NCBI RefSeq assembly: GCF_013168275.1
Contig: NZ_AP019547.1
Location: 1,488,001 to 1,552,000 of the forward strand
Source: Candidatus Nitrotoga sp. AM1P
GTDB taxonomy: Bacteria > Pseudomonadota > Gammaproteobacteria > Burkholderiales > Gallionellaceae
Reading direction: 5' to 3'
DNA: 64,000 bases
This document shows, piece by piece, positions 1 to 64,000 of the stretch. The notes under the pieces were generated by a model. The model was not told where the DNA came from and ran no database searches. It saw only the letters and a program-made list of their open reading frames with translations. Within the stretch, counting starts at the first letter, position 1, and every line of letters begins with the position of its first letter. A program made the translations under genes and the position numbers.

Positions 1-8
1 TTGTCCAT
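1..8 (-). CDS. Start of a further gene downstream of nxrD (partial)
   Basis: On the minus strand an ATG at 6-8 is preceded by AGGAG with a 6-base gap, a textbook ribosome binding site. Only the first two codons (Met-Asp) and part of a third lie in the window. The gene would continue the nxr transcription direction about 140 bp after nxrD. Nothing can be said about its product; a further nxr-operon member such as an electron carrier or transporter is possible but cannot be seen here. Confidence 0.35.
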
Positions 9-148
9 GAATAACTCCTTAATTCAGCGATCGGACAGTAAGATACATTTTTTTCAAAAAAAGATCTACAAAATGACATTAGCACGACACACAACCGAGC
101 TCTCGGCTACTATACATATACACAATTTAAATGGTACGAATACCCCCC

Positions 149-889
149 CTAATGCAGCGGCAACGGCTCATCCATTTCGTTACCGGTCTGTTGAGGACAA
201 TCCACCGGTCCCTCATAATCAGATTTGGGCAATTCTTTTATTCGGCTGTCTACTTCAATGCCAAAGAACTTGAGTTCCGAACCCATGAACTTTGATAACA
301 ACAGACCCAGGTTCCGGTAATAGGCTTCATTCGCTCTCGCCGCCAGATTTTCACCGAACACGCCGGTCCATTTCCCGATATGCTGCTCAAGAAACCGTCT
401 TTCCGCAGACAGGCAGATATCGATATTTTCTTCCATCGCCTGGTCCAGGGCATAGGCGATCTTCAATTCCAGAAAGCTCATGAACTCAAGCTCGACGGTG
501 ATCTGATCAAATGAAACCCCGGCATCGTCTTTCATCACAAAACCAAAGGCTTTATAGAAGCCACTGATGTCGCCCAGAATATTCGGCTGATTGAAGCTGT
601 TTTTCCCATAGGTGGTTTCACTCGACGGGCAAAACATACGGGTTAAAAACATTTCGGTAAAATCCGGCTGGAGCGCGGTCACGTCGACGGTCTCGATCAG
701 ACTGGTAAAGGCCTGGTACTCTTCCTTCATATCATAAGGAAGCAGGTTGATTGAACTATCCAGATCGGCGGCAAGTTCGTGCAAAGTGGCGAGTCTATCT
801 TTGTCTGGATAGACAAAGGCCATTGATAAAAACCTGTAAACATCTGCCCTCGCGAGGGCCAACTCTGTTTCCGATTTCGTCGTTAACAT
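149..889 (-). CDS. nxrD: TorD/NarJ-type chaperone for the Nxr molybdoenzyme (NxrD)
   Basis: This 246-aa soluble protein has no signal peptide. It is all-helical in appearance and opens with an ARADVYRFLSMAFVYP segment like the N-termini of TorD/DmsD/NarJ-family assembly chaperones. Such proteins bind the Tat signal of their partner molybdoenzyme in the cytoplasm and hold it until the cofactor and Fe-S clusters are inserted. Position supports this, since it is the last of four co-directional genes after the catalytic, Fe-S and haem subunits. A strong hairpin with a T-rich tail lies just upstream, so it is probably made at a lower level than the structural subunits. The family is assigned from length, the N-terminal pattern and context; the symbol follows the operon and is not a proven orthology. 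Confidence 0.72.
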   Translation of the reverse strand: MLTTKSETELALARADVYRFLSMAFVYPDKDRLATLHELAADLDSSINLLPYDMKEEYQAFTSLIETVDVTALQPDFTEMFLTRMFCPSSETTYGKNSFNQPNILGDISGFYKAFGFVMKDDAGVSFDQITVELEFMSFLELKIAYALDQAMEENIDICLSAERRFLEQHIGKWTGVFGENLAARANEAYYRNLGLLLSKFMGSELKFFGIEVDSRIKELPKSDYEGPVDCPQQTGNEMDEPLPLH

Positions 890-898
890 TCTATCCCC

Positions 899-935
899 TT
901 AAATAAAAAGTGGGGCGGCGTTTTAACGCCGCCCC
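899..935 (-). terminator. Intrinsic-terminator-like hairpin between nxrC and nxrD
   Basis: The arms GGGGCGGCGTT (912-922) and AACGCCGCCCC (925-935) are perfectly complementary over 11 bp. Read on the minus strand, the hairpin is followed by ACTTTTTATTT, the layout of a Rho-independent terminator. It lies 22 bp upstream of the nxrD start, inside the operon, so it more likely causes partial termination or mRNA processing than a full stop. Confidence 0.65.
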
Positions 936-956
936 CCTCATGTCAATCAATTACGA

Positions 957-2078
957 CTATTCAATTTCAAGCGGTATCCAGCCTCCGTTTGAATAGTTCT
1001 TGCGTGGTCCCCTGTTGCCGCCAGCGCCATTATTGTGATTTTTGCCATCCCAGGCAGCAATCGCCATCATGGTTTTGGAGCCAGGCTTCAGCACGGCATC
1101 CTGAGCATCACCGGAGTTTAACGGACGTTTGATGACAACCGACCAGTAGCCAAACCGTCTGACGCCATTGGCGGTTGCATTATTCTGAGCCTGCCGGGTC
1201 AGTGTTCCGTAGCCAACCGCATTGAGCTCTTCCACCGGTGTTAACCGCTCAGGGTCAACTCTGCTGAGGTTTCTGAGCTTGAAGGCCGCCAGATATTGCC
1301 GCTGACCTTCATTATAACGTCTGATAGGGGTGTCAATTGTTTGACCAATTGCCGGGATCACTTCCGGATACATATCATAGTTGTAATTGGGGTAAGCATC
1401 CCTGACGTCTTGATATCCAAACTCGATATCCCTTTCCCAGGCGGCCTTCCAGTAAACAATGTGAACCGGATTCTCTTCGTCACCCATCATGAAGGAGGGC
1501 TCCGATCCTGCATTCACCGGGAACATAATGGCGATCGCATCAGAGAACTTGTCTTCCATGACTTCCGTTTCAGACTTGGTTGCGTCATACCACGTCAACA
1601 AGAAGGCAATATCCTTGTCATTATGGATAGACTTGATCTTCACCAAGGGCACGGACGCCACGACTAAACCCGGCATCACGATGTTCTGCGGCCCCATGGG
1701 AACTTCAGTGGCCGAAGCATCACTCCAGATCGTGGCCGGGGCTTGCTCCCAGCTTTGATTGTACTGATTATAAGACGTTTCCCTGACTGGATCTTCCTGA
1801 TGCCAGGTCCGGTTCAGCGGGTCCATCGGGATTTCTCCCTTGACTGCCTTGGACTTGATGACGCCCTCGTTATACGTTTCCCCCCCATCCAGACGGACGG
1901 GTGGGAGCCTTTTGAAGGAACCATGGAACGCGTGACCCCCATACTGGCCAGGGTTATCAACCGCAATAATTGGAATCGCCAAATCTTGTGCCGGCCCGTG
2001 CGCAGCAGCACTCCCAAAGGCGGGAGTCGCAACCGGAATCATCAAGAGTGACGCAGCTATTAATAGTTTTTTCATCAT
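957..2078 (-). CDS. nxrC: Nitrite oxidoreductase gamma-like haem b subunit (NxrC)
   Basis: This 373-aa protein has a Sec-type signal peptide (residues 1-22, KK then a hydrophobic core ending ATPAFG), so it is periplasmic. The body resembles the gamma subunit of type II DMSO-reductase-family enzymes (ethylbenzene dehydrogenase haem domain). Visible family features are a FPV segment, then SFMMG near residues 195-199, whose second Met (M198) matches the axial haem Met of the family, then PVHIVYWKA. Near the C-terminus come YWSVVIKRPL and an AAWDG segment. In the complex it would take electrons from the Fe-S subunit and pass them to a periplasmic cytochrome c. It starts 7 bp after nxrB, so the two are probably translationally coupled. 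Haem ligation is inferred from the family. Confidence 0.8.
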   Translation of the reverse strand: MMKKLLIAASLLMIPVATPAFGSAAAHGPAQDLAIPIIAVDNPGQYGGHAFHGSFKRLPPVRLDGGETYNEGVIKSKAVKGEIPMDPLNRTWHQEDPVRETSYNQYNQSWEQAPATIWSDASATEVPMGPQNIVMPGLVVASVPLVKIKSIHNDKDIAFLLTWYDATKSETEVMEDKFSDAIAIMFPVNAGSEPSFMMGDEENPVHIVYWKAAWERDIEFGYQDVRDAYPNYNYDMYPEVIPAIGQTIDTPIRRYNEGQRQYLAAFKLRNLSRVDPERLTPVEELNAVGYGTLTRQAQNNATANGVRRFGYWSVVIKRPLNSGDAQDAVLKPGSKTMMAIAAWDGKNHNNGAGGNRGPRKNYSNGGWIPLEIE

Positions 2079-2085
2079 CCGCCCC

Positions 2086-3243
2086 TTATGAGTTATTGGT
2101 AAGAAATGCGCCGGTCTTCAAGTTCTTGACCTGCCTGATGTAGACAGGCTCAGTCAACGGAACCCGGATAATTTCTTTGCCTTGTGGATCATAACCAACC
2201 GTCTCATTACCCTCAAGCTTGAACGTGTCGCAGATCCGTTCAGTCGTTCCAAAGAGTAACAACGCGGCCAGAAGCTCCTTGTCCTTGCCAGCATTCCGGT
2301 ATTGCTTGATGGAGTTCTCAACGCCGGGGCCAAATACCTGGGACAGGAAATCAGGGTTAACATGAACAGGCGGCAGGTACATGTTGTTCGGCTCAGTACC
2401 AAACTGTGGATAGATCGGCAGTGCAATCTTCCGCACGTGCACCAGGAAGTCGATCGGGTTGTTTTCCCGCACTTGCTTGCTGTTGATCTTATCGTAATCG
2501 GCTGACTTGAAGCCAAACAGACGGATCTTTCCGATGCATTGCGTCACGCATTGCGTCATCAATCCCGCTTCTACTTTCGGATAGCACGAGATGCACTTTT
2601 CACCGGTCCGGGTGGTGTCGTTGTAAAACGACTTCTTGTACGGGCAGGCTGCAACACATTCTCTGTATCCGCGGCAGCGGGACGCATCAATCAACACGAT
2701 CCCGTCTTCCTGACGCTTGTAGATCGCCTTTCTCGGGCACGCCGCCAGGCAGCCAGGGAAGGTACAGTGGTTACATATCCGCGGGAAGAAAAAACCCCAG
2801 TTCTTATGCGTCGGGCCCTTGATATAGTCCCCTTCGCCATCCAGGATCTTAAGACACTCATCTTCACCCAGGTTCGGATGCGCATAGTCCATTTCATCCG
2901 GCAGATAGCCCTTGATCCGCTGGTTCATGCCCAGGTCTTCAAAGATCGTCGTGCCGTTGTACTTGTTACCCGACCACGGTTGCGCCTGTTCTCCCAGCAG
3001 GGCCAGAACCTTCACATCCCAGGCCAGCGGATAGAATCCATAAGGCTTCGATTCCACGTTATTCCAGAAGATGGTTTCCTGGCCTTTACCGGCCGTCCAG
3101 GTCGTTTTGCACGCCATGGTACACGACTGACAGGCGATACATTTATTCAGGTCGAACAGCATCGATACTTGCCGACCTGGCCTGTTTTCTTCGTAGGGGT
3201 AATCCATTTCCCTGCCCAGCTGCCAATTTCTAACTTTTGCCAT
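2086..3243 (-). CDS. nxrB: Nitrite oxidoreductase beta Fe-S subunit (NxrB)
   Basis: This 385-aa NarH/NxrB-type electron-transfer subunit shows four cysteine groups: C35/C38/C41/C45, C157/C160/C165/C169, C190/C196/C200 and C217/C220/C232/C236. In the third group Tyr193 stands where a fourth Cys would be. NarH has Trp there, and in this family the site carries a [3Fe-4S] cluster; the other groups suit [4Fe-4S] clusters. No signal peptide is present, as in relatives carried through Tat with the folded alpha subunit. A GGAG site lies 8 bases before the ATG. A hairpin sits in the gap after nxrA, and nxrC follows 7 bp downstream. The alternative reading, a periplasmic nitrate or (per)chlorate reductase beta subunit, cannot be fully excluded from one window. 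Confidence 0.88.
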   Translation of the reverse strand: MAKVRNWQLGREMDYPYEENRPGRQVSMLFDLNKCIACQSCTMACKTTWTAGKGQETIFWNNVESKPYGFYPLAWDVKVLALLGEQAQPWSGNKYNGTTIFEDLGMNQRIKGYLPDEMDYAHPNLGEDECLKILDGEGDYIKGPTHKNWGFFFPRICNHCTFPGCLAACPRKAIYKRQEDGIVLIDASRCRGYRECVAACPYKKSFYNDTTRTGEKCISCYPKVEAGLMTQCVTQCIGKIRLFGFKSADYDKINSKQVRENNPIDFLVHVRKIALPIYPQFGTEPNNMYLPPVHVNPDFLSQVFGPGVENSIKQYRNAGKDKELLAALLLFGTTERICDTFKLEGNETVGYDPQGKEIIRVPLTEPVYIRQVKNLKTGAFLTNNS

Positions 3244-3284
3244 TGTAGATCTCCATTTACAAAATTATTTCACAATTTCAAGAA

Positions 3285-3307
3285 CGCCGCCCCGCTTCAG
3301 GGCGGCG
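3285..3307 (-). other. GC-rich hairpin between nxrA and nxrB
   Basis: CGCCGCCC (3285-3292) pairs with GGGCGGCG (3300-3307) around a 7-base loop. On the minus strand it is followed by TTCTTGAAATT, a weak T-rich tail. It lies in the 78-bp nxrA-nxrB gap. It could stabilise the upstream message, mark a processing site or attenuate transcription; as a terminator it looks weaker than the nxrC-nxrD hairpin, with which it shares a GGGGCGGCGTT sequence. Confidence 0.5.
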
Positions 3308-3321
3308 GCTGCACACCGTCA

Positions 3322-6300
3322 TTAGCGGCTGATAAACCCGCCCTGGAGATAGGTCCTCATCTGAAGGCTCTCGTAGGTCGGCCGGTAGCCTTTAGCGGCA
3401 ATATGCCAAACACCGCCGTTGACACCGCCCTTTTCAGCCAGCTCGATCTTCACATACGATTCCTTGGGAGAACCATTGGCGCAGTGGACGTCATTCTGCA
3501 TCCCGATAATGATTTCCTGCCCGAAGACCTTCTTGTTGGCCACGGTGTCCGTCGTGTTAGTCGGGTTAATCCACGCGCGGGTGCAGCTTTGGTGGTTTCC
3601 GGAGCGGAACATGGCCTGATAGTTGGTCCGCGGGCTCTTCGCCAATCCATCCGCCCGGGTCCGCGCACCTTCCATACTGCCATACGTGGCAGCATAGGCG
3701 TTGTAGTACATCCGCATGGAACCTTGCGACATACCGGGGAAGTATCTGCATCTGACCATGAACCGGGCCAGCGCATACTCCGGGGTGCCTTCTTTCCAGC
3801 CTTTGTAAGGACGGTCGCCAGGATCCGCATCCACCCAGATGTAGTCGCCTTCATCGATACCAAAGCGCTTGGCGTCGAGCGGGTTGACGTCCACGAATCC
3901 TTCACCCACGGACGGTTGACGCTTGTCATGACGGTAGATGTCGCCAAACGGTCCCCACCACAGGGTCATCAAGTCCGTATCAATCGGAGTGGTGTGCGCG
4001 CCGTGCCGGTACTTCGGTGAATTGAAGCAGAACTCATACCCGTGCGGCCGCAGCGGATGGGTGGTCGCCATCAGCTCTTTGGTCGTCAGGATGACATTTC
4101 GACCTTGCCGGTTCTCGGCAATCTTGAGGCTGTTGCCCATTCTTTCCAGACCGCGCATTTCAGGGGTTTCCATCAATGCAAACGCACGGCTGTTACCGAC
4201 GATGACGTTCGGCTCGTAGTGGCTTGAATCAATCGGGGTACGATACACGGTAAGATTCTCGCCGCCATCAATCAACCGCGGGTCATCCATGTAGAATTCC
4301 AACCGACCGCTCTTGGTGTACCAGGGCAAGCCGCCGCCTTCAGCCGTTTGTTCCCAGCCGCTGATTCTCGGATAGGTTCTGGCCATGAAGATGGTCGGAA
4401 CGCCGCGCTTGGCTTTTTCGCGGATTTCAGCAAAAACCATCCCGCGGGTGGCAGAGCCGGCGTTGAGAACCCGTTGGCCATAAACTTCGGAATCCCGGTC
4501 TGCCGGATTGCCGGCCGGGTTGGTGCCCACAAACTTGAAGTAGTCGGCAAACCGTTGATCACCGGTCAGCGCGGTAAAGGCTCTGAAGATGCCAGCAGGC
4601 ACTTCAGCATCGCCTACGGTATCCTGGAACCGTCTCAACGGGGTGATCGGGGAAACGGTCAGGAACGGGTTGGAGCAGGAGCAGGCCATGTCGGTATGCT
4701 TGTTTTCCAACCAGGAGTCCACACCCCAGACGATGTCGGAATATTCGCACGATGCCGTCCAGTTCCAGTCACTGTAGAAGATCGCTTCCCATCTCGGCAG
4801 GGTATTGACGACCATGTCGTAGTGACCTTTGGCATTGCCCAGTGAGGAGTTGGAGTTCGCTTGCCACAACACCTTGGTCGGTGCCGGCATATGGCCGGGA
4901 TCCGTCAGCAACCGGGTTCCGTTCCGTAAAGGCCGATCGCCATAGTTGTAGTAGTGGGCCGATTCGTCATCGGTATAGTGCGCCAATTTGGTGACCATCT
5001 TACGGCCATCCAGCTCAGGATTGAACGGATCTTCCAGAAGGTACTGACCAAACCCGCCAAAGACGGACTGTCTGTAGTTACCCACGTAGTTACCAAACGT
5101 ACATCCGCCAATATGGCCAACGTTATCGCTCAGGGCCGATAACAGCATGAAGCCACGATCCTTCAGGGTCGAATTGAAGTAGTGATTGGTACCCGCACCC
5201 GTACTGATGATGCCTTGCCCTCTGTGCTTGTGGAACAGGTTGGCCAGGTCAACAATGGCTTCCATCGGAGCGCCGGTCATGATCGAGGTGTTCTCGGCCG
5301 TGTATTCCTCCAGGTATTCTTTGTGCAACTGGAACACAGTCGTCACCTTGATCTTCTTGCCGTCGACCAGGGTCACTTCATAATCGCCGGTCAACGCGGA
5401 GTCAACGCCCTTCGCCGCATAGCGCGCGCCGCATTCATCCCGCGTCAGCGGCACGGCTTTGTTGGTCTTTCTATCCCATACTACATTGTCGCCCCAGAAC
5501 TTGCGGACTTCTTCTGAAACAAAGGCCGTGGATTGGAAAGCCACCGGTTGCGTCGGATTTTCACCCGGCTTCATCACCTTGAGATGGTGCGTCAGTTCGG
5601 CCAGCTTGTAGTCCGGAAAAATGTCCGAGGCCTTCAGGTTTTTCCAGTTATCCGTTCTGATCAACAGCGGCATGTCCGTATTGGCTCTCAGATAATTCTC
5701 GTCGTACTGATTATTCTTGATGAGCAGATGGCACACACCCAGACCCAGCGCCGGATCCGTACCGGGCCGAATAATAATGACGTCATCCGCCTTGTTCGCG
5801 GTCGCGTGGTAGTCGATGGAGATGTCGACGATATGGCAGCCCTTGAGCCGTGACTCGCTGACCCAATGAAGGTCAGGCATCTTGGTACAGACGAAGTTGT
5901 TTCCCCAGAATACAATCAGCTTGGCGTGCTCATAAACCATGAACTCGTAATCCAACATCTGATGGCCAGTCACCATAGGACATCCGGGCGCCAGATCGGT
6001 ATGCCAGGAGTAGCTGTCCAATACTTTGGCGCCGCTCGCTTCGTCCGGCCCAATATTTCTGACATAGGCGTCCAGCAGTGCCAATCCTTGCGAAAACCGC
6101 TTCAGCGAATAGATTCGTAACACGCCCAGGGCGGCCATCCCCGCACGGAATTTCATGGTCTTACAGCCGCAGCCGTGCATCGACGCAATCATCTCCGGGT
6201 CATAGCCTTGACGCGTCAGCAATGCAGCGCCTTTGTCGCCGGAATAGGTCCGCGCGATGTTCTCCAATGCGCCAGCGGCCAACGCGTACGCCTCGGTCCA

Positions 6301-6831
6301 GGGCAGCTTGATGAAGGGCTCTTTGCCGCGTTGCAGATACTTTTGATCGGGGAAGCCGTTTGCGCCCGTCCGCGGATAGCCCGCTTCTGCCCAAGCCTTG
6401 AAGCCGGTTCTGACCATCGCGCCCTTGGGCCGCCTGTCAGAATAGGCCTTTCTGTTCATGACCATGCCCTTGTTACAGATCCGCGGCTCCCACCGGTGAC
6501 TGGAACGGTTTCCATCCATATCTTCGGCATCTCCGTAGCCGTACGACGGCGAGATGCGGATGACGACGTCATTCTTTACGTGGGCCTTGAGCAGGCAGTT
6601 GTGCGTGTCATTCGGCGCACACAGAAATATAAATTCGCTGTCAACATGGAACATGTCCCGGTAAACCTTCTCCCAGTCTCTATTCGGGTAGGACTTCAGA
6701 GGGTTGTCAACGACATACGGCTTCAGAAACGGTGAAGCTGCAAAGGCGTTATTGGCCATTACAGCGAGTCCGGCGGTGGCAGACAGCTTCAGAAAGCTGC
6801 GCCTGCCTATGTTGTTCTTGATTTCCATCAT
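3322..6831 (-). CDS. nxrA: Nitrite oxidoreductase alpha catalytic subunit (NxrA), Tat-exported
   Basis: This 1169-aa molybdopterin oxidoreductase belongs to the type II DMSO reductase family. It starts with a twin-arginine signal (GRRSFLK, residues 9-15, hydrophobic core, AFA-AS cleavage near 31), so the active site is periplasmic. Aligning the segment CAPNDTHNC (71-79) plus ICNKG (C119) with NarG suggests FS0 ligands C71, D75, C79 and C119, with Asp replacing one Cys. HTDLAPG places D279 at the Mo-ligating Asp of NarG-type enzymes. WEPRICNKG and RRPKGAMVR are typical of periplasmic Nxr-like proteins. It would oxidise nitrite to nitrate and pass electrons to NxrB. The start is set by AGGGGTGAC 5-8 bases upstream of two adjacent ATGs. 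Known Nxr forms and nitrate reductases share this fold, so the direction of catalysis is inferred. Confidence 0.85.
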
Positions 6832-6904
6832 TTAGTCACCCCTATGTTAATTTAAATTAAATTATTTTCTCGGTTTTATGTTAAGGCATCAATCCGAGTA
6901 ATTT

Positions 6905-7040
6905 TCATTCACTACTCTAACTTGAAACAAAAAAACAACAATATTTCATGCCGCAAAAACTAATTTTTCAGTACATACCACAGTCAGTCACACCCTGAAT
7001 ATACGGATTTTTATGGAAGCAAAAATCGGGTAGTGAATGA
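6905..7040. repeat. 11-bp inverted repeat with 114-bp spacing upstream of nxrA
   Basis: TCATTCACTAC (6905-6915) is the exact reverse complement of GTAGTGAATGA (7030-7040). The distal copy overlaps the transcription start expected from the FNR-type box; the proximal copy lies 74 bp before the nxrA ATG. The spacing suits two binding sites for one regulator with DNA looping. No known regulator motif is recognised. Confidence 0.5.
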
Positions 7041-7045
7041 TCGCG

Positions 7046-7086
7046 AATCTACGCGGATAAATTAAAGTCGATTTGATATAGATCAA
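7046..7086 (-). promoter_or_regulatory. FNR/CRP-family operator with candidate nxrA promoter
   Basis: TTGATATAGATCAA (7073-7086) matches the palindromic FNR/Anr/Dnr consensus TTGAT-N4-ATCAA at every fixed position. On the minus strand a -10-like TAGATT (complement of 7046-7051) is centred 31 bases downstream of the box centre. This is close to the class II arrangement, with the activator near -41.5 replacing a -35 element. Transcription would then start near 7038, giving a leader of about 200 nt before nxrA. The box is read directly; the promoter assignment is inference. Confidence 0.55.
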
Positions 7087-7234
7087 GTTTCTGCTATTTT
7101 TTTGACAGGCTTGATTCACTCCCAAGATTCGTACATATAGATGCACACCTCATTGACCTTTGTAAAGAATTCAATATAAAAATGGCTCTCTGTAGAAATA
7201 GCGCGGGTAGTCGAATTTCATTTTTCCGTTTAAT

Positions 7235-8471
7235 CCCAGATTGTCCATTAGCGCGAAATCAGCTATGTTTCAAAGCGCGGGTGATCTAACTTTGCATACT
7301 TTTTCTAATGGATACCAATAGAAAACGACGATGCGGCTAGTCAATTGATTAAATGACATAAGAATCGATAAATGAGGTGATAGATGGCGACCGACTCTGA
7401 CTTTGAGATGCGCTTCAGCAATCGAGAGGTGAGTGCATGGGGTGGATTAGCGCTTCTTAAGCGCGTGCTCAATGTAATTGGTTTTCGTACGGCTGCTCGA
7501 AGCTGGGGTTTGCCACAGCCTGGCTCAAACCGTGGCTATCCACCGATCCAGATTGTGGAACAGTTTATTGTCAGCATCTGGTGTGGTGCCAATCGTTTTC
7601 CATGCTGAAATCACCCGTTTCGACAAGACCCTAACGCGTCTGTTTGAGTGGAAACATGTAGCGGGCCACAAGTCCATTGTGCGATTGTTCGCCAAATTTG
7701 ACATGGCACGTAACGAGAACGTGCAAGCCCAAATTTATCGTTGGATATTTGACCACATCCGATTCGATCGAATTACGCTGGATATGGATTCCACCGTGAT
7801 AACGCGCTATGGCACTCCAGAAGGCGGCGCCAAGGGTTACAACGCTGCCAAACCGGGGCGGTTATCGCACCACCCACTGCTCGCATTTGTAGCCGAATGC
7901 CGCATGGTGACTAACTTCTGGTTACGTCCAAGTAACAGCAGTAGCGCCAACAATACGCTGCAATTTTTGGAATCAACTCTCCCCCACCTGGAAAGCAAGA
8001 TCGTTGGACTATTACGTGCTGACAGCGGGTTTTACGATGATGCCATTCTCACCTTCCTGCAAGGTCGCCACATCGACTACATTATAAGCGCCAAGCTCAC
8101 GCATGGACTACAACGTGCCATTGCCGAGCGGGTCACTTGGTGGAGCGTTGAGCGTGGACTGGAGATCGGTGAACTGAATCAGGCTCAAGGCTGGAGTGCG
8201 CCGCGCCGTATCATAGTGGTGCGACAATACGCTGTGATGAGTTTGTTTCGGCAAGCTGTGTTACGAGGCTCGGTACAACATACCCTTGCCACCTTGCATC
8301 ACAAGGTATTTGCAGTAGGGGCGTTCTGGCACAAAAACTCAGACAAGCGACAACTAAACTTGGCGGTGAGTCGACAACGAAGAGCTTGGTTTGAGGGACT
8401 CTGGACTAATGCAGGTAATGCCTGGCATGACGATAACACTGTCCCGCAGAATCTCTAATGGACAATCTGGG
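7235..8471 (+). mobile_element. Defective IS1380-family insertion sequence with target duplication
   Basis: The ends are perfect 17-bp inverted repeats, CCCAGATTGTCCATTAG at 7235-7251 and its reverse complement at 8455-8471. The 5-bp direct repeat TTAAT flanks them (7230-7234 and 8472-8476). The single gene inside encodes an IS1380-type DDE transposase, now broken. The element is 1237 bp, shorter than intact family members, in line with an internal deletion in the transposase. Confidence 0.88.
7384..8458 (+). pseudogene. IS1380-family transposase, frameshifted and internally deleted
   Basis: A GAGGTGAT site precedes the ATG at 7384. The first 73 codons read well up to CGANRF, then the frame breaks near 7602 and resumes one frame over at HAEITRFDKT. 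The middle has the first catalytic Asp region (LDMDSTV) and the second (LLRADSGFYDD). After RRIIVVRQ the protein jumps directly to YAVMSLFRQAVL. In the family roughly 80-90 residues lie between these, including the DAEN-type segment with the catalytic Glu. The reconstructed protein of about 358 aa therefore lacks the third catalytic residue and cannot be active. The stop lies inside the right inverted repeat. Confidence 0.88.
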
Positions 8472-8729
8472 TTAATTAAGCATAAAACCTGTCGATATGA
8501 TCCCCCAGTATTACGGTAGCAGTTGGCGCGTCTAGCTATGCCTATTATTGATACCTTCAAATATGCTGTGATGATGCGTAGATTGATTCATGATTTGGAC
8601 CCACCACCGTGGCTGCATAGTATCTATTCGACAAATTCGAGCATATCGATAAAATATCTATATCACGGAGAAAACATGATGCTATAGAGGTAACACTATA
8701 ATAATAGTAATCCAACATTTTTTAATGCA

Positions 8730-9830
8730 GGCGGATTCAAGTTCGAAGTGCAACAGGTAATGCTAGCTTGGTGTAGCGCACCTCTACCCCAAATAGTACT
8801 TCATGCGGTGATCTGAAACCCAGCACTTTGCGTGGCCGGTGGTTGAGTCGTTCTACCGCTCGCTGCACTTGCTCCTCGGTAACGTCAGTCAACGCCATGC
8901 CCTTGGGGAAGTACTGCCGCAATAACCCATTACTGTTCTCGTTCAGACCTCGCTCCCAGGAACGGCAGGGGTGCGCGAAATAGATCGCAGTCTGTAGTTC
9001 TGCTGCGATGCGTTCATGTCCCGCAAACTCTTTGCCGTTATCGAATGTAATGGCGTGGCATTGGTCTTTATGGGGACTCAGCAAACTCGTTGTCATGGCC
9101 GTTACACCCTCGGCATGTTTGCTGCGTAGGTGCCCCGCCAACACATAGCGCGACTTCCTTTCAGCCAGGGTAACCAGTCCACCTTTGTGGTTCTTGCCGA
9201 TGACGGTATCACCTTCCCAATCTCCATGCGCGTCTTTTGGTCAACGATTTCCGGATGTTCATCAATGCTGACACGGTTCTTGATCATGCCTCGCCGCTCT
9301 TGCCCACTTGCATATCGCTTGCGGCGTGGTTTCTGGCTTCGCAAATGCCGGCACAGGTCACCTCCATCACGTTTGTCTGCGTAGACATGCCGGTAGATCG
9401 CCTCATGGCTGATCTGCAGTTCGCCCTCCAGCTCAAGCCGATTGGCGGCTTGTTCTGGGCTGAGGTCATCCCGGATCAACCTCTCGACTTCCACCCATTC
9501 ATCCCATGAGAAGCACTTGCCATTCGTACAGGCTTGCTTGCGCTCATCACGTAACGATTGCGCCTGCTTTGGTCGCCAGCCGCGTTGACCTTTGTTTCGC
9601 CTGAACTCCCGTGAAATCGTCGACTTGTCCACGCCCATCTTTTGGGCAATCCGAGTTTGATTCAAACCCGCTTGTTTCAATTCGTAAATCTGATATCGTT
9701 GCCCGCTGGTGCGCTGCTTGTATTTCTTCATCTGTGCTCCTTTTACTTGGTCATTTAAGTGGCTCCGATATTAACGCAGCTCGCCACTTAAATTCACTTA
9801 CAAAAGTTGCACTTCAGTGTTGAATCCGCC
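8730..9830 (-). mobile_element. IS30-family insertion sequence with GCA target duplication
   Basis: The ends at 8730-8754 and 9806-9830 are imperfect inverted repeats of 25 bp, both starting GGCGGATTCAA and ending GAAGTGCAAC in element orientation. The triplet GCA flanks the element on each side (8727-8729 and 9831-9833), the short duplication expected of IS30. The 1101-bp body holds one transposase gene on the minus strand, broken by a frameshift. It lies 258 bp from the IS1380 element; that gap contains no recognisable gene. Confidence 0.88.
8737..9731 (-). pseudogene. IS30-family transposase with one frameshift
   Basis: The N-terminal part (9731 to about 9208) begins MKKYKQRTSGQRYQIY and carries a helix-turn-helix (TRIAQKMGVDKSTISREFRRN). 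The reading frame breaks at the sequence CGCATGGAGATTGG; restoring one base gives the family motif GDWEGDTVIG with the first catalytic Asp. The C-terminal part continues in another frame through FDNGKEFAGHE (second Asp) and ERGLNENSNGLLRQYFPKG (catalytic Glu), ending inside the terminal repeat. All three catalytic residues survive, so only the frame is lost. IS30 elements are not generally known to use programmed frameshifting, so a decayed gene is the simplest reading; a sequencing error is also possible. Confidence 0.88.
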
Positions 9831-9841
9831 GCACTTGATTT

Positions 9842-11068
9842 TCATCCACTGATGTCATTAGTGAACCCGTTGCGCACCCGCTTCTGCCAGCCCTCCATCC
9901 AGCCGGGCAAATCCGCTGCCAGCATGGGCCGGGATATGAAAGCCCCTTGAGCGAGATCGCATCCCGTACGAAGAAGGAGATCCCAATCATCTCGGTCTTC
10001 GACTCCTTCAGCCACGACTTCCATGCCCAATTGCCTTGCCAAAGCCAGGCTGGCATCGTACATCGCCCGTAACGTCTCAACGGTCCAGGCGCGGTGCACG
10101 AAGCCTTGGTCGATCTTGAGTTCATCGAAGGGAATGTCGCGTAACTGGGCCAAGGAAGAGTGTCCGGTGCCGAAATCGTCGATTGAAAGGCGAAAACGCT
10201 TCAAGCGCAGCCGGGTCAGGATTTCAAGCGGAATCCGCGCATCCCTCATTAACTGGCTTTCTGTCACTTCCAATACTATCTCCTGCGGCGGTATACCTAT
10301 CTTAGCGGTAAGCCCGGTAACAAAATCCAAAAAATCCAGGGACGTCAGGCTGTCCATAGATACATTGACGGCCACCCGCAACGCCAGCCCTGCTTCCTGC
10401 CAAATTTTGGCCTGGGCTAGCGCGCTGGTGAGCACCACCCGGGTCAGACCGTCAATCAGACCGTTCGCTTCAGCTACGCCGATAAATTGATCGGGTGGCA
10501 CTATCCCGTGAACGGGATGGCGCCAGCGCACCAAGGTCTCCACGCCCGCCACTCTACCGGTGGCAACCATCACCTTAGGTTGGTAGTAATTGACCAGCTC
10601 GCCGTTGTTGATGGCAGCACGCACCTCGTCCGCGCTGTAAACTTTCTGCGCCACCCGAGGGCTATCCAGTGAAGAAGGTGCCCACTTTTCCAACAATGCG
10701 GACAATGCCTCCGGTTTGACCGGTTTATGTATATGTCCAAGCACTGTAATTTTATGAGCTTGCACCAGTTTCTCGACAGTCTGCAACATCCGTTCATCTT
10801 CACCGCTGATCAAGATGAGGCTGCCGGTATAGTTCCGTTCAACCAAATGACGAACAAATTCGATTCCGTCCATTTCCGGCATATTAAGATCCAGCAGGAT
10901 CAGGTTCGGCCGGGTATCAACGCCATCTACTCGATCCAGGGCGGCTCGCCCACTCTCGCAGAGCGTAACCGATGTAAACCCCTGGTTTGTCAGCATGCGG
11001 GCCAACAGTTTGAGCATGAATGACTCGTCGTCGAGCACCAAAATTTTTACCATGCTTCTTTCAATCAT
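9842..11068 (-). CDS. REC-EAL response regulator, c-di-GMP phosphodiesterase (RocR-like)
   Basis: This 408-aa protein has a receiver domain (residues about 6-125; acidic D13/D14, phospho-Asp D60 in LLDLNMPEMDG, K116) followed by an EAL domain (about 145-400). The signature reads ETL at E177, then NVS, EVTES, SIDDFGTGHSSL, DELKIDQ and VVAEGVE, the metal- and substrate-binding set expected of an active phosphodiesterase that cleaves c-di-GMP. The start at 11068 is chosen because AGGGAGAAGG directly precedes it; the longer upstream reading has no such site and an unlikely composition. It follows the haem-domain histidine kinase by 38 bp in the same direction, so the two most likely form a phosphorelay that lowers c-di-GMP. 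It resembles the RocR type of Pseudomonas in layout. Confidence 0.88.
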   Translation of the reverse strand: MIERSMVKILVLDDESFMLKLLARMLTNQGFTSVTLCESGRAALDRVDGVDTRPNLILLDLNMPEMDGIEFVRHLVERNYTGSLILISGEDERMLQTVEKLVQAHKITVLGHIHKPVKPEALSALLEKWAPSSLDSPRVAQKVYSADEVRAAINNGELVNYYQPKVMVATGRVAGVETLVRWRHPVHGIVPPDQFIGVAEANGLIDGLTRVVLTSALAQAKIWQEAGLALRVAVNVSMDSLTSLDFLDFVTGLTAKIGIPPQEIVLEVTESQLMRDARIPLEILTRLRLKRFRLSIDDFGTGHSSLAQLRDIPFDELKIDQGFVHRAWTVETLRAMYDASLALARQLGMEVVAEGVEDRDDWDLLLRTGCDLAQGAFISRPMLAADLPGWMEGWQKRVRNGFTNDISG

Positions 11069-11106
11069 CACCTTCTCCCTAATTTTTTCCCGGCACGGAA
11101 TTATGT

Positions 11107-14100
11107 TTATAAAGAACCAAGATATTCGTCCACAATAACCATTTCCGCCTCGAAGCGAGGCAACAACACCGCCAATGCTTCGGTGTCGCCCACCTTCCCC
11201 GCCTGTTCCATTTCGGCACACAGTTCGCCCAGCATTAGCGCGCCGACCGACCGAGCTGATGATTTGAGCTTATGGGCTGCCGCGCTGACTGCCGCCGCCT
11301 GTCCCAGCTGAAAAGCGATTCGCAACTCTACCGCTATTCTGGCTGAACTGGAGCGAAAATCTCGCAAAAATTCGCTGATCACAGCCGGATCGTTCCCTAC
11401 CAATCCTTCCAGAACACTCACATCCACCGGCTCTGCCGCCATGGCGGGTGTGAAGGGCATCGCAGGCGTGACTGTTAGGTTCGGACTGGAGTCAACGGTC
11501 AACAACCACTGCTCCAACATAGATTTCAAATCAGTAAGTTGAACCGGCTTGCTCAAATAATCGTCCATGCCGACGGTACGGCAATGCTCGGCCTCGCCTT
11601 TAAGAGCGTTGGCGGTCAGGGCGATGACCGGGATGCGCCGCTTGTCAGCTTTATTGGCCTCGGCGACGCGGATGGCCACAGTCAATTGATAGCCGTCCAT
11701 TTCCGGCATATGCAAATCGGTGAGCAGCAACGCATAGTCACCGCTCTCCCAGCGTTTCAGTGCTTCGCGACCGTCGCTGGCGATATCTGCGGCATATCCG
11801 AGCAGCGCGAGCTGTTGCCGGATCACTTTCTGGTTGATTTCATTGTCTTCAGCTACCAAAATCAACCTGCCCTGCTGCAAAGCCATCGCGCGCGACGGTG
11901 GGGTGATCGTTGTCTCGATCTTGCCGGGAAGCGGCACTTCGTCTTCCTCATGCACCCGCCCTGCGGCGATGGCCACTGCCCGGAGAAAGGATTGGGGATG
12001 CATAACATCGCCATCCAGTGTAACAAGATCCATCGTTTCGACGCGTCCCCGACGACGGTGCCCGCGCCGAATGACGACAAAACGGGGGTCGATATCAGGC
12101 TGATGATGCCCATGCTCGACCACCACGAAATGTAGATCCAAGTCAGATCGAGCGCGGCAGGCAGCACGCAATTCCTCGATCGGTGGTACATCGTGCCCTG
12201 CGTCAATAATGAGCAACCACAAGCCGGACGGCAGCGTATTGATCCGTTTGCGAGCGGCGGTCAGATCCGGCACCCGCTCAACGATCGCACCGCTATCTCT
12301 CAGATAGACGGCCAAGTCGTCGCCCAATCCGTTTTCGTCGCCTAGCACCAGACAGGAAAGCCCAGTCAGGTCAACAGTTTTGCTACCAACGGCGGACTTG
12401 ATCGGCGGCAGCGCAAGCGGTAACCGCACGGTAAAGGTAGAGCCCTTGCCCGGCGCGCTCTGTACCACGATCTCCCCACCCATCAACTCCACCAGATGGC
12501 GTGAGATGGCCAACCCCAGTCCGGTGCCGCCAAAGCGCCGGGTGGTGGAAGCGTCGCCCTGGGTAAAGGAGGTAAAGAGCCGGGACTGGGTCTCCTCATC
12601 CATGCCGATGCCGTTGTCGGTTATCTGAAACTCCACCGTCACTTGATCGGGGCCAGGCTTGGCCAACAATGCGCGCACCGATACCCGACCTGGTTGCTGT
12701 TGTTGTCCGCTGGAAAACTTGATGGCGTTATTGGCGAGATTGACCAGCACTTGACGCAGACGCAGAGCATCACTCAAAACCTCTTCGGGAATTGCCGGAT
12801 CGATGAACAGAGTAAGCTCCACGCCTTTCTTTACGGCCAGGTGCTCCAACATATCGCAAGCCTTCACAACCACGTCCGCCACATGCGTAGGCACGCGCTC
12901 GACCTCCAACTTGCCGGCTTCTATCTTGGAGAAATCGAGAATGTCCTCGATGATATCCAGCAAAGCAAAAGCCGATTCTCGGATGAGATTGACCATCTCC
13001 ATTTGATAGCCATTGAGACTGGTTTGCTGTAGCACGTCGGCCATGCCAATCACACCGTTCATAGGAGTGCGGATTTCGTGACTCATAGCCGCAAGAAAAG
13101 CCGATTTGGCCTGATTGGCCTGTTCGGCCTCAGACCGGGCCTGCTCCAAGTCTTTCATGATGCGTACACGTTCACGGACGTCGCGCAAAATGCCTGTGAA
13201 ATAACGTTTTTCCCCAACAAAATATTCACTAACAGCAAGATATAACGCAATGCGTTCGCCATTCTTGTGCAGGCCTTCGAGTTCACGTCCAATACCAATA
13301 ATGTGTGCCTGCCCGGTTTGGTAATACCTCTCCATATAACCGTCGTGGCCGCTACGGTGAGGCTCTGGCATAAGCATAGAAACATTTTGTCCGATTACTT
13401 CATCGCGGGTATAACCGAAGAGCTTTTCCACGACCGGGTTGGCAGAACGGATGATGCCTTTTTCGTCGATGGTAATGACGCAATCCACCAAATGCTCAAC
13501 CACAGAGCGAATTTCCTCTTCCTTGATCGTCATGGCTACATTGGCCTGCTCCAGATCGGCAGTACGCTGCGCCACTTGATGCTCCAATTCCACTGACACA
13601 CGTCGTAAGCGCGTGATTACCAATGCAAGCCCCCCCAACCCCAGCGCCAGCAGTGTGCCAAAGAGAATAAAGACGTCGCGCAGATCGGCTCGACTTTGCG
13701 CCACTACACGGTCTAATGGTCGAACAATCTCTAGCACACCGCGCACATCCCCTACTTTCCAGTCATGCTTAGGGCTGTCTGGACGTGCATTGTGGCAGCT
13801 TATACATTCCGCGTGCATGACATCCGCCGTCGCGTAACGTAGCGATGCGCGTCCCTGAAAATCTTCAAAACGATAGTAGGGCTGTTGTGGATTCGCCTGC
13901 AACGCAGCCAAAGCCTGTTGCTCAAAATCATCACGCGCACCGCCATCCTTGCGCCAGGGGAAGGGATAATTGCTATATAAACGCACCACCATGCCAGAAC
14001 CGCGCAAACTAATCCTTCTGCCAAGTTCCATACTGAAGGTGGCAGGTAAGGGTATCGCTCCTGGTTTATCCAGGTAATCGTGGATCACTTCAATATTGTG

Positions 14101-14373
14101 GCCATTCACACGATCCACAACTTCAGAAGTGTATAAGTTGCGCAGTTCCATTAGGGATTCTGCATGTAACGTAATGCCCTGCAGTGCGGCGGATTGCACC
14201 AGGGTGGTCGTGGCGTGAGATAAATACCACAAAGCAAGTAACGTACCGCTACAAAAGATAAGACTCAGTACCAGAATAGTGTGCTTATAGAGCGGGAGCA
14301 GGCACGCGGCCCAAAGTCTTTTCAATCGTTGACGCAAATCGGTTGAAATTACTGATAAGTTTGCTGATCGCAT
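11107..14373 (-). CDS. Hybrid histidine kinase with periplasmic c-type haem sensor domain
   Basis: This 1088-aa membrane kinase has TM1 at about residues 31-52. A periplasmic domain (about 53-230) resembles the Tll0287/DUF3365 haem-PAS type and contains CISCH at 190-194, a covalent haem c site. TM2 is at about 233-255. Then come PAS (about 285-400), HisKA with phospho-His H432 ([13 protein letters not shown]), a HATPase, and a receiver-like domain that has lost its usual Asp context. A canonical receiver follows ([14 protein letters not shown]), then a C-terminal Hpt domain ([10 protein letters not shown]). AGGAC precedes the ATG. The architecture fits a BarA/ArcB-like relay that senses redox state or a small ligand (NO, nitrite, O2) at a periplasmic haem and passes phosphate to the adjacent REC-EAL protein. 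The ligand is not known. Confidence 0.85.
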
Positions 14374-14428
14374 AAGTGTGTCCTGAATTTTATATAAACA
14401 GAATTTGTTAATGCAGCGGCATCCGTTC

Positions 14429-14706
14429 CTAAAGCTGGATAATCAAGCGATCAAGCACAACTTTCCAGTCCGCGTAGACATCGTCCATTTTGTACCAATG
14501 TTTTTTGTACTAACCTTTCGTAGCACCTGATAAAAGAGTTTCAATAATGCCTCATCAGACGGAAACAAGCCACGACCCATGAATTCCTTCTCCAGATTCA
14601 TATCCACCGATGCAATCACACTGATGGTGGAGATCATCTCCTGCTTTTTTGGCGGGTAGTCAAGGCACGGCGTGATCCATGTCCAGTCATTGCAAAAATG
14701 GCACAC
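14429..14706 (-). pseudogene. C-terminal remnant of an IS256-family transposase
   Basis: Read on the minus strand the fragment gives ITPCLDYPPKK, then MISTISVIASVDMNLEK, GLFPSDEALLKLFYQVLRKVS and KWTM. These match the family pattern PFF.YPPEIRK-IYTTNAIESLN-RG.FPSDEAA.KLLYLALR-KWTM. After KWTMSTR the frame shifts by one base and continues as [13 protein letters not shown] to a TAG at 14429. Several consensus residues are already changed. Only the last roughly 90 residues remain; no terminal repeats were found. Confidence 0.75.
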
Positions 14707-14843
14707 AGAAAAATCAGATTTATTTGTTAAACTCGTTTATCAACAGGCGAGGTTTGACAAAAGTTCGATTTCTCGGGTTGTAAATCGTCGCTGTGATTGT
14801 GTTAAAATTGTCAGTATCATTGGCATCGAAACAATTTTTCCGG

Positions 14844-14921
14844 TTCCGAGGGGCGCTGCGACCTTGCATCAGACGAGGCCAGGCTTGGAACACTGGGGTA
14901 TATCTGTAGCAACGGCGCTCA
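14844..14921 (+). ncRNA. SAH riboswitch (S-adenosylhomocysteine) upstream of ahcY
   Basis: The leader contains TTCCGAGGGGCGCTGCGACC (14844-14863), then CCAGGCTTGGAAC and finally GCAACGGCGCTCATTC. These are the conserved blocks of the SAH riboswitch: CCGAGG, GCGCUGC, and the distal AACGGCGCUC that pairs back to form the pseudoknot. The distal block lies 27 bp before the ahcY ATG, close enough to control ribosome access. In this class SAH binding turns expression on, so ahcY rises when its substrate accumulates. The downstream membrane-protein gene and metF would respond with it if co-transcribed. Confidence 0.9.
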
Positions 14922-14947
14922 TTCATTAACTTGAATGGAGAGAAAAT

Positions 14948-16390
14948 ATGAACGCCGTTACCAACGCTGGATTTACCGACTACAAAATTGCCGACATCAA
15001 TCTTGCTCCTTGGGGACGCAAGGAAATTGCTATTGCCGAAACTGAAATGCCGGGCTTGATGGCGATTCGCGAAGAATATGCAGATGCACAACCGTTGCGC
15101 GGTTCACGCATTGCCGGTTCGCTGCATATGACCATCCAGACAGCCGTACTGATTGAAACCTTGAAAGCCTTAGGAGCAGAGGTACGCTGGGCTTCCTGCA
15201 ATATATACTCCACCCAGGATCATGCGGCATCAGCTATAGCCGTAGGCGGTACACCGGTATTTGCAATCAAAGGCGAATCACTTGAAGAGTATTGGGAATA
15301 TACCCATCGCATCTTCGAATGGCCTAACGACAATCACGCCAACATGATTCTGGACGATGGTGGTGATGCGACCTTATTATTGCATCTGGGTGCGCGTGCC
15401 GAAATAGATGCGTCGCTTATCAGCAAGCCCACTTCAGAAGAAGAAACTTTCCTGTATGCCGCAATCAAACAGCGCCTTGCTACGCAGCCTGGCTGGTATT
15501 CCAAACGTTTGGCGGCAATTAAAGGGGTGACGGAAGAAACTACAACCGGCGTGCATCGTCTGTACCAGATGCATGCGCGCGGCGAGCTGAAATTCCCTGG
15601 TATCAACGTCAACGATTCAGTTACCAAATCCAAGTTTGACAACCTGTACGGTTGCCGAGAATCACTGGTGGATGGCATTAAACGTGCAACCGATGTAATG
15701 ATTGCGGGGAAAATTGCCGTTATTGCCGGTTACGGAGATGTAGGAAAAGGCTCGGCACAAGCAATGCGCGCCCTGTCGGCCCAAGTTTGGGTAACGGAAA
15801 TTGATCCGATTTGCGCGCTGCAAGCTGCCATGGAAGGCTATCGTGTGGTTACCATGGATTACGCTGCTGAACATGGCGATATTTTCGTGACCTGCACCGG
15901 TAACTACCATGTGATCACTCATGAGCATATGAAGAGCATGAAGAATCAGGCCATCGTGTGTAATATTGGCCATTTCGACAACGAAATTGACGTTGCCTCG
16001 CTGAAGGCTTACACGTGGGATAACATCAAACCACAAGTCGATCACATCATTTTCCCCACAGTAGATGGTCAACCCGCCAAGCGCATCATTCTGCTGGCCG
16101 AAGGCCGCTTGGTGAATCTAGGTTGTGGCACGGGCCATCCTTCTTATGTGATGAGCTCCTCATTTGCCAATCAGACCATCGCCCAGATCGAACTATGGAG
16201 CGAGTCAGAAAAGGGCACCGGCAAATATCCGGTCGGCGTGTATACCTTGCCCAAACATCTGGATGAAAAAGTAGCAGTATTGCAATTGAAGAAGCTTAAT
16301 GCACAACTGAGTACACTGACAGATCAACAAGCCGCTTACATCGGCGTGCCTAAAGAAGGACCTTACAAATCGGATCATTATCGCTACTAA
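14948..16390 (+). CDS. ahcY: Adenosylhomocysteinase
   Basis: This 480-aa cytosolic enzyme hydrolyses S-adenosylhomocysteine reversibly to adenosine and homocysteine, removing the by-product of all SAM-dependent methylations. The NAD-binding segment is [14 protein letters not shown] (about residues 257-270), with [17 protein letters not shown] for substrate binding upstream and the conserved KSDHYRY C-terminus that completes the neighbouring subunit's NAD site. It has the longer form usual in proteobacteria, with an insert before the NAD domain. A GGAG site sits 7 bases before the ATG. The SAH riboswitch lies directly upstream and metF is two genes downstream, forming a methyl-cycle operon. 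Confidence 0.97.
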
Positions 16391-16434
16391 AATGTGAACT
16401 TTTACACACTCGAAAGCAACCTCAAAGACAACCT

Positions 16435-16782
16435 ATGCGACTCCTCCTGATCTGGATTTTCAATGCAATAGCACTGCTGGCGGTTGCTTACCTGTTGCCA
16501 GGTATTCATATGGATGGTTTTATCTCCGCATTAATTGCTGCATTAGTACTAGGCCTCATTAATACCCTTCTGCGGCCCTTACTGATTCTGCTTACCCTGC
16601 CAGTCACCGTTTTATCGCTTGGCCTGTTCATCCTGGTAATAAACGGTTTGCTATTCTGGTTTGCCGGTTCGGTGCTAAAAGGTTTCGAAGTCAATGGCTT
16701 TTGGGCAGGTGTGATCGGTGCTTTGTTATATAGTGCTTTCTCCTTCGTTCTATCACTATTCCTGCGGCAAAAAGTTTCATAG
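16435..16782 (+). CDS. Small membrane protein of the phage-holin-family-4 type (PF04020)
   Basis: This 115-aa protein has four predicted hydrophobic helices and the pattern LPGIHMDGFISALIAALVLGLINTLLRPLL, typical of the YvlD/PF04020 family. The name phage holin is historical; family members are bacterial inner-membrane proteins of unknown function and are common in genomes without prophage. It sits between ahcY and metF with short gaps, an arrangement I recall as frequent in betaproteobacteria, but it has no obvious role in the methyl cycle. Confidence 0.8.
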   Translation: MRLLLIWIFNAIALLAVAYLLPGIHMDGFISALIAALVLGLINTLLRPLLILLTLPVTVLSLGLFILVINGLLFWFAGSVLKGFEVNGFWAGVIGALLYSAFSFVLSLFLRQKVS

Positions 16783-16803
16783 CAGGAGCGGTAATTATCA
16801 ATC

Positions 16804-17637
16804 ATGACAAACTCTAGATCATTTAGTTTTGAATTTTTTCCACCACAAACACAAGAAGGCGCAAACAAACTCGCCGCCGCACGCAAGCAATTAGCCTTAC
16901 TCAAACCCGCATTTTTCTCGGTTACCTTTGGTGCGGGCGGCTCCACGCGTGAACGCACCTTGGAAACGGTACAGCAAATCCAGGCCGACGGCTATGAAGC
17001 CGCGCCTCATTTGTCTTGTGTCGGCTCTACACGCGAGAACATTCGCGCAATTTTGCACACCTACAAAAATATGGGGATCAAGCGCATCATAGCACTGCGT
17101 GGTGACTTGCCCTCCGGGATGGCCACTTCTGGCGAATTCCATTATGCCAATGAGTTGGTATCGTTCATTCGCGTCGAGACTGGCGAATACTTCCATATCG
17201 AGGTAGCAGCCTATCCAGAATTCCATCCGCAAGCGAAATCACCGCGCGATGATCTGTTAAACTTTAAGCGCAAAGTAATGGCCGGAGCAAATTCCGCCAT
17301 CACCCAATATTTCTATAGTGCCGACGGCTACTTCCGTTTTGTTGAAGAGTGCCGCAAAGCGGGCGTCACCCTTCCCATTGTGCCCGGCATAATGCCCATT
17401 ATGAAATTTTCGCAGTTAGCGCGCTTCTCCGATGCATGCGGCGCAGAAATTCCACGCTCGATACGAAAAATATTGGAAAGCTATGGCGATGACACCGAAT
17501 CTGTACAGGCATTCGGTCTTGACGTTGTCACACAACTATGCGAACGTCTGCTCGCCGGTGGTGCGCCTGGCCTCCATTTTTATACGCTCAACCAATCTGC
17601 TCCTTCGTTGGAAATATGGAAACGCCTGGGACTTTGA
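16804..17637 (+). CDS. metF: 5,10-methylenetetrahydrofolate reductase
   Basis: This 277-aa FAD-dependent TIM-barrel enzyme reduces methylene-THF to methyl-THF, the methyl donor for methionine synthase. It opens with SFEFFPPQT (catalytic Glu in the EFFPP motif) and has SVTFGAGGSTRERT, ALRGDLP, ITQYFYSAD and VPGIMPI, all standard for bacterial MetF. Its length is normal for the single-domain bacterial form. It lies 21 bp after the small membrane-protein gene and is presumably in the same riboswitch-controlled transcript as ahcY. Confidence 0.96.
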   Translation: MTNSRSFSFEFFPPQTQEGANKLAAARKQLALLKPAFFSVTFGAGGSTRERTLETVQQIQADGYEAAPHLSCVGSTRENIRAILHTYKNMGIKRIIALRGDLPSGMATSGEFHYANELVSFIRVETGEYFHIEVAAYPEFHPQAKSPRDDLLNFKRKVMAGANSAITQYFYSADGYFRFVEECRKAGVTLPIVPGIMPIMKFSQLARFSDACGAEIPRSIRKILESYGDDTESVQAFGLDVVTQLCERLLAGGAPGLHFYTLNQSAPSLEIWKRLGL

Positions 17638-17730
17638 CGGCCATGTGGTAATTGGCTATCTTATTTTTTTGCTCGGCACACAATCATTCTCTTGACTTAA
17701 GAACCTGCTTTATGGATTACAATAATAGCC

Positions 17731-18291
17731 ATGCTGCAACTTGATTTCAGACATCATTTTCTCATTGCCATGCCAGCCATGGCAGACTCTTCTTTTGCCA
17801 AGACACTTGTTTACATTTGTGAACACAATGAACAAGGTGCATTGGGCATTATAGTGAACCGCCCGACCAATCTCACACTTAGCGAGTTGTTCGAACAAAC
17901 TAAAATTCCGATGGGTGAGTTTGAATCAAGTAGCATGCCGGTGTATTTTGGCGGGCCGGTGCAGACTGATCGGGGGTTTGTATTACATAAACCGGTGGGT
18001 CAATGGCAATCTACTTTGGCCATAAACGACAATCTTGGCCTGACAACCTCCAAGGATATTCTGCTAGCGGTAGGTGCAGGATTAGAACCCAAAAACATGC
18101 TGCTGACCTTGGGCTATTCCGGCTGGGCACAGGGGCAATTAGAGCATGAATTAACACAAAACGCCTGGCTTACTGTCCCAGCTTCCGAACACATTTTATT
18201 CGAGTTACCTTCAGAGGAACGCTTACTTGCTGCAATGGCGCTACTGGGAGTAGATTATGCATCACTCTCAGAGTATGCGGGACATGCCTGA
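17731..18291 (+). CDS. yqgE: YqgE/AlgH family protein (DUF179)
   Basis: This 186-aa cytoplasmic protein has the family opening [38 protein letters not shown], followed by [15 protein letters not shown] and the [15 protein letters not shown] block. The biochemical role of the family is unresolved; in Pseudomonas AlgH was linked to alginate regulation. No Shine-Dalgarno site is visible before the ATG. A TACAAT -10-like element ends 7 bases upstream, so the message may be leaderless. It heads a four-gene overlapping set with ruvX, pyrB and a pyrC-like gene, an order common in proteobacteria. Confidence 0.92.
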
Positions 18292-18742
18292 CGAGGGCGT
18301 AGTTATCACGGTATCCGGTATTTTGCTGGGATTTGATTTTGGCACTAAACGCATCGGCGTGGCGGTGGGCAATTCAATTTCCTGCACCGCACGACCATTA
18401 ATAACCTTGCATGGCGAACATAATGGGCAGCGCTTTGCTGCCATCGGTGAGCTTATCCGTGAATGGGAGCCATCTGCACTAGTAGTGGGGTTACCCAGTC
18501 ATGATGATGGCACGCCACACGAACTGACCCGCTTATGTCGTCGTTTCGCTCAGCGCCTCAAGGGGCGCTTTAATTTGCCTACCATTTTGGTGGACGAACG
18601 ATATACTTCCACTGCTGCAAGTTCGCAGCTGACTGAAATGGGTGTACGGGGTATCAAACAAAAACCGCTGCTCGACCAAGTCGCGGCGCAACAAATTCTG
18701 CAAGCCTACTTTGATGAGCCCGCAATAGAACAAATTCCATGA
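18284..18742 (+). CDS. ruvX: Putative pre-16S rRNA nuclease / Holliday junction resolvase YqgF
   Basis: This protein of about 152 aa has the RNase H-like fold of YqgF/Ruv[18 protein letters not shown] (first catalytic Asp), [25 protein letters not shown] (catalytic Glu) and [16 protein letters not shown] (last Asp). In E. coli the homologue matures the 5' end of 16S rRNA; a resolvase role has also been proposed. I place the start at the ATG overlapping the yqgE stop (ATGCCTGA); an in-frame ATG 27 bases further up is possible but would deepen the overlap. The end overlaps pyrB by ATGA. Confidence 0.92.
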
Positions 18743-19695
18743 ATAATCCACAACTTAATAAACATGGCGAACTGCAACACTTGCTCTCTACTGAGGGATT
18801 GCCCGCACCTATTCTGCGCGGTATTTTAGACAGAGCGGCTTCCTTCATGAATCTGGCTGAAGGTCGCGACATTAAAAAACTACCATTACTGCACGGCAAA
18901 TCAATATTCAACATTTTTTTTGAGAATAGCACCCGCACCCGTACTACTTTCGAGATTGCTGCCAAGCGTCTTTCGGCCGATGTAGTCAACTTGAACATTG
19001 GCTCTTCCTCCGCCAGTAAAGGTGAAACTTTGCTTGATACGGTCGATAATTTATGCGCCATGCACGCTGACATGTTTGTAGTGCGTCACTCTGCGAGTGG
19101 CGCAGCTCACCTCATCGCCAAACACGTTGCGCCGGAAATCCATGTTATTAATGCCGGTGACGGGCGCCATGCGCACCCAACACAAGCGCTGCTCGACATG
19201 TTCACCATTCGTCATTACAAGCAAGAGTTTCATAACCTGCGGGTGGCTATCGTCGGCGATATATTGCATTCGCGCGTGGCGCGTTCGCAAATTCATGCGC
19301 TGACCACCTTGGGTGTGCCGGAAGTTCGCGTCATCGCCCCCAAGACATTATTACCAAGCTGCGTCGATAAACTCGGGGTACAGGTGTATCACGACATGAC
19401 GCAAGGCTTGCGTGATGTGGATGTGGTGATGATGTTACGCCTGCAGAACGAACGCATGCAGGATGCGGTGTTGCCCAGCGCACAAGAATATTTCAAATAC
19501 TATGGTCTCACCCAGGAAAAATTGATACTAGCCAAAACAGATGCCATCGTGATGCACCCGGGGCCGATGAATCGTGGTGTGGAGATCGATTCCAGCGTTG
19601 CGGATGGAACACAATCAGTGATCTTGCCACAAGTCACTTTTGGTATTGCGGTACGCATGGCGGTAATGAGCACCTTGGCGGGAGTGGGGCAATGA
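18739..19695 (+). CDS. pyrB: Aspartate carbamoyltransferase catalytic subunit
   Basis: This 318-aa enzyme of pyrimidine synthesis joins carbamoyl phosphate and aspartate. Diagnostic segments are [18 protein letters not shown] (carbamoyl-phosphate site), [13 protein letters not shown] (the lid Ser/Lys loop), [12 protein letters not shown] and the C-terminal [11 protein letters not shown]. It overlaps ruvX by ATGA and the pyrC-like gene by ATGA, so the three are translationally coupled. No pyrI regulatory subunit is present. The partner is instead the inactive dihydroorotase next door, as in the Pseudomonas-type class A complex. Confidence 0.96.
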
Positions 19696-20978
19696 ATATC
19701 CAGATTATCAATGGGCATTTAATTGATCCTAAAAATCAGATTGATGGCCTCTGCGATTTATTTATCGTAGCGGGTAAAGTGGCTGCTGTGGGCAGCGCGC
19801 CAGCAGGTTTTGTGGCGCAACAAGTGATTGATGCGACAGGTCTTGTGGTTGCCCCCGGCTTGATCGATCTTGCCGCACGTCTGCGCGAACCGGGTTACGA
19901 ATACAAGGCCACGCTTGAATCCGAGATGGAAGCAGCCGTAGCCGGCGGCATCACGACACTGGCATGCCCGCCGGATACCGATCCACCACTGGATGAACCG
20001 GGTCTGGTAGAGATGCTCAAGTATCGCGCTCGTGAATTAAATAAAGCGCGTGTTTATCCGGTGGGCGCGCTGACCTATAGGCTGAAAGGTGCGGAACTTA
20101 CCGAGATGGCTGAGCTGGCCGATGCCGGTTGTATCGCCTTCAGTCAAGCCGATGCTGCGCTTACTGACACGCGTGTGCTGATGCGCGCCATGCAATATGC
20201 CGCCACCTTTGATTTCAGTGTTTGGCTGCGCCCGCAGGACAGCTTTCTTGCACGCGACGGTGTGGCACACGATGGCGAAGTGGCGACGCGTCTGGGCTTA
20301 CCCGCCATTCCGGTGTGTGCAGAGACCATTGCGCTGTCCACCATATTGCAACTAGCGCGTGAGACCGGCGTGCGGCTGCACATCTGTCGCATCTCCAGTG
20401 CAGAAGGAGTGGCACTGGTACGTGCCGCCAAACAACAGGGGTTGACGCTTACCTGCGATGTGTCTGCCAACCATGTGCACCTGTCCGAAATGGATATCGG
20501 TTTCTTTGATGCCAACTGCTATTTGGTGCCACCATTGCGCAGTCAACGCGATCGCGATGCTCTGCATGCCGGTTTGCTCGACGGATCAATAGACGCAATT
20601 TGTTCCGATCACACACCCGTGGACGAGGATGCCAAGCAACTGCCTTTCGCCGAGGCAGAAGCAGGCGCTACCGGACTGGAATTGCTGCTACCGCTGGTGC
20701 TCAAGTGGGCGAAACAGGGCCGTCGTGCGCTCGCCGATGGTCTCGCCAAGATCACGCTACAACCGGCGCGTATATTAGGTCTGGACGCTGGACATCTGTC
20801 TGTCGGAGCCGCTGCCGATGTGTGCGTGTTCGATCCTGAAATATACTGGAAGATTGAACCTGCAGCATTGAAAAGCCAAGGTAAAAACACGCCATTTTTC
20901 GGTATGGAGTTGCAGGGTCGCGTGCGCTATACCTTGGTTGATGGTCAACTTGTTTACCAATCAAAGGCTAGTCAATAG
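19692..20978 (+). CDS. pyrX: Dihydroorotase-like, probably non-catalytic PyrB partner
   Basis: This 428-aa amidohydrolase-fold protein has the overall type I dihydroorotase sequence, but its metal-binding HxH motif is gone. Where active enzymes read DxHVHLREPG it has [10 protein letters not shown], with A61 and R63 replacing both His. The usual carboxylated-Lys region also differs ([10 protein letters not shown]), although SDHTP survives. This is the signature of the inactive PyrC-like subunits (PyrX, pseudo-dihydroorotase) that scaffold the class A aspartate transcarbamoylase dodecamer in pseudomonads. The tight overlap with pyrB supports the same job. A true dihydroorotase must be encoded elsewhere. 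The symbol is by analogy. Confidence 0.88.
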
Positions 20979-21148
20979 CCTTGATTGTGCGGCAATCTGT
21001 AGATTTAGGTTAGCCATTCAGTAATGGTCTTTTCTAAATAGCTAAAGTTCGCCCAAAGCAAGGCGTGAAAAAATTTCACAGTGCTATATATTTGAATCAT
21101 TAGTGTTCTACATTTCGCTCAGACGGCTGTGTAACAAATTGATTGATA

Positions 21149-21177
21149 TTGACAAACTGTGTGTTAAAACCTATCAC
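21149..21177 (+). promoter_or_regulatory. Candidate sigma-70 promoter for the 21219 signalling cluster
   Basis: TTGACA (21149-21154) is followed after exactly 17 bases by TATCAC (21172-21177). Transcription would start near 21184, about 35 bases before the kinase ATG. It is the best promoter-like match in the 240-bp gap after pyrX. Confidence 0.5.
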
Positions 21178-21218
21178 AGATACCTCATCGCTGCATACAC
21201 CATTGTCCTTGAAAAAAT

Positions 21219-24050
21219 ATGATTAAAAATTTGACCATTAAATCGCGTTTGATCGTTACTTTTTTTTTCATTGCAATCACCCTGTTAGGAATTGAATCGA
21301 TCTCCCTGTTTGGAATGAGCAAGGCGAGAGACAGTCTGAAAACCGTTTATGAGGACCGCATCATTGCGCTCGATCAGTTGACGGACATTGAATCGTTAAT
21401 ATTGCAAAACCGCATTGCCATAACGGCTAGTCTGGTGGCGTCGACGCCCGAAGAAATTAGCATTAATGTTGCAAAGTTCGAAAAGAATGAAACGGAAATC
21501 GACAGGATATGGGACGCCTACATGGCCACCTATCTAATGCCCGAAGAAAAGATACTGGCAACCAAATTTGCCGATGACCGTAAAAAATTCGTTACCCAGG
21601 GTTTGAATCCAGCAGCTGCCGCTTTGCGGGCAAACGAAGTAAAGAAAGCGAGTCGAATCCTCGTAGAAAATATCCGCCCCCTCTATCAACCAGTTGGGCA
21701 AGGAATCAAGACGCTTGGCAAGCTGCAATTGAGTGTGACTAAGCAGGAATATGAAGAAGTACAGAGCCGCTACGATATTATTCGCAACATTATTATCGCT
21801 ACGGCAATCATTGGCCTGGGGTTGGCTATATGGATTGGCTTTATGCTGGTCCGCGCCATTTCCCGGCCGCTGGAGGACGTAGTGAGAATTGCCCGGGGTG
21901 TTGCTGCAGGCAATTTGACGCAGCAAATCGAAGTCCGCTCAACAAATGAAATTGGCCAGTTGATGAAAGCCCTGAAAGAAATACACGATAACCTGGTGAA
22001 GGTCATCGGCCAAATACGTGACAGCGAAGCGCGTACCCGTGCAGTGCTGGACAACGTGGATGAAGGCATCATTGCAATTAACGAAGGCGGTATGATCGAA
22101 ATTTTCAACCCGGCCGCGGAACAGATTTTTGGCTACAAAGGGAACGAGATTATTGGTAAAAATGCCAGCCTGCTGACGCGGGGGTCAAGCCGAGATCAGC
22201 ATAATGGTTCTCTTGAACGACATCAGCAATTGAACAAACCCACCGCTCCTGGAGTAAGTAGGGAAATGGTAGGCGTGCGCCAAAACGGCACAAATTTTCC
22301 GATGGAATTCAAAACGCGTGAAATCCGCTTCAATATGGGGCAGCTTCATATTGTGGTGACAAGAGATTTGACCGCCAGCAAACAAGCAGAGGCAGAGCAG
22401 AAAAAGCATGAGCAGGTGCAACAAAGAAATGTTGAGTTGGAAGCGGCTAGCCGGATGAAATCAGAATTTTTCTCTACTATGTCGCACGAACTCAGAACAC
22501 CGCTTAACGCCATTATCGGTTTTTCTGAAGTGCTCAAGGATGGCCTGATGGGCGATCTGACTGATGAGCAACGTGGCTATATAAGTGACATCTTAGAGAG
22601 CGGCCAGCATCAGCTGGCTCTCATTAACGACATTCTGGATTTATCAAAAGTGGAAGCTGGCAAGATGATCCTCCACCTGGAACCGATCGATCTGCCTTCA
22701 CTATTCTCCAATAGTCTGTCTATGGTCAGGGAGAAAGCTGCTGCCCAGCACATCCATCTCAATTTGGATATCGCCGATGGGCTGGGCGATATCCAGGCAG
22801 ACGTACGCAAGGTCAAGCAAATCGTTTATAACCTGCTATCTAATGCGGTCAAGTTTACTCCCACAGGCGGTGATGTAACCATGCGTGCCCGCCGCGTGTC
22901 GCGCGCCCAAGTCGGTCAGCTAACCAGTCAATGGGCAGGACTGAGCTTCCCTTGGAGTAACAACAAGATTACGGATTTTATCGAAATCAGCGTTACCGAC
23001 AGCGGCATCGGCATCGCTAATGAAAATTTTGGGCGGCTATTCAAACCCTTCAATCAGATTGATAGCAGTCTGGCACGCAAATTCGAAGGAACGGGATTAG
23101 GCTTGGCGATAGTAAAGAGTCTCGTTGAACTACACGGCGGCACGGTGGCGGTGGAAAGCGCCGAGGGCCAAGGCACCTGCTTCACTGTGTGGCTGCCGTT
23201 GTGGATGACCGAAGAAGCAGTTGCCGCACTGACCGAAGAACCAGCCGATTCGGCTCTCCCATCACCATTAATGGCGCTCCGCCATTCAGGAGAGCGGTTC
23301 GCCTTGGTGGTGGAAGATGACGACCGGGCGGCCGAGTTAATCCGTATCCAACTGGAATTGTTAAATATCAAAACCTTACGTGCCGTTAGCGCTGAGACTG
23401 CATTCAGCCTCGCCTTGCAACAGCCACTGGCATTAATCACGTTGGACATTTTGTTGCCCAACATGATTGGTTGGGAATTTCTCACTCGCATCAAACAAAT
23501 TCCTGCTCTGGCCCGTATTCCGGTAGTGATTATTTCAACTATGGCAGACCGTAGCATGGGCCTATCTCTTGGTGCCTCGGCCGTACTACAGAAGCCAATC
23601 AGCCGTGCGGATTTGTATGATACGCTGACCGATCTTGGCCTGCACACGTCAGTACAACCCGAACAGCCGCTGACAATATTGATAGTGGATGACGATCCCA
23701 AGGCAGTGGAAGTCATTGCCATTCATCTGCGAGATACAAGCTACAAGGTAATTAAGGCCTATGGTGGGCGTGAGGCGATTGAGGCGGCATACCGTTTGTT
23801 GCCTGACCTGATCGTGCTTGACCTGCTGATGCCGGAAGTGAATGGTTTTGACGTGGTGCTGGCACTTAAAAACAACCCTGACACTGCGCGTATCCCGATT
23901 CTGATCGTTACCTCCAAACAACTCACTGCCGAAGACCGTGCCGCGCTTGATCCTCAGGTAACAAAAATCATGAACAAAACCGTATTAAGCCAAGGCCACT
24001 TCCTCAACGAGGTACGGTGTGCACTGATGATTCGCCGGCAGGAAGACTGA
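21219..24050 (+). CDS. Hybrid sensor histidine kinase with four-helix periplasmic sensor
   Basis: This 943-aa membrane protein has TM1 at about residues 9-30 and a helical periplasmic region of about 150 residues like the four-helix-bundle sensors of chemoreceptors. TM2 is at about 190-210, then HAMP (about 212-262), PAS (about 270-385), HisKA with H423 (FFSTMSHELRTPLNAIIG) and a HATPase with DSGIGI and [12 protein letters not shown]. Two receiver domains follow, with phospho-Asp D743 (LDILLPNMIGW) and D868 (LDLLMPEVNGF). No Hpt domain is present. A separate REC protein and a GGDEF-EAL protein follow in the same operon, so the output is probably c-di-GMP level. The sensed signal is not evident. 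Confidence 0.88.
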   Translation: MIKNLTIKSRLIVTFFFIAITLLGIESISLFGMSKARDSLKTVYEDRIIALDQLTDIESLILQNRIAITASLVASTPEEISINVAKFEKNETEIDRIWDAYMATYLMPEEKILATKFADDRKKFVTQGLNPAAAALRANEVKKASRILVENIRPLYQPVGQGIKTLGKLQLSVTKQEYEEVQSRYDIIRNIIIATAIIGLGLAIWIGFMLVRAISRPLEDVVRIARGVAAGNLTQQIEVRSTNEIGQLMKALKEIHDNLVKVIGQIRDSEARTRAVLDNVDEGIIAINEGGMIEIFNPAAEQIFGYKGNEIIGKNASLLTRGSSRDQHNGSLERHQQLNKPTAPGVSREMVGVRQNGTNFPMEFKTREIRFNMGQLHIVVTRDLTASKQAEAEQKKHEQVQQRNVELEAASRMKSEFFSTMSHELRTPLNAIIGFSEVLKDGLMGDLTDEQRGYISDILESGQHQLALINDILDLSKVEAGKMILHLEPIDLPSLFSNSLSMVREKAAAQHIHLNLDIADGLGDIQADVRKVKQIVYNLLSNAVKFTPTGGDVTMRARRVSRAQVGQLTSQWAGLSFPWSNNKITDFIEISVTDSGIGIANENFGRLFKPFNQIDSSLARKFEGTGLGLAIVKSLVELHGGTVAVESAEGQGTCFTVWLPLWMTEEAVAALTEEPADSALPSPLMALRHSGERFALVVEDDDRAAELIRIQLELLNIKTLRAVSAETAFSLALQQPLALITLDILLPNMIGWEFLTRIKQIPALARIPVVIISTMADRSMGLSLGASAVLQKPISRADLYDTLTDLGLHTSVQPEQPLTILIVDDDPKAVEVIAIHLRDTSYKVIKAYGGREAIEAAYRLLPDLIVLDLLMPEVNGFDVVLALKNNPDTARIPILIVTSKQLTAEDRAALDPQVTKIMNKTVLSQGHFLNEVRCALMIRRQED

Positions 24051-24051
24051 C

Positions 24052-24471
24052 ATGGCCAAAATACTGGTAGTGGAGGATAACCCCGCGAATATGAAACTGG
24101 CAGTACTTCTCTTGCAAAAGGCAGGTTACAGCGTGCTTAGCGCCATGGATGCGGAAGCTGGCTTGGCATTAGCGCAAACTGAGCAACCCGACTTAATCCT
24201 GATGGATATCCAGCTGCCTTGCATGGACGGCCTGGTCGCTACCGCACTGCTCAAGCAGAATCCTGCCACGCACACCATTCCGGTCATCGCACTTACCGCC
24301 TTGGCAATGAAAGGGGATGAAGAACGTTGCCGTAGCGCCGGTTGTGACGGATATATCGCCAAACCGTTGCGCTATCAGGAATTGTTGGCAGAGATCAAGG
24401 CACAATTGGCGAAGCGTGATTGTTCGTTATACTCTTCAATGGAGCCGAATCAAGAAGAAAGTCCCCAATGA
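24052..24471 (+). CDS. Single-domain response regulator (CheY/DivK-like)
   Basis: This 139-aa protein is a lone receiver: acidic pair in LVVEDNPAN, phospho-Asp in LILMDIQLPCMDG, the ALTALAM switch segment and a conserved Lys in YIAKPLRY. It lacks any output domain, so it would act by protein contact or as a phosphate shuttle between the kinase upstream and the downstream GGDEF-EAL regulator. It starts 1 bp after the kinase stop and its own stop overlaps the next start (ATGA), indicating one transcript and coupled translation. Confidence 0.9.
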   Translation: MAKILVVEDNPANMKLAVLLLQKAGYSVLSAMDAEAGLALAQTEQPDLILMDIQLPCMDGLVATALLKQNPATHTIPVIALTALAMKGDEERCRSAGCDGYIAKPLRYQELLAEIKAQLAKRDCSLYSSMEPNQEESPQ

Positions 24472-26786
24472 CTTCCCCTATAGCAACAATCCTGATTGTG
24501 GATGATGAGCCCAAAAACAGGAGCTTGCTGGAAGTTTTACTTAAGCCGGAAGGCTACCTTACCGTTACTGCTAACAGCGGAGAGGAAGCGTTGGCAATGG
24601 TGGCAGAGCAACCCCCAGACTTAATTCTGCTCGATGTCATGATGCCGGGCATGGATGGCTACGACGTGGCGACCAAGCTCAAGGCCAATCCTGCCACTCG
24701 CAACCTTCCCATTATTATGCTGTCCGCATTGGACGACCGCGATTCCAAGCTGACCGGGCTGAACGCCGGGGCAGAAGACTTTCTTACTAAGCCGATAGAT
24801 CGTGCCGAGTTGTGGGTGCGCGTGCGCAATCTGTTACGCTTAAAAGAATACAGCGACTTTCTCGCCGAGCATAACCAGCTCCTCGAGCAGGCTGTACGCG
24901 GGCGAAACGAGGAGATCACGGAACGCAAACGCGCCGAGACTCAAATCATTCGACTCAATCGCCTCTATGCAATCTTGAGCGGCATCAATGCGGCCATTGT
25001 TCGTATTCGAAACCGGCAAGAGTTATATACTGAAGCTTGCCGTATCGCGGTGGAGCACGGCCATTTCAGGATGGCCTGGATAGGATCGGTGGACTCCCAA
25101 GGGACAGGTCTGTCACCCTTGGCTTGGTCGGGTTTTAATGAAGGATATCTTGACAAAATCACCCAGGCCATCAGGAACAATGAGGCGGATACTTTAGTAC
25201 TAGCAATGCGGGCGCTACAGGAAAAAACCCCCGTTGTCTGCAACGACATTGATTCCGACCCCAAGCTTGCGTACTGGCATATAGATGCAAGGCAGCGTAG
25301 CTACCGTTCCATGGGCATATTCCCCCTGATGGAAGATAATCAGCCGGTTGGCTTATTCGTCCTCTATGCTTCAGAGCCAAATTTCTTCGATATGGAAGAA
25401 ATAAAACTGCTCACCGAGCTGACCGCAAATATTTCATATGCACTGGAATATATCAAAAAGGAAGAGAAGCTCAATTACTTGGCCTATAACGATGTCCTGA
25501 CTGGACTTCCCAGTCGCACCCTGTTCCATGATCGGCTCGTTCAGGCACTGACCAACGCACATCGTCACATGGATAGGCTGGGAGTTTTGTTCATTGACCT
25601 GGATAATTTCAAGAACGTAAACGACAGCCTCGGCCATCATGCCGGCGATATGTTACTGAAACAGGTTGCCGCCATGTTTTCCGTCTGTATGCGAGAGGGC
25701 GATACTGTGGCGCGGCTGGGCGGGGATGAGTTCGTGGTAATTCTGGACAGCATGACATCGGAAGACGATGCCTGGATGGTATCGCAGAAAATCCTCAAGC
25801 TTATGGCTAAGCCGCTCACTATTGAAGGCCACGAACTACTCGTCACATGCAGTATCGGCATCGCGCTCTACCCCAAAGACGGCGAGGATGCCAAGGCCCT
25901 GCTTCAGAGTGCCGATGGCGCTTTGTACCTGGCCAAGAACAAAGGCCGCAACAACGCCCAGTTCTGCACCGCCGAAATGAACGCCAAGGCACTAGAACGG
26001 CTAACGCTGGAAAACGACCTGAGACAAGCAATTAATCGCCAGGAGTTTCTGCTCCATTATCAGCCACGCGTTGATCTAATTAGCGGCGAAATTACCGGCA
26101 TGGAGGCTTTGGTACGCTGGCAACATCCCGTCCAAGGCTTACTTTACCCGATCAAGTTCATCCCAGTGGCGGAAGAATCTGGTCTGATAGTGCCGCTCGG
26201 AGAATGGGTGTTGCGCACCGCCTGCGAACAAAATAAGGCATGGCAGCTTGCCGGACTACAGCCAGTAAGCATCGCCGTCAATCTTTCGGCACGTCAGTTC
26301 AAACAGCAGGATCTGGTTGAAATAGTTACCCGTATTTTGAAAGAAACTGAACTGGATCCCTCCTATCTTGAGCTGGAACTGACCGAGAGCATGGTCATGC
26401 AGAATGTAGAAGCGGCCATAGCTACACTCTCTCAATTCCAGGCGATCGGGGTGAAACTCGCGATTGACGATTTCGGCATCGGCTATTCAAGCCTGAATTA
26501 CCTCAAACATTTTCCAATAAGCTTTCTTAAAATAGACCAGTCATTCGTGCGTGATATCACCACCAACCGGGATGACGCGATAATCGCCAAGATCATCATT
26601 TCCATGGCGCATGATCTGGGACTCAAAGTAATCGCCGAAGGGGTCGAAACCGATGGGCAAAAATCCTTCCTGAGTTTGCATCATTGTGACGAAATGCAGG
26701 GCTACTTTTTCAGTATGCCGATCCCAGCCGAGGAATTCGAAATTCTGCTCAGGGAGAGATGCTGCATGTCTATGACAAAACCGTGA
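24468..26786 (+). CDS. REC-GAF-GGDEF-EAL response regulator (c-di-GMP turnover)
   Basis: This 772-aa cytoplasmic protein has a receiver (about residues 5-120; LILLDVMMPGMDGYD), a GAF-like sensory domain (about 165-330), GGDEF (about 340-505) and EAL (about 520-765). The cyclase motif is intact (ARLGGDEF) with an RxxD inhibitory site five residues before it (REGD). The phosphodiesterase half has MEALVRW, LTESM, IDDFGIGYSSL and VIAEGVE. Both activities are thus possible; which dominates cannot be read from sequence. The start at 24468 is chosen for the ATGA overlap with the preceding regulator. A longer upstream reading would overlap that gene by 52 bases. Confidence 0.9.
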   Translation: MTSPIATILIVDDEPKNRSLLEVLLKPEGYLTVTANSGEEALAMVAEQPPDLILLDVMMPGMDGYDVATKLKANPATRNLPIIMLSALDDRDSKLTGLNAGAEDFLTKPIDRAELWVRVRNLLRLKEYSDFLAEHNQLLEQAVRGRNEEITERKRAETQIIRLNRLYAILSGINAAIVRIRNRQELYTEACRIAVEHGHFRMAWIGSVDSQGTGLSPLAWSGFNEGYLDKITQAIRNNEADTLVLAMRALQEKTPVVCNDIDSDPKLAYWHIDARQRSYRSMGIFPLMEDNQPVGLFVLYASEPNFFDMEEIKLLTELTANISYALEYIKKEEKLNYLAYNDVLTGLPSRTLFHDRLVQALTNAHRHMDRLGVLFIDLDNFKNVNDSLGHHAGDMLLKQVAAMFSVCMREGDTVARLGGDEFVVILDSMTSEDDAWMVSQKILKLMAKPLTIEGHELLVTCSIGIALYPKDGEDAKALLQSADGALYLAKNKGRNNAQFCTAEMNAKALERLTLENDLRQAINRQEFLLHYQPRVDLISGEITGMEALVRWQHPVQGLLYPIKFIPVAEESGLIVPLGEWVLRTACEQNKAWQLAGLQPVSIAVNLSARQFKQQDLVEIVTRILKETELDPSYLELELTESMVMQNVEAAIATLSQFQAIGVKLAIDDFGIGYSSLNYLKHFPISFLKIDQSFVRDITTNRDDAIIAKIIISMAHDLGLKVIAEGVETDGQKSFLSLHHCDEMQGYFFSMPIPAEEFEILLRERCCMSMTKP

Positions 26787-26898
26787 TTACTTTGAGCTGG
26801 CGCAATTGCCTTTCTTCATGACGGATCTGCTACGATCCATCCTTGAATCTGCCTGTCAGAAAATTACTATGAATCATAATGAAAGGTTTTTTTAAGAT

Positions 26899-28959
26899 AT
26901 GAATCCATTACTTTATTTTTCCGGTTTGCCGCGTTTTGAGGAAATCCGCTCTAAACACGTTGCGCCAGCGCTTGATCAACTTTTAACTGAAAATCGTGAG
27001 CTATGCGAGCGACTATTAGCCGATATATCTGCCCCCACTTGGGACAATTTTATACAGCCGTTAGCGGATGCCAACGAGCGTTTGTCACGATCATGGGGGC
27101 AGGTTTCACACTTGAATGCAGTGATGAACTCGGCTCCACTGCGCGAAGTATACAATGCCAATTTACCCAAGATTACGCAGTATTACGCTGAATTGGCGCA
27201 AAATCTAGCACTGTTTCAGAAGGTGAAGGCCGTACACACCAGCACAGAATTTGCAACTTTAAGTGCGGCACGCCAGAAAATTATTGAGAATCAATTACGT
27301 GATTTTCGCCTCGGCGGGGCCGAATTGCCAGAAGCACAAAAGGCACGCTTTCTTGCCATTCAGGAGGAACTTTCCACCTTGTGTTCGCGTTTTTCCGATA
27401 ATATTTTGGATGCTACTAACGCTTACACATGGCTGGTTGAAGACGAAGCAGAGTTGTCCGGTATTCCAGCAGACGAGCGTCAGGTTGCTGCCGAAGCGGC
27501 GCAACAGGAAGGCAAAACGGGATGGTTGTTTACCCTGAAAGCCCCTTCTTATGGCCCGCTCATGCAATACGCGGATAACCGTGCGCTACGCGAGCGTATG
27601 TACACTGCAAACAGCACCCGCGCCAGCGAGCTTTCGTCGAGTGCCTCAGCCGAAGATCAAGCCAAGCCAGAATGGGATAACACACCGTTAATGAAGCAGA
27701 TTCTAAAGCTGCGCGGCGAAGAAGCACGTCTGCTGGGGTTTTCCAATTTTGCAGAGTTGTCGCTGGCAACCAAAATGGCAAGCACGCCGCAACAGGTGCA
27801 GGATTTTTTGGGTGAATTAGCGCAACGCGCACGACCTTTCGCCGAACGAGACCTAACAGAGTTGCGTGAATTTGCCCGCACGCAACTCCACATAACCGAT
27901 ATGCAGGCATGGGATGTTAGCTACGCCAGTGAACATTTACGCCAACAGCGCTATGCTTTTTCCGAGCAGGAAGTGAAGCAATATTTCCCGGAAGATAGAG
28001 TGCTGGATGGCATGTTCAAGTTGGTAGAAACGTTATACGGCTTAACCGTCCGCTCTGCACCAGCGCCACTGTGGGATTTAACAGTGAGTTTTTACGACAT
28101 TCTGGACGGTGATGGCAGGTTAGTGGGTCAGTTTTATCTCGATTTATATGCGCGCAGCAGCAAACGTGGCGGCGCGTGGATGGATGATGCCATCACACGC
28201 CGCCGCATTGCGGCTGGCATCCAAACGCCAGTCGCCTACCTCAATTGCAATTTTGCTGCACCGGTAGGAGACAAACGCGCGCTCTTCACCCATGATGAAG
28301 TCATTACCCTGTTCCATGAATTCGGTCATGGCCTGCACCATTTGCTAACGCAAGTGGAAGATCTCGGTGTATCCGGTATCAACGGCGTGGAGTGGGACGC
28401 AGTGGAATTGCCCAGCCAGTTTATGGAAAATTTCTGCTGGGAGTGGAATGTACTGCAAAACTTGACCAGGCATGTCGATACAGGGCAGAAATTACCGCGC
28501 GCATTATTCGATAAAATGCAGGCGGCGAAAAATTTTCAGAATGGCCTGCAAACGTTGCGCCAGATAGAATTTTCTTTGTTCGACATGCGACTGCATAGCG
28601 ACTTCGATCCACAAGGTGCGCTGACTATCCAGCAATTGCTTGATGAAGTGCGTAGCAAAGTGGCGGTACTTATCCCGCCCGCATTCAACCGGTTCCCTAA
28701 CAGTTTTTCGCATATTTTTGCCGGTGGCTATGCGGCGGGCTATTACAGCTACAAATGGGCGGAAGTATTGTCCGCTGATGCATATAGCCTATTCGAGGAA
28801 AGTGGCGTGCTCAACTTGGCAGCGGGTCTTCGCTTCCGCGAAGAAATACTTGCGGTGGGAGGTAGCCGCGATGCAATGCAATCTTTTGTGGCATTTCGAG
28901 GTCGTGAGCCGTCCATTGATGCGCTATTGCGGCACAGCGGTTTGGTAACAGCAAGTTAA
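26899..28959 (+). CDS. prlC: Oligopeptidase A (M3 zinc metallopeptidase)
   Basis: This 686-aa cytoplasmic thimet-type peptidase carries HEFGHGLHH near residue 473, the zinc-binding HExxH of family M3, with the downstream GVEWDAVELPSQFMENFCWE supplying the third ligand. Length and position of the motif match E. coli OpdA/PrlC. It degrades short peptides, including cleaved signal peptides. It is followed 27 bp later by a small exported protein gene. No special regulation is visible; the 112-bp gap before it holds an AAAGG ribosome site. Confidence 0.96.
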   Translation: MNPLLYFSGLPRFEEIRSKHVAPALDQLLTENRELCERLLADISAPTWDNFIQPLADANERLSRSWGQVSHLNAVMNSAPLREVYNANLPKITQYYAELAQNLALFQKVKAVHTSTEFATLSAARQKIIENQLRDFRLGGAELPEAQKARFLAIQEELSTLCSRFSDNILDATNAYTWLVEDEAELSGIPADERQVAAEAAQQEGKTGWLFTLKAPSYGPLMQYADNRALRERMYTANSTRASELSSSASAEDQAKPEWDNTPLMKQILKLRGEEARLLGFSNFAELSLATKMASTPQQVQDFLGELAQRARPFAERDLTELREFARTQLHITDMQAWDVSYASEHLRQQRYAFSEQEVKQYFPEDRVLDGMFKLVETLYGLTVRSAPAPLWDLTVSFYDILDGDGRLVGQFYLDLYARSSKRGGAWMDDAITRRRIAAGIQTPVAYLNCNFAAPVGDKRALFTHDEVITLFHEFGHGLHHLLTQVEDLGVSGINGVEWDAVELPSQFMENFCWEWNVLQNLTRHVDTGQKLPRALFDKMQAAKNFQNGLQTLRQIEFSLFDMRLHSDFDPQGALTIQQLLDEVRSKVAVLIPPAFNRFPNSFSHIFAGGYAAGYYSYKWAEVLSADAYSLFEESGVLNLAAGLRFREEILAVGGSRDAMQSFVAFRGREPSIDALLRHSGLVTAS

Positions 28960-28986
28960 ATTTTGTTCAGTTTCCATGAGGGCAAT

Positions 28987-29514
28987 ATGAAAAGGCATTT
29001 CGTATGGACAGGATTGATAGCGTTCGTGTGTGGCAGTGCACAGGCAGACGGGTTGTACCGTTGGGTGGATAAATCTGGCAAGGTACATTACGGCGATGCC
29101 CCGGCGGCGGATGCGGCAAAAGTTGAACAAAAGAAATTTGGCGCTGCCCCAACAATTGATGCAAATGATCTACCTTATGCAACCCGTCGTGCCAAACAAA
29201 ATTTTCCCGTCACTCTATATGTAGCCGAAAATTGCAGCGATCCATGCAAAGAGGCACGCTTATTTCTTACTAAGCGCGGTATTCCATTTACCGAAAATAT
29301 CTTGCGTACCAAAGAAGATCTCGATGCTTTCAAGCAGTTATCTGGTAGTGACGGCGTACCAACACTCGCAGTGGGAAAAACCTGGTTCAAGGGTTTTCAG
29401 GCTGAACAATGGGGCGGAGCACTGGATACGGCAGGTTATTTTCAAACGCCATCCCCGCAACCATCTGCTAAACCAATAACAACCAAGCCAACGAACACTG
29501 AAACTCAACATTAG
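28987..29514 (+). CDS. Exported DUF4124 plus glutaredoxin-like protein
   Basis: This 175-aa protein has a signal peptide (residues 1-19, ending GSAQA), a DUF4124 segment (GLYRWVDKSGKVHYGDAP, about 21-45) and then a thioredoxin/glutaredoxin-fold domain (about 75-150). The redox motif is atypical: ENCSDPCKEA, with cysteines separated by three residues (CxxxC) instead of CxxC; GVPTLAVG supplies the usual cis-Pro. It is probably a periplasmic thiol protein of unknown substrate. The start at 28987 is chosen because the signal peptide begins there; an in-frame codon at 28963 would add eight unlikely residues. Confidence 0.82.
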   Translation: MKRHFVWTGLIAFVCGSAQADGLYRWVDKSGKVHYGDAPAADAAKVEQKKFGAAPTIDANDLPYATRRAKQNFPVTLYVAENCSDPCKEARLFLTKRGIPFTENILRTKEDLDAFKQLSGSDGVPTLAVGKTWFKGFQAEQWGGALDTAGYFQTPSPQPSAKPITTKPTNTETQH

Positions 29515-29530
29515 CAAACTGGGAGATGTC

Positions 29531-29776
29531 ATGGAATTAATCTTAAACACATTTAAGAAAATTAGAAGCCTGACACTGGTCTGCACTTTGGGCGCCGCAA
29601 CCCTGACCATCGCCGCTTGCAGCGAAAAACCTTCGAAGACACCCCTACCCAAAACCGAGTCCGCCAATTTGTTCCAGCAGCAACATACAAAGCTTGAGCA
29701 AGCCAAAAAAGCAGGACAAGCAGAGATAAAAAACGCCGAGGATTTAAAGCAGAATGTAGAGCAACAAACCAAATAA
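29531..29776 (+). CDS. Small predicted lipoprotein
   Basis: This 81-aa protein has a signal sequence ending in the lipobox LTIAAC (Cys at residue 30) and a short, charged, helix-forming tail rich in Lys, Glu, Gln and Ala (residues 45-81), likely a coiled coil. GGGAG precedes the ATG by 5 bases. It lies 16 bp after the DUF4124/glutaredoxin-like gene and may share its transcript. No function can be assigned. Confidence 0.7.
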   Translation: MELILNTFKKIRSLTLVCTLGAATLTIAACSEKPSKTPLPKTESANLFQQQHTKLEQAKKAGQAEIKNAEDLKQNVEQQTK

Positions 29777-29885
29777 AGCGATGAGGGTAATGAAGCCGCG
29801 CATATCTGATATAGCTGAAATCTATCCCTCAAGATAAATAAAATTCCTAATAAAGTTGCCACAATTGGTGAGCGTTGTTTTTGCA

Positions 29886-32669
29886 ATGACCGAAAACCAA
29901 AACCCCGAACAAAAAGCCCGAGACATCATCGATGCGCTGCTCAAGCAAGCGGGATGGATTGTTCAGCACGCCAAAAAGATCGACCTGAACGTTGGATTGG
30001 GCCAGGCAGTGCGCGAATATCAGACCGATATTGGACCAGCGGACTATGTGTTATTCGTAGACAAAAAAGCAGTGGGTGTAATTGAAGCCAAGCGTGAAGA
30101 AGAAGGCCAGCGACTTACTGTCCATGAAACCCAAACGGAAGGATACGCAACGGCCCAGCTGAAATGGTTCAATAACAAGAAACCGTTGCCCTTTCTCTAC
30201 GAGAGCACTGGCATTATCATCCGCTTCACCGATGGTCGCGATCCCAAGCCGCGTTCGCGCGAGGTGTTCAGCTTTCACCGCCCGGAAACAATCAAGGAAT
30301 GGCTGTCTCAGGATGACTCATTGCGTGAACGTTTACAGCACATTCCAACACTCAACCCAAACCAGCTTCCCGCCAAGGAGCTGCGCCTGCGCGATTGCCA
30401 GGAAACCGCCATCACCAATCTGGAAGAGTCGTTCAAGGCCGACCGCCCACGCGCGCTGATCCAGATGGCGACCGGTGCAGGCAAGACCTACACCGCCATC
30501 ACCTCCATGTATCGCCTGCTCAAGCACGCGCACTGCAAGCGGATATTATTTCTGGTGGACACCAAAAACCTAGGCGAACAGGCCGAGCAGGAAATGATGT
30601 CCTACGTGCCCATCGACGACAACCGCAAGTTCACCGAACTATACAACGTGCAACGGCTGAAAAATTCCTTCGTCGCCAAGGATAGCCAGGTGTGCATCAG
30701 CACCATCCAGCGCCTATATGCCATCCTCAAGGATAAAGAGCTGGACGAGGCCACCGAAGAGATCAATCCCGCCGAACTGAAGCTGGGCAAAGAGCCTTTA
30801 CCCGTGGTCTACAACGAAAAAATCCCACCGGAGTTTTTCGACTTCATTTACATCGACGAATGCCACCGCTCCATCTACAACCTGTGGCAACAGGTGATCG
30901 ATTATTTCGATGCCAGCCTGATTGGCCTCACCGCCACGCCGGACAACCGCACCTACGGCTTCTTCAAGAAGAACGTGGTCAGCGATTACAGCCACGAAAA
31001 AGCCGTGGCCGACGGCGTGAATGTCGGCAATGAAATCTATGTGATCGAAACCGAAATCACCAAACAAGGCGCACAAATCAATGCGCAGCAGCAAGTCGAG
31101 CGGCGCGAAAAACTCACCCGCAAAAAACGTTGGGAACAGCAGGACGAAGACGAAGCCTACTCCGCCACGCAGCTGGACCGCAACATCGTCAACCCGGATC
31201 AAATCCGCACCGTCATTCGCACTTTCCGCGACAAATTGCCGGAGATATTCCCGGGCCGCACCGAAGTGCCCAAGACGCTGATCTTTGCCAAGACCGACAG
31301 CCACGCCGACGACATTATCCAGACCGTGCGCGAAGAATTCGGCGAGGGCAACGCCTTCTGCAAAAAACTCACCTACAAGATCGAGGAAGACCCCAAGTCG
31401 GTACTGGCGGATTTTCGCAACGCCTATTACCCGCGCATCGCCGTCACCGTGGATATGATCGCCACCGGCACCGACGTGAAGCCGCTGGAATGCCTCCTGT
31501 TCATGCGCGACGTAAAAAGCCGCAACTACTTCGAGCAGATGAAAGGACGGGGCACGCGCACGCTGGATATGGACGACCTGAAAAAAGTCACGCCCTCCGC
31601 CGTCAGCGCCAAGACCCATTACGTCATAGTCGATGCCATCGGCGTAACCAAATCGCTTAAGACTGCCAGCCAGCCGCTTATCACCAAGCCCACCGTGCCG
31701 CTGAAAGACTTGGCGATGCAGGTGATGATGGGCGCGACCGATGAAGACACCGTGAGTTCGCTCGCCGGACGCTTGGCGCGCCTCAACAAACAACTGGATG
31801 TCGATGACCAGCGCCGCATCCGCGAAGCTGCGGGCGGACTGGAACTCACCCAACTGATCGGCAAACTGTTTGCCGCGATAGATGCCGACAACATCGAAGC
31901 CCGCGCATTGGCGCTGGCCGGGCAACCCATCGACACCAATCCAGGCGACGACAAGCGATCACAGGCGCAACAACAATTAGTGAGCGAAGCCGCGAAAGTG
32001 TTAAATGGCGAACTGGTCGAACTCATCGAAACCATCCGCCGCGACAAAGAACAAACCATAGACCACGACAACCTCGACAACCTGGTGCGTGCCGAATGGG
32101 ACAAAGAGGCCGCCAATAACGCGCAAGCCCTCACCGATGAATTCGCCGATTACCTGAAATCGAATCAGGACAACATCGCCGCACTTACTATCTTCTTCAG
32201 CCAGCCCTACAGAAGGCGCGAACTCAGCTTCGACCTGATCCGCCAAGTGCTGGACCAACTCAAATCCGACAAACCCAAACTCGCTCCGTTGCGCGTGTGG
32301 CAAGCCTACCGCCAATTGGACGACTACAAAGGTGCGCAGCCCATCAGCGAGCTAACAGCATTGGTCGCGCTGATCCGCCGCGTGTGCGGCATGGATGCCC
32401 AGCTCTCCACTTTCGACGACACCGTGCGCCGCAACTTTCAGAACTGGGTGATGAAACACCACTCCGGCGGCGGTAATAAGTTCAACGAAGAACAAATGGC
32501 CTGGCTGCGCATGATCCGCGACCACGTCGCCAACTCGTTCCACATCGAGCGCGGTGATCTGGAAATGTCGCCGTTCGACGGGCAAGGCGGGCTGGGCAAG
32601 ATGTATCAACTGTTCGGTGCAAAAATGGATACGTTGCTGGATGAATTGAATGAAGTACTGGTGGCGTGA
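29886..32669 (+). CDS. hsdR: Type I restriction enzyme R subunit (EcoEI-like)
   Basis: This 927-aa motor-nuclease subunit has a nuclease domain at the N-terminus with the PD-(D/E)xK residues D53, E67 and K69 (IEAKR). A superfamily 2 helicase core follows with Walker A MATGAGKTYTAI (about 194-205) and a DECH box (about 322-326). The C-terminal region matches the EcoEI R family (ELSFDLIRQVLDQL and on). It translocates and cuts unmodified DNA as part of the HsdR2M2S complex. I use the ATG at 29886; a start 30 bases up is possible. It ends TGATG, overlapping hsdS. GAGGGTAAT, also seen before hsdM, occurs at 29783-29791. Confidence 0.95.
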   Translation: MTENQNPEQKARDIIDALLKQAGWIVQHAKKIDLNVGLGQAVREYQTDIGPADYVLFVDKKAVGVIEAKREEEGQRLTVHETQTEGYATAQLKWFNNKKPLPFLYESTGIIIRFTDGRDPKPRSREVFSFHRPETIKEWLSQDDSLRERLQHIPTLNPNQLPAKELRLRDCQETAITNLEESFKADRPRALIQMATGAGKTYTAITSMYRLLKHAHCKRILFLVDTKNLGEQAEQEMMSYVPIDDNRKFTELYNVQRLKNSFVAKDSQVCISTIQRLYAILKDKELDEATEEINPAELKLGKEPLPVVYNEKIPPEFFDFIYIDECHRSIYNLWQQVIDYFDASLIGLTATPDNRTYGFFKKNVVSDYSHEKAVADGVNVGNEIYVIETEITKQGAQINAQQQVERREKLTRKKRWEQQDEDEAYSATQLDRNIVNPDQIRTVIRTFRDKLPEIFPGRTEVPKTLIFAKTDSHADDIIQTVREEFGEGNAFCKKLTYKIEEDPKSVLADFRNAYYPRIAVTVDMIATGTDVKPLECLLFMRDVKSRNYFEQMKGRGTRTLDMDDLKKVTPSAVSAKTHYVIVDAIGVTKSLKTASQPLITKPTVPLKDLAMQVMMGATDEDTVSSLAGRLARLNKQLDVDDQRRIREAAGGLELTQLIGKLFAAIDADNIEARALALAGQPIDTNPGDDKRSQAQQQLVSEAAKVLNGELVELIETIRRDKEQTIDHDNLDNLVRAEWDKEAANNAQALTDEFADYLKSNQDNIAALTIFFSQPYRRRELSFDLIRQVLDQLKSDKPKLAPLRVWQAYRQLDDYKGAQPISELTALVALIRRVCGMDAQLSTFDDTVRRNFQNWVMKHHSGGGNKFNEEQMAWLRMIRDHVANSFHIERGDLEMSPFDGQGGLGKMYQLFGAKMDTLLDELNEVLVA

Positions 32670-34216
32670 TGGAGACCAATGTTAGTGGGTTGCCACATGC
32701 TTGGCGTGACGCCAGGATTTCCGAGGTAACCTCTGTAAATCCGACATTCGATAAAGCCGGAATTCCTGATGATTTGGAGATTTCATTTGTACCAATGCCA
32801 GCCGTACAGGCTGAAAGCGGAATAATTGATGTCAGTACTAACCGCAAATTTTCAGAAGTAAAAAAAGGCTACACGCCCTTCCGTGAAGGTGATGTTCTAT
32901 TTGCCAAAATAACCCCCTGCATGGAAAACGGGAAAATGGCTGTAGTGCCCGAAGTAAGAAATGGCATAGGCTTCGGCTCTACTGAATTTCACGTTCTTCG
33001 TGCCCAATCTGGCATAAATGCAAAGTACATTTACTACTACGTATCATCCCAAGGCTTTCGTCGTGAGGCTGAACACAATATGTCTGGCGCGGTTGGACAA
33101 CGGCGAGTAACGACTCCTTACTTGAGTGCATGTGAAGTTCCAATTCCTCCAACCAACGAACAACACCGCATCGTCGCTAAAATCGAGGAGCTATTTTCTG
33201 AGCTGGACAAGGGCATCGAAAACCTGAAGACCGCACGCGCGCAGCTCAAGGTGTATCGCCAAGCCCTGCTGAAACATGCCTTCGAAGGTAAACTCACTGC
33301 ACAGTGGCGCGCAAAGAATCAGGACAAACTGGAAACCGCCGATGTCTTGCAGAAGCGCATCCAGCAAGAGCGCGCGCAACGCCACCAGCAACAACTCGCT
33401 GACTGGGAAGCCGCCGACAAACAAGGCAGCAAACCCAAAACCCCGAAATCCCTGCCGCCGCTCACCGCCGAAGAACTGGCTGAATTGCCCGAACTGCCGG
33501 AGGGTTGGGGGTGGATGAAACTGGGAGACTTGGCTTCGAAAATTACTGATGGCGAACATTTCAAACCCTCAGTAAAAACTGAGGGTGTTTATTTCCTCTC
33601 TGCAAAAGATGTGAAACATGACGGTGTTTCATTTGATGATCCTCTGTTCGTCAACGAGGAGACAGCAGAAAAGGCTCGCTCAAGATGCGACCCAGAACGA
33701 AATGACATATTGATTGTTAGCCGTGGTGCCACCATTGGTCGGATGTGCATAGTCAATACAGATGAACGGTTCTGTTTGCTGGGCAGTGTCATCCTAGTGA
33801 AGGCAATCGCTGCGGTACAGAGTCGTTATTTATTGTCAGCACTGAAATCTCCGCTTGTAAATAAGAAAATCGTTGGTGTCTCTGGCGCAACAGCTCAACA
33901 GGCTATTTATCTGAGGGATATTCAGCACGTCCCTGTTCCTATTTGCTCATCTTTGGAGCAGTCAAAAATTGTTGAGGAACTGGAATCTAAGCTTACAGAA
34001 GTTGACCAACTCGAACTAACCATCATCACCGCATTGCAACAAGCCGAAGCGCTGCGCCAGTCCATCCTGAAAAAAGCTTTCTCCGGCAAACTGGTGCCAC
34101 AAGACACGCACGACGAACCCGCCTCGGCATTGCTGGCGCGCATCAAGGCGGAGCGGATGGAGGTTACTGTCAAGCGGCGCAAGAATGTAAGCACAAAACT
34201 CATTAAAGAGACCTGA
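32669..34216 (+). CDS. hsdS: Type I restriction-modification specificity subunit
   Basis: This 515-aa protein has two target-recognition domains (about residues 1-165 and 265-430), each followed by a conserved helical arm. The first arm reads NEQHRIVAKIEELFSELDKGI with LKTARAQLKVYRQALLKHAFEGKL, the second LEQSKIVEELESKLTEVDQLE with LRQSILKKAFSGKLVP. The duplicated arms form the spacer that sets the gap in a bipartite recognition site; the site itself cannot be predicted here. The ATG overlaps the hsdR stop, so S is coupled to R and not to M, which is unusual for type I operons. A Bro-N type gene follows after 2 bp. Confidence 0.93.
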   Translation: METNVSGLPHAWRDARISEVTSVNPTFDKAGIPDDLEISFVPMPAVQAESGIIDVSTNRKFSEVKKGYTPFREGDVLFAKITPCMENGKMAVVPEVRNGIGFGSTEFHVLRAQSGINAKYIYYYVSSQGFRREAEHNMSGAVGQRRVTTPYLSACEVPIPPTNEQHRIVAKIEELFSELDKGIENLKTARAQLKVYRQALLKHAFEGKLTAQWRAKNQDKLETADVLQKRIQQERAQRHQQQLADWEAADKQGSKPKTPKSLPPLTAEELAELPELPEGWGWMKLGDLASKITDGEHFKPSVKTEGVYFLSAKDVKHDGVSFDDPLFVNEETAEKARSRCDPERNDILIVSRGATIGRMCIVNTDERFCLLGSVILVKAIAAVQSRYLLSALKSPLVNKKIVGVSGATAQQAIYLRDIQHVPVPICSSLEQSKIVEELESKLTEVDQLELTIITALQQAEALRQSILKKAFSGKLVPQDTHDEPASALLARIKAERMEVTVKRRKNVSTKLIKET

Positions 34217-34218
34217 CC

Positions 34219-35064
34219 ATGCAACCGCAACCAGCCATTTTTGAAGAACATGAAATCCGCCGCGTGTATGACGAGGCCACTGAAATATGGTGGTTTTCAG
34301 TGGTAGACATTATTCAGGTACTGACACAACAGCCCGATTATCAGACGGCGCGTAAGTACTGGAACAAGCTGAAAGAGCGGCTGGGCAAGGATGGCAGCCA
34401 ACTGGTGACAAATTGTCACCAGTTGAAAATGACCGCTGAGGACGGCAAGCAGCGCCTTACCGACGTCGCGACCGCAGAGACATTGCTGCGCTTGGTGCAG
34501 TCCGTGCCCAGCCCCAAGGCCGAGCCGATCAAACTGTGGCTGGCGAAGGTGGGCTACGAGCGGATGCAGGAGATGGCCGATCCTTCGCGTTCGCTGGATC
34601 GCGCCCGCGAGACTTGGCAAAAGCACGGGCGCAGCGAGAAATGGATACAGCAGCGCATGACCGGCTAGGAGACACGCAACAAGCTGACCGATTACTGGAA
34701 AGAGCACGACATCCAGGAGGGCAAGGAATACGCCATCCTCACCAATATCATTCATCAGGAGTGGGCCGAGGTAGATGTGAAGGCGCACAAGGCGATGAAG
34801 GGTTTGAAGTCGCAAAACCTGCGCGACCACATGAGCGAGGCGGAGCTGATCTTTACCGCGTTGGCGGAGCTTTCCACGCGCCAGATCGCCGAAAGCATAG
34901 AGGCCACGGGCATGAAGGAGAACGAGGCTGCGGCAAAAACCGGCGGCGGTATCGCCAAAAAAGCGCGGTTGGAGCTGGAAAGTAAAACGGGCAAGCGGGT
35001 CGTTTCGGCAGAAAATTATTTGCCTCCGGCAAAGAAAAAGCTGGCACAGAAAAAGAAGGGGTAA
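34219..35064 (+). pseudogene. Bro-N/antirepressor-like protein interrupted by an amber codon
   Basis: The frame begins MQPQPAIFEEHEIRRVYDEA with a Bro-N-like domain (WWFSVVDIIQVLTQ, about residues 23-110). It runs 149 codons to a TAG at 34666-34668, then continues in the same frame with ETRNKLTDYWKEHDIQEGKEY to a TAA at 35062-35064. The full protein would be about 281 aa, the length I expect for this family. The stop looks like a CAG to TAG change (QETRNKL would fit the context). The C-terminal half is helical and lysine-rich, and may be separately expressed from an internal Met. Genes of this type are often embedded in type I loci; their role, perhaps DNA binding or regulation, is unknown. 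Confidence 0.75.
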
Positions 35065-35097
35065 TTACCCATTAACAAGGGTAATAGAGAGGGTAAT
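35059..35097 (+). repeat. GGGTAAT repeat cluster upstream of hsdM
   Basis: GGGTAAT occurs at 35059-35065, 35079-35085 and 35091-35097; the first copy is part of the palindrome GGGTAATTACCC (35059-35070). The cluster starts at the stop codon of the Bro-N frame and lies 70-110 bp before hsdM. A further copy in the context GAGGGTAAT stands before hsdR (29783-29791). Repeats of this kind suit binding of a dimeric regulator; none is recognised. Confidence 0.5.
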
Positions 35098-35119
35098 AAT
35101 GATTTTTCAAATCACCTGA

Positions 35120-35144
35120 ATTGTGCACACAGCGTGTGCACAAT
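35120..35144. promoter_or_regulatory. 25-bp perfect palindrome upstream of hsdM
   Basis: ATTGTGCACAC (35120-35130) and GTGTGCACAAT (35134-35144) are perfect inverted arms around AGC. The centre is 38 bp before the hsdM ATG. No T-run follows on either strand, so it is more likely an operator, or a translation-blocking hairpin in the leader, than a terminator. Confidence 0.55.
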
Positions 35145-35169
35145 CAGAAATAAACTTTAAGGCAACTCA

Positions 35170-36648
35170 ATGAACGCAACCGCATCTATCGTTTCCAAAG
35201 TCTGGAGTTTCTGCACCACGTTGCGCGACGATGGAGTGAGCTATGGTGATTATCTGGAGCAGCTCACTTATCTGATCTTTCTAAAAATGGCGGACGAATA
35301 CAGCCAGCCGCCGTATACCCGCAAGGTGGGCATTCCCGCCGAATACAACTGGCAGAGCCTGAAGGCAAAGCGCGGTGCGGAGTTGGAGGTGCATTACGTG
35401 ACACTGCTGCGCGAGCTGAGCAACAAGCCAAGGATGCTGGGGACAATTTTCACCAAGGCGCAGAACAAGATTCAGGACCCGGCCAAGCTGTATCGCCTGA
35501 TCGACATGGTGAATGAAACGAGCTGGGTAACGATGGGTGCGGATGTGAAGGGTGACATCTACGAGGGCTTGCTGGAACGCAACGCGGAAGACACCAAGTC
35601 CGGCGCGGGGCAATACTTCACGCCCCGAGCTTTGATCCGCGCGATGGTGGAATGCGTGCGCCCGGAGCCGAACAAAACCATAGCCGATCCGGCCTGCGGC
35701 ACGGGCGGTTTCTTTCTGGCAGCCTATGATTTCCTGGTGGCGAATCACCAGATGGACAAAACGCAGAAGGCCTTCCTCAAACACGATACCTTTAACGGCA
35801 ACGAGATCGTGGCGGGCACGCGCCGTCTGGCGTTGATGAATATGTTTTTGCACAACATCGGCGAAATTGACGGCGAGAGTATGGTGTCGCCAAACGATGC
35901 GTTAGTAGCTGACAGTGGCAACCGCTACGACTACGTGCTGGCGAATCCGCCGTTCGGCAAGAAGAGCTCGATGAGCTTCACCAACGATGAAGGCGAGCAG
36001 GAGAAGGACGACCTGACTTACAACCGCCAGGATTTCTGGGCGACGACTTCCAACAAGCAGCTCAATTTTGTACAACACATCCGCACCATGCTGAAAACCA
36101 CGGGACGCGCGGCTGTAGTCGTTCCGGACAATGTGTTGTTCGAGGGCGGCGCGGGTGAGACGGTGCGCAAAAAGCTGCTGGAAACTACCGAGCTGCACAC
36201 CATATTGCGCTTGCCCACTGGCATTTTTTACGCCAACGGCGTGAAGGCGAATGTGCTGTTCTTCGACAACCACGCGGCGAGCAAAGAGCCGTGGACGAAG
36301 GCGGTGTGGTACTACGACTACCGCACCAACATTCATCACACGCTGAAAAAGAAGCCGCTACGCTTTGAGGATTTGCAAGAGTTCATTGCCTGCTACAACC
36401 CGCTGAACCGCCATGAGCGCAAAGAGTTGTGGAACGAACAGAGCAACCTGGAGGGCCGTTGGCGCAAATTCAGTTACGGACAGATCATCGCGCGCGACAA
36501 AACCAGTCTGGATATTTTCTGGTTGAAGGATAAGAGCCTTGCCGATCTGGACAACTTGCCTGAGCCGGATGAACTGGCATTAGAGATCATCGACAACCTG
36601 GAGGCGGGGTTGAACAGTTTCAGAGAAATTGCGGCGGCGTTATCGTGA
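35170..36648 (+). CDS. hsdM: Type I restriction-modification methyltransferase subunit
   Basis: This 492-aa N6-adenine methyltransferase has an HsdM N-terminal helical domain (about residues 5-130). SAM motif I is DPACGTGGFFLAAYDF (about 177-192) and the catalytic NPPFG motif (NPPF type, adenine-specific) follows near residue 259. GAGQYFTPRALI is the usual lead-in. With HsdS it would methylate the host's recognition sites. It is the last gene of the locus, separated from hsdR-hsdS by the broken Bro-N gene and by a dense repeat/palindrome region that probably holds its own promoter. Independent expression would let methylation precede restriction. Confidence 0.95.
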   Translation: MNATASIVSKVWSFCTTLRDDGVSYGDYLEQLTYLIFLKMADEYSQPPYTRKVGIPAEYNWQSLKAKRGAELEVHYVTLLRELSNKPRMLGTIFTKAQNKIQDPAKLYRLIDMVNETSWVTMGADVKGDIYEGLLERNAEDTKSGAGQYFTPRALIRAMVECVRPEPNKTIADPACGTGGFFLAAYDFLVANHQMDKTQKAFLKHDTFNGNEIVAGTRRLALMNMFLHNIGEIDGESMVSPNDALVADSGNRYDYVLANPPFGKKSSMSFTNDEGEQEKDDLTYNRQDFWATTSNKQLNFVQHIRTMLKTTGRAAVVVPDNVLFEGGAGETVRKKLLETTELHTILRLPTGIFYANGVKANVLFFDNHAASKEPWTKAVWYYDYRTNIHHTLKKKPLRFEDLQEFIACYNPLNRHERKELWNEQSNLEGRWRKFSYGQIIARDKTSLDIFWLKDKSLADLDNLPEPDELALEIIDNLEAGLNSFREIAAALS

Positions 36649-36743
36649 GCCAATGGCAATGCACTTGACAATACCCCACATGAAACCCCTTACAATATGC
36701 ATGTAAAAATCAATTTCAACTTAATCAATCTATTTAAAACTGT

Positions 36744-37511
36744 ATGAAAATTGCGACTTGGAATGTGAACTCCCTTAAGGTGCGTCTGCCTCATACATTG
36801 GACTGGCTGGCGGTTAATCAGCCGGATGCGCTGTGTTTGCAGGAAACCAAACAAGAGGACAGTAAGTTTCCCCTGGCAGAGTTACAACAAGCTGGCTATC
36901 AAGCTGTGTTCAGCGGACAGAAGACCTATAACGGCGTAGCCATTATCAGCAAGGCTGTGCCTGAAGACGTAATGGTCGGCATGCCGAATTTTCTGGATGA
37001 GCAGAAGCGCGTGATTGCTGCCACGCTGAACGGCGTGCGTGTGGTATGCGTTTATGTGCCGAATGGTCAGAGTGTTGATTCAGACAAATATCAATACAAA
37101 TTGGCGTGGCTAAACGCTTTGCAGAAGTGGTTAAAAGACGAGTTGGTTCGCTACCCTAAGCTTGTGCTGCTTGGCGATTACAACATCGCACCCGAAGACC
37201 GTGATGTGCATGATCCTCAGGCATGGGTAGGCAATGTACTCGTGAGCGAGCCTGAGCGCGCGGCATTCAGAGCGCTCGAACAACTTGGGCTGCGCGATAG
37301 TTTCCGCCTGTTCGAGCAGCCGGAGAAATCCTATACCTGGTGGGATTACCGCATGATGGCCTTCCGCCGCAATATGGGATTGCGCATTGACCACATTTTG
37401 GTGAGTGAGGCACTGGTACCGAATTGCACTGCTTGTTCAATAGACCGTACGCTACGAAAGTTGGAGCGGCCATCAGATCATACGCCGGTAGTGGCGGATA
37501 TCACAATTTAG
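36744..37511 (+). CDS. xth: Exodeoxyribonuclease III (AP endonuclease)
   Basis: This 255-aa enzyme of the exonuclease III family acts in base-excision repair. MKIATWNVNSLKVRLPHTL, LQETKQED (catalytic Glu), LGDYNIAPEDRDVHDP and the C-terminal RIDHILVSE and RPSDHTPV (catalytic His) are all present. It would nick DNA 5' of abasic sites and remove damaged 3' ends. It converges with trpE downstream. A TTGACA lies about 80 bp upstream but its spacing to the TACAAT that follows (20 bp) is poor. Confidence 0.96.
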   Translation: MKIATWNVNSLKVRLPHTLDWLAVNQPDALCLQETKQEDSKFPLAELQQAGYQAVFSGQKTYNGVAIISKAVPEDVMVGMPNFLDEQKRVIAATLNGVRVVCVYVPNGQSVDSDKYQYKLAWLNALQKWLKDELVRYPKLVLLGDYNIAPEDRDVHDPQAWVGNVLVSEPERAAFRALEQLGLRDSFRLFEQPEKSYTWWDYRMMAFRRNMGLRIDHILVSEALVPNCTACSIDRTLRKLERPSDHTPVVADITI

Positions 37512-37569
37512 GCGCCTGGCAACACAAGTCCAATCTTGTTATTGAAAATGTAAGTTTCTGCCGCACAAG

Positions 37570-39069
37570 CTATATGGCATTCCCTGTTTCGCCAGCGTTA
37601 TCCAGTCCAGCCAGTACCATCTCGGCGGCACGTAGCACGGCGCGTGCTTTATTCTGGGTTTCTATCCATTCGCTAGCCGGTACCGAGTCGGCTACCAAGC
37701 CACCCCCAGATTGGACATAAAGAGTGCCTGCTTTGACCACCGCAGTGCGAATGGCAATGGCAAGATCCATATCGCCATTGAAGCCAAGATAGCCGACTGC
37801 ACCCGCATAGATGCCACGCTTGGAAGGCTCCAGTTCGTCGATGATTTCCATCGCGCGGACTTTGGGTGCACCGCTCACCGTGCCAGCCGGGAAGGTAGCT
37901 TTTAATACCTCAATCGCAGCCAGCCCCGGTTTGAGCGTGCCTTCAACATTGGACACAATGTGCATGACGTGCGAATACCGTTCAATCACCATTTTCTCGG
38001 TGAGCTTCACCGTACCCTGCTGCGCGACGCGGCCAACATCATTACGACCGAGGTCTATAAGCATCAGGTGTTCCGCCAGCTCCTTTGGATCGGCCAGCAA
38101 CTCTTGCGCCAATTGGATATCCTGTTGCGGTGTTTTGCCGCGCGGACGTGTGCCAGCAATGGGACGCACAGTCACGTTGTCACCTTCCAGTCGCACCAGA
38201 ATTTCAGGTGAAGCGCCGACCACATGGTGATCGTCCATGTCGTAATAGAACATGTAGGGTGAAGGGTTGATGGAACGTAGCACTCGGTACAGATTGAGCG
38301 GTGAAGCAGGAAATGGCTGGCTCATGCGCTGCGAAGGCACAACCTGCATGATATCGCCATCAAAAATATAGCGCTTGGCCTTGTCTACAGCCTGTTTGTA
38401 GGCTTCCTCACCGAACTCAGATACAGCTTCCTGAGGGGAAAATTGCGGGGCACGTGGTATTTCCACGGGTTGACGCAGCAACTGTGCGAGTTCTTGCAGA
38501 CGCTGCCGTGCCAATGCATAAGCATTTGGCAGTTGCGGATTGGCATGTACGATAAAGAAGAGCTTGCCGGACAGATTGTCCACTACCGCCAGCTGTTCGG
38601 TGAGCATTAGCAGTATATCCGGCGTACCGAGCACGTCCTGTTTTTGCGTTTTGGCCAGACGTGGCTCGATATAGCGTACGGTGTCATAGCCGAAATAACC
38701 AGCCAACCCGCCAGTAAATCGCGGCAGGCCGGGCAGCGGCGCAACCTTGAAACGTGACTGGTAGTCCTTGATGAAATCCAGCGGGTTGTCCGCATTTTGG
38801 ACGGTTTCGCCAGTCGCAGTGGTGAGCGTAATGTGCTTGCCGCGCACCGTAATGCGTGTATCGGCGGGCAGCCCGATAAAAGAATAGCGGCCGAAGCGTT
38901 CACCACCCTGCACTGATTCCAGTAGATAGGAATAAGGTTTGTTGGCGAGCTTAAGATACAGCGACAGTGGCGTATCCAGATCAGCAAAGGTCTCTGCCAC
39001 CAGAGGGATGCGGTTATATCCTTGCTCGGCAAGTTGATCAAAAGCTTGTTCAGAAATGGGATTCAACAC
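37570..39069 (-). CDS. trpE: Anthranilate synthase component I
   Basis: This 499-aa chorismate-utilising enzyme makes anthranilate for tryptophan with the glutamine amidotransferase TrpG, which is not in this window. The N-terminal [22 protein letters not shown] carries the tryptophan-feedback Leu-Leu-Glu-Ser element, which distinguishes TrpE from PabB. The catalytic domain has [35 protein letters not shown] and [16 protein letters not shown]. Translation most likely starts at a GTG (39069) with AGGAGC five bases upstream. It follows gph by about 130 bp on the same strand, the rpe-gph-trpE order common in betaproteobacteria. No leader peptide was found. Confidence 0.96.
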
Positions 39070-39200
39070 GAATTGCTCCTAACTCAAAAAATGGGAAAAC
39101 GGCAGCACTAAAACGGGGCTGCCACACCGAACGGAGTGGTGATCACCATCGCCATGCAGTAGTTTCTCTCCAGATTTTGAAATTTTCGTGTGTCATCAGG

Positions 39201-39887
39201 TCATATTTTTTGAATCAGCTTGATCACATCTGGCAGCGTGTCGATCACAGCATCCAGATCCAGTCTATCCACCGGCTCGCCGTGATTGTAACCATAGGGC
39301 ACGCAAACTATGGGACAGCCGGCGGCGCGTGCAGCAACCGAGTCATTGAGTGAATCGCCGATCAGCAACACTTGCTCCACCGGAACGCCGAAAAACTTTG
39401 CAGCGTGCAGCAACGGCAGCGGGTGTGGTTTTTTTTCCGGCAGGCTGTCGCCGGACAGCACGATCTCGAAATAATGCGCAAGCCCTAAACCCTCAAGCAG
39501 GGGCTCAGTGTAGCGTTTTACCTTGTTGGTAATGCAGCCCAGGCGGAACCCAGCCGCCTGCATGGCGTCCAGCCCGGCAATCACCCCCTCAAACGGTTTA
39601 CTCTGTAATAGCAGCTCCTTGTAGTGCTGTTCGAAAATCGGCAGCGCCTGTTCATATAGATTTGCATCCGGCTCGGCATACATGTCACCGGTCAGCGCGC
39701 GTTTAACCAGCCAACTGACCCCATTGCCGATGTAGCTTGTCAGCAAATCTTGCGACACGGCAGGACGGCCCAGGTCACGCAACATGCAATTAGCAGAGGC
39801 CACCAGTTCAGGTGCAGTATGAAGTAACGTGCCATCCAGATCGATAAGGATAGCGGAGATTCTCAGTGGGAAATGTGCTCGCACCAT
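39201..39887 (-). CDS. gph: Phosphoglycolate phosphatase (HAD family)
   Basis: This 228-aa HAD hydrolase has the nucleophile motif LIDLDGTLLHT (Asp18 and Asp20 area), CITNKVKRYTEPLL and LLIGDSLNDSVAARAAGCPIV. It dephosphorylates 2-phosphoglycolate, from Rubisco oxygenation or from DNA 3'-end repair. The sequence follows the Gph family closely, including GVPYGYNHG near the end. The start overlaps the rpe stop as TAATG, so the two are coupled. The HAD family is broad, but the rpe-gph-trpE order makes Gph the best name. Confidence 0.93.
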   Translation of the reverse strand: MVRAHFPLRISAILIDLDGTLLHTAPELVASANCMLRDLGRPAVSQDLLTSYIGNGVSWLVKRALTGDMYAEPDANLYEQALPIFEQHYKELLLQSKPFEGVIAGLDAMQAAGFRLGCITNKVKRYTEPLLEGLGLAHYFEIVLSGDSLPEKKPHPLPLLHAAKFFGVPVEQVLLIGDSLNDSVAARAAGCPIVCVPYGYNHGEPVDRLDLDAVIDTLPDVIKLIQKI

Positions 39888-40570
39888 TATTTCCTTACTT
39901 TGGCTAGTTCAGCGCGCAAAGCGGCGATGATGGAATCATAGCGGTGCGGATCCGTGTCCTTGCCGGCACCATACACAGCGGAGCCGGCTACGAAGGTATC
40001 GCAACCCGCAGCAGCAATTTCCGCAATATTGCTGGTGTTCACACCACCGTCGATTTCCAGCATGATGTCGCGCCCGCTTTCATTAATTTTTTGGCGCGCA
40101 GTGCGTAGCTTGTTCAGGGCATCAGGGATAAATTTCTGACCGCCGAAGCCGGGATTCACCGACATAATCAGGATCAAGTCAATTTTGTCCATGACATGGT
40201 CGAGATAGCTCAATGGCGTACCAGGATTGAATACTAGCCCGGCCTTACAGCCGTTTTCCTTGATCAAGCTGAGAGTGCGGTCGATGTGCTCGGACGCTTC
40301 CGGATGAAAGGAGATGATATTGGCACCGGCTTTGGCGAAGTCCGGGATGATACGGTCCACCGGCTTGACCATCAGGTGTACGTCGATCTCTGCTTGGGTA
40401 ATCGGACGAATGGCAGAACACACCAGCGGACCAATGGTCAGGTTGGGTACGTAATGGTTGTCCATCACGTCGAAGTGGATAATATCCGCGCCGGAGGCAA
40501 TGACATTGATGACTTCTTCGCCGAGCTTGGCGAAATTGGCGGAAAGAATGCTAGGTGCAATTTTGTACAT
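39887..40570 (-). CDS. rpe: Ribulose-phosphate 3-epimerase
   Basis: This 227-aa TIM-barrel epimerase interconverts ribulose 5-phosphate and xylulose 5-phosphate in the pentose phosphate or Calvin cycle. It opens [16 protein letters not shown] and contains [41 protein letters not shown] and MLEIDGGVN with the phosphate-binding AGSAVYGA. All catalytic Asp and metal His segments are present. It overlaps gph by one base and follows pabB by about 110 bp on the same strand. Confidence 0.96.
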
Positions 40571-40683
40571 GGCGACGCCTTTAACAAGTTTAAATTTGAA
40601 GCACGCATTCTACCCGAAACTTTCCCGATGAATAAATGCAACAGTAGACAGCTCACTGCTTTTCCAAAGTAAATGACTGAACG

Positions 40684-42057
40684 TTATTCTTCTCGCTCAT
40701 ATTCACCGCCATATTGTTGCAAGAGCTTCAGCATTGCCGCCGCTTTATCTAACGTCTCTTGATATTCTGCATTGGCGTCAGAATCCGCTACGATCCCGCC
40801 ACCCGCCCAAAAACGAATTTCGCCATCGGCGAATACCAAAGTACGGATAGTGATGTTGCTATCCATATTGCCATCAAAACCGATGTAACCAATCGCACCG
40901 CAATATACCCCACGTCGATGCAGCTCCAATTGTTCGATGATTTGCATGGCGCGTTGTTTAGGTGCACCCGTTACAGAGCCACCGGGAAAACAATCGCGTA
41001 ACAATGCCAGCGCATCACGCCCCGGCGCAAGCTGACCAGTGACGGTACTTACCAGATGGTGTACTTGGGCAAAACTTTCCAGTTCGAACAGCTTGGGTAC
41101 TTGCACTGAACCAGATATACAGCTCTTGCCCAGGTCGTTACGCAGCAAATCAACAATCATTAGGTTCTCTGCACGGTCTTTGTCGCTATGGCCCAACTCT
41201 TGTGCCATCTTCGTATCGTCGTGCAGATTGTTTTGACGCGGGCGCGTACCTTTGATCGGATTAGTTTCGACGTGCCCCTGCTGTACTTGCAAAAATCGTT
41301 CCGGCGAGGCGCATAAAATTTGCACCTGCGGAAAATTAAGAAAAGCAGAATAAGGTGCCGGGCTCAGACGACGCAATTCGAGATATGCTTGTAGCGAATC
41401 ACCGGAAGCACGTGCTGCATAGCGTTGCGCCAAATTGACTTGATAACAATCACCCGCGTGCAAGTAGCGTTGTATGACATCAAATGCGGATTTATACCCC
41501 GCACGGGTAAAATTCGACTGAATGCGACCATGTACCTTGAATTTTTCCTGAGGCGCGTTACTGTTCTGTTGCAATCGCGCAAGGATTTGCGGCAACACTT
41601 GTTCTGTTCCTTGCTCACGTTGCTGTGATACCAGATGTGTCGTCTTTTCCTGATGATCCAGCACAATCGCCCAGTCGTAGATGCCAACCATCATGTCCGG
41701 CAGATGTTCAGTTTCCTGTGCCTGTGTGGGTAAAGTAAACAGGCGGCGCGCCAGATCGTAGCCCCAGTAGCCTAGTGCACCTCCCAAAAAGGGAATGCCC
41801 GGTATTGCTGCGACGGGTGCACCCAATTGCTGGCGCAAAAGTTCAAATGGATCACTGGCTGAACGCTGCACACCGGTTGCATTTGTAATTTCCGTGTATG
41901 TACCCTGTGTGACCAGCGTGGCGATGGGTTGTGCGCATAGAATGTCGTAACGCCCTCGCCCACCGCTGTCCAGCCACACCGCCCAAGGCAAATCGGCGAT
42001 GGCCGCGAAGTAAGCGGCAGCATTGGCAGCATTGGGAAGGGAGGCTCTATAAAACAT
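40684..42057 (-). CDS. pabB: Aminodeoxychorismate synthase component I
   Basis: This 457-aa chorismate-binding enzyme makes 4-amino-4-deoxychorismate for folate. The C-terminal catalytic domain shows YQVNLAQRYAA, SPERFLQVQQGHVETNPIKGTRPR (the PIKGT form with the PabB-type Lys, where TrpE has PIAGT), IVDLLRNDLGKSCISGSVQVP and GAPKQRAMQIIEQLE. The N-terminal half is more divergent and lacks the tryptophan-binding LLES element of TrpE. No pabA or pabC is adjacent. It sits between rpoZ and rpe on the minus strand with a 282-bp gap upstream. Confidence 0.92.
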   Translation of the reverse strand: MFYRASLPNAANAAAYFAAIADLPWAVWLDSGGRGRYDILCAQPIATLVTQGTYTEITNATGVQRSASDPFELLRQQLGAPVAAIPGIPFLGGALGYWGYDLARRLFTLPTQAQETEHLPDMMVGIYDWAIVLDHQEKTTHLVSQQREQGTEQVLPQILARLQQNSNAPQEKFKVHGRIQSNFTRAGYKSAFDVIQRYLHAGDCYQVNLAQRYAARASGDSLQAYLELRRLSPAPYSAFLNFPQVQILCASPERFLQVQQGHVETNPIKGTRPRQNNLHDDTKMAQELGHSDKDRAENLMIVDLLRNDLGKSCISGSVQVPKLFELESFAQVHHLVSTVTGQLAPGRDALALLRDCFPGGSVTGAPKQRAMQIIEQLELHRRGVYCGAIGYIGFDGNMDSNITIRTLVFADGEIRFWAGGGIVADSDANAEYQETLDKAAAMLKLLQQYGGEYEREE

Positions 42058-42084
42058 CGGGTTGGTGGGTGAAAAGGAAGACTT

Positions 42085-42141
42085 ATGTCGCTTCGCAGTC
42101 TGCTCGATCAGCTCAAGTCCCGCATTGCGGGCTCAAGCTAG
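42085..42141 (+). CDS. Possible 18-aa small ORF divergent from pabB
   Basis: AGGAAG lies 4 bases before an ATG that opens the 18-codon frame MSLRSLLDQLKSRIAGSS, ending TAG. The ribosome site is good and the peptide would form an amphipathic helix. It points away from pabB, beginning 27 bp from its start. No homologue is recognised, and a frame this short can arise by chance. Confidence 0.25.
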   Translation: MSLRSLLDQLKSRIAGSS

Positions 42142-42339
42142 CAATTCGATTTATTTAGGTAAGAGCGGATATAGTGAGCTTGGATTAAAGAATGGAATGC
42201 ATTTTTATACAACAGAATTACAGAGCGATTAAATCAACTTTGCGCAACCTAATCCCTCTTTAGTTCTGATATTTTTGTTCAGGTCGCTTATCTATTGCAG
42301 CGGAAATTACAAATGCAAAGTAGCTGGGAACTATGAGGC

Positions 42340-42546
42340 CTAGGCTATTCCACGAATGAGAATTTCCAGTCCTACCTTTCCTTCACTGATTTCGCGCAGA
42401 GCAATTACAGTAGGCTTATCTTTACATTCTGCCACTAGATAGCTGGCGCCATTGGCCAACTGACGTGCGCGGTAGGCGGCAGCCAAGGTGAGTTCAAATC
42501 GGTTAGGGATGTTTACCAAACAGTCGTCTATCGTTACACGAGCCAT
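42340..42546 (-). CDS. rpoZ: RNA polymerase omega subunit
   Basis: This 68-aa protein begins [31 protein letters not shown], the conserved opening of bacterial omega, which latches beta-prime during polymerase assembly. The C-terminal tail is diverged as usual. It overlaps the end of gmk by 13 bases, the standard gmk-rpoZ pairing. A spoT gene commonly follows rpoZ in related bacteria, but here pabB follows after a 282-bp gap. Confidence 0.95.
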
Positions 42547-43169
42547 GGTGTAGTGTCTCCTTTTTGCAGTTGATTAATCAAAGTTTGCTGGCGTGCGAGT
42601 TGTCTATCGCGGCGAAGTCCTGCGGCAACGACGATGGCATTGAGCTGTTGCAAAGCAATGTCCAGCTTATCATTAATAATAACATAATCAAACTCTACGA
42701 CATGGGCGATGTCTTCTTTCGCGGCGTGCAAGCGTTGTGCGATCACTTTGACATCATCCTGTCCGCGCCCATGCAGGCGATTCTCCAGCGCTTGCAAAGA
42801 GGGGGGCAGGATGAAGATGCTGATGCAATCCGGAAATGCGCGCCGTACTTGCGCCGCGCCCTGCCAATCAATTTCCAATAGTACGTCACGTCCGCTCAAA
42901 ATTTCAGCTTCAATCCAGGATTGCGAAGTGCCATAGAAGTTGCCATATACCTCAGCGCTTTCCAAAAAATCACCATGCTTTGCCATATCCAGGAAAGTTT
43001 CACGGCTCACAAAATGATAATCTTCCCCCTCGGTCTCGCTTGGGCGAGGCGCTCGCGTCGTGTAGGAAACAGATATACCAACCTGTTGATTACTGGCCAG
43101 CAACGAGCGAACCAGGCTGGTTTTTCCTGCACCCGACGGTGCACTGACAATAAAGAGATTTCCCGGCAT
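42534..43169 (-). CDS. gmk: Guanylate kinase
   Basis: This 211-aa P-loop kinase phosphorylates GMP to GDP. It starts [24 protein letters not shown] (Walker A at about residues 9-18) and contains [27 protein letters not shown] (GMP-binding segment), [11 protein letters not shown] and [13 protein letters not shown]. Length and motifs are normal. It is translationally coupled to rpoZ by a 13-base overlap. Confidence 0.96.
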
Positions 43170-43534
43170 ATTTATGTATTAAGCATCTTTAAACATTGAG
43201 CAGTATTTTCAACACAAAACTCCACTGCGAAGCGCAATGTAATTTTATCATCAACTGGTAGGAGCTTCTGAAAATTCAGTGCTTGCCCAAACTCAAGTCA
43301 TGCAAACAAATTCGCTGCGTTGTACATGTCTCATGTACAAATTTTCTGCCTAGGCTCTTTGAGTAATTACCGACTGAAACTAGAATTACGGACTGACAAG
43401 TTAAATATATATGCGGCATATTTTCTGTGCACGAAATGGAATAACTTGATATTTTTACTTGTTTCAGCTGCTTAAAGCTCCGCCAATACACGCAGGTAAG
43501 CGATGGGGTAAAGGCTCGCTGTGAAAATCCCACG
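43170..43534. other. Gene-free stretch between gmk and the 43535 gene (365 bp)
   Basis: I see no supported gene on either strand. The one notable item is a perfect inverted repeat, TTGTACATG (43320-43328) and CATGTACAA (43332-43340) around TCT, followed on the plus strand by ATTTTC. It could be an operator or a weak AT-rich hairpin at the end of a transcript. Confidence 0.5.
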
Positions 43535-44419
43535 TTAAAAGGATAAGCGCGTAATTTCTTTTGTCCCTGTGATGCCGTCCACTGTGTAGTTAAAGGTAGC
43601 ACTCGAATAATCGTGGAATATAAATGTACCCGTCCCAACCGGCGTTACTACAAGCTGGCCAGGGTCGTATGTTACACCCAGGTAAGTACCTGTCGTCTTG
43701 TAAATTGGGCCAGAATAAGCAGTAGGACTTAACCATTGTCCCGGCTGGAGCGTATACCATATAGGCTGACCCGCTTGGTCATACACAAACCATGCGGCAA
43801 ATATTCGATCACTGGGGTGTTGCATAATACTGAAACCCATGCCGGATTCCTGTGGATTCCACCAGTGGTCGGTATAGTCAACCAGAGGAAACGGCCCGGT
43901 TTTGGACGCATAACTATCAGTGACAGTAAACTGTGCCGAGCCCAACTGCACTGCTGGGAAGGCAATACCTGTACTTGGTTTGTATGTGCGAAAAACATCG
44001 ACACTAAATACACCTGGTGGAAACTGTCCCAGTTTAATGTCAAGATCTGGCACTGGGAACGGCACACCGAAGTCTGCACAATCAGGATTTGCGATAAGAT
44101 CGACTCTAATAACAGTGCCTACCTGTTTTAGTTGTACGGGAACACGAGGGTCATATAAACATGAACTCCCCACCTCTATTTTAACTACAACTGACTCCAG
44201 ACTTTTCGGGTTGGCTGGATGTATTGTTACATTTTCTGCTACAGCGGTTGTCATTACACCGAAAGTCATTCCGATCAAGAGTACCCTCTTGGCAGATGAA
44301 AAACTACTTAACCGAAAATCGTCTATGACGTTCCCAATGTATACAAACAAGCGTTTTGCATCCTCTTTTAAAAAACAAAATGCCGTATCTATGATTTTTT
44401 CATGTCTGATTTTCATCAT
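43535..44419 (-). CDS. Secreted protein of unknown function with WWNPQESGMGF motif
   Basis: This 294-aa protein has an uncertain start. An AAGG site precedes two ATGs at the annotated start, but the clear signal-peptide-like segment (KRVLLIGMTFGVMTTAVAEN) lies at about residues 44-63. Either the protein has an unusually long N-region or translation starts further in. The mature part is beta-rich. It contains DHWWNPQESGMGFSIMQH followed by IFAAWFVYDQAGQPIWY, a pattern I recall from exported proteins of proteobacteria where it often occurs near the C-terminus. The function of these proteins is unknown. It is monocistronic, and divergent from gltB. Confidence 0.65.
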   Translation of the reverse strand: MMKIRHEKIIDTAFCFLKEDAKRLFVYIGNVIDDFRLSSFSSAKRVLLIGMTFGVMTTAVAENVTIHPANPKSLESVVVKIEVGSSCLYDPRVPVQLKQVGTVIRVDLIANPDCADFGVPFPVPDLDIKLGQFPPGVFSVDVFRTYKPSTGIAFPAVQLGSAQFTVTDSYASKTGPFPLVDYTDHWWNPQESGMGFSIMQHPSDRIFAAWFVYDQAGQPIWYTLQPGQWLSPTAYSGPIYKTTGTYLGVTYDPGQLVVTPVGTGTFIFHDYSSATFNYTVDGITGTKEITRLSF

Positions 44420-44705
44420 AAGCGCCTTTTCTATTCCCAGGATTAATCTGTGGTTGGACGGCGGCCATTATTTAGATAGCGATAGTCAAGAGTAATAAAA
44501 TTTTGAGTGTACCCTTAGTTCGCCATTATGGTTTGCTGTTGTTCCGGAAAAATAACATAGTCGTCTCGAGTTTATTGTTGCACCGTGTAAAGAAAGTGTG
44601 GGCGCTAGCGCGACACCTGACTTAGGGCATGGTCTCTAGGCTTTATTCTTAAGTGGAGATACACCGCCATATAACCTGAATTTCATATTTCGAACAGGTT
44701 CTAGG
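44420..44705. other. Gene-free stretch upstream of the gltB promoter
   Basis: The interval between the secreted-protein gene and the gltB promoter is AT-rich and has no supported gene. It should hold the divergent promoter of the 44419 gene, but no clear match was found. Confidence 0.4.
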
Positions 44706-44734
44706 TTGCTGTTCGTCCCGAGACAAGGTAATAT
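44706..44734 (+). promoter_or_regulatory. Candidate gltB promoter
   Basis: TTGCTG (44706-44711) and TAATAT (44729-44734) are separated by exactly 17 bases. Transcription would start near 44741 and give a leader of about 100 nt that contains a terminator-like hairpin. Confidence 0.45.
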
Positions 44735-44785
44735 TTCCGCCCTTTCGCTTTGTATTTTGTGAGCATAGATTGTATGGGTAACGCT

Positions 44786-44812
44786 GTGGCGATGTGTGTC
44801 GCCACTTTTTTT
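44786..44812 (+). terminator. Intrinsic terminator in the gltB leader (possible attenuator)
   Basis: GTGGCGA (44786-44792) pairs with TCGCCAC (44799-44805) around TGTGTG and is followed by seven T residues (44806-44812). It lies 31 bp upstream of the gltB start on the coding strand. The nearest upstream gene runs the other way, so this hairpin does not end a known gene. It most likely sits within the gltB leader and could control read-through. Confidence 0.65.
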
Positions 44813-44843
44813 GGGGTTAATGATTTTTAATGAGGAACAACGT

Positions 44844-47800
44844 GTGAGTCATTCTTCGTTGCCGGTCCAGCAGGGTTTGTATGACCCGCGCCATGAGCAC
44901 GATGCGTGCGGAGTAGGCTTTGTGGCGCATATCAAGGGTAAGCAGAGCCATGACATGATCTGTCAAGGCCTGCAGATACTCAAAAATCTTACTCATCGCG
45001 GCGCGGTGGGCGCTGACCCCTTGGCGGGAGATGGTGCGGGTATTCTGATCCAGGTTCCAGATGCATTTTTGCGTAAATCATGCGCTGCACAGGATATATC
45101 CCTGCCGGCATCGGGCAAATACGGGGTGGGTATATTGTTCCTGCCGCGCGATACGGCGGCGCGTGCCGCCTGCGAGCAGGTGATTGCCGACAAGATTGCT
45201 GCGGAAGGACAAATTTTGTTGGGCTGGCGTGATGTGCCGGTAGACAATGGTAGCTTGGGCGAAAGCGTTAAGGCGGTTGAGCCATTGGTACGCCAAGTAT
45301 TCATTGGGTGCGGTTCGAATTGCACGGACGTCGACAGCTTCGAGCGTAAATTGTTTGTTATTCGCAAGATTGCAGAGCACGCTGTGCGCGGCCTGCCCAA
45401 TGAACAAGGGCGAGGATTCTATATACCGTCGTTTTCTGCGCGCACTATCGTATACAAGGGAATGTTGTTGGCCGACCAGGTCGGCGAATATTACCTCGAT
45501 CTGCAAGATGAAAGTATGGTCAGCGCATTGGCGATGGTACATCAACGTTTTTCCACCAATACTTTCCCCTCCTGGGATCTGGCGCATCCATTCCGTATGA
45601 TTGCGCACAACGGCGAGATCAACACCTTGCGCGGTAACGTGAACTGGATGACGGCGCGTCATGCAGCGATGTCATCCAGTTTGCTGGGCGCAGATCTGGA
45701 AAAATTGTGGCCGTTAATTGTGGAAGGCCAGTCTGATTCCGCCTGTTTTGATAATGCACTGGAATTGCTGGTGGCAGGTGGTTATTCGCTGCCACACGCG
45801 ATGATGCTGCTGATTCCTGAAGCCTGGGCAGGGAACCCATTGATGGATGAAGAGCGCCGCGCGTTTTATGAATACCATGCTGCGTTGATGGAGCCGTGGG
45901 ATGGCCCCGCCGCCGTGGCTTTCACGGATGGTCGCATGATCGGCGCGACGCTGGATCGCAACGGCCTGCGCCCGGCGCGCTATCTGATTACAGATGATGA
46001 CTTGGTGTTAATGGCATCTGAAATGGGTGTGCTGGATATTCCACAAAACAAAATTGTGAAAAAGTGGCGACTACAGCCGGGCAAGATGTTCCTCATCGAT
46101 CTGAAAGCCGGCCGCATCATAGATGACACCGAATTGAAGCAGCAGCTCGCTACCGCAAAACCGTATCGCGAGTGGATTGAAAAGTCACGTTATTTCCTCG
46201 GCGACCTGCCAAGTGTAGACGTAAAGAAAGTACTCAAGGAAAGCTTGTTAGACACCAGTCTGCTGGATACTCAGCAGGCATTTGGCTATTCTCAGGAAGA
46301 CATCAAATTCATTCTTGCGCCCATGGCTGCCGCAGGGGAAGAAGCAACCGGCTCTATGGGTAATGATGCTACCTTGCCTGTGCTGTCGGATAAAAACAAA
46401 GTTCTGTACAGCTATTTCAAGCAGCTTTTCGCTCAGGTGACTAATCCGCCTATCGATCCGATCCGTGAAGAGATTGTCATGTCACTTACCTCGTTTATTG
46501 GACCAAAGCCCAATCTGCTCGGTATCGACGAGACCGATCCGCCGCTGCGTCTTGAGGTACATCAGCCTGTGCTATCCAATGAAGATTTAGCCAAACTGCG
46601 CGACATCAGCACATTAACTCAAGGACGTTACAAGGCGCTGGTGTTGGATATCACTTATCCTGCGGCACAGGGCGCAGCGGGTTGCGAGGGCGCAATAAAG
46701 GCACTGAGTGCCGCAGCCGATCAGGCGGTGGCGGATGGTTACAACGTGCTGATTTTGTCCGACCGTGCGATTTCAAGTATACGCGTGGCGATTCCGGCTT
46801 TGCTGGCTTGTGCGGGAGTGCATCATCATCTGGTACGCGAAGGGCTGCGCACCAGCACCGGACTGGTGGTGGATTCTGGTTCTGTGCGTGAAACCCATCA
46901 CTTCGCACTCCTTGCCGGTTATGGCGCTGAGGCGATATGCCCGTGGCTGGCCTATGAAACTATTGCTGCCATGAGCGATTATTTACCTGCGGGTCTATCG
47001 AACAAGGATGCAAATAAACGTTTCATTAAAGCAATAAACAAGGGGCTGCTCAAGGTAATGTCCAAAATGGGCATCTCCACTTATCAGTCTTATTGCGGCG
47101 GACAGATTTTCGAGGCAATCGGCCTGAACGCTGATTTTGTATCGCAGTATTTCACCGGCACGGCGACTCAGATCGAAGGCATAGGCTTACATGAAGTGGC
47201 CGAAGAAGCGATGCGTATTCATCAAGCCGCTTTCGGCAACGATCCGGTGTTGTCCAATGCCCTGGAAGCGGGAGGAGAATATGCCTATCGTGTGCGGGGT
47301 GAAGAGCATATGTGGACGCCGGATGTCATCGCCAAGCTGCAACATGCCACGCGTTCCAATAACGGACAGACGTACAAAGAATATGCGAAGCTGATTAACG
47401 ATCAGACTCAGCGCATGAAGACATTGCGCGGCTTGTTCGAGATCAAGTCAGCTGGCGCGCCCGTGCCGCTGGCAGAGGTCGAGCCGGCAAAAGAGATCGT
47501 CAAACGTTTTGCTACGGGAGCAATGTCGCTTGGATCTATTTCCACCGAGGCGCACACCGCTTTGGCCATCGCAATGAACCGTATCGGGGGAAAATCTAAT
47601 ACGGGCGAAGGTGGCGAAGACCCGATGCGTTTCAAGTCAATTAAAGGTGGCGAGAAACTATCTGAAATTATAGGCAAAGGGCGCATTGAAGCTGATCTGA
47701 CTTTATTGCCAGGCGATTCATTGCGCTCCAAAATAAAACAAGTGGCCTCGGGTCGCTTTGGTGTAACAGCGGAATACTTGACGAGCGCCGATCAAATTCA

Positions 47801-49529
47801 AATCAAGATGGCGCAAGGCGCAAAGCCAGGTGAAGGCGGCCAGTTACCCGGCCACAAGGTGTCAGAGTACATCGCTAAATTGCGTTTCGCCATACCGGGT
47901 GTGGGGTTGATTTCACCACCGCCGCATCACGATATTTATTCCATCGAAGATCTGGCACAGCTCATTCATGATCTGAAAAACGCTAATCCGCGCGCTTCCA
48001 TTTCAGTCAAGCTGGTATCTGAAGTGGGCGTTGGTACGGTAGCGGCCGGTGTAGCCAAGGCCAAGGCGGATCATATAACTGTTGCTGGCCATGATGGTGG
48101 CACGGGTGCCTCGCCGTTGTCTTCCATTAAGCATGCCGGAACCCCGTGGGAACTTGGGCTGGCGGAAGCTCAGCAAACGCTGGTGTTAAACCGGTTGCGT
48201 GGACGGATTGTTTTGCAGGTGGACGGCCAGTTGAAGACCGGGCGCGATGTATTAATCGGTGCGTTACTCGGCGCGGATGAGTTTGGTTTTGCCACAGCGC
48301 CACTGGTAGTAGAGGGCTGCATCATGATGCGCAAGTGCCATCTCAACACCTGCCCGGTGGGCGTGGCTACGCAAGACCCCGAGTTACGCAAGAAATTCAC
48401 CGGTCAGCCTGAACACGTGGTGAATTATTTCTTCTTTGTAGCCGAAGAAGTACGCGAATACATGGCGCAGATCGGTATCCGCAAGTTCGATGATCTAATC
48501 GGTCGTAGCGAATTGCTTGACGCAAAACATGTCATTGAACATTGGAAAGCCAAGGGTCTGGACTTCTCGAAAATTTTCCATCAGCCTGATGTACCGGTTA
48601 GCGTGGCGCGCCGCCATGTCGAAGAACAGGATCATGGGCTGACTCAGGCGTTGGATCATCGACTTATTGCCGAGGCTATGCCTGCATTGGAAAGCAAGTT
48701 GCCAGTAACAATAGAAGGCCGCATTCGCAATGTTAACCGTACCGTCGGTGCAATGCTGTCGCATGAAGTGGCAAAACGTTATGGCCAAGCGGGATTGCCG
48801 AACGATACGATTACGGTGAAACTACAAGGCACGGCCGGACAGAGCTTCGGCGCTTTTCTCGCGCATGGCATTACCTTCGAGCTGTCTGGAGAGGGCAATG
48901 ACTATGTCGGCAAGGGATTATGTGGCGGGCGCATCGTGGTGCTACCGCCCAAAGAATGTAACATCGTGGCCGAGGAAAATATCATCGTTGGCAATACCGT
49001 GCTGTATGGTGCGACCAGCGGCGAATGCTATTTCCGAGGGGTGGCTGGCGAGCGTTTCGCAGTACGCAATTCCGGCGCTATTGCAGTAGTGGAAGGCTTG
49101 GGCGATCACGGTTGCGAATACATGACCGGCGGTATAGTGGTTGTGCTCGGTCAAACCGGACGCAATTTTGCTGCAGGCATGTCCGGCGGCATTGCTTATG
49201 TACTGGATGAAGATGGCGGTTTTGAACATCGTTGCAATCTGGCGATGGTACAACTGGAACCGGTACCCGATGAGGCTGCTGCGAGCGACCTGGGTGAAGT
49301 CGAGACGCATGGCCGGGTACATTTTAACCACCTTGGCAAGGCCGATGAACAGGTTTTGCGCGACATGGTGAGTGCGCATCTGCGCTACACCAACAGTGTC
49401 CGTGCTCAAGATATTCTAAATAATTGGGCGCGCTACTTGCCGAAATTTATCAAGGTCATGCCGACTGAGTACCGCCGCGCCTTACAGGAAGTCGCGGCGG
49501 AACAAACCAAGCAATTGGAGGCTGTATAA
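44844..49529 (+). CDS. gltB: Glutamate synthase (NADPH) large subunit
   Basis: This protein of about 1561 aa makes two glutamates from glutamine and 2-oxoglutarate. I prefer the GTG at 44844 because GAGGAA lies 6 bases upstream; it gives [26 protein letters not shown], with the N-terminal nucleophile Cys22 exposed after removal of a short propeptide. An ATG at 44820 would add eight residues. Domains in order are the class II amidotransferase (about 22-430), a central domain, the FMN-binding synthase domain (about 800-1200; [37 protein letters not shown]), [3Fe-4S] cysteines in [15 protein letters not shown], and a C-terminal beta-helix (GGIVVVLG). gltD follows directly. Confidence 0.97.
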
Positions 49530-50957
49530 ATGGGTAAGATTACCGGATTCATGGAATTCCGCCGCATAAGCGAGCACAGCTTGCCGGTTGCGGAGCGCCT
49601 GAAAAATTATAAGGAATTCATACCGCGTCTGACCGACCAGCAGACATCCGTGCAGGGTTCGCGCTGTATGGACTGTGGCATTCCATTTTGTACTACAGGT
49701 TGCCCGGTTAATAACATCATCCCGGACTGGAATGATTTGGTTTATCGCGGCAACTGGAAGCAAGCGCTGGACGTGCTGCACTCTACTAACAACTTTCCAG
49801 AATTCACCGGACGAATTTGCCCTGCACCGTGTGAGGCGGCCTGCACATTGACCATTAACGACGATGCGGTAGGCATCAAATCCATCGAGCATGCCATCAT
49901 CGATAAAGGCTGGGAAGAAGGCTGGGTGACTCCGCAACCAGCACAGACCAAATCCGGCAAGAGGATTGCCGTGGTTGGTTCTGGTCCGGCTGGCTTAGCT
50001 TGTGCGCAACAATTAGCTCGTGTCGGGCATGACGTGGTGGTATTCGAGAAAAACGATCGAATTGGTGGCCTTTTGCGTTATGGCATTCCCGACTTCAAAC
50101 TCGAAAAGTCGCACATCGATCGTCGCATTGAACAGATGCGCGCCGAGGGTGTGGAATTCCGCGTCAATCAGCATATCGGCGTGCAGGTGTCGGCACAAAA
50201 ATTGAAGGACGAGTTCGACGCTGTAGTATTAACGGGTGGGGCTGAACAACCACGCGACTTGCCAGTGCCCGGGCGTGCGTTGCAGGGAGTACACTTCGCA
50301 ATGGAATTTCTGCCGCAGCAGAACAGAATCGTGGCGGGAGACGTGGTACCCGATCAAATTAAAGCGACGGGCAAACATGTGGTGGTGATCGGCGGTGGCG
50401 ACACGGGTTCTGACTGTGTCGGTACGTCCAACCGTCAAGGCGCGGCTTCGGTGACCCAGTTTGAGGTCATGCCGCGCCCGCCCGAGCAGGAGAATAAGCC
50501 GCTGATCTGGCCATACTGGCCAATGAAGCTACGCACGTCCAGCTCTCATGAAGAAGGCTGTCAGCGTGATTGGGCTGTGGCGACCAAGGAATTAACCGGC
50601 AAAAATGGCAAGATCGAAAAATTGCATGCCGTGCGCGTGGAATGGAAAGACGGAAAGATGCAAGAAGTGCCGGGCAGCGAAATTGAGATGAAGGCCGATC
50701 TCGTGCTTTTGGCTATGGGCTTCGTCAGCCCGATGCAGCAGGTCCTGGAAGCGTTTGGCGTTGAAAAGGATGGTCGCGGCAATGCCAAGGCTGTCACTGA
50801 AGGAGCGGGCTATTATCAGACATCGGTGGATAAGGTTTTCGCTGCTGGCGATATGCGTCGCGGCCAGTCGCTCGTGGTATGGGCAATACGCGAAGGCCGC
50901 CAGGCGGCACGTGCAGTGGATGAGTATTTGATGGGTAGTTCCAGTTTACCGCTCTAA
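49530..50957 (+). CDS. gltD: Glutamate synthase (NADPH) small subunit
   Basis: This 475-aa flavoprotein feeds electrons from NADPH to the large subunit. N-terminal cysteines for two [4Fe-4S] clusters are in [14 protein letters not shown] and [11 protein letters not shown]. The FAD-binding [15 protein letters not shown] and the NADPH-binding [11 protein letters not shown] motifs follow, and [21 protein letters not shown] closes the FAD domain. The ribosome site GGAGG lies within the end of gltB and the ATG immediately follows its stop, so the subunits are coupled. Confidence 0.97.
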
Positions 50958-51349
50958 ATTGAGTTGTCCCTGTCAGGCGCTGAACGACGGGTTGCATGCA
51001 ATCAACAAGCTGCGCTGACTTCTCTCTAATAACAGCTATCCCGGGGGATCCTACTCGGTACGCTCAGAATATTGGGTGCTATGGAACATCTAAATCGCCT
51101 TCACTGCACCCGCGCCTGGGCACCCAAAAACCCTTCTTCATCTATGGCGGATGATGCACAACAAAATACCGCAGGGCATCCCTTCATTTCAAGATATTGA
51201 TGCTTGAAGACGATATTATCTTCCTGGTTTTTTGCATTTATCTGCTTCACCGATAACCAAGTTACCTAGCTAATCTCTCTGATAAGGGAGTTTGAGAGGT
51301 CAGAGGTAAAGCTGTTTAAATTTAGTCAATATAAATTAAAGAGAACAAC
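50958..51349. other. Gene-free stretch between gltD and hemE (392 bp)
   Basis: No open frame here has a recognisable product or a good ribosome site. No strong terminator or riboswitch-like pattern was found. It presumably contains the end of the gltBD transcript and the hemE promoter. Confidence 0.4.
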
Positions 51350-52414
51350 ATGAATTTCAAATTAAAAAATGACACCTTCCTGCGTGCTTTGTTACGTCAA
51401 CCAACTGACTATACCCCCGTGTGGATGATGCGCCAGGCCGGACGATATCTGCCGGAATACTGTGCCACACGCAAGCGTGCCGGCAGTTTTCTGGATTTAT
51501 GCAAAAGCCCCGATATGGCGACGGAAGTTACATTGCAACCGCTGGATCGATTTCCTCTGGATGCTGCGATTCTGTTCTCCGACATTCTCACCATACCGGA
51601 TGCCATGGGTCTTGGATTATATTTCTCCGAAGGAGAAGGGCCAAAATTTGAGCGTCCCTTACGCGACGAGGCTGCTATCAAAGCGTTAAGAGTGCCAGAC
51701 ATCAATAAAGATCTGCGTTACGTCACCGATGCCGTGTCGCAAATTCGCAAGGCGCTGAATGGTAGCGTGCCATTAATTGGTTTTTCAGGCAGCCCATGGA
51801 CGTTATCTTGTTACATGGTGGAAGGCGGTGGCAGCGACGATTATGCACGCGTAAAAACGTTGATGTATAAAGAACCCAAGCTGATGCACCACATTCTGGA
51901 AGTCACTGCACAAGCGGTAACGCAGTATCTCAATGCCCAGATTGAAGCAGGTGCGCAAACCGTGATGATTTTTGATTCCTGGGGGGGAGTGCTTTCGCAT
52001 GCTGCTTACTACGAGTTTTCACTGCCTTACTTGCAGCAAATCGTGCAGGGGCTGAAGCGCGAACATGACGGCATTAAAATTCCAGTGATCGTATTTACCA
52101 AAGGTGGGGGCTTGTGGCTGGATAGCATTGCCGATATTGGCTGCGATGCGGTCGGGTTGGACTGGACCATGGACATTGGTGTAGCGCGACAAAAAGTGGG
52201 CCATAAGGTTGCGCTGCAAGGTAACTTGGATCCAGCCGTACTGTTTGCCACGCCGGAAGTTATTTGTGCCGAGACAGAACGCGTGCTGGCTAGTTATGGC
52301 TATGGCAGTGGTCATGTATTTAATCTGGGACATGGCATTTCTCAATTCACCAACCCTGACAATGCTGCGGTGTTGGTACAGGCAGTTCATGGCCTAAGTC
52401 GCAAATATCATTAA
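51350..52414 (+). CDS. hemE: Uroporphyrinogen decarboxylase
   Basis: This 354-aa haem-synthesis enzyme removes four carboxyl groups from uroporphyrinogen III to give coproporphyrinogen III. The N-terminal [15 protein letters not shown] (substrate-binding Arg), [12 protein letters not shown] with the catalytic Asp, [15 protein letters not shown] and the C-terminal FNLGHGI are all in place. Length is normal. The 290-bp interval that follows, before priA, carries DnaA boxes. Confidence 0.97.
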
Positions 52415-52436
52415 AAATGCTTGACATTTCGTCTGG

Positions 52437-52620
52437 TTATACACAATCGCGCAGCTATCCACTATCAGGAATAATTTTATCCTGATATTAAAGTTTAAAA
52501 TTTAAGTTATTGTTTTTATTATTAATAAATTGTGCCTATGAAATGAGCGGCAGGGCAAAACCATATACAGCATCAGTAGTTAGCCTACTTATATTGGAAT
52601 TATCCACATTGTTATCCACA
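52437..52620 (+). promoter_or_regulatory. Three DnaA boxes between hemE and priA
   Basis: Two perfect DnaA boxes TTATCCACA lie at 52600-52608 and 52612-52620 in the same orientation, 12 bp apart. A third box fitting the looser consensus, TTATACACA, is at 52437-52445. The stretch between them is strongly AT-rich (for example 52490-52530). This could be a DnaA-responsive control site for priA, a DnaA titration site, or part of a replication origin. dnaA, dnaN and gyrB are not in the window. Confidence 0.6.
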
Positions 52621-52704
52621 GCTTATGTGGAGAATAAAAAATACTCAATTAAGTCAGTTGGCTTAGCTCAGTATGATAGAAATTGCTGGAGCAAATTTTA
52701 CTAA

Positions 52705-54882
52705 ATGCGAATTGTTCGCGTCGCGCTAGATGTGCCATTGTCAACACTATTTGATTATTCGCTAGACAATAGCATCGCGATCATTCCGGGACAGCGCGTA
52801 TTGGTTTCATTTGGACGCAAAAAAATGGCAGGAGTGGTGATGGAATGCGCAATGGATTCCGTCCTTTCTCCAGAACGTATCAAGCCCATTTTGCAAGTGC
52901 TGAGAGACATTCCGCCCCTCTCCGATGAACTACTTGTTTTGCTGCGCTTCTGCAGCGACTATTACCACTATCCCCTTGGTGTTACTGTGCTTTCCGCCTT
53001 GCCAGTACGTTTGCGTACCAGCCAGCTGGTCACGCTCAAGGAAGCGATGCAATACAGACTAAGCGTTAGCGGCCGTGCGCTCGACTTGAGCCTGCTGTCT
53101 AAGCGCAAGGTGGTGCAGCACCGCATCCTCGCAGCCTTGAAGTTAGATTCATTAACTGCCGCGCAAGTGCGCGCATTATCACCCAGCGCAGCATCTGCGC
53201 TTAAAGCATTGTCACAAGCGGGATGGGTCGAGACGTGTGCAGTACCTGCAGTTTCCAGCACATTTACATTCAACAATACTCATACGTTGACCTTGGAGCA
53301 GCAGCAAGCAGTGGACGCAATTACTAAAGCATCATGCTTTGGCTGCTTCCTGCTGCACGGTATCACCGGTAGCGGTAAGACCGAGATTTATGTGCATCTG
53401 ATGAACCGGATATTGCAGCAAGGCGGGCAAGTGTTGCTGCTGGTACCGGAAATCAATCTTACGCCTCAGCTGGAAAATTATTTTCGCAGCCGCTTGCCGG
53501 ATGTTGAGCTGGTCAGTCTGCACAGTGGCTTAAGTGACGGCGCACGCATGCAGAACTGGCTGCGTGCACAGTCTGGCCGCGCGCGCATCATACTGGGTAC
53601 GCGTCTGGCAGTATTCACGCCGCTGCCACAACTGGCATTGTTGATTGTAGATGAAGAACATGACGCTTCGTTTAAGCAGCAGGATGGCTTACGTTACTCG
53701 GCACGAGATGTGGCAATCTTTCGTGCTAGCCAGCGTGGCGTACCGATTGTATTAGGATCCGCTACCCCTTCACTTGAAAGCTATTACAACGCCCAGAGCG
53801 GACGCTACCAAATGTTGCGCCTGACCCAGCGCGCGGCGACACAAGCGCAGTTACCGACGGTAAGCTGCATTAACACCAGCAATATCGTTATGCAGCACGG
53901 CCTCAGTGAACCACTTCTCAAGGCCTTGGCCGAGCGGCTCCAGCGCGGAGAACAGAGCCTGATATTCATTAATCGACGCGGTTATGCACCCGTGTTGATG
54001 TGTGGCGCTTGCGGCTGGCTGTCTGGTTGTTCAAATTGTGCGGGCAAGCTGGTGCTGCATCTTAAAGATCGTCGCCTGCGCTGTCACCATTGTGGCCATC
54101 AGGAGCGTGTGCCACACGCCTGTCCGTCATGCGGCAACGCCGATCTACAACCGATTGGCATCGGCACGCAACGAGTGGAGAGTGCATTGCAGGAGCATTT
54201 CCCCCAGGCGCGCATTCTGCGCGTGGACCGTGACAGCACGCGCAATAAAGGGACATGGCAAGCCATGCGTCAGCAAATTCAGAATGACGCGGTAGACATT
54301 CTGGTTGGTACGCAAATTTTGGCGAAGGGACATGACTTCCCTAACCTGACGCTGGTGGGTGTACTTAACCCGGACGGTGCGTTATACAGTAGTGATTTTC
54401 GAGCATCGGAAAAATTGTTTGCCCAACTCGTCCAGGTAGCAGGGCGCGCAGGCCGTGCCGACAAGCCGGGGGAGGTGCTGATCCAGACCGCATTTCCTGA
54501 TCATCCATTGTTTCGCGCGTTGCGAGAACATGATTACGATACGTGGGCAAAAACCCTGCTCGCGGAACGTCAATCCGCCGGATTCCCGCCATTCATGTAT
54601 CAAGTAATGCTGCGTGCTGAAGCTAAGCTTGAAGCCCACATGTACACTTTCCTGCAACAAGCGCGAGATGCTGCAATTGAACTTGCTATGCCAGTTGATA
54701 TTTACGGCGTGGTTCCTGCTGCCATGTCGCGTCGCGCTAATCATTTTTTAGCGCAATTGCTGGTGCAAAGCGAAGCGCGAAAACCCTTGCAGCAATTCCT
54801 GCGCGAATGGCGACCCTTGCTGGATGCGCTACCAGCACAAAAGCTACGCTGGTCGCTGGACATTGACCCAATAGATTTCTAA
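52705..54882 (+). CDS. priA: Primosomal protein N' (replication restart helicase)
   Basis: This 725-aa superfamily 2 helicase reloads the replisome at stalled forks. It has an N-terminal DNA-binding domain (about residues 1-100), Walker A GITGSGKTEIY (about 217-227) and a DEEH box (VDEEHDASF). Eight zinc cysteines lie in CGACGWLSGCSNCAGK and CHHCGHQ...CPSCGN, followed by the helicase C lobe with VAGRAGRADKPGEV. All family hallmarks are present at normal length. Its upstream region contains two perfect DnaA boxes about 90 bp before the ATG. Confidence 0.97.
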   Translation: MRIVRVALDVPLSTLFDYSLDNSIAIIPGQRVLVSFGRKKMAGVVMECAMDSVLSPERIKPILQVLRDIPPLSDELLVLLRFCSDYYHYPLGVTVLSALPVRLRTSQLVTLKEAMQYRLSVSGRALDLSLLSKRKVVQHRILAALKLDSLTAAQVRALSPSAASALKALSQAGWVETCAVPAVSSTFTFNNTHTLTLEQQQAVDAITKASCFGCFLLHGITGSGKTEIYVHLMNRILQQGGQVLLLVPEINLTPQLENYFRSRLPDVELVSLHSGLSDGARMQNWLRAQSGRARIILGTRLAVFTPLPQLALLIVDEEHDASFKQQDGLRYSARDVAIFRASQRGVPIVLGSATPSLESYYNAQSGRYQMLRLTQRAATQAQLPTVSCINTSNIVMQHGLSEPLLKALAERLQRGEQSLIFINRRGYAPVLMCGACGWLSGCSNCAGKLVLHLKDRRLRCHHCGHQERVPHACPSCGNADLQPIGIGTQRVESALQEHFPQARILRVDRDSTRNKGTWQAMRQQIQNDAVDILVGTQILAKGHDFPNLTLVGVLNPDGALYSSDFRASEKLFAQLVQVAGRAGRADKPGEVLIQTAFPDHPLFRALREHDYDTWAKTLLAERQSAGFPPFMYQVMLRAEAKLEAHMYTFLQQARDAAIELAMPVDIYGVVPAAMSRRANHFLAQLLVQSEARKPLQQFLREWRPLLDALPAQKLRWSLDIDPIDF

Positions 54883-54928
54883 ATCGTCAAAGCGATTATG
54901 AAATAACGCATTTCAAGGAAATATTTAT

Positions 54929-56326
54929 ATGCTTCCAGATTTGATGAGCTTACTAAGAAACGTAGTCGGCACCGAGCACGTGCTGAATGGCGAAACCGCA
55001 GCACCTTATTGTACCGACTGGCGCGGGCGCTATAGCGGCAAGGCGCTGGCTGTGGTGCTGCCTGGCGATACGCAACAGGTTGCTGCGGTGGTCGCGCTGT
55101 GTGCCGAGCACCGCATTGCCATTGTCCCGCAAGGCGGCAACACCAGTTTAAGCGGGGGATCAGTCCCATTGCCGCAAGGACAACAGATCGTGATTAACCT
55201 GTCACGCATGAACAAAATTCATGCGCTGGACACCACCAACTATACATTAACCGTGGAGGCAGGCTGCACCTTGGCCAAGGTGCGCGAGGCGGCAGAGCAG
55301 GCCGACCGTCTGTTTCCTCTTGGTCTCACCGCCATCGCGGCACAATGCGAAATCGGCGGCAACATTTCCACTAATGCCGGCGGCATTGGTGTGCTGCGCT
55401 ATGGCAACATGCGTGACCTCGTGCTTGGACTGGAAGTCGTCTTGCCGGATGGTCGCATCTGGGATGGATTACGCAGTTTGCGCAAGGACAACACCGGCTA
55501 TGATTTGAAGCACTTATTCATCGGCGCAGAGGGCACGCTGGGTATCATCACAACCGCTGTACTGAAGCTGTTTCCACGTCCGCAATCGGTGGTAACCGCG
55601 TGTGTGGCGGTACGCGATCCGGCAGTGGCGGTAGAGCTGCTTGCCCATTTGCGTGCTAATTGCGGCGACAAAATAAGCGCCTTCGAAATCATTTCGAGGT
55701 CCTGCCTGGATCTTGTTTTAGCGCATATTCCCGATACGGTTGAGCCATTTGTTACGCGTTATGAATGGATCGTGCTGATCGAACTATCGGATGTGCTGCA
55801 AGCGCCGCTCGATACACCTTTACTCAATGCGCTACAAGCGTTCGGCACAGGCATCCTCGAGTTCGCCGTCGATTCGAAAAATAACGCCATAAGCTGGTGG
55901 AATTTGCGCAAAAATATCAGCGAAGCGCAGAAACGTGAGGGCATTAGCATCAAACATGACGTCGCTGTGCCTATCAGTCACGTGGCAGAGTTCATCGCCC
56001 AAGCGAATGCCGCCCTGCGTGCCGCATTCAATGGTCTGCGCATTGTTGCCTTCGGCCATATCGGCGATGGCAACATCCATTACAACATCTCAATGCTGGA
56101 TTCTGCACAAAACCCGGCCCTCATCGCACAAAGCCAACAGGTCAACCGCATCGTGTACGACATCGTACATGGATTAAACGGCAGTATCAGCGCCGAGCAT
56201 GGGCTAGGCCGACTCAAGCGTAATGAAATACGTCATTACAAAAGTGCGCTGGAATTAGAGCTAATGCGCAGTATCAAAAACACCTTCGACCCAAGTAATT
56301 TAATAAATCCGGGGAAAGTAATATAG
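54929..56326 (+). CDS. FAD-linked D-2-hydroxyacid dehydrogenase (GlcD/D2HGDH family)
   Basis: This 465-aa flavoprotein has a PCMH-type FAD domain (IVPQGGNTSLSGGSVP at about residues 71-86, EIGGNISTNAGG, GAEGTLGIITTAVLKL). The C-terminal domain has the metal-site pattern FGHIGDGNIHYNI and the closing ISAEHGLGRLK. It resembles single-subunit D-2-hydroxyglutarate, D-lactate or glycolate dehydrogenases. No glcE or glcF partner is adjacent, which favours a stand-alone D-2-hydroxyglutarate-type enzyme, relevant because serine synthesis yields D-2-hydroxyglutarate as a side product. The exact substrate is undecided. It follows priA by 46 bp on the same strand. Confidence 0.85.
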   Translation: MLPDLMSLLRNVVGTEHVLNGETAAPYCTDWRGRYSGKALAVVLPGDTQQVAAVVALCAEHRIAIVPQGGNTSLSGGSVPLPQGQQIVINLSRMNKIHALDTTNYTLTVEAGCTLAKVREAAEQADRLFPLGLTAIAAQCEIGGNISTNAGGIGVLRYGNMRDLVLGLEVVLPDGRIWDGLRSLRKDNTGYDLKHLFIGAEGTLGIITTAVLKLFPRPQSVVTACVAVRDPAVAVELLAHLRANCGDKISAFEIISRSCLDLVLAHIPDTVEPFVTRYEWIVLIELSDVLQAPLDTPLLNALQAFGTGILEFAVDSKNNAISWWNLRKNISEAQKREGISIKHDVAVPISHVAEFIAQANAALRAAFNGLRIVAFGHIGDGNIHYNISMLDSAQNPALIAQSQQVNRIVYDIVHGLNGSISAEHGLGRLKRNEIRHYKSALELELMRSIKNTFDPSNLINPGKVI

Positions 56327-56389
56327 TGAGTGCTCTTTGAGATACTCTATGGGTGGTCGCGGTTATATGCGCCATTTGGAATCAGAATA

Positions 56390-56508
56390 TTATGATTTAA
56401 ACGGTTTGGCTGTACACCACTTTTTGCCAAAGCACATCACTAGATCTTCGGATTTCTTGTAGTCGGCCAACAGGCCATCAATCAATTTAAGTAGCGCATC
56501 ACTGTGGA
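56390..56508 (-). pseudogene. N-terminal scrap of an IS256-family transposase
   Basis: The minus strand reads SDALLKLIDGLLADYKKSE then DLVM. This matches the IS256-family N-terminal segment, where LLADY.KPEDLIGENGLL is typical. The frame then diverges and ends at a TAA (56390-56392). Only about 25 residues are recognisable, and they abut the acyltransferase remnant, suggesting that the element inserted into that gene and was later mostly lost. Confidence 0.5.
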
Positions 56509-56697
56509 AAATAAAATGCTGCGCCAGCCTTTTCCTTCGGTTGGCAGCAGGCAGGTCGCACCGATCATTCCGGTCGCGATGTACACCGGGAATTCAACCT
56601 TTAAGGTCCATAGAGAACCATTAACGGCGTGAGGTATTGGCAGGTCTTCAAAAACGCCAGGTAGCGTGTTGGTTTTCAGACTTATTCCATTTCTCAA
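56482..56697 (-). pseudogene. Remnant of a membrane acyltransferase (acyltransferase 3 family)
   Basis: The 71-codon frame contains TLPGVFEDLPIPHAVNGSLW and then TLKVEF, matching the conserved LPGVF...P...AVNGSLWTL..E segment in the middle of OafA/NodX-type acyltransferases. Both flanks of the gene are missing, and the downstream side runs into the IS256 scrap. Such enzymes acetylate surface polysaccharides, which fits the neighbouring glycan genes. It is not functional. Confidence 0.65.
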
Positions 56698-56945
56698 TCA
56701 ATAATAAAATATTGAATGGTGCATTGCATCTGCTAATAGCAACGGAGCATAGAATGCTCCACATAGTTATTGCCGCTTTGAAAGATAAATGGAATTAGTA
56801 GGAAAAACATATGAAAACAGATTGTTTTTTCGTATGGAATCAACGTGCTCGTCTGGGTGTGGGAATTAAACTGAAGTTAAGGGCCAGTGCCAACCGTCTT
56901 CTGTACTGATCGTACGATGCTCGTAGGCAATTTGAGACAATGCGA

Positions 56946-59333
56946 TCAACGGATATAAAATGCGATTCGCTCTAGAACTAATGGGCTTTTATCGTTGGTT
57001 TTCCAGTTCAGCCGAATACGTCTGAATTCCGCATTATCGTGCTCGGCCATCAGCGGCAGCAGTGAGCCTGCTTTTACCAACTGCAGATTGGCCAAAGAGG
57101 TTTCCGGAAACAGGGGTATCCATTTTCCGTCAGCTGTTTGCCCTTCAACGCTTACGGTAGATAACATTTTTGGCGTCGCAGCCTTGAAAATGATCGCGCT
57201 GTAATTCGCCAGTTTGAAAGCCAAATCATCAGGTGATTCCAATGAAACCTGACCGTCAGCGTTGCCATGCAAAGTGAACATTCCAGAGGTGACATCACTT
57301 CTCGTTCCCAATATCGGCACCCAGCCATCGTCGTCGGCGTATCCGTCACCACCAAAGGTCCACAGTCTTGCTCGGCGTGGTAAATTGGCGTGACTTATCA
57401 TGAAATTCTTGATGGCGTCCTCAAGTGGCGTGTCACGTAGCGCCGTGTAGGCGACGAATCCGGGCTGTCCCACAAAGCTACCCCGGCTACCGTTCCATGC
57501 CATCGGTGAAATAAAGTGCGCTCCGTAATTGTAAATTTCCCGCAGTGATTTGTAAGCTTCAGCGAAGTTGGGGAGACGAGACGGGTTGCGTAAATCGGCA
57601 GTATTGTGTTCGATCACTGCCCAGTCAGAATCGAGTTTGCGGAACACTGAAAACAACGAGTTAGATTCCTCCATCCTGACCTGATTGACAGCACTTGGTC
57701 CATAGAGAATGGCACCGAGGTGCCCATTGGATGGCATCGCCCCATCGACTGACATGCCGCCCATATCGCTGTTTCTCGCGGGACTATCCAAGTGGATCGG
57801 AAATGGCATGCCGAGCGTATCCGGAGCCATGAAACCTTGAGCAGAATAAATAAATTCCTTACCTATTCCGGCTTCTCCAATCCATTGCGAAAGTTCGTCG
57901 TAATGCAATTTAACCAGATGACGGCGAAAATGTTCCCACACTGTTACCCATGCATCTTTCCAGAACGGATTAATATGCATTGGAAATACTCTAGGTGGAT
58001 CAACATCTTCCCAACGCTTGAACTGACGTCCGCTCAGCGCATTCACGTCATGCAGCGTCAACGGCCTTTCTTTCTTGTAGCGGGAAAGGTCAGGTTCGCC
58101 TGCCATAGTCCGTCCGGAATATGGCCCGCTTCCCCGCAACCATTCGCGAAATTGGCGCAAAGTACCAGGGTTATAGTCATACCATTGCTGACTCGAAAAA
58201 AAAGGATTCAGGTACACATCTGGGTCAGTGGTTACACCAATGAAAAGTGACGGGTATTGTGATGCAAATTTACGGATGATAGACGCGGCATTCTGCAAAT
58301 TACGTTTTTTGTAATGTCTATTTTTTGCAGCGTAGATGTTGAAGGTCAAGGAGCGACCGAGTTCGGGTGAATCCATGGAACCGGAGAGATTCTTCAGGTA
58401 ATCATCCCCCATCACCTGATTTTTTTCATTCCACTGCAAGTTGGCTGCATCTTGTTCGAGCGCGTCATTGATATCCCATTCCGGTGCATCGCACGCGGCG
58501 TCGGCCCAAATTCCGCCATTCAGCGTAAACAATACAGGTAACTGATGTTTGATCGCGTAATCGATAACGCCATTCAGATTGTCTTCGGCGATCGTCCGTG
58601 TGCCACATTTGTGACTGGACGGGAAGTCGGCATCGAAAGCGTAATCGCTGGCCCTGCCTTTGGTCGTACGCAAATAAAGAATGGGAACCCGAATTCCAAC
58701 TTTTACTGTCTTGCTTTCATAGGGGCGAAATACCGTGTCGATTTCCTTTCCGCCTCCACCAGCCACATTGCTCGTGGCCATAATGAAGTAAAAAATGTCA
58801 TCACGCTTGACATCGCGACCATTTAGAAGGTCGGTCCACGTATCCATGGCACCAATTGCAGGTTGGGTGCGACGCCCAATGACCGAAGTCCTACCTTTCC
58901 TGTCAGTGACGACCACTTCCATTACGCTCCAGTTCGCGACCCATACTGACGTATCGACGACTCCCTCAAAACCGGCCTTGGCCGCATCCGGGTAAGCTGG
59001 ATAAGCCTGCGCGACATCCGTTCGGATGAGGGCAGTTTGCAAAGGGATACGGAATTGGCCATTCAACACCAGCTCTACACCGCTTACGCCGTCTTTGGCC
59101 AAGGCCCAGCCGACTACCTTGATTTGTGTGCTGTTGGCTGGATCTTCTGCCAACTTGTCAAGGTATCCGATTGCGGCTGACGCTTGTGGTGCTGCTTGCG
59201 TGAACTTAAACCATTGTGGACGATGACTCTTGATGAATTTGTAACCAACGCCGCCCATGATAGAAACGACAGCCACTAACAACAAGGCAATTAACCAGCG
59301 GCGATTTCTGGAGAAAACAGTCATGTTTTTCAA
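56946..59333 (-). CDS. Large membrane-anchored exported protein, possibly glycan-active
   Basis: This 795-aa protein has one N-terminal hydrophobic segment (about residues 13-30; signal anchor). A domain of about 110 residues (about 55-165) carries KVVGWALAKDGVSGVELVLN and DVAQAYPAYPDAAKAGF, a pattern known from Ig-like domains of polysaccharide-related proteins. A long central region (about 180-650), rich in aromatic and acidic residues, resembles barrel glycoside hydrolases in style. Conserved-looking sites include YDYNPGTLRQFREWL, ESNSLFSVFRKLDSDW and FISPMAWNG. The end (about 690-795) looks beta-sandwich-like. No catalytic signature was identified. It heads away from the gtr-like genes and may modify or bind the glycan they make. 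Confidence 0.6.
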   Translation of the reverse strand: MKNMTVFSRNRRWLIALLLVAVVSIMGGVGYKFIKSHRPQWFKFTQAAPQASAAIGYLDKLAEDPANSTQIKVVGWALAKDGVSGVELVLNGQFRIPLQTALIRTDVAQAYPAYPDAAKAGFEGVVDTSVWVANWSVMEVVVTDRKGRTSVIGRRTQPAIGAMDTWTDLLNGRDVKRDDIFYFIMATSNVAGGGGKEIDTVFRPYESKTVKVGIRVPILYLRTTKGRASDYAFDADFPSSHKCGTRTIAEDNLNGVIDYAIKHQLPVLFTLNGGIWADAACDAPEWDINDALEQDAANLQWNEKNQVMGDDYLKNLSGSMDSPELGRSLTFNIYAAKNRHYKKRNLQNAASIIRKFASQYPSLFIGVTTDPDVYLNPFFSSQQWYDYNPGTLRQFREWLRGSGPYSGRTMAGEPDLSRYKKERPLTLHDVNALSGRQFKRWEDVDPPRVFPMHINPFWKDAWVTVWEHFRRHLVKLHYDELSQWIGEAGIGKEFIYSAQGFMAPDTLGMPFPIHLDSPARNSDMGGMSVDGAMPSNGHLGAILYGPSAVNQVRMEESNSLFSVFRKLDSDWAVIEHNTADLRNPSRLPNFAEAYKSLREIYNYGAHFISPMAWNGSRGSFVGQPGFVAYTALRDTPLEDAIKNFMISHANLPRRARLWTFGGDGYADDDGWVPILGTRSDVTSGMFTLHGNADGQVSLESPDDLAFKLANYSAIIFKAATPKMLSTVSVEGQTADGKWIPLFPETSLANLQLVKAGSLLPLMAEHDNAEFRRIRLNWKTNDKSPLVLERIAFYIR

Positions 59334-59390
59334 CCTATCAAGCTATTTTATAAATACGGATATCAAAGCACTGACACTCAGCAAAGAACG

Positions 59391-61097
59391 TCATGGATTT
59401 TTGGATACCCAGTAACCATTACCCCAAAACGTGGGGGAGGCGTCGCCACAAGTCATACCCAATTGATATAAACCCGCCGGAAGAGATCGTTTGTCCACTA
59501 TGCCGCCAAAAAAGCCGTGCCTCGAGTGGTCATGATAAATATTCAACCAACCCCAGTCAGGCGGTTGTATTTCAAAATACAGAGTTTGCGCATCGTTTTT
59601 CAGTACAAGCCGTAGTGGCTCAAGAGTACATTTCTTATCAGAACCTCCATAAATAAGCGCTGCCTTTTCGCCATCAATAAATTGGTACATCAGGTGATCG
59701 TACCCTACATTTTGTTGTTTCAGGGTGGAAGATGGAACTCCTTTGGAGGGCGGCACAGGAATTGCCACAAATTCTGAAAAAGATGGGGGTCGGTACATCC
59801 CGTAGCGCTCGGCGGTATCAATTACATGATTTGAAAAAGCCGTGCCGGGAAATCCGGATAACACCTGCACCTTCCCTTCAATGCCGCGATAAGCCATCCT
59901 CAACTTCGGCAGAAATCCTAAATCAATAATCGCCGCATTGTAGTGGATCAGGTAGGAAACAAATACGGTACTCGAAAGAACAAGGCCAAAAAATCCGAAA
60001 AACCTCTTCCAGGCAAGCGATGACACATGAATAACTGACCCCAGGTAAATGACCACCAACATCAGACCGGAATATGGTTTATAGCGGCTTAATAGCGCTG
60101 CCTCAACACCAAAGCCAGCTCGCCCTAAGGACATCATTGCCATCGAAAGCAGGACAAAAAGACCGAGTCCCCACAAAACAGGATTGCGCTTTGGAAGGCC
60201 TTGCCATGTGAGCACCCCGAAGCCAGCCACAAGCAATGCACCGAGGAAGATTGCCCCGTTCTTTCCCCAGACTAATGCACCACACAGCGCCAAAAAAAAG
60301 CGGATCAATTCGCTTGGTGATGTAGTTACGGGAATCGAGGGATCGTTTGGAAAGCCTCGTGTATAAACCCATGCAACCGCAATAAATAGCAACGCCATTA
60401 TGAATGCGTATGCAAAACGTCGCTGCGAAACGAGCACCGCCGCACAAGCCAGAAAAACGACCATGCCACTGGCCGTCGTGCAGGTTGCGAGCAGCGCGGC
60501 AAACAGGGCAACAAAAAAGGATAAGCCTGATCGCTGTGATGCATAAGCAATTGCAAAAAAAGCAAATGCCAGTACAGGCAGATTCTGCAGAACCCCTGTT
60601 GCCCAAAGCGAGGCTTCGAAATATGCGGGCGACAGTACCAGCAATGCTACCGGCAGAAAATAAGCAATGCGATTTTTTGAGATGGGCAAAACCGACCCTG
60701 CATATTTCCATAGCCCCCAGAGGACTGCTATCAAGGAACTGCTGCCGATGAGAGCCAGAGTGCGGAAATCAATATTTCCAACGATCTTGTAGAGCGCAAC
60801 AATGGCGGAATTCAAGAATACCAACCGATGCTGACCGCCTGAGAAGTCAGTGAAAAACCCAAGTTTCTGGCTTAATGAAAGGTCAGGAGGAAGGCCGTGA
60901 AATATGATGAGCCGATTGAGGATCTGAACGTAGTCATCACCAAAAGGTACTGGAATTGCGTAATGCCAAACCCACAGGAGATGGTTGGCGATGATTGCTG
61001 CCAGCAATAAACCAAGCACAGCATTGAAAGCGGAGAAATCGCTGCCTGCTCTCTTGTTTTCGCCATGAATTACAGGTTGAATGTGAGGTTCATTCAA
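59391..61097 (-). CDS. Multi-TM GT-C-like membrane protein (possible Gtr-type transferase)
   Basis: This 568-aa protein has roughly 10-12 hydrophobic helices (residues about 25-410) and a periplasmic C-terminal domain of about 140 residues. The first periplasmic loop contains PVPFGDDYVQ, with the adjacent acidic residues typical of GT-C glycosyltransferases that use polyprenyl-phosphate sugars. Lying 37 bp downstream of gtrB, it occupies the slot of the serotype-specific transferase (GtrC/GtrIV-like) of O-antigen glucosylation cassettes. The sugar and acceptor cannot be deduced. The assignment rests on topology, the DD motif and neighbours, not on clear sequence identity. Confidence 0.65.
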   Translation of the reverse strand: MNEPHIQPVIHGENKRAGSDFSAFNAVLGLLLAAIIANHLLWVWHYAIPVPFGDDYVQILNRLIIFHGLPPDLSLSQKLGFFTDFSGGQHRLVFLNSAIVALYKIVGNIDFRTLALIGSSSLIAVLWGLWKYAGSVLPISKNRIAYFLPVALLVLSPAYFEASLWATGVLQNLPVLAFAFFAIAYASQRSGLSFFVALFAALLATCTTASGMVVFLACAAVLVSQRRFAYAFIMALLFIAVAWVYTRGFPNDPSIPVTTSPSELIRFFLALCGALVWGKNGAIFLGALLVAGFGVLTWQGLPKRNPVLWGLGLFVLLSMAMMSLGRAGFGVEAALLSRYKPYSGLMLVVIYLGSVIHVSSLAWKRFFGFFGLVLSSTVFVSYLIHYNAAIIDLGFLPKLRMAYRGIEGKVQVLSGFPGTAFSNHVIDTAERYGMYRPPSFSEFVAIPVPPSKGVPSSTLKQQNVGYDHLMYQFIDGEKAALIYGGSDKKCTLEPLRLVLKNDAQTLYFEIQPPDWGWLNIYHDHSRHGFFGGIVDKRSLPAGLYQLGMTCGDASPTFWGNGYWVSKNP

Positions 61098-61134
61098 CTT
61101 TAGCTTTCACGGGTGATATCACCCAAGGTAGTAA

Positions 61135-62085
61135 TCATTTAATGATCTTCTTCACAAGATATATGGGCCGATTCTTGGTCTCGATGTAGATACGACCTAT
61201 ATATTCACCCAACACGCCGATACCAATTAACTGAAGTCCTCCGAAGAAAACAACAGTGGTCAATAACGTCACATAACCGGGAGTATCTATACCAAAAAAA
61301 AGGGCGCGCAGAATGACCCAGCACGCATAGAAGAAGCCAACCGCCGTGACCATCAAACCGGCATAGGTCCAAACACGCAGAGGTATTGTGCTAAAACTGG
61401 TGATACCTTCAAGGGCAAAATTCAACGACTTCCACTTGTTGAAAGATGTCCGTCCGTGAGCGCGCGGGGCGACGTCATATTCAACGAGCTCATATTCATA
61501 ACCGACCCAGGCGAACAAGCCCTTCATGAAGCGTCGGGATTCCGGAAGTCGCTTCATGGCGTCACAAACCTGGCGGTCAATCAGCCTGAAATCACCCGTG
61601 TTAGAAGGGATTTCTATGTTGGAGATATTGTTATGAAGACGATAAAATATTCCCGCCAACAACCGATAGAGAACGCTTTCGGTTGATCTTGAGTTTCGTT
61701 TGGCTAGTACAACCGGGACTCCGCTACGCCACTTCCGTATGAATTCAGGTATCAGTTCGGGAGGGTGCTGAAGGTCTGTATCCATAATTATCACTGCATC
61801 TCCGGCAGCAAACTCAAGACCGGCCGTCAATGCAGCTTCTTTGCCGAAATTACGGGTAAAGTCAATGATGGTGATTGCGGGATAGCGTTTTTTTGCAGAT
61901 TCCAGTGCCGAGAGCGTCCTATCCTGGCTGCCGTCGTTGATACAAATCAATTCAAATTGGCAGTCTGGGATGTTTGATATAACGTTATCAAGCCGCTCAA
62001 AAAAAAGTGAACTGCCTTCTGCCTCGTTGAAAAAGGGGAGGACTATGGAAATCGTCATTACAACGATGGGTTGCGTTGTCTGCAT
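61135..62085 (-). CDS. gtrB: Polyprenyl-phosphate glycosyltransferase, GtrB/DPM1-like
   Basis: This 316-aa GT2-family enzyme has an N-terminal nucleotide-sugar domain: SIVLPFFNEAEGS, ICINDGSQDRTLS, DFTRNFGKEAALTAG and MDTDLQHPPELIPEFI (DxD-like metal site). The two C-terminal TM helices (about residues 230-255 and 265-290) are typical of GtrB. It transfers a sugar, usually glucose, from UDP-sugar to undecaprenyl phosphate on the cytoplasmic face. GtrA would flip the product and the GT-C-like protein would use it outside. I keep the longer start because GGAAA precedes that ATG; MTISIV at residue 10 is an alternative without a site. Confidence 0.9.
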   Translation of the reverse strand: MQTTQPIVVMTISIVLPFFNEAEGSSLFFERLDNVISNIPDCQFELICINDGSQDRTLSALESAKKRYPAITIIDFTRNFGKEAALTAGLEFAAGDAVIIMDTDLQHPPELIPEFIRKWRSGVPVVLAKRNSRSTESVLYRLLAGIFYRLHNNISNIEIPSNTGDFRLIDRQVCDAMKRLPESRRFMKGLFAWVGYEYELVEYDVAPRAHGRTSFNKWKSLNFALEGITSFSTIPLRVWTYAGLMVTAVGFFYACWVILRALFFGIDTPGYVTLLTTVVFFGGLQLIGIGVLGEYIGRIYIETKNRPIYLVKKIIK

Positions 62086-62306
62086 GATTTTTCCAAAAAC
62101 TTTCGCAATACTTTCTATTGAGACGAATTGCGATAAAAAAACAAATAGAGACTGAACGACTTGGTTGGCAAGGGAAAGTGCTCCCTAGTTTACGTTATCA
62201 AAAAAATCTTAAACATACCTCAATCTCATCAACAGTATTAACATGCTCATGCCACATTAACTTTTCATAACCCAGTCCAGTACGCCGGGTGAATCCAGAG
62301 CCGGTT

Positions 62307-62495
62307 CTATACTTCCAAGCCATTTTTCATAGCCAGCCCCCTTCTCGCTGGGAACTCCTGCACAAAATCTTCCGTATTCCCGCAAGCAAAGTCCCGAGCG
62401 GGCAATTTCTGTCGGCAAATCCAGCAAATGTGAATCCATGATTCAAGCACTCTGGCAATATTATTTTCAAGTCCCCTGACAGTAAGGTTAGCCAC
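62307..62495 (-). pseudogene. Possible remnant of a FitA/VapB-like antitoxin
   Basis: The frame opens MANLTVRGLENNIARVLESW, close to the start of ribbon-helix-helix antitoxins (MANLTVRNLD..I...L). After about 17 residues the reading turns into Trp- and Cys-rich sequence that no longer resembles the family and ends at TAG. No neighbouring toxin frame was recognised. It sits in the 511-bp gap that separates gtrA from gtrB, genes that usually touch. The call rests on the first 17 residues only. Confidence 0.3.
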
Positions 62496-62596
62496 GTATT
62501 CTATGTCATAGATAGATAAATATTCATCAGGTAATGGCTAACGGTATTTCAGGAATTGCCTAAAGATGGCCTCTTCACTTGCTTCGTCTGCACTGG

Positions 62597-62977
62597 TCAT
62601 TTTGAAAACGTATAGGTGCGATGAAGCAAAAAAGATATTACGGGAACCGTGAGCGAAATCAGAAAAATGGTTAAGGCGAAATGCCAGCCGAAATGATCGC
62701 CAAGGTGACCAAAAGTTGCGTTAACGATCAACCCGAGTAACGAAACAAGCTGAAACCGAGCGTAATTTCGTGCTCCCGGCCTACTCTGGAAACTCCATCG
62801 GGCATTCATCAAGAATGAAAAAAATGAGGCCACAATGTAGGCTGTGACATTGGCATACATCTGATTGAATTCCGCGAGCCACATCAACAACCCTACGATA
62901 AGAAAGTGTACCGTTGTGTTACATACGCCAATCAGGGCATATCGCGTGACTTGCACACCCGGTTTTAGGGTCTTCAT
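62597..62977 (-). CDS. gtrA: GtrA-like flippase (PF04138)
   Basis: This 126-aa protein has four TM helices and the family pattern RYALIGVCNTTVHFLIVGLL near the start and SFLMNARWSFQSR in the middle, closing with LHRTYTFSK. GtrA proteins are thought to flip polyprenyl-phosphate-linked sugars to the periplasm. It lies about 510 bp upstream of gtrB on the same strand, with a decayed antitoxin-like sequence between them. This suggests the cassette was once compact and later disrupted. Confidence 0.85.
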   Translation of the reverse strand: MKTLKPGVQVTRYALIGVCNTTVHFLIVGLLMWLAEFNQMYANVTAYIVASFFSFLMNARWSFQSRPGARNYARFQLVSLLGLIVNATFGHLGDHFGWHFALTIFLISLTVPVISFLLHRTYTFSK

Positions 62978-63226
62978 TTTTGGTGACAGGGGACTGCCTG
63001 ATATTCCATTGGTTTTTTATCTTTCAGCAGGCGGGTTCATACTACCAAACTTTCATCTTGCTGAACACTGTAAGCCTTGTCCTGTCAGCGCTAAGTAGTA
63101 ATGTCTCCTCTCCCAAGTAGGAATATCCCCCCGACAAAACCAAACACTCAAATACCACAAAGAACTGATGGGGTACGCTCTCTTTACCAGGTTTGGTATT
63201 CATTTGTCTGATCAATTGCGATTACT

Positions 63227-63241
63227 GCCCAAAAATTGGGC
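63227..63241 (-). other. Small hairpin after proB
   Basis: GCCCAA (63227-63232) and TTGGGC (63236-63241) flank AAA, 8 bp past the proB stop on the minus strand. No T-run follows, so it may be a weak transcript end or an mRNA-stabilising stem. Confidence 0.3.
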
Positions 63242-63248
63242 TTGCTGC

Positions 63249-64000
63249 TCACAATAAAATCAAGTTGTCTCGATGTATTAGCTCTGGCTCATCAACATAG
63301 CCCAAGAGGGATTCGATTTCGTTACTGGGGTGGCCAGCGATGCGACGCGTTTCTGTCGCATTGTAGTTGATCAGACCGCGCGCGATATCTTGTCCGTGCG
63401 TATCGAAAATGGCGACCACGGTGCCGCGCTCGAATTCCCCGCTCACTTTGGTGATACCGACCGGTAGCAGGCTCTTGCCTTCGTTACGCAGCGCATGCAC
63501 TGCGCCAGCATCCAGCGTTACCTTGCCACTGATTTGCAGATGATCCGCCAGCCATTGCTTGCGCGCATTCAGAGGTAACGGTTGCGCTTCCAGCAAAGTG
63601 CCGATACTGTCGCCACGCATCAGGCGTGGTAACACATCTATTTCATGACCAGATGCGATCACAGTGTGCGCGCCACTCCGTGCAGCCCGTTTTGCGGCGA
63701 GCACCTTGGTAAGCATGCCGCCGCTCCCGATGTGGCTACCCGCCCCCCCCGCCATGGTTTCAAGCTTTTCATCGCCCGCTTGCGCCAGACTGATTAGCGT
63801 CGCACTTGGATCCTTGCGCGGGTCAGCAGTGTAAAGGCCGATCTGGTCAGTGAGGATAATGAGCGCATCCGCCTCAATCAGGTTAGCAACCAGTGCACCT
63901 AAAGTGTCGTTGTCGCCAAACTTGATTTCATCGGTAACCACCGTGTCATTTTCATTGATAACGGGAATAACGCCAAGAGTCAGCAGAGTGCGCAGTGTAG
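63249..64000 (-). CDS. proB: Glutamate 5-kinase, C-terminal part (runs off the window)
   Basis: About 250 residues are present. From the window edge the frame reads [20 protein letters not shown], then [31 protein letters not shown] with the [19 protein letters not shown] glycine loop of the amino-acid kinase fold. A C-terminal PUA domain (about the last 80 residues, [26 protein letters not shown]) is attached, as in full-length bacterial ProB. The enzyme phosphorylates glutamate in the first step of proline synthesis and is feedback-inhibited by proline. The N-terminus lies beyond position 64000. In related bacteria the upstream neighbours are often obgE and ribosomal genes, which cannot be checked here. 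Confidence 0.95.

Follow-up and report, generated by a model that had tools for sequence, protein, structure and literature searches.

A predicted periplasmic nitrite oxidoreductase operon of Candidatus Nitrotoga sp. AM1P and its three homogenised loci

Which enzyme does the four-gene operon in the window (the whole stretch of 64,000 nucleotides analysed here) encode, and how did the genome, a single contig of 3.0 Mb, come to carry it three times in nearly the same form? We are largely confident that it specifies the periplasmic nitrite oxidoreductase (NXR) of Ca. Nitrotoga, that its three loci are kept alike by gene conversion and that an NUBPL-type ATPase probably serves the enzyme as a carrier. 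The operon type is already in print for Ca. N. fabula, for which Kitzinger et al. (2018; PMC6050957) report, in the passages that concern NXR, the same nxrA, nxrB, putative nxrC and chaperone genes, a Tat signal on A, a Sec signal on C, the same motif Y-4x-D-11x-QM and, likewise, more than one locus. Within the literature searched, what appears to be new is the homogenisation of the copies, the divergent subunit of one locus (b), the NUBPL-type gene that accompanies nxrA and the related gene sets in other genera.

Gene content and identity of the enzyme

The preliminary description had named a NarG/NxrA-type, an Fe-S and a haem b subunit together with a TorD-type chaperone, and the four minus-strand open reading frames (Table 1) carry the corresponding Pfam families: Molybdopterin (PF00384) in NxrA, Fer4_11 and others in NxrB, EB_dh (PF09459) in NxrC and Nitrate_red_del (PF02613) in NxrD. 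The export signals that it named were read by eye, which showed a twin-arginine stretch, GRRSFLK, at the start of NxrA, a hydrophobic, signal-like N-terminus on NxrC and nothing visible on NxrB. Sigma-70 promoter signals between positions 6700 and 7500 of the window were not above chance (2 found vs 2.3 expected).

Table 1. Features of copy a of the nxr operon and of the repeated blocks around it (window coordinates unless a contig is given)
Feature	Position	Strand	Remarks
nxrD, TorD/NarJ-type chaperone	149..889	-	246 aa
nxrC, haem b (EB_dh) subunit	957..2078	-	373 aa; Sec-type N-terminus
nxrB, Fe-S subunit	2086..3243	-	385 aa; signal peptide: none visible
nxrA (copy a), Mo-bisMGD catalytic subunit	3322..6831	-	1169 aa; Tat-type N-terminus
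nxrA codon 292	5956..5958	-	ATG (Met); last residue of Y-4x-D-11x-QM
nxrA leader	6832..6866	-	35 nt; likely ribosome-binding site
6.7-kb unit common to all three copies	144..6866	-	99.1% to locus b
8.5-kb block that recurs with the copy at C1:1.93 Mb (portion inside the window)	1..7155	-	99.98%
NUBPL-type Fe-S ATPase gene	C1:1486639-1487598		Left of window; in 8.5-kb block

The best solved relatives of NxrA, NxrB and NxrC are all subunits of one complex, the NXR-ABC of Kuenenia stuttgartiensis (7b04; 780 bits for A, 379 bits for B with 7b04_A, 90 bits for C), with homology over the full length of A and B and membership of the same family for C. NxrA scored 151 bits with perchlorate reductase (4ydd) and 95 bits with ethylbenzene dehydrogenase (2ivf), both likewise of the type II DMSO reductase family, and the latter has a gamma subunit of the EB_dh type, as is NxrC. 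Mapped on the Kuenenia enzyme, NxrA has the same FS0 ligands of three Cys and one Asp (C71, D75, C79 and C119, corresponding to C67, D71, C75 and C115), the same substrate Asn (N74, corresponding to N70) and the same Mo ligand (D279, corresponding to D275), and the MMGD motif of NxrC, from M197, aligns with the RMGD in which the haem ligand M155 of Kuenenia NxrC sits (PMC8387239). The published fabula motif is present as Y274, D279, Q291 and M292; next to the conserved Gln, Kuenenia has Thr where Met or Gln follows here, and the two enzymes form separate clades.

On the NarG equivalog model TIGR01580, NxrA scored 123 bits against a cut-off of 1084, which together with the Tat-type N-terminus read by eye argues against a cytoplasmic NarG-type enzyme, the Nitrobacter-type NXR included. 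It also fell far under cut-off with the family models for perchlorate, selenate and chlorate reductases and for DMS and ethylbenzene dehydrogenases; the scores were 254 bits on TIGR03479 (cut-off 985) and 109 bits on NF042978 (cut-off 2000). Our NxrA tree had 77 rows, made up of 18 locus proteins and of 59 chosen from two lists with 240 proteins in all (the best 120 out of 2390 and out of 2270, respectively), and the residue count left out the eight of these 240 that lack the motif. All 14 Nitrotoga rows formed one group (SH-aLRT 100) and 16 Kuenenia-group rows lay on the other side (support 100), the latter with names from Brocadiia, Nitrospinota and NC10, and with no row named Nitrospira. 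This places NxrA in a Nitrotoga clade outside the Nitrospira/Nitrospina/anammox-type clade, in keeping with the distinct Nxr named beforehand, in a tree whose rows exclude SerA, ClrA, DdhA, PcrA, EbdA and NarG; PcrA and NarG were compared by score alone.

The 16S rRNA is 98.6-99.6% identical to genomes that we matched by their nxr contigs to named Nitrotoga strains (Ca. Nitrotoga fabula ZN8, HW29, LAW and CP45); for nxrA the identity to records named as Ca. Nitrotoga is 95-99%, with 95% to the fabula isolate ZN8. By both markers the organism is a Ca. Nitrotoga, so that the Nitrotoga-like host suggested earlier is supported and a non-nitrifier is not borne out. The genome contains RuBisCO and haem-copper oxidase genes and no NarG-like match at E <= 1e-3; a search for ammonia monooxygenase was uninformative because the control genomes themselves gave no match. 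Nitrite oxidation, the reading favoured from the outset, is supported by metal-site residues that match those of Kuenenia NXR, and the activity itself would follow from that of cultured relatives. Since Kuenenia NXR runs in both directions (PMC8387239), sequence does not fix the direction of the reaction, and the wider NxrA clade does include a characterised nitrate reductase, from Hydrogenobacter, besides putative ones (PMC6050957). Nevertheless, the nitrite-grown Ca. N. fabula has the same gene content and motif (PMC6050957), and the 16S rRNA is that of Ca. Nitrotoga, so we consider it very improbable that the enzyme acts physiologically as a periplasmic nitrate reductase.

As an NXR, NxrA would oxidise nitrite to nitrate at a Mo-bisMGD centre, with D279 as the Mo ligand and N74 as the substrate Asn, and electrons would travel by way of a single Fe-S cluster of NxrA and the clusters of NxrB to a high-potential b haem in a soluble NxrC, and from there presumably to a periplasmic cytochrome c and a haem-copper oxidase. 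NxrD would mature NxrA prior to Tat export, with NxrB probably travelling along.

Three loci and their homogenisation

The nxrA-B-C-chaperone operon stands in more than one near-identical locus, and in this genome there are three (a, b and c), of which the window holds copy a. The shared 6.7-kb unit reaches 35 nt beyond the nxrA start codon on its upstream side, and this leader is the only upstream stretch that locus b has in common with a and c. The 8.5-kb block extends past the left edge of the window by about 1.36 kb and takes in the NUBPL-type ATPase gene. We examined homogenisation in two genomes, this one (G000) and another one-contig Nitrotoga genome (G095), which has the same three loci. 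Their flanks pair as G000a-G095c, G000b-G095b and G000c-G095a, and the three loci are therefore older than the split of the two genomes. Over 4.0 and 9.9 kb, the flanks of locus b are 93.7 and 94.7% identical to those in G095; between paralogues the flanks fail to align, the sole exception being a 184-base match of 76%.

Inside the unit, among the copies within each genome, we found no mismatch in nxrB (0/1158), nxrC (0/1122) or nxrD (0/741), as against 76, 60 and 33 mismatches between the genomes (4-7% difference). The nxrA genes of loci a and c are identical, and at the variable nxrA sites 120 split by species, 10 by paralogue and 120 in other patterns; the paralogues a and b are separated by dS values of 0.047 and 0.076, the orthologues by 0.245 and 0.211. 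The copies thus appear to evolve in concert, which is best explained by gene conversion: ectopic conversion would keep the three loci alike, in nxrB, nxrC and nxrD everywhere and in nxrA between a and c.

Recent independent duplication in each species, for instance driven by insertion sequences and with no conversion between old loci, might be suspected from the transposase genes that adjoin copy a (window 7478-8458 and 8737-9731). We think it improbable, since the flanks of every locus have their orthologues in G095 while paralogous flanks are unrelated, and since both species would independently have needed the same target sites and the same end points. A composite element borne by insertion sequences was likewise rejected: copy a does have transposases on one side, but the loci are old and their flanks are unrelated. 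An assembly artefact, for which nothing but the near-identity of the copies speaks, can practically be dismissed in a single-contig genome where each locus has unique flanks, where G095 has the same three loci and where, in drafts of other strains, contigs stop at the unit borders or close to them. The preferred account, gene conversion between old loci, also carries a warning, as it would make nxr sequences unsafe for naive counts of copies or lineages, and drafts merge the copies.

For lake Nitrotoga genomes in which assembly gave one nxrAB copy, short-read data point to two (PMC9239080), the relevant passages of the review PMC8494671 contain nothing on nxr copies and those of PMC8415719 do not mention nxr. 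Literature searches returned nothing that joins nxrA with gene conversion, and for nitrite oxidoreductase and concerted evolution nothing beyond a Chloroflexi review. Boddicker and Mosier (2018) and Ishii et al. (2020) may have described three nxr copies.

Copies a and c are followed by the NUBPL/Mrp-type ATPase gene, which is not named in the main text of PMC6050957. It occurs in 12 of the 14 family genomes with nxrA and in 0 of the 144 without; the twelve fall into three genera and ten of them are congeners, and the association is to be read with the caveat that within the genus one lost contig would remove both genes together. We believe that the ATPase probably supplies NXR with Fe-S clusters as its dedicated carrier. 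Rejected as part of the system was an ABC-transporter gene close to copy a, which is present in 132/158 family genomes (E <= 1e-220).

The divergent NxrA of locus b

Ca. N. fabula was published with two identical loci (PMC6050957, NXR passages); here there are three, and locus b, unlike the fabula loci, has a divergent nxrA, QQ in the motif and its own upstream DNA. Codon 292, 13 residues after the Mo ligand, reads CAG (Gln) at locus b, both in this genome and in G095. Of four residues that the b copies share, two recur in most of the Nitrotoga drafts (S288 in 9/10, K454 in 8/10), which rejects them as innovations of locus b and means that the a and c copies changed there; this leaves Q292 and E425, and residue 425 is variable. 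An AraC-type regulator gene lies about 1 kb from locus b.

Whether the b copy matters to the cell is evenly balanced in our view, in that its divergence may just as well be functionally meaningless, the product of drift or of an allele brought in from elsewhere, with the change M292Q being incidental. This fits the changes in the a and c copies and the finding that the Gln form occurs in the two one-contig genomes only, all 10 draft Nitrotoga genomes with nxrA having Met alone, although drafts merge copies and their Met therefore does not exclude a Gln copy. Against it, nxrB, nxrC and nxrD are without any difference among copies in both species, yet the b nxrA differs; both show the same change at codon 292; and dN/dS, derived from dN and dS, is higher between paralogues (0.19 and 0.12) than between orthologues (0.03 and 0.07). 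We tentatively suggest, as the somewhat less favoured possibility, that there are two NXR isoenzymes, of which b, its nxrA held apart with Gln for Met near the Mo site and with a promoter region of its own, might be separately regulated and differently tuned, that a similar design, NUBPL carrier included, recurs in the family, and that nitrite oxidation might be wider, and perhaps older, than Nitrotoga. If so, two NxrA forms per cell could widen the usable range of nitrite and could be traced by reads over a single codon.

Related operons in the Gallionellaceae

Two genomes of Gallionellaceae from genera other than Nitrotoga, G071 and G093, have nxr-like sister operons. In G071 the order is nxrA-B-C-D followed by NUBPL and a Sel1-type gene, and G093 has the same order from nxrC on; unlike in Nitrotoga, an extra Fe-S protein gene lies between D and NUBPL. 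Their NxrA is 64-68% identical to that of Nitrotoga and forms a sister clade (support 100). Paralogous nxrA genes differ by about 10-14% in G071 and 7% in G093 (nucleotides, summed from alignments, with a G093 nxrA and, in one copy of G071, the nxrB cut by contig ends). The like design that we tentatively propose would here consist of a homogenised nxrB, a diversified nxrA and other residues at the site of 292. A search for 16S rRNA in both genomes found none, so their placement rests on genus labels and on a neighbouring gene, an ABC transporter, encoded 1.7 kb upstream from one nxrA of G071, that is 93% identical to that of G087, which has the same genus label, and 74-78% identical to those in Nitrotoga. 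These operons count against the exclusivity that has been stated in print (PMC10734462).

Within the genus, nxrA was found in 12/19 genomes, and its lack in the other seven may be due to binning loss or may be real, the latter because 108 Antarctic single-cell Nitrotoga genomes had no NxrA and three of them a NarG-like gene, according to the pertinent passages of PMC12361377. Kitzinger et al. left open, in their discussion of this NXR, whether it arose within Nitrotoga or was acquired (PMC6050957). This question becomes directly testable now that two other genera of the Gallionellaceae are seen to hold a sister clade with the same operon and the same genes downstream, and G071 and G093 are candidate nitrite oxidisers of a kind that escapes surveys restricted to the genus Nitrotoga.

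Identity of the organism and of its enzyme

The preliminary description attributed the window to a Nitrotoga-like bacterium, and this reading holds on 16S rRNA identities, which are 99.7% to G095 (the second one-contig Nitrotoga genome), 99.6% to G101 (matched to CP45), 99.5% to both G099 (matched to LAW) and G107 (matched to HW29) and 98.6% to G096 (matched to fabula ZN8), that is 98.6-99.7% within the genus against 94.4% to a one-contig genome from another Gallionellaceae genus. The window corresponds to C1:1488001-1552000; its genome is a single contig of 3,008,303 bases, 99.95% complete, and encodes RuBisCO (one match) and haem-copper oxidases (three matches).

The four ORFs were recovered where the same description had placed them, on the minus strand and in the order nxrA, nxrB, nxrC, chaperone. 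Pfam and NCBIfam assign them to type II DMSO-reductase subunits plus their chaperone; all NCBIfam models listed score below cut-off, and the enzyme thus lies outside every one of those curated types. Among proteins of solved structure, A, B and C each come closest to a different subunit of one complex, the Kuenenia nitrite oxidoreductase (NXR; 7b04). In addition, a phylogeny of NxrA was computed (77 rows; IQ-TREE, LG+C20 PMSF, SH-aLRT, quick mode): the 14 Nitrotoga rows form a single group with support 100, and their sister group, also with support 100, consists of ten rows, namely three proteins of G071 and two of G093, both Gallionellaceae genomes with other genus labels, and five database proteins (P0002, P0004, P0005, P0006, P0008). 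The opposite side of the tree is made up of 16 rows taken from the Kuenenia search.

The sites described for Kuenenia in PMC8387239 (FS0 ligands C67, D71, C75 and C115, substrate Asn N70, Mo ligand D275) correspond in the window NxrA to C71, D75, C79 and C119, N74 and D279. Likewise, the Nitrotoga motif Y-4x-D-11x-QM, as given in PMC6050957, is found as Y274, D279, Q291 and M292. Judging from this motif, residue 292 would lie spatially near the Mo centre.

Homogenised copies and a divergent nxrA

The window genome carries three nxr operons, a (in the window), b (at 1.62 Mb) and c (at 1.93 Mb). Copies a and c have 8.5 kb in common at 99.98% identity. With copy b the common stretch is limited to 6.7 kb, beginning 35 nt before nxrA and ending shortly past the chaperone gene. 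G095 also has three operons, and their flanks match the window-genome loci one to one, which indicates that the three loci predate the split of the two genomes. Inside each genome all three copies of nxrB, nxrC and nxrD are identical; between the genomes they differ at 76/1158, 60/1122 and 33/741 sites, respectively. Variable sites of nxrA are split by species in 120 cases and by locus in 10, the others being single-lineage changes (113), crossing (2) or of other kinds (5). This likeness would be explained most economically by gene conversion among the loci, and the two identical nxr loci of N. fabula, reported in PMC6050957, agree with it.

One part has not been homogenised, the nxrA at locus b: its differences from a and c number 60/3510 sites in the window genome and 83/3510 in G095, with 52 and 72 of these differences, respectively, in the first half of the gene. 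In this gene, amino-acid change is frequent relative to silent change (dN/dS between paralogues 0.0089/0.0469 and 0.0095/0.0761; between orthologues 0.0064/0.2455 and 0.0138/0.2113). Ten sites are alike in b of both species and set against a and c; five of them fall in codons 287-292, and codon 292 is CAG in b and ATG in a and c of both genomes. Of the 19 Nitrotoga-genus genomes, 12 have the Met-292 version and 2 the Gln-292 version; both versions occur in the two one-contig genomes, and only Met in the ten drafts. Residue 292 is Met once, in the Nitrotoga cluster, and never Gln among the 232 homologues that bear the motif out of 240 listed (best 120 of 2390 plus best 120 of 2270).

Upstream of the 35-nt leader, the DNA of locus b differs from that of a and c, and a gene for an AraC-type regulator lies about 1 kb away in opposite orientation. 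This upstream region is present at length (match of at least 893 bases) in five genomes of the genus, the window genome, G095, G098, G107 and G109; four more have short matches only. In the three drafts among the five the contig stops inside nxrA, after codon 199 in G098 and, as computed from coordinates, about 21 nt into the gene in G107 and G109.

Sister operons and the NUBPL-type gene

A 103-genome survey (PMC10734462) states that nxrAB within Gallionellaceae is exclusive to Nitrotoga. In contrast, our search of 158 family genomes found NxrA homologues in two genomes with other genus labels: G071 has three, all full-length, at 65-67% identity, and G093 has two at 67-68%, one full-length and one cut by a contig end. 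Between copies 1 and 2 of G071, dS is 0.39 for nxrA, 0.16 for nxrC and 0.03 for nxrB, a pattern resembling that of Nitrotoga. The residue at position 292 is Thr, Cys and Cys in the G071 copies; of the two G093 copies, one has Cys and the second has Asn, preceded by Met in place of Gln. Among the rows listed for 399 genomes from the order, in which G071 and G093 do not appear, homologues above 60% occur in Nitrotoga only, and seven genomes outside the family have homologues at 39-50%. Seven of the 19 Nitrotoga-genus genomes (G097, G102, G103, G104, G105, G111, G112) yielded no nxrA, which may reflect binning loss or real absence.

Copies a and c are each followed by a gene for a NUBPL/Mrp-type P-loop ATPase, which for copy a sits immediately beyond the left edge of the window and whose family we take to be that of its G071 homologue (PF10609); none was seen in the inspected flank of locus b. 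The gene occurs in 12/158 Gallionellaceae genomes (E <= 1e-80), all among the 14 with nxrA above 60% identity, hence in 12/14 genomes with nxrA and 0/144 without (Fisher 2.8e-16), ten of the twelve positives being congeners. Inside the genus the counts are 10/12 and 0/7 (p 0.0007); here the loss of one contig would eliminate the two genes jointly. The two nxrA genomes without a match are G107 and G109, whose short nxr contigs end before its place. The order nxrABCD-NUBPL-Sel1 is repeated in G071 (NUBPL 78% and Sel1 52% identical to the window locus) and, from nxrC onward, in G093; unlike the window locus, both have an additional Fe-S protein gene. From its family, we infer that the ATPase could act as an Fe-S cluster carrier for NXR.

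Features observed near nxr copy a, elsewhere in the window and in G071
Feature	Sequence	Position	Strand	Remarks
Transposase region	window	7478-8458	+	adjoins nxr copy a
Transposase region	window	8737-9731	-	adjoins nxr copy a; HTH_38; two overlapping ORFs in different frames; presumably IS30-like
Response-regulator/EAL protein	window	9842-11221	-	beside the hybrid sensor kinase, near nxr copy a
Hybrid sensor kinase	window	11107-14373	-	adjoins nxr copy a; Tll0287-like domain with CxxCH sequence; possible haem sensor
SAH riboswitch (RF01057)	window	14842-14927	+	56.9 bits; directly before the 480-aa ORF
480-aa ORF	window	14948-16390	+	resembles, we assume, adenosylhomocysteinase
~608-aa protein gene	G071 locus L053	14332-16158	+	near an nxr operon; DNA of the two copies 83.6% identical
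~608-aa protein gene	G071 locus L054	6336-8165	+	near an nxr operon

Finally, judged by its sequence, the window operon is a true Nitrotoga NXR, an operon type already in print. As far as our literature searches reach, four points are new: the evidence for gene conversion, the putative isoform encoded at locus b, the linkage of nxr with the gene for the candidate NUBPL-type carrier, and the sister operons of G071 and G093, which encode putative NXR enzymes outside the genus Nitrotoga.
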